Shown: piece by piece, positions 1 through 7,867 of the stretch
Layout of the letters: the number at the start of each line of letters is the position of its first letter
Numbering within the stretch: position 1 is the stretch's first letter
Assembly (NCBI GenBank): GCA_945861315.1
Contig: CAMAUB010000058.1
Location: 1-7,867 of the forward strand
Direction: 5' to 3'
Length of the DNA: 7,867 nt
Origin: Chlamydia trachomatis
GTDB taxonomy: Bacteria > Chlamydiota > Chlamydiia > Chlamydiales > JAAKFR01
The notes under the pieces: model-generated
Databases searched by the model: none
Told to the model about the DNA's origin: nothing
The model's input: the letters and a program-made list of their open reading frames with translations, nothing else
Made by a program: the position numbers and the translations under genes

Positions 1-20
1 AAAGTTGTTAAATCTTCCAT
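1..20 (-). CDS. Possible start of a further minus-strand gene, cut by the left edge
   Basis: On the minus strand an ATG at 20-18 is preceded, five bases away, by GAGG (within AAGAGGTC), a good Shine-Dalgarno at proper spacing. The visible codons read M-E-D-L-T-T and stay open to the window edge. Only six full codons are present, so no family can be named. If the plus-strand terminator reading of the adjacent hairpin is correct, this start is accidental. Confidence 0.25.
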
Positions 21-23
21 TTT

Positions 24-81
24 GACCTCTTCTTGGTAGCATTCGTGTTGCAAACAAATGCTTTTACACCAAGTTGAGGTC
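24..81 (+). terminator. Long stem-loop followed by six T: plus-strand terminator, or a 5'-leader hairpin on the minus strand
   Basis: GACCTCTTCTTGG (24-36) pairs with CCAAGTTGAGGTC (69-81): 11 of 13 positions match, with two T:T mismatches in the middle. A second stem AGCATT (38-43) / AATGCT (57-62) sits inside the loop. On the plus strand the hairpin is followed at once by TTTTTT (82-87), as in an intrinsic terminator. That suits a plus-strand gene ending at the left edge; in-frame stops occur at 9-11 and 23-25. On the minus strand there is no T-run after the hairpin (AAAATGG follows), so it is a poor terminator for the five-gene operon. There the same structure would hide the AGAGGT site before a possible ATG at 20. 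The base pairing is seen directly; its role is undecided. Confidence 0.5.
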
Positions 82-100
82 TTTTTTCATCAAAATTTTA

Positions 101-129
101 TTTATCTAACTGGTTTACAAAGAAATCAA
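101..129 (-). promoter_or_regulatory. Possible sigma70-type promoter reading leftward, after the carotenoid oxygenase gene
   Basis: On the minus strand TTGATT (129-124) and GATAAA (106-101) are separated by exactly 17 bases; each matches four of six consensus bases. Transcription would begin near 94 and run into the stem-loop at 81-24 and the possible start codon at 20. In AT-rich DNA such matches arise by chance, so this rests mainly on its agreement with the putative downstream gene. Confidence 0.25.
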
Positions 130-145
130 CCCAAAACTGAGGTTA

Positions 146-1552
146 CTAGGCAAAAAACTGCCCGTGAAGGCCTGCAGGTATGAGATGGGGGGCGTGCGCT
201 CTTCCAATCTCTTGAAAGCTATTGCCATCCAAGATGAGAAGGAAGGATTGATGGGATTTTTCATCGATGATAATGCAGAGGACAACTCCATCATCTTCTT
301 TTTGTGAGTTGGGTGCTGCAATGAAGAGGGGTTCACCAGGAATGCACCCTTCTTCTTGCCATGTCACGACTTGTTTTGTTTCTGTGTTGATTTTGTGTAG
401 TGCAGCGTTTTTATTTAGATCACTAAAATCGGCAACGTAACAATATGTGTAGGGGAGTGAGTCGTACGCTTGATTGATTCTGGGAAATTCACACGGCTTT
501 GAAAAAAGAGGTTCTATGGTGAACTCTCCAGATTCAGGAGAGAGAGAGAATCGCTTAATGTAGCCCAAAGCAGTTTCACGGGTCCTTTTACTTGGATCTA
601 TATTCAGGTCTGTAATGATTGTTGCATCTTCGTAGGTCACACAATCCAAATGAATTTTTCCATCTCTCTCGAAGGCATTGGCGTGATGGAAAGCGAAGAA
701 TGGTTTTGTGATATATTTCCCTTTGACGCTCCCATCGTGACGGTTAATCACAATAAATTGTGTTCCTCTCTTCGGTTGCCAGGTAAAGTTTTTGATAAAA
801 CCTTGCCCTTTTGTGATGAGATCAAGAGGTTTGACGACCAAAGGAAACTCTGTAAGGATAATGTAATTTTCAGTGAGAGCAAAGCTGTGCATATAGGCGG
901 GCTCTTTCACCTCTACTTCAGAAATAATGGATCTTGTAGAGGAGCCATCTTGTATGCTGTAGAGCGTGTAATAACTTTTGCGGCCATATTTGATCAGGTA
1001 ATTGAGTGTCTGTTTTTGGTTCACATGATGATGTGGATGAGCCGATTCCCAGCATTTTTCTTTTGGAAGATCATCTTGATAATTTAGAACGCCTAAAGTG
1101 TCTAGCGTTTGTGGATCAAATTTTACCGGAAGTGGAATTTCTGTAAGGGCTACATAGTGATCGGCTAATTTTGCTACATTCACATTTGCATTGTGAAGTG
1201 GCAAAGTGGAGTGGGGAATAAAAAAATTGAAGAAACTCTTAAATAAAGAGCGACAAGGATCAGAGGCAAATCCAATATAGTTAAGTGAGCCTTTTTCAAA
1301 GACTGTTGTGTAAGCATCTGTTCTAAGGAATTTATTTGTATAGTTGACATGACCTTGGTCAAATGAAAAGGCGTGTAACATGGCAAGCCCATCAAACCAG
1401 TGTTCATTGCTCTTTCCATTTATGCTCACAGTTACAGCTCCATTACGCACCATGGTTCCTTTAAGCCAAGAAGGAATTTTTCCTGTAACTTTTAAGGGTA
1501 GGTTTGAGACCTCAGCTTCAAGCTCTGCAGAGATCTCTTTGGGCTTTACCAT
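146..1552 (-). CDS. Carotenoid/retinoid cleavage oxygenase of the RPE65/BCO family
   Basis: A 468-residue protein of the carotenoid oxygenase family (beta-propeller, non-haem Fe(II)), which splits a polyene double bond with O2 to give apocarotenals or retinal. All four iron ligands are visible: H172 (ESAHPHHH), H222 (YMHSFALTENY), H289 (FHHANAFE) and H463 (GLHGQFF). Glutamates matching the second shell are present: E138 (LTEIP), E355 (CEFPRIN), E407 (PGEPLF). The N terminus (IPSWLKGTMVRNG ... HWFDGLAMLHAF) and RTDAY follow the family. FASDPCRSLFKSFFNFF (95-111) resembles the PDPCK palmitoylation/membrane motif of RPE65, BCO1 and BCO2. C-terminal PYTYCY, VTWQEEG and KEDDGVVLCIIID read like animal RPE65. 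No signal peptide is seen. The ATG follows the proS stop by seven bases with a strong GAGGTGA site. Cleavage position and substrate cannot be predicted; no carotenoid-synthesis gene is nearby, so a host-derived substrate is possible (inference). Isomerase activity is unlikely but not excluded. Confidence 0.93.
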   Translation of the reverse strand: MVKPKEISAELEAEVSNLPLKVTGKIPSWLKGTMVRNGAVTVSINGKSNEHWFDGLAMLHAFSFDQGHVNYTNKFLRTDAYTTVFEKGSLNYIGFASDPCRSLFKSFFNFFIPHSTLPLHNANVNVAKLADHYVALTEIPLPVKFDPQTLDTLGVLNYQDDLPKEKCWESAHPHHHVNQKQTLNYLIKYGRKSYYTLYSIQDGSSTRSIISEVEVKEPAYMHSFALTENYIILTEFPLVVKPLDLITKGQGFIKNFTWQPKRGTQFIVINRHDGSVKGKYITKPFFAFHHANAFERDGKIHLDCVTYEDATIITDLNIDPSKRTRETALGYIKRFSLSPESGEFTIEPLFSKPCEFPRINQAYDSLPYTYCYVADFSDLNKNAALHKINTETKQVVTWQEEGCIPGEPLFIAAPNSQKEDDGVVLCIIIDEKSHQSFLLILDGNSFQEIGRAHAPHLIPAGLHGQFFA

Positions 1553-1559
1553 AAATATC

Positions 1560-1566
1560 TCACCTC
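1560..1566 (-). promoter_or_regulatory. Ribosome binding site of the carotenoid oxygenase gene, overlapping the proS stop
   Basis: The minus strand reads GAGGTGA, a near-perfect Shine-Dalgarno, with GAGGTG eight bases before the ATG at 1552. Its last three bases are the TGA stop of proS. A ribosome terminating on proS stands on this site, so the gene can start either by re-initiation or independently. It also supports 1552 as the true start. Confidence 0.85.
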
Positions 1567-3257
1567 AACTGTCTACTAGCCCACGCTTGGATTTGATCTT
1601 TTGAGATCAGCTCTTTTTCCCCTTTGCGTGATTCGATTTCAAACTTCCCTTCGCTGATAAAAGTTTTTCCAACAATCAATTTGAAAGGGATACCAATGAG
1701 ATCGGCATCTTTGAGCTTGAAGCCGAGTCGTTCATCTCGGTCATCTAGTAGGGGTTCATAGGAAGCTAGCTCTGCATAAAGGCGCTCTGCTTCTTGCATG
1801 AGGATGGGATCTTTTGTTGTAACGGGGGTGATGAAGATTTTAAAAGGGGCAAGGCATAGGGGCCAAACAATGCCCCGTTCATCATGCTTCTGTTCAATGC
1901 ACGCTTGAGCTGTGCGTCCAACACCAATGCCATAGGTTCCCATCCAAAATGAGCGCATCTCGCCCAATTCCGTTTGATAAGTCGCCTCGAGTTTGTCACT
2001 ATATTTGGTGCCAAGATTGAAGATGTGGCCAACTTCAATGCCGCGTAGAATTTTGTAGGTGCCTCCTTCAACATGGGGGCAGTGATCGCCTTCCTCTGCG
2101 AGAAGGAAGTCGGAAAATTCTGGAGGGGTGATATCACAACCCCAATTGACATTTTTGTAGTGGATATCAACGACGTTTGCGGCACAAAGGAAGTTTGTCA
2201 TAGGTTTGGCGCTTAAGTCTGCATAGAAAGGGATTTTAAGATCTAGAGGGCCAATAAAACCAAATTTAGAACCAATGATTCTTTGCACTTCATCATCTGT
2301 TGCAAGCATGATATCACTGACACCAAATTTTGCTTCAACTTTGAGCTGGTTGATTTGCCGATCACCTCTAATGCCTATAGCAACAAATTTATCGGGGGAA
2401 AGTCTATAGACAAGTGTCTTAAGGATTTGGTGAGGAGGGAGTTTTGTGAAGTTCGAAAGATCTTCGATTGTGGCAACATTTGGTGTGTCGATTTTCTGTT
2501 TGGGCTCATGCTTTGAGGTGTAGTTGAAGGAGGGGGGAATTGAAATTGTTGCTTCAACATTTGCGGCATACCCCTCACACGCCATGACGACATCTTCGCC
2601 AATATCAGCTGTCACTTGAAATTCTTGGGAGCGCCCAGAGCTACTGATTTTTCCACCATGCGCATCCACTATAACGTAGTTAAGCTCTAGGCGATCAAAA
2701 ATAGCCGTATAAGCTCTTTTCATCCGCTCGTATTGCTCATCCATTCCAGCTGGATCAATAGCGAAGGAGTAGCCATCTTTCATGAGAAACTCTTTAGCAC
2801 GCATTAGGCCAAAGCGGGGACGTATTTCATCACGAAATTTATTTCCAAATTGGTAGATATTTTTTGGAAGCTCTCGGTAGCTTTTGACCCAGTTCTTTAC
2901 AAAGTTTACAGCGACTTCTTCTGCTGTTGGAGCAATGCAAAAGTCGTGATCATCACGATCTTTTAGGGTATAGAGCAGTCCTTCATTGATATAGTCATTC
3001 CAACGCCCTGATTGATGCCAAATTTCAGAAGGGTGCAGCTGTGGTAGGGATACTTCTTGAGCACCTTCTTGATCAAGCTCCTTGCGAATGATCTGCTTCA
3101 ATTTTTTGATCACTCTCCACATCAGTGGTGAATAGACGTAGATTCCACGACCAAGCTTTTGAATATAGCCAGCTCTCTCAAGGAGTTGGTGCGAGGGAAT
3201 ATCGGCATCATGTGGTGCTTCTTTTAGCGTGCGAAATAGGAGAGATGAAAGTCTCAT
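1560..3257 (-). CDS. proS: Proline--tRNA ligase, bacterial type with INS editing domain
   Basis: Class II aminoacyl-tRNA synthetase that attaches proline to tRNA-Pro in the cytoplasm. At 565 residues it matches the E. coli-type (ProS1) length. The order is an N-terminal catalytic part, the proline-pocket TAEE (about 111-114), motif 2 FRDEIRPRFG (141-150) with EFLMKDGYSF, the inserted editing domain (about 230-400), motif 3 GTYGIGVGR (440-448), and the C-terminal anticodon-binding domain (about 468-565; LLDDRDERLGFKLKDADLIG at 503-522). In the editing domain ILKTLVY carries K280, equivalent to the Lys279 of E. coli that is needed to hydrolyse Ala-tRNA-Pro, and GFIGP is the substrate-binding loop; editing is probably active. 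The ATG begins one base after the protease stop and has AAGGA seven bases upstream. In C. trachomatis, as I recall, proS (CT393) is elsewhere, so its place here is a lineage-specific arrangement. Confidence 0.97.
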   Translation of the reverse strand: MRLSSLLFRTLKEAPHDADIPSHQLLERAGYIQKLGRGIYVYSPLMWRVIKKLKQIIRKELDQEGAQEVSLPQLHPSEIWHQSGRWNDYINEGLLYTLKDRDDHDFCIAPTAEEVAVNFVKNWVKSYRELPKNIYQFGNKFRDEIRPRFGLMRAKEFLMKDGYSFAIDPAGMDEQYERMKRAYTAIFDRLELNYVIVDAHGGKISSSGRSQEFQVTADIGEDVVMACEGYAANVEATISIPPSFNYTSKHEPKQKIDTPNVATIEDLSNFTKLPPHQILKTLVYRLSPDKFVAIGIRGDRQINQLKVEAKFGVSDIMLATDDEVQRIIGSKFGFIGPLDLKIPFYADLSAKPMTNFLCAANVVDIHYKNVNWGCDITPPEFSDFLLAEEGDHCPHVEGGTYKILRGIEVGHIFNLGTKYSDKLEATYQTELGEMRSFWMGTYGIGVGRTAQACIEQKHDERGIVWPLCLAPFKIFITPVTTKDPILMQEAERLYAELASYEPLLDDRDERLGFKLKDADLIGIPFKLIVGKTFISEGKFEIESRKGEKELISKDQIQAWASRQLR

Positions 3258-3258
3258 G

Positions 3259-6105
3259 TTACTTTCCTTGGTAATCGATCAGCTTTTTAAGTTTTTCAGC
3301 GGAAGAGGCATTTTGATAGTAAATCCCTCCACCTTGAGAGATATCTCCGTCGACGCAGATAGCTATGCGTTTTTGATTTCCTTTGCCAAGAAATTCATAA
3401 GCAAACTCTAGAAACTCTTCATAAGTGAGTTCTTCAAAGCCACCGATGCGCTTATCAAGCCACTCAAAGTCTCCCTCATATTCAAAGGCGAGTTTGTTGA
3501 GAAGTTTGCCGCGATCTAGTAAAGTATCTGCTGGGTTTTGAAGTCGTTTAATCAAAGCGACTCTAATTGCTTCAAAGCGCTCTTTTGGAATGGTTTCATC
3601 TGCAAGGTGGCTCAAGCTTGACTCTAGAAAAAGTTCAAAGCGAGCGAGTAGATCTCGTGTATTATAGCTAGATGACTGGACGGCCATGAATGAGTAGAGA
3701 TGACGCTCAATCTCCTGTCCCCAGTTGCGAACAAGATAAGCTGTTTGTTGTTTGGTTCGAAGCTCAGAGAAGAAGGGCTCTTCAAGTCCTTTGCATAGGA
3801 TATCCATTGCAGCGCGTTTTTTGTGGGAGAAGGGGCCAAAGTCGATGCTAAGGATGATCGCATTGGCGGGAAGAGAGCATTTTTGTGCAATGAGATGAAC
3901 ACTTGGGAAGCTAGCTACTTCAGCTTTGTAGTGGTCTTGGGCAGGGTAAGTAGCACCATCGAAATGGTCAACCGTTTCAAGCCAAATCTGTTTAGCTTGG
4001 GCTTTTGAGAGGTTGCCATAGAGCGTTGCTTCAACATAGGATTTGTTCCAAATATTTTGGGAAAATTTTTTGAGGTCGTCAAAAGCAACTTTATTGATGG
4101 CTCTCTCTTTTTGACAAACACCAGCATAGTTTTTATAAATAACACCCCACATCAGTTCACTAGCTTGTGCGAGTGGAGAGAGTGAGGCTTTATTCGCATA
4201 AATACGGTGAGCTAAGTCTTTGTAGATCGGAAAGGTCTCCTTTGAAGCAGAGATTGTTTTCATTGTGTGTAGGATCTCTGTTAAAAAGAGGGAGGCTTTG
4301 TCATGAAATCCTTCAAGGCAAAGCTCAATCCCATTAGCAGAAGGCTTAAGGCTATACGAGAGGCCAGCCATTGTTGCTGCATATGCTTTAGGACCGAGCG
4401 TTTCATCAATTGTATGGCAATATAGATCTGCTAAAACTTGGCTCTTTGGATTATTATCTGAGATCAAAGGGGTCTTGAAATTAAAAATCCAGCTCACCTC
4501 CGGCACGCCATATTCATGATCGCTTAAGAGGTAGCACATTCCTTTTTCACTTTTGTCAAGAAGCGTTGGAGTTAACTCATCCTCAGTAGAATGAAGAGTA
4601 AAATTATCTGGAATATAGTCGTTTTTCTTTGGAAGAGAGATCTCTGGATGAGGTGTGCTAATAGCCCACGCTTTAAGTCGTTTCTTCGAGATATCCTTTA
4701 TACCATACTTGACACCGAGCCAAGGCTCGTTTATATCTGCCAAAATTTTTGTCACCTCAGGCTGTGCCATGAGAGTGTATTGACAAAGGTCTGGAGTGAG
4801 ACAAGAGAGCGCTGCATCGATCTTTTCAGAATTATAAGTCGTTGGCATCACTGTTTTGCGTGGAAAGGTTTCAAGCGGTTCATCGACCATTGTCGTTGCA
4901 TACTCAGAAACAAGCTCGAAGATGTCTTGACGTGATTGGTACGTATAGTGAAGTGTGTCAAGTTTTTGTACTTCATCAAAGATATAGCGGGGAATACCGG
5001 ATAAGCGCAAGCTGGCAATGGCTTCGTAGCAACGAGCAATCACTTTTTCATACTCCTTTAACCCTTTGCTCGTCAGCTGAATATTGAGGGAGAAAAGCGA
5101 CTGATCTTTCCCAGCATGGAAGCCTCCAGCAGAGAGGGAACTCGCCAAACCCTCTTCCTTGAGTCTTGTTAAAAGAGAGGTGTCACCTTCATGGCCCAAA
5201 ATATGACCGATTAATTTGTCTGCTTTGACGTCATAGTCTTGGCTCGGGATTTCCCAGGTCATCTCGAGTTGTTGTACATCTTGAACGGGGGCAATAGCGA
5301 CTAGTTTACCCATCATTTCACAATTGAGCAAAGAAGTTTCCAACTTTTGAGGGATAACATCTGAATTAGTCACAGCGGAAAAGAGCGCAGTAGCTTGATT
5401 TTGAAGTGTGTCAAGGTCAGCAGAAGCATAGATCACAAGATGCATAAGATTTGCACTATAATGGTTTTTATACCAGTTTTTGAGCTCATCTTGAGAGATT
5501 TTAGCAAGTGTATCGAGGTTTCCAATGCAAAAGTTATGAAAGGGGTGCTTTGGATTGGCAAGCTCTTTCTTAACATAGAGCATGCGCCATGAATCAAGTG
5601 GGATATTTCGGCAATACTCTTGGTGAATAGCGTGGCATTCACGCCCAACACCTGATGGATTGAAGAGAGGAGCTATGAAAAATTGACTAAATCTATCAAG
5701 CGCTTGCTCAAGTCCATTATTATTAACAGAGAACATATAGACAGTGCGATCAGCCATAGTAAAGGCATTACGTTTGCCTCCATGCTCATCTAGATAGCGA
5801 GTGTATCCCTCTTCTTCAGGAAATTTTTCAGTTCCTAAAAAGAGCATATGCTCAACAAAATGTGCCATACCTGGGCGGTCTTTTGGATCGTCCCAACTTC
5901 CAACGTTAACCGCAAGTGCAGCTCCTGATTGAGGTGTATTTGGGTCAGAGATTAAGAGCACTTCTAGACCGTTGTCAAGGCGCAGTTTTCGCATCCCTCT
6001 CTCTTTCAAGGAAGGCGTTGCAACAGTAAGACATGATTGATCCTCAATGATTTGTCCTAGAATAGCAAAGGTAAATAAAAATGTGAGCAAAAGATATTTC
6101 ATCAT
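3259..6105 (-). CDS. ptr: M16 zinc metallopeptidase, full-length pitrilysin/insulin-degrading-enzyme type, exported
   Basis: A 948-residue peptidase of the pitrilysin (protease III)/IDE family, which degrades peptides inside a closed two-half chamber. Residues 1-18 form a hydrophobic signal peptide, so the mature protein is probably periplasmic. The inverted zinc motif HFVEH is at 82-86 (H82, H86 ligands; E85 base). RECHAIHQE supplies E156 and the third ligand E163, exactly 76 residues after H86, the family's spacing. DSWR and NPKHPF follow as in IDE. The N-terminal half continues through GHEGDTSLLTRLKEEG (about 304-319). The inactive C-terminal half keeps ELRTKQQTAYLV with R783 and Y790, matching the substrate-binding Arg/Tyr pair of IDE. 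Both halves are intact. The start shares ATGA with the plsB stop; a second ATG follows directly, so the exact first residue is uncertain. No Shine-Dalgarno is visible upstream. Position beside plsB matches ptr (CT806) of C. trachomatis. Confidence 0.94.
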   Translation of the reverse strand: MMKYLLLTFLFTFAILGQIIEDQSCLTVATPSLKERGMRKLRLDNGLEVLLISDPNTPQSGAALAVNVGSWDDPKDRPGMAHFVEHMLFLGTEKFPEEEGYTRYLDEHGGKRNAFTMADRTVYMFSVNNNGLEQALDRFSQFFIAPLFNPSGVGRECHAIHQEYCRNIPLDSWRMLYVKKELANPKHPFHNFCIGNLDTLAKISQDELKNWYKNHYSANLMHLVIYASADLDTLQNQATALFSAVTNSDVIPQKLETSLLNCEMMGKLVAIAPVQDVQQLEMTWEIPSQDYDVKADKLIGHILGHEGDTSLLTRLKEEGLASSLSAGGFHAGKDQSLFSLNIQLTSKGLKEYEKVIARCYEAIASLRLSGIPRYIFDEVQKLDTLHYTYQSRQDIFELVSEYATTMVDEPLETFPRKTVMPTTYNSEKIDAALSCLTPDLCQYTLMAQPEVTKILADINEPWLGVKYGIKDISKKRLKAWAISTPHPEISLPKKNDYIPDNFTLHSTEDELTPTLLDKSEKGMCYLLSDHEYGVPEVSWIFNFKTPLISDNNPKSQVLADLYCHTIDETLGPKAYAATMAGLSYSLKPSANGIELCLEGFHDKASLFLTEILHTMKTISASKETFPIYKDLAHRIYANKASLSPLAQASELMWGVIYKNYAGVCQKERAINKVAFDDLKKFSQNIWNKSYVEATLYGNLSKAQAKQIWLETVDHFDGATYPAQDHYKAEVASFPSVHLIAQKCSLPANAIILSIDFGPFSHKKRAAMDILCKGLEEPFFSELRTKQQTAYLVRNWGQEIERHLYSFMAVQSSSYNTRDLLARFELFLESSLSHLADETIPKERFEAIRVALIKRLQNPADTLLDRGKLLNKLAFEYEGDFEWLDKRIGGFEELTYEEFLEFAYEFLGKGNQKRIAICVDGDISQGGGIYYQNASSAEKLKKLIDYQGK
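3265..3269 (-). promoter_or_regulatory. Ribosome binding site of proS, inside the end of the M16 protease gene
   Basis: The minus strand reads AAGGA, seven bases before the proS ATG at 3257. The site is formed by the last codons of the protease gene, whose TAA lies between it and the proS start. It supports the chosen proS start and implies translational coupling to the protease gene. Confidence 0.75.
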
Positions 6106-7094
6106 GGTAATTCTGTGTATAGGGTTTTTACAAGATTGAAAACATACATTGATAAAGCTGCCCGCCTAGCGTGACGATCTTTCAGAGTATCTCCCGGAAA
6201 ATGTTCTGTGTCAATCTCATCCCCAAAGGAAAAATGAATTGGCACTCGACTAGTCAAGCGAGCCTCTCCAAGATCAGACATAACTGTGTTAGGTGGAGGA
6301 AGAATATCGTAGGTTTTAAGAGCTAATGGGTAAAAGTGAGTGATACTGCGTGCTTGTTTGGCCATCAAGCGAAACATTTCAACACTCTGAGGATCAAAGG
6401 GAGAGAGGGTTATTACTCCCTTATCATTGCGACGATCCCGCCCTCCTGAGGGTGCAACATAAATGGCTTTGCCTCCCTCTGCAAGCAGTTGCTTCATCCG
6501 CTTCATGGTCTTCTGATTGTAAATCAACTTCTCTTCTTTCTTCTCTGGAGGATTATTGATATGTCTTTTTGAGTAGATACAAAGCAGGTTGCAACCTAAA
6601 CTAACCGGAACTGCAATTGGATCGGTGATCACTCGATCTCCTGCGACAAAGATCATATTGGAACCGAGGTCTGCAAATTTTTTCTCTAAAATAAGATAGA
6701 TTATTTTAGGATCAACTTCTGTCTGGTGGTTTGCAAAGAGAATAACATTTTCTTTCGCGTTCAGTTGACGAGACATTTTCTCAACATTTTCAGGATGCCG
6801 AAGTGTTGAATTTTCTTCGTCAACCATTGGCCGAAATAGCTCAAATCCAAATTCATCATAGTTAAAAGGTGTTGTGATCTTCTTGTGAAAAGGTTCAAAT
6901 TGATAGGGGGTAGCAATCTGCTTTTTTACCAATTTAAGATATGTATCAAAAACCAAGACATGTTTAGAATAGTCTACTTTTGCACGCGTCAAAGCGGTGA
7001 CATACGATTGGTGCAAATTATAGAAAATCTCATAAATGCTATCTGAGATATTACCTACATCACGGTCATGTTTAAGTTGCGACAAAAAGTCCAT
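6102..7094 (-). CDS. plsB: Glycerol-3-phosphate acyltransferase, plastid/chlamydial soluble type
   Basis: Predicted to acylate sn-glycerol-3-phosphate at position 1, the first step of phospholipid synthesis. It is about 330 residues, the size of the soluble chloroplast enzyme (ATS1) and far shorter than the ~800-residue E. coli PlsB. Block I is NHQTEVDP with the catalytic H(X)4D pair at about H123/D128. IFVAGDR (about 148-154), CIYSKRH (about 172-178) and APSGGRDR (about 214-221) follow, all nearly identical to the plant plastid enzyme as I remember it. The N-terminal ~75 residues look helical, as in the squash structure. I chose ATG at 7094 over the TTG one codon upstream because it forms a TGATG junction with the preceding stop. 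No Shine-Dalgarno precedes it, so translation probably depends on ribosomes finishing the RNase gene. The stop overlaps the next gene by four bases (ATGA). Family assignment is very secure; acyl donor specificity cannot be read from the sequence. Confidence 0.95.
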   Translation of the reverse strand: MDFLSQLKHDRDVGNISDSIYEIFYNLHQSYVTALTRAKVDYSKHVLVFDTYLKLVKKQIATPYQFEPFHKKITTPFNYDEFGFELFRPMVDEENSTLRHPENVEKMSRQLNAKENVILFANHQTEVDPKIIYLILEKKFADLGSNMIFVAGDRVITDPIAVPVSLGCNLLCIYSKRHINNPPEKKEEKLIYNQKTMKRMKQLLAEGGKAIYVAPSGGRDRRNDKGVITLSPFDPQSVEMFRLMAKQARSITHFYPLALKTYDILPPPNTVMSDLGEARLTSRVPIHFSFGDEIDTEHFPGDTLKDRHARRAALSMYVFNLVKTLYTELP

Positions 7095-7867
7095 CAAAAT
7101 TCAATCAATTGGTTAGTTATGGATGAGTAAAAAAGGAAGTCATTTAAATGAAGCAGGTCGGAAATTTCAAAATCTAACGTTGCTTTATGTTTCTTTGTTA
7201 TCTCTACAAGAGCCTCTTTTTCACCATTAGCGGTCATATATTGGTTGAGCTGAGGATGAGTTACAAGTCTCAATCCATACTGTTCTATCAGGTGGGTGAT
7301 TTTTACAATGGCTCTTTCAATCTCAATGAGGACACTCTCATGAGTTTTGATCAATGCAGTTCCATTGCAATAAGGGCAGCTTGTGAACATCGTTTGTGCA
7401 AGAGACTCGCGGTTGCGTTGCCGAGTCATTTCAACAAGACCAAATTCACTCATATTTAAGATCGTTCCTTTTGCAGGATCGTCTTTCATGCACTCTTTAA
7501 GCCGCTCTAACACTTTGCGTTGATTTTTGCGTGACCACATGTCAATAAAGTCAATGATGATAAGGCCTCCCACATTTCTAAGGCGCATTTGACGCGCAAC
7601 CTCTTGAGCAGCCTCTAAGTTAATGTGTAGCAAAGTTTGCTCTACATCTCCTTCTGCATTGGTGCTTCGTCCTGAGTTGACATCGACTGTATGCATCGCT
7701 TCAGTACGATCAAAGAAGAGATAGCCACCGCTTGGCAGCCAAACTTTGCGACGCATAGCCTTTTCAATCTCTCTCTCGACATTAAATCTCTCAAACATAG
7801 GCGTTTTATCGCGGTAATACTCAAGTCTCAAAGGATGTTCATGTTCAAGTTTCTTATAGAACTGCTT
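7094..7867 (-). CDS. rng: Ribonuclease E/G family protein (CafE/RNase G type), 5' end cut off by the window edge
   Basis: This is the C-terminal 257 residues of an RNase E/G endoribonuclease, which cuts single-stranded RNA in rRNA maturation and mRNA turnover. The frame stays open to the last base, so the N-terminal S1 RNA-binding domain lies outside. A possible TTG at 7831 is internal, because in-frame coding continues upstream of it. The catalytic core is clear: TVDVNSGR (first metal-binding Asp, about residue 62 of the visible part), NLEAAQEVARQMRLRNVGG, then IDFIDM (second catalytic Asp, about 106), matching D303 and D346 of E. coli RNase E. A CPYC pair (about 164-167) is the zinc-link that joins subunits. 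The protein ends about 90 residues after the zinc-link with no RNase E-like degradosome scaffold, so RNase G/CafE is the better name. Its TGA stop overlaps the plsB ATG by one base. In C. trachomatis the same gene (cafE) neighbours plsB. Confidence 0.93.
   Translation of the reverse strand, partial: KQFYKKLEHEHPLRLEYYRDKTPMFERFNVEREIEKAMRRKVWLPSGGYLFFDRTEAMHTVDVNSGRSTNAEGDVEQTLLHINLEAAQEVARQMRLRNVGGLIIIDFIDMWSRKNQRKVLERLKECMKDDPAKGTILNMSEFGLVEMTRQRNRESLAQTMFTSCPYCNGTALIKTHESVLIEIERAIVKITHLIEQYGLRLVTHPQLNQYMTANGEKEALVEITKKHKATLDFEISDLLHLNDFLFYSSITNQLIEF

Follow-up and report, generated by a model that had tools for sequence, protein, structure and literature searches.

The minus-strand gene at positions 146..1552 of the window (the whole 7867-base contig analyzed here) encodes a carotenoid cleavage dioxygenase (CCD) of the RPE65/BCO/CCD superfamily, and we propose, at a probability of roughly 60%, that it is an active enzyme whose substrate would be a host-derived (apo)carotenoid. 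We favor this reading because the family match is full length, the metal ligands are intact, the predicted fold resembles that of the archaeal enzyme NdCCD, the contig is chlamydial, and phytoene/squalene synthase genes (family SQS_PSY) are nearly absent from the related CCD-bearing genomes sampled. The specificity of the enzyme is not readable from its sequence, and the window protein itself is an ordinary family member. What is new is the orphan, inter-phylum and partly envelope-targeted occurrence of CCDs in obligate endosymbionts; in the literature searched, with most subscription papers outside its reach, we found neither a paper on a chlamydial CCD nor a description of such a distribution.

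Superfamily membership extends across the whole 468-residue protein, which was identified as an open reading frame with an ATG start. The Pfam RPE65 profile (PF03055) matches at 396.6 bits (cut-off 27; E 2.5e-118) over profile positions 7-468 of 469, in agreement with the RPE65/BCO-like assignment of an earlier, sequence-only reading of this DNA. By alignment to solved enzymes, His172, His222, His289 and His463 are the predicted Fe ligands, and Glu138, Glu355 and Glu407 form the second shell. That reading had also held these residues to be intact, which they are: the four histidines, Glu138 and Glu407 are invariant in 105/105 rows of our alignment A2, although the His172 column is partly preselected, since the loci came from a motif scan with His172 inside the motifs. 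At position 355, 101 rows have Glu and 4 have Asp, with Glu in 51/51 chlamydial-group rows and in 50/54 others. All seven residues are kept in 51/51 chlamydial-group rows, namely the window protein, 33 other proteins (P proteins) from the best 120 homologues, and 17 chlamydial loci, where the group label of most P proteins rests on similarity and a few duplicate a locus (P0087 is L004). Copies missed by the motif scan and found by profile alone (G055, G075, G092 and G119, as well as G076, which is P0022 in A2) likewise retain all seven. Among the chlamydial rows examined that are complete and unbroken, none has lost a ligand, an argument that catalysis is of importance to the chlamydiae. As judged from these sequence features, the window protein is probably a bona fide and active CCD.

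The sequence-only reading had called for a structure prediction and a comparison with RPE65 and ACO, and the outcome is the family fold. An alignment-based AlphaFold model of the window CCD (pLDDT 91.3), which replaced an earlier model built from 18 rows with a poor second blade, forms a seven-bladed propeller. Its nearest solved structure is NdCCD from Candidatus Nitrosotalea devanaterra (PDB 6vcf/6vcg/6vch; TM 0.91 and 1.8 Å to 6vcg_D), with NinaB, ACO and RPE65 next. NdCCD shares the fold, the ligands, an occluding Val and the DPCRS motif with the window protein at 44% identity, and its genome is likewise without SQS_PSY; it differs in being archaeal, in forming a separate clade, and in lacking the aromatic-Glu-Ser stretch ahead of the first His ligand. 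Synechocystis ACO (apocarotenoid-15,15'-oxygenase) is similar in fold (TM about 0.8) and ligands but more distant by score than NdCCD. The exact cut site that we take NdCCD to have agrees with the ligand named in the title of PDB entry 6vch. The model NF052295 (8'-apo-carotenoid 13,14-cleaving dioxygenase) scores 154.5 bits against the window protein, below its equivalog cut-off of 675. The occluding residue, Val124, aligns with NdCCD Val126 and is Val or Ile in 51/51 chlamydial-group rows. In the accessible portion of PMC12051055, the residue at this second-sphere site covers one iron coordination position, and NdCCD is an apocarotenoid cleaver.

In the mechanism that we envisage, the window CCD would cleave a single double bond in a carotenoid or apocarotenoid with the help of Fe(II) and O2. 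The four-His Fe(II) site would sit centrally in the propeller, with a hydrophobic tunnel holding the long polyene, and Val124 would keep one coordination site covered, leaving the iron five-coordinate; once substrate is bound, O2 would replace water and two carbonyl products would form. The reaction could produce a signal for the host, remove a host signal, supply retinal to a rhodopsin in rare cases, or salvage carbon.

The alternative that survives best, although improbable, is that the enzyme cleaves a stilbene, an isoeugenol-like phenolic or a lignin fragment. The superfamily includes stilbene and phenolic cleavers, the NCBIfam lignostilbene model matches the window protein at 112 bits, and PadR-type regulators, which are often phenolic-responsive, lie upstream of the CCD in three relatives from a branch other than the lipoprotein clade described below (assigned by Pfam, run on one member per neighbor family, in L016, and by homology in L019 and L098). 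The 112 bits are, however, far under the equivalog cut-off of 800; the nearest solved enzymes cleave carotenoids; and the window protein has Val124 where, in the accessible portion of PMC12051055, Thr is invariable among stilbenoid cleavers.

The case for a host-derived (apo)carotenoid draws on what the carrier genomes can make. Among CCD-bearing genomes of Chlamydiota and Dependentiae (TM6), 1/40 contains SQS_PSY (the sole carrier is G017), as compared with 42/52 of those from other groups (Fisher p about 2e-15, kinship uncorrected; most surveyed genomes are drafts of untold completeness). The 40 genomes consist of 25 chlamydial ones (19 from a survey of the phylum plus G003, G005, G012, G013, G014 and G016) and 15 from Dependentiae; G012 and G014 are titled Verrucomicrobia, yet their CCDs fall within the chlamydial clade and they were counted as chlamydial. 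The 52 were taken from the 62 CCD-bearing genomes of other groups in the motif scan. SQS_PSY also covers squalene and hopanoid enzymes, and 42/52 is therefore an upper bound for carotenoid makers. In the whole sets, SQS_PSY occurs in 0/101 Dependentiae and 4/151 Chlamydiota. Dependentiae lead a host-dependent life, and the known amoeba hosts are, to our knowledge, not established carotenoid makers, a point against the host as source. Chlamydiota are obligate endosymbionts according to the accessible portion of PMC9816063.

Because SQS_PSY is so rare in these host-dependent phyla relative to other groups, import of the substrate is likely. Apparently unable to make the polyene, the cells would take it up from host membranes or from ingested algae and bacteria. 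An orphan CCD is nevertheless no proof of a host substrate, since SQS_PSY is also missing from four archaeal genomes with a CCD, that of the Nitrosotalea from which NdCCD comes among them. Whereas CCDs are usually discussed beside a substrate-making pathway, here the catalytic residues are kept in the examined chlamydial-group copies while SQS_PSY is missing from 39/40 CCD-bearing genomes of the two phyla. The search for carotenoid-synthesis genes that the sequence-only reading had asked for was run on the relatives, and its suggestion that the enzyme acts on host carotenoids or retinoids receives indirect backing for carotenoids (39/40 relatives without SQS_PSY versus 10/52 others).

A second use of the enzyme, also raised by that reading, would be to provide a rhodopsin in its own cell with retinal. 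This we consider quite unlikely, and we rate conversion of a host apocarotenoid above it. Type-1 rhodopsins were found in 2/151 Chlamydiota (G017 and G158), and above cut-off in 2/101 Dependentiae (G191 and G257, with G179 below cut-off); the six extra chlamydial genomes had none. Thus 38/40 CCD-bearing genomes are without one, the exceptions being G017 and G257, while G158 and G191 have a rhodopsin without a CCD; heliorhodopsin was found in 0/40, with the controls equally silent. The retinal proposal was consequently left mostly unsupported. It is best served by the Dependentiae genome G257 (L131, L134), which encodes both a rhodopsin with the retinal lysine (assigned by eye) and a ligand-complete CCD on one 1.22-Mb contig and has no SQS_PSY; it is the one case in which a rhodopsin might be supplied by the CCD with no carotenoid pathway present. 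The lysine is also present in the G191 rhodopsin (L132).

In G017 (Chlamydiales bacterium 38-26), genes for a LysR regulator, rhodopsin, a CrtI-like protein, CrtB, lycopene cyclase and Blh lie side by side (L116:6745-13034), and G158 combines rhodopsin with CrtB (L101, L104). The Blh/BCD beta-carotene dioxygenases (PF15461) catalyze the same class of reaction in retinal synthesis and are membrane proteins unrelated to CCDs. The G017 CCD lies on a different contig from the cluster, and as judged by this gene content Blh, not the CCD, would make retinal in G017. The accessible portions of PMC9270025 and PMC9418006 describe giant-virus carotenoid oxygenases and the rhodopsins of Candidatus Comchoano, both protist-infecting and each with one end of the retinal pathway; as far as those portions go, Candidatus Comchoano, with a rhodopsin but no retinal synthesis, is the converse of the chlamydial CCD case.

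To map the distribution of the family, we relied on an alignment-based scan, as a genome scan with the single window protein found nothing; the motif scan covered one genome per species (84,980 species) and 80 loci were kept of 209 relatives. Profile searches detected PF03055 in 19/151 Chlamydiota genomes (sampled from the phylum to which G001, Parachlamydiaceae bacterium HS-T3, belongs) and in 15/101 Dependentiae genomes (from the phylum of the TM6 genome G008). Among the chlamydial carriers, one copy is a broken fragment (G071), one is split (G117), one is cut by the contig end (G140), and one contains a stop and is divergent in sequence (G124); two Dependentiae copies are cut or partial (G172 and G237). 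Several Dependentiae CCDs (G257, G208 and G205) reside on contigs of nearly genome size, and binning error therefore cannot explain the Dependentiae hits as a whole. In four Dependentiae copies, Asn replaces the third His ligand (G205, G206, G207 and G208; L140, L146, L142 and L139, respectively), and the G202 copy (L141) has lost three ligands; these ligand-deficient proteins are possibly pseudo-enzymes or have a changed site. Viral carriage found no backing, as a scan of viral contigs gave one weak match of 78 residues.

The CCD gene was probably exchanged between Chlamydiota and Dependentiae, in either direction, as suggested by a shared clade and a shared sequence mark. In our careful tree of 55 rows, the chlamydial rows used and three Dependentiae copies form one clade (bootstrap 100, SH-aLRT 97), in which TM6 L008 is nested beside chlamydial L004 (99/87) and L137 plus L141 form the sister group. 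Two quick trees agree on the chlamydial clade with lower support at its edge, and place the Dependentiae row L147 differently. AU tests, on groups named after the tree was seen, reject two arrangements, a chlamydial clade that leaves out L008 (p 0.025) and a single Dependentiae clade that includes it (p 0.0007), but do not reject a single Dependentiae clade without it (p 0.11). The sequence mark lies ahead of the first His ligand (Cys167-Trp168-Glu169 in the window): chlamydial-group rows have an aromatic residue in 51/51 and Glu in 47/51, where one scan motif included this stretch and partly preselected the loci, though not the P proteins. L008, L137 and L141 also carry the aromatic residue and Glu, other A2 rows mostly have Thr or Ser at the Glu position, and the outlying chlamydial copies L096 and L097 are without it.

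Many of these CCDs appear to be directed to the cell envelope. When the open frames of the loci were scored with one hydrophobicity rule, 12/22 chlamydial and 12/13 Dependentiae CCDs had an N-terminal hydrophobic segment, so that 24/35 have a predicted export or lipoprotein signal versus 0/62 elsewhere, where only 7/62 loci have a GC content below 45%. A similar rule gave a segment in at least 51 of 118 scorable proteins among the best 120 homologues, a lower bound, since gene callers sometimes picked a later Met. Neighboring open reading frames without later membrane spans, scored by a close but not identical rule, served as baseline (18/95 in Chlamydiota and 31/59 in Dependentiae); against it, the CCDs show a clear excess in Chlamydiota (p 0.002) and a modest one in Dependentiae (p 0.01). 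Each of the seven loci in one chlamydial clade (L009, L012, L013, L014, L015, L018 and L088; support 100 in a quick tree) has a lipobox-like Cys, four being called by script and three by eye, with L013 and L015 just below the hydrophobicity threshold. Dependentiae L008 also has such a Cys. The segment is below threshold in L002 and L097, and absent from the window copy and from L005, L006, L007, L022, L085 and L095. An in-frame TGA lies directly upstream of the window ATG, so that an N-terminal signal would not fit.

The enzyme of many relatives is thus predicted to reside in the envelope, as a lipoprotein or through an N-terminal anchor, while the window copy would be cytosolic or work at the inner membrane. 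These data prompt a broader and more tentative picture, which we hold to be possible but doubtful: that the two endosymbiont phyla share and exchange a CCD for which they make no substrate, many copies of which would be placed in the envelope facing the host and would strip or edit carotenoids and retinoids of host or food. The near absence of SQS_PSY alongside kept catalytic residues leads us to expect that carotenoids or retinoids pass from the protist to its endosymbiont and that many copies of the enzyme are located in the envelope.

Gene neighborhoods differ between branches. In the lipoprotein clade, the CCD of L013 starts 0 to 6 bases past the stop of an Abhydrolase_3 esterase, depending on start choice, L015 has the same layout, and in L018 the CCD precedes a P450 and an esterase; on sequence grounds, these esterases would fit release of an esterified carotenoid or retinoid. 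We considered a retinoic-acid P450 of the CYP120/CYP26 type in L018 and discarded it, as CYP3A, CYPX and others match ahead of CYP120. In the branch of the window, the one recurrent neighbor is a VTT-domain protein, encoded directly behind the CCD in L005 and, in L006, about 1.2 kb ahead of it; the other neighbors differ, and the idea of a conserved neighborhood in this branch was dropped. The small chlamydial MAG G005 holds two CCDs, one from the branch of the window (L005) and one from the lipoprotein clade (L018).

The esterases bear on a further alternative, that the enzyme works on host retinoids, either as a retinyl-ester isomerohydrolase like RPE65 or as an isomerooxygenase like NinaB, which we judge about as improbable as retinal supply. 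NinaB, ACO and RPE65 follow NdCCD among the solved folds, Thr137 aligns with RPE65 Thr147, and the esterase neighbors occur in another chlamydial clade. The metazoan enzymes BCO1, BCO2, RPE65 and NinaB have the four His and three Glu in common with the window CCD, but are 26-29% identical to it (29% for RPE65, as against 44% for NdCCD). In three trees the window protein lies within the chlamydial clade and metazoan rows never do; in a quick tree the animals join Chloroflexota and Balneolota rows with weak support (79), and the prokaryotic rows nearest to them (L037, L049 and L061) were dropped from the later two trees. RPE65 Phe103 has no clear chlamydial counterpart, as its column differs between two alignments. 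The DPC[RK] stretch (DPCR at window residues 98-101) has Cys in 93/105 A2 rows and in 4/4 metazoan rows, where the motif is PDPCK; this close match to the animal motif is common among bacterial and archaeal relatives. The Cys of the animal motif has been studied for palmitoylation, according to the accessible portion of PMC7221588.

In the window, the CCD is the final gene of five tightly packed minus-strand genes: RNase E/G (7094..7867, truncated by the contig end), a PlsC-type acyltransferase (6102..7097, TTG start as called), an M16 (pitrilysin-like) peptidase with an N-terminal hydrophobic segment (3259..6105), all three identified by open reading frame and Pfam; proS, encoding a class II prolyl-tRNA synthetase of the chlamydial type with an editing domain (1560..3257, by Pfam and homologues); and the CCD. 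The stretch 1553..1572 on the same strand comprises the 7 intergenic bases from the proS stop to the CCD start and the proS 3' end, with a Shine-Dalgarno-like GAGGTGA that overlaps the proS stop 7 bases ahead of the CCD ATG. The homologues of the window proS that carry an organism name (among the best 120 of 7999) are all chlamydial except one Victivallaceae, and the contig is therefore chlamydial, as had been supposed. The CCD has a GC content of 0.413 versus 0.40-0.44 in its neighbors, with GC3 also alike, and base composition gave no sign of recent foreign acquisition.

The sequence-only reading had placed the CCD last in a housekeeping operon, which holds on this contig but was not seen elsewhere. 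proS adjoins the CCD in 0 chlamydial CCD loci, a weak test, since G005 and G006 alone of 20 chlamydial genomes have a close proS match and could report on placement. In both, the CCD lies on a different contig from proS, and the stretch around proS matches none of the other four window proteins; a conserved chlamydial proS-CCD operon was accordingly abandoned as a candidate. The unshared proS adjacency, the missing N-terminal segment, the broken or split copies in a few chlamydial genomes (G071, G117 and G124) and the ligand-deficient copies of some Dependentiae could point to a drifting or non-catalytic relic behind proS, but this is the least probable alternative, as the window copy has its full length and all ligands, the chlamydial-group A2 rows keep theirs, and its GC and GC3 match those of its neighbors.

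Past the CCD stop, toward the contig end, lies a strong hairpin (24..81, unstranded; -26 kcal/mol; folding z -5.8 and -4.8), followed by T6 on the plus strand. The hairpin is without an Rfam match and is likely the terminator of a convergent gene off the contig.

Some further features of synthetase genes and CCD neighborhoods were recorded. The window-type class II proS with editing domain, which has its close matches in G005 and G006, finds only weak class II synthetase matches in the remaining 18/20 chlamydial genomes. In TM6 L008 (4082-7143) and Nitrosotalea L017 (8537-11371), the CCD divergently adjoins a class II tRNA synthetase of the D/K/N type, an adjacency that may reflect chance or shared origin. 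In Dependentiae L137 (5537-8470) and L141 (6711-9705), the CCD lies, nearly overlapping, between two open reading frames for HAD-like hydrolases that are homologous to each other, and the three genes form a conserved unit.
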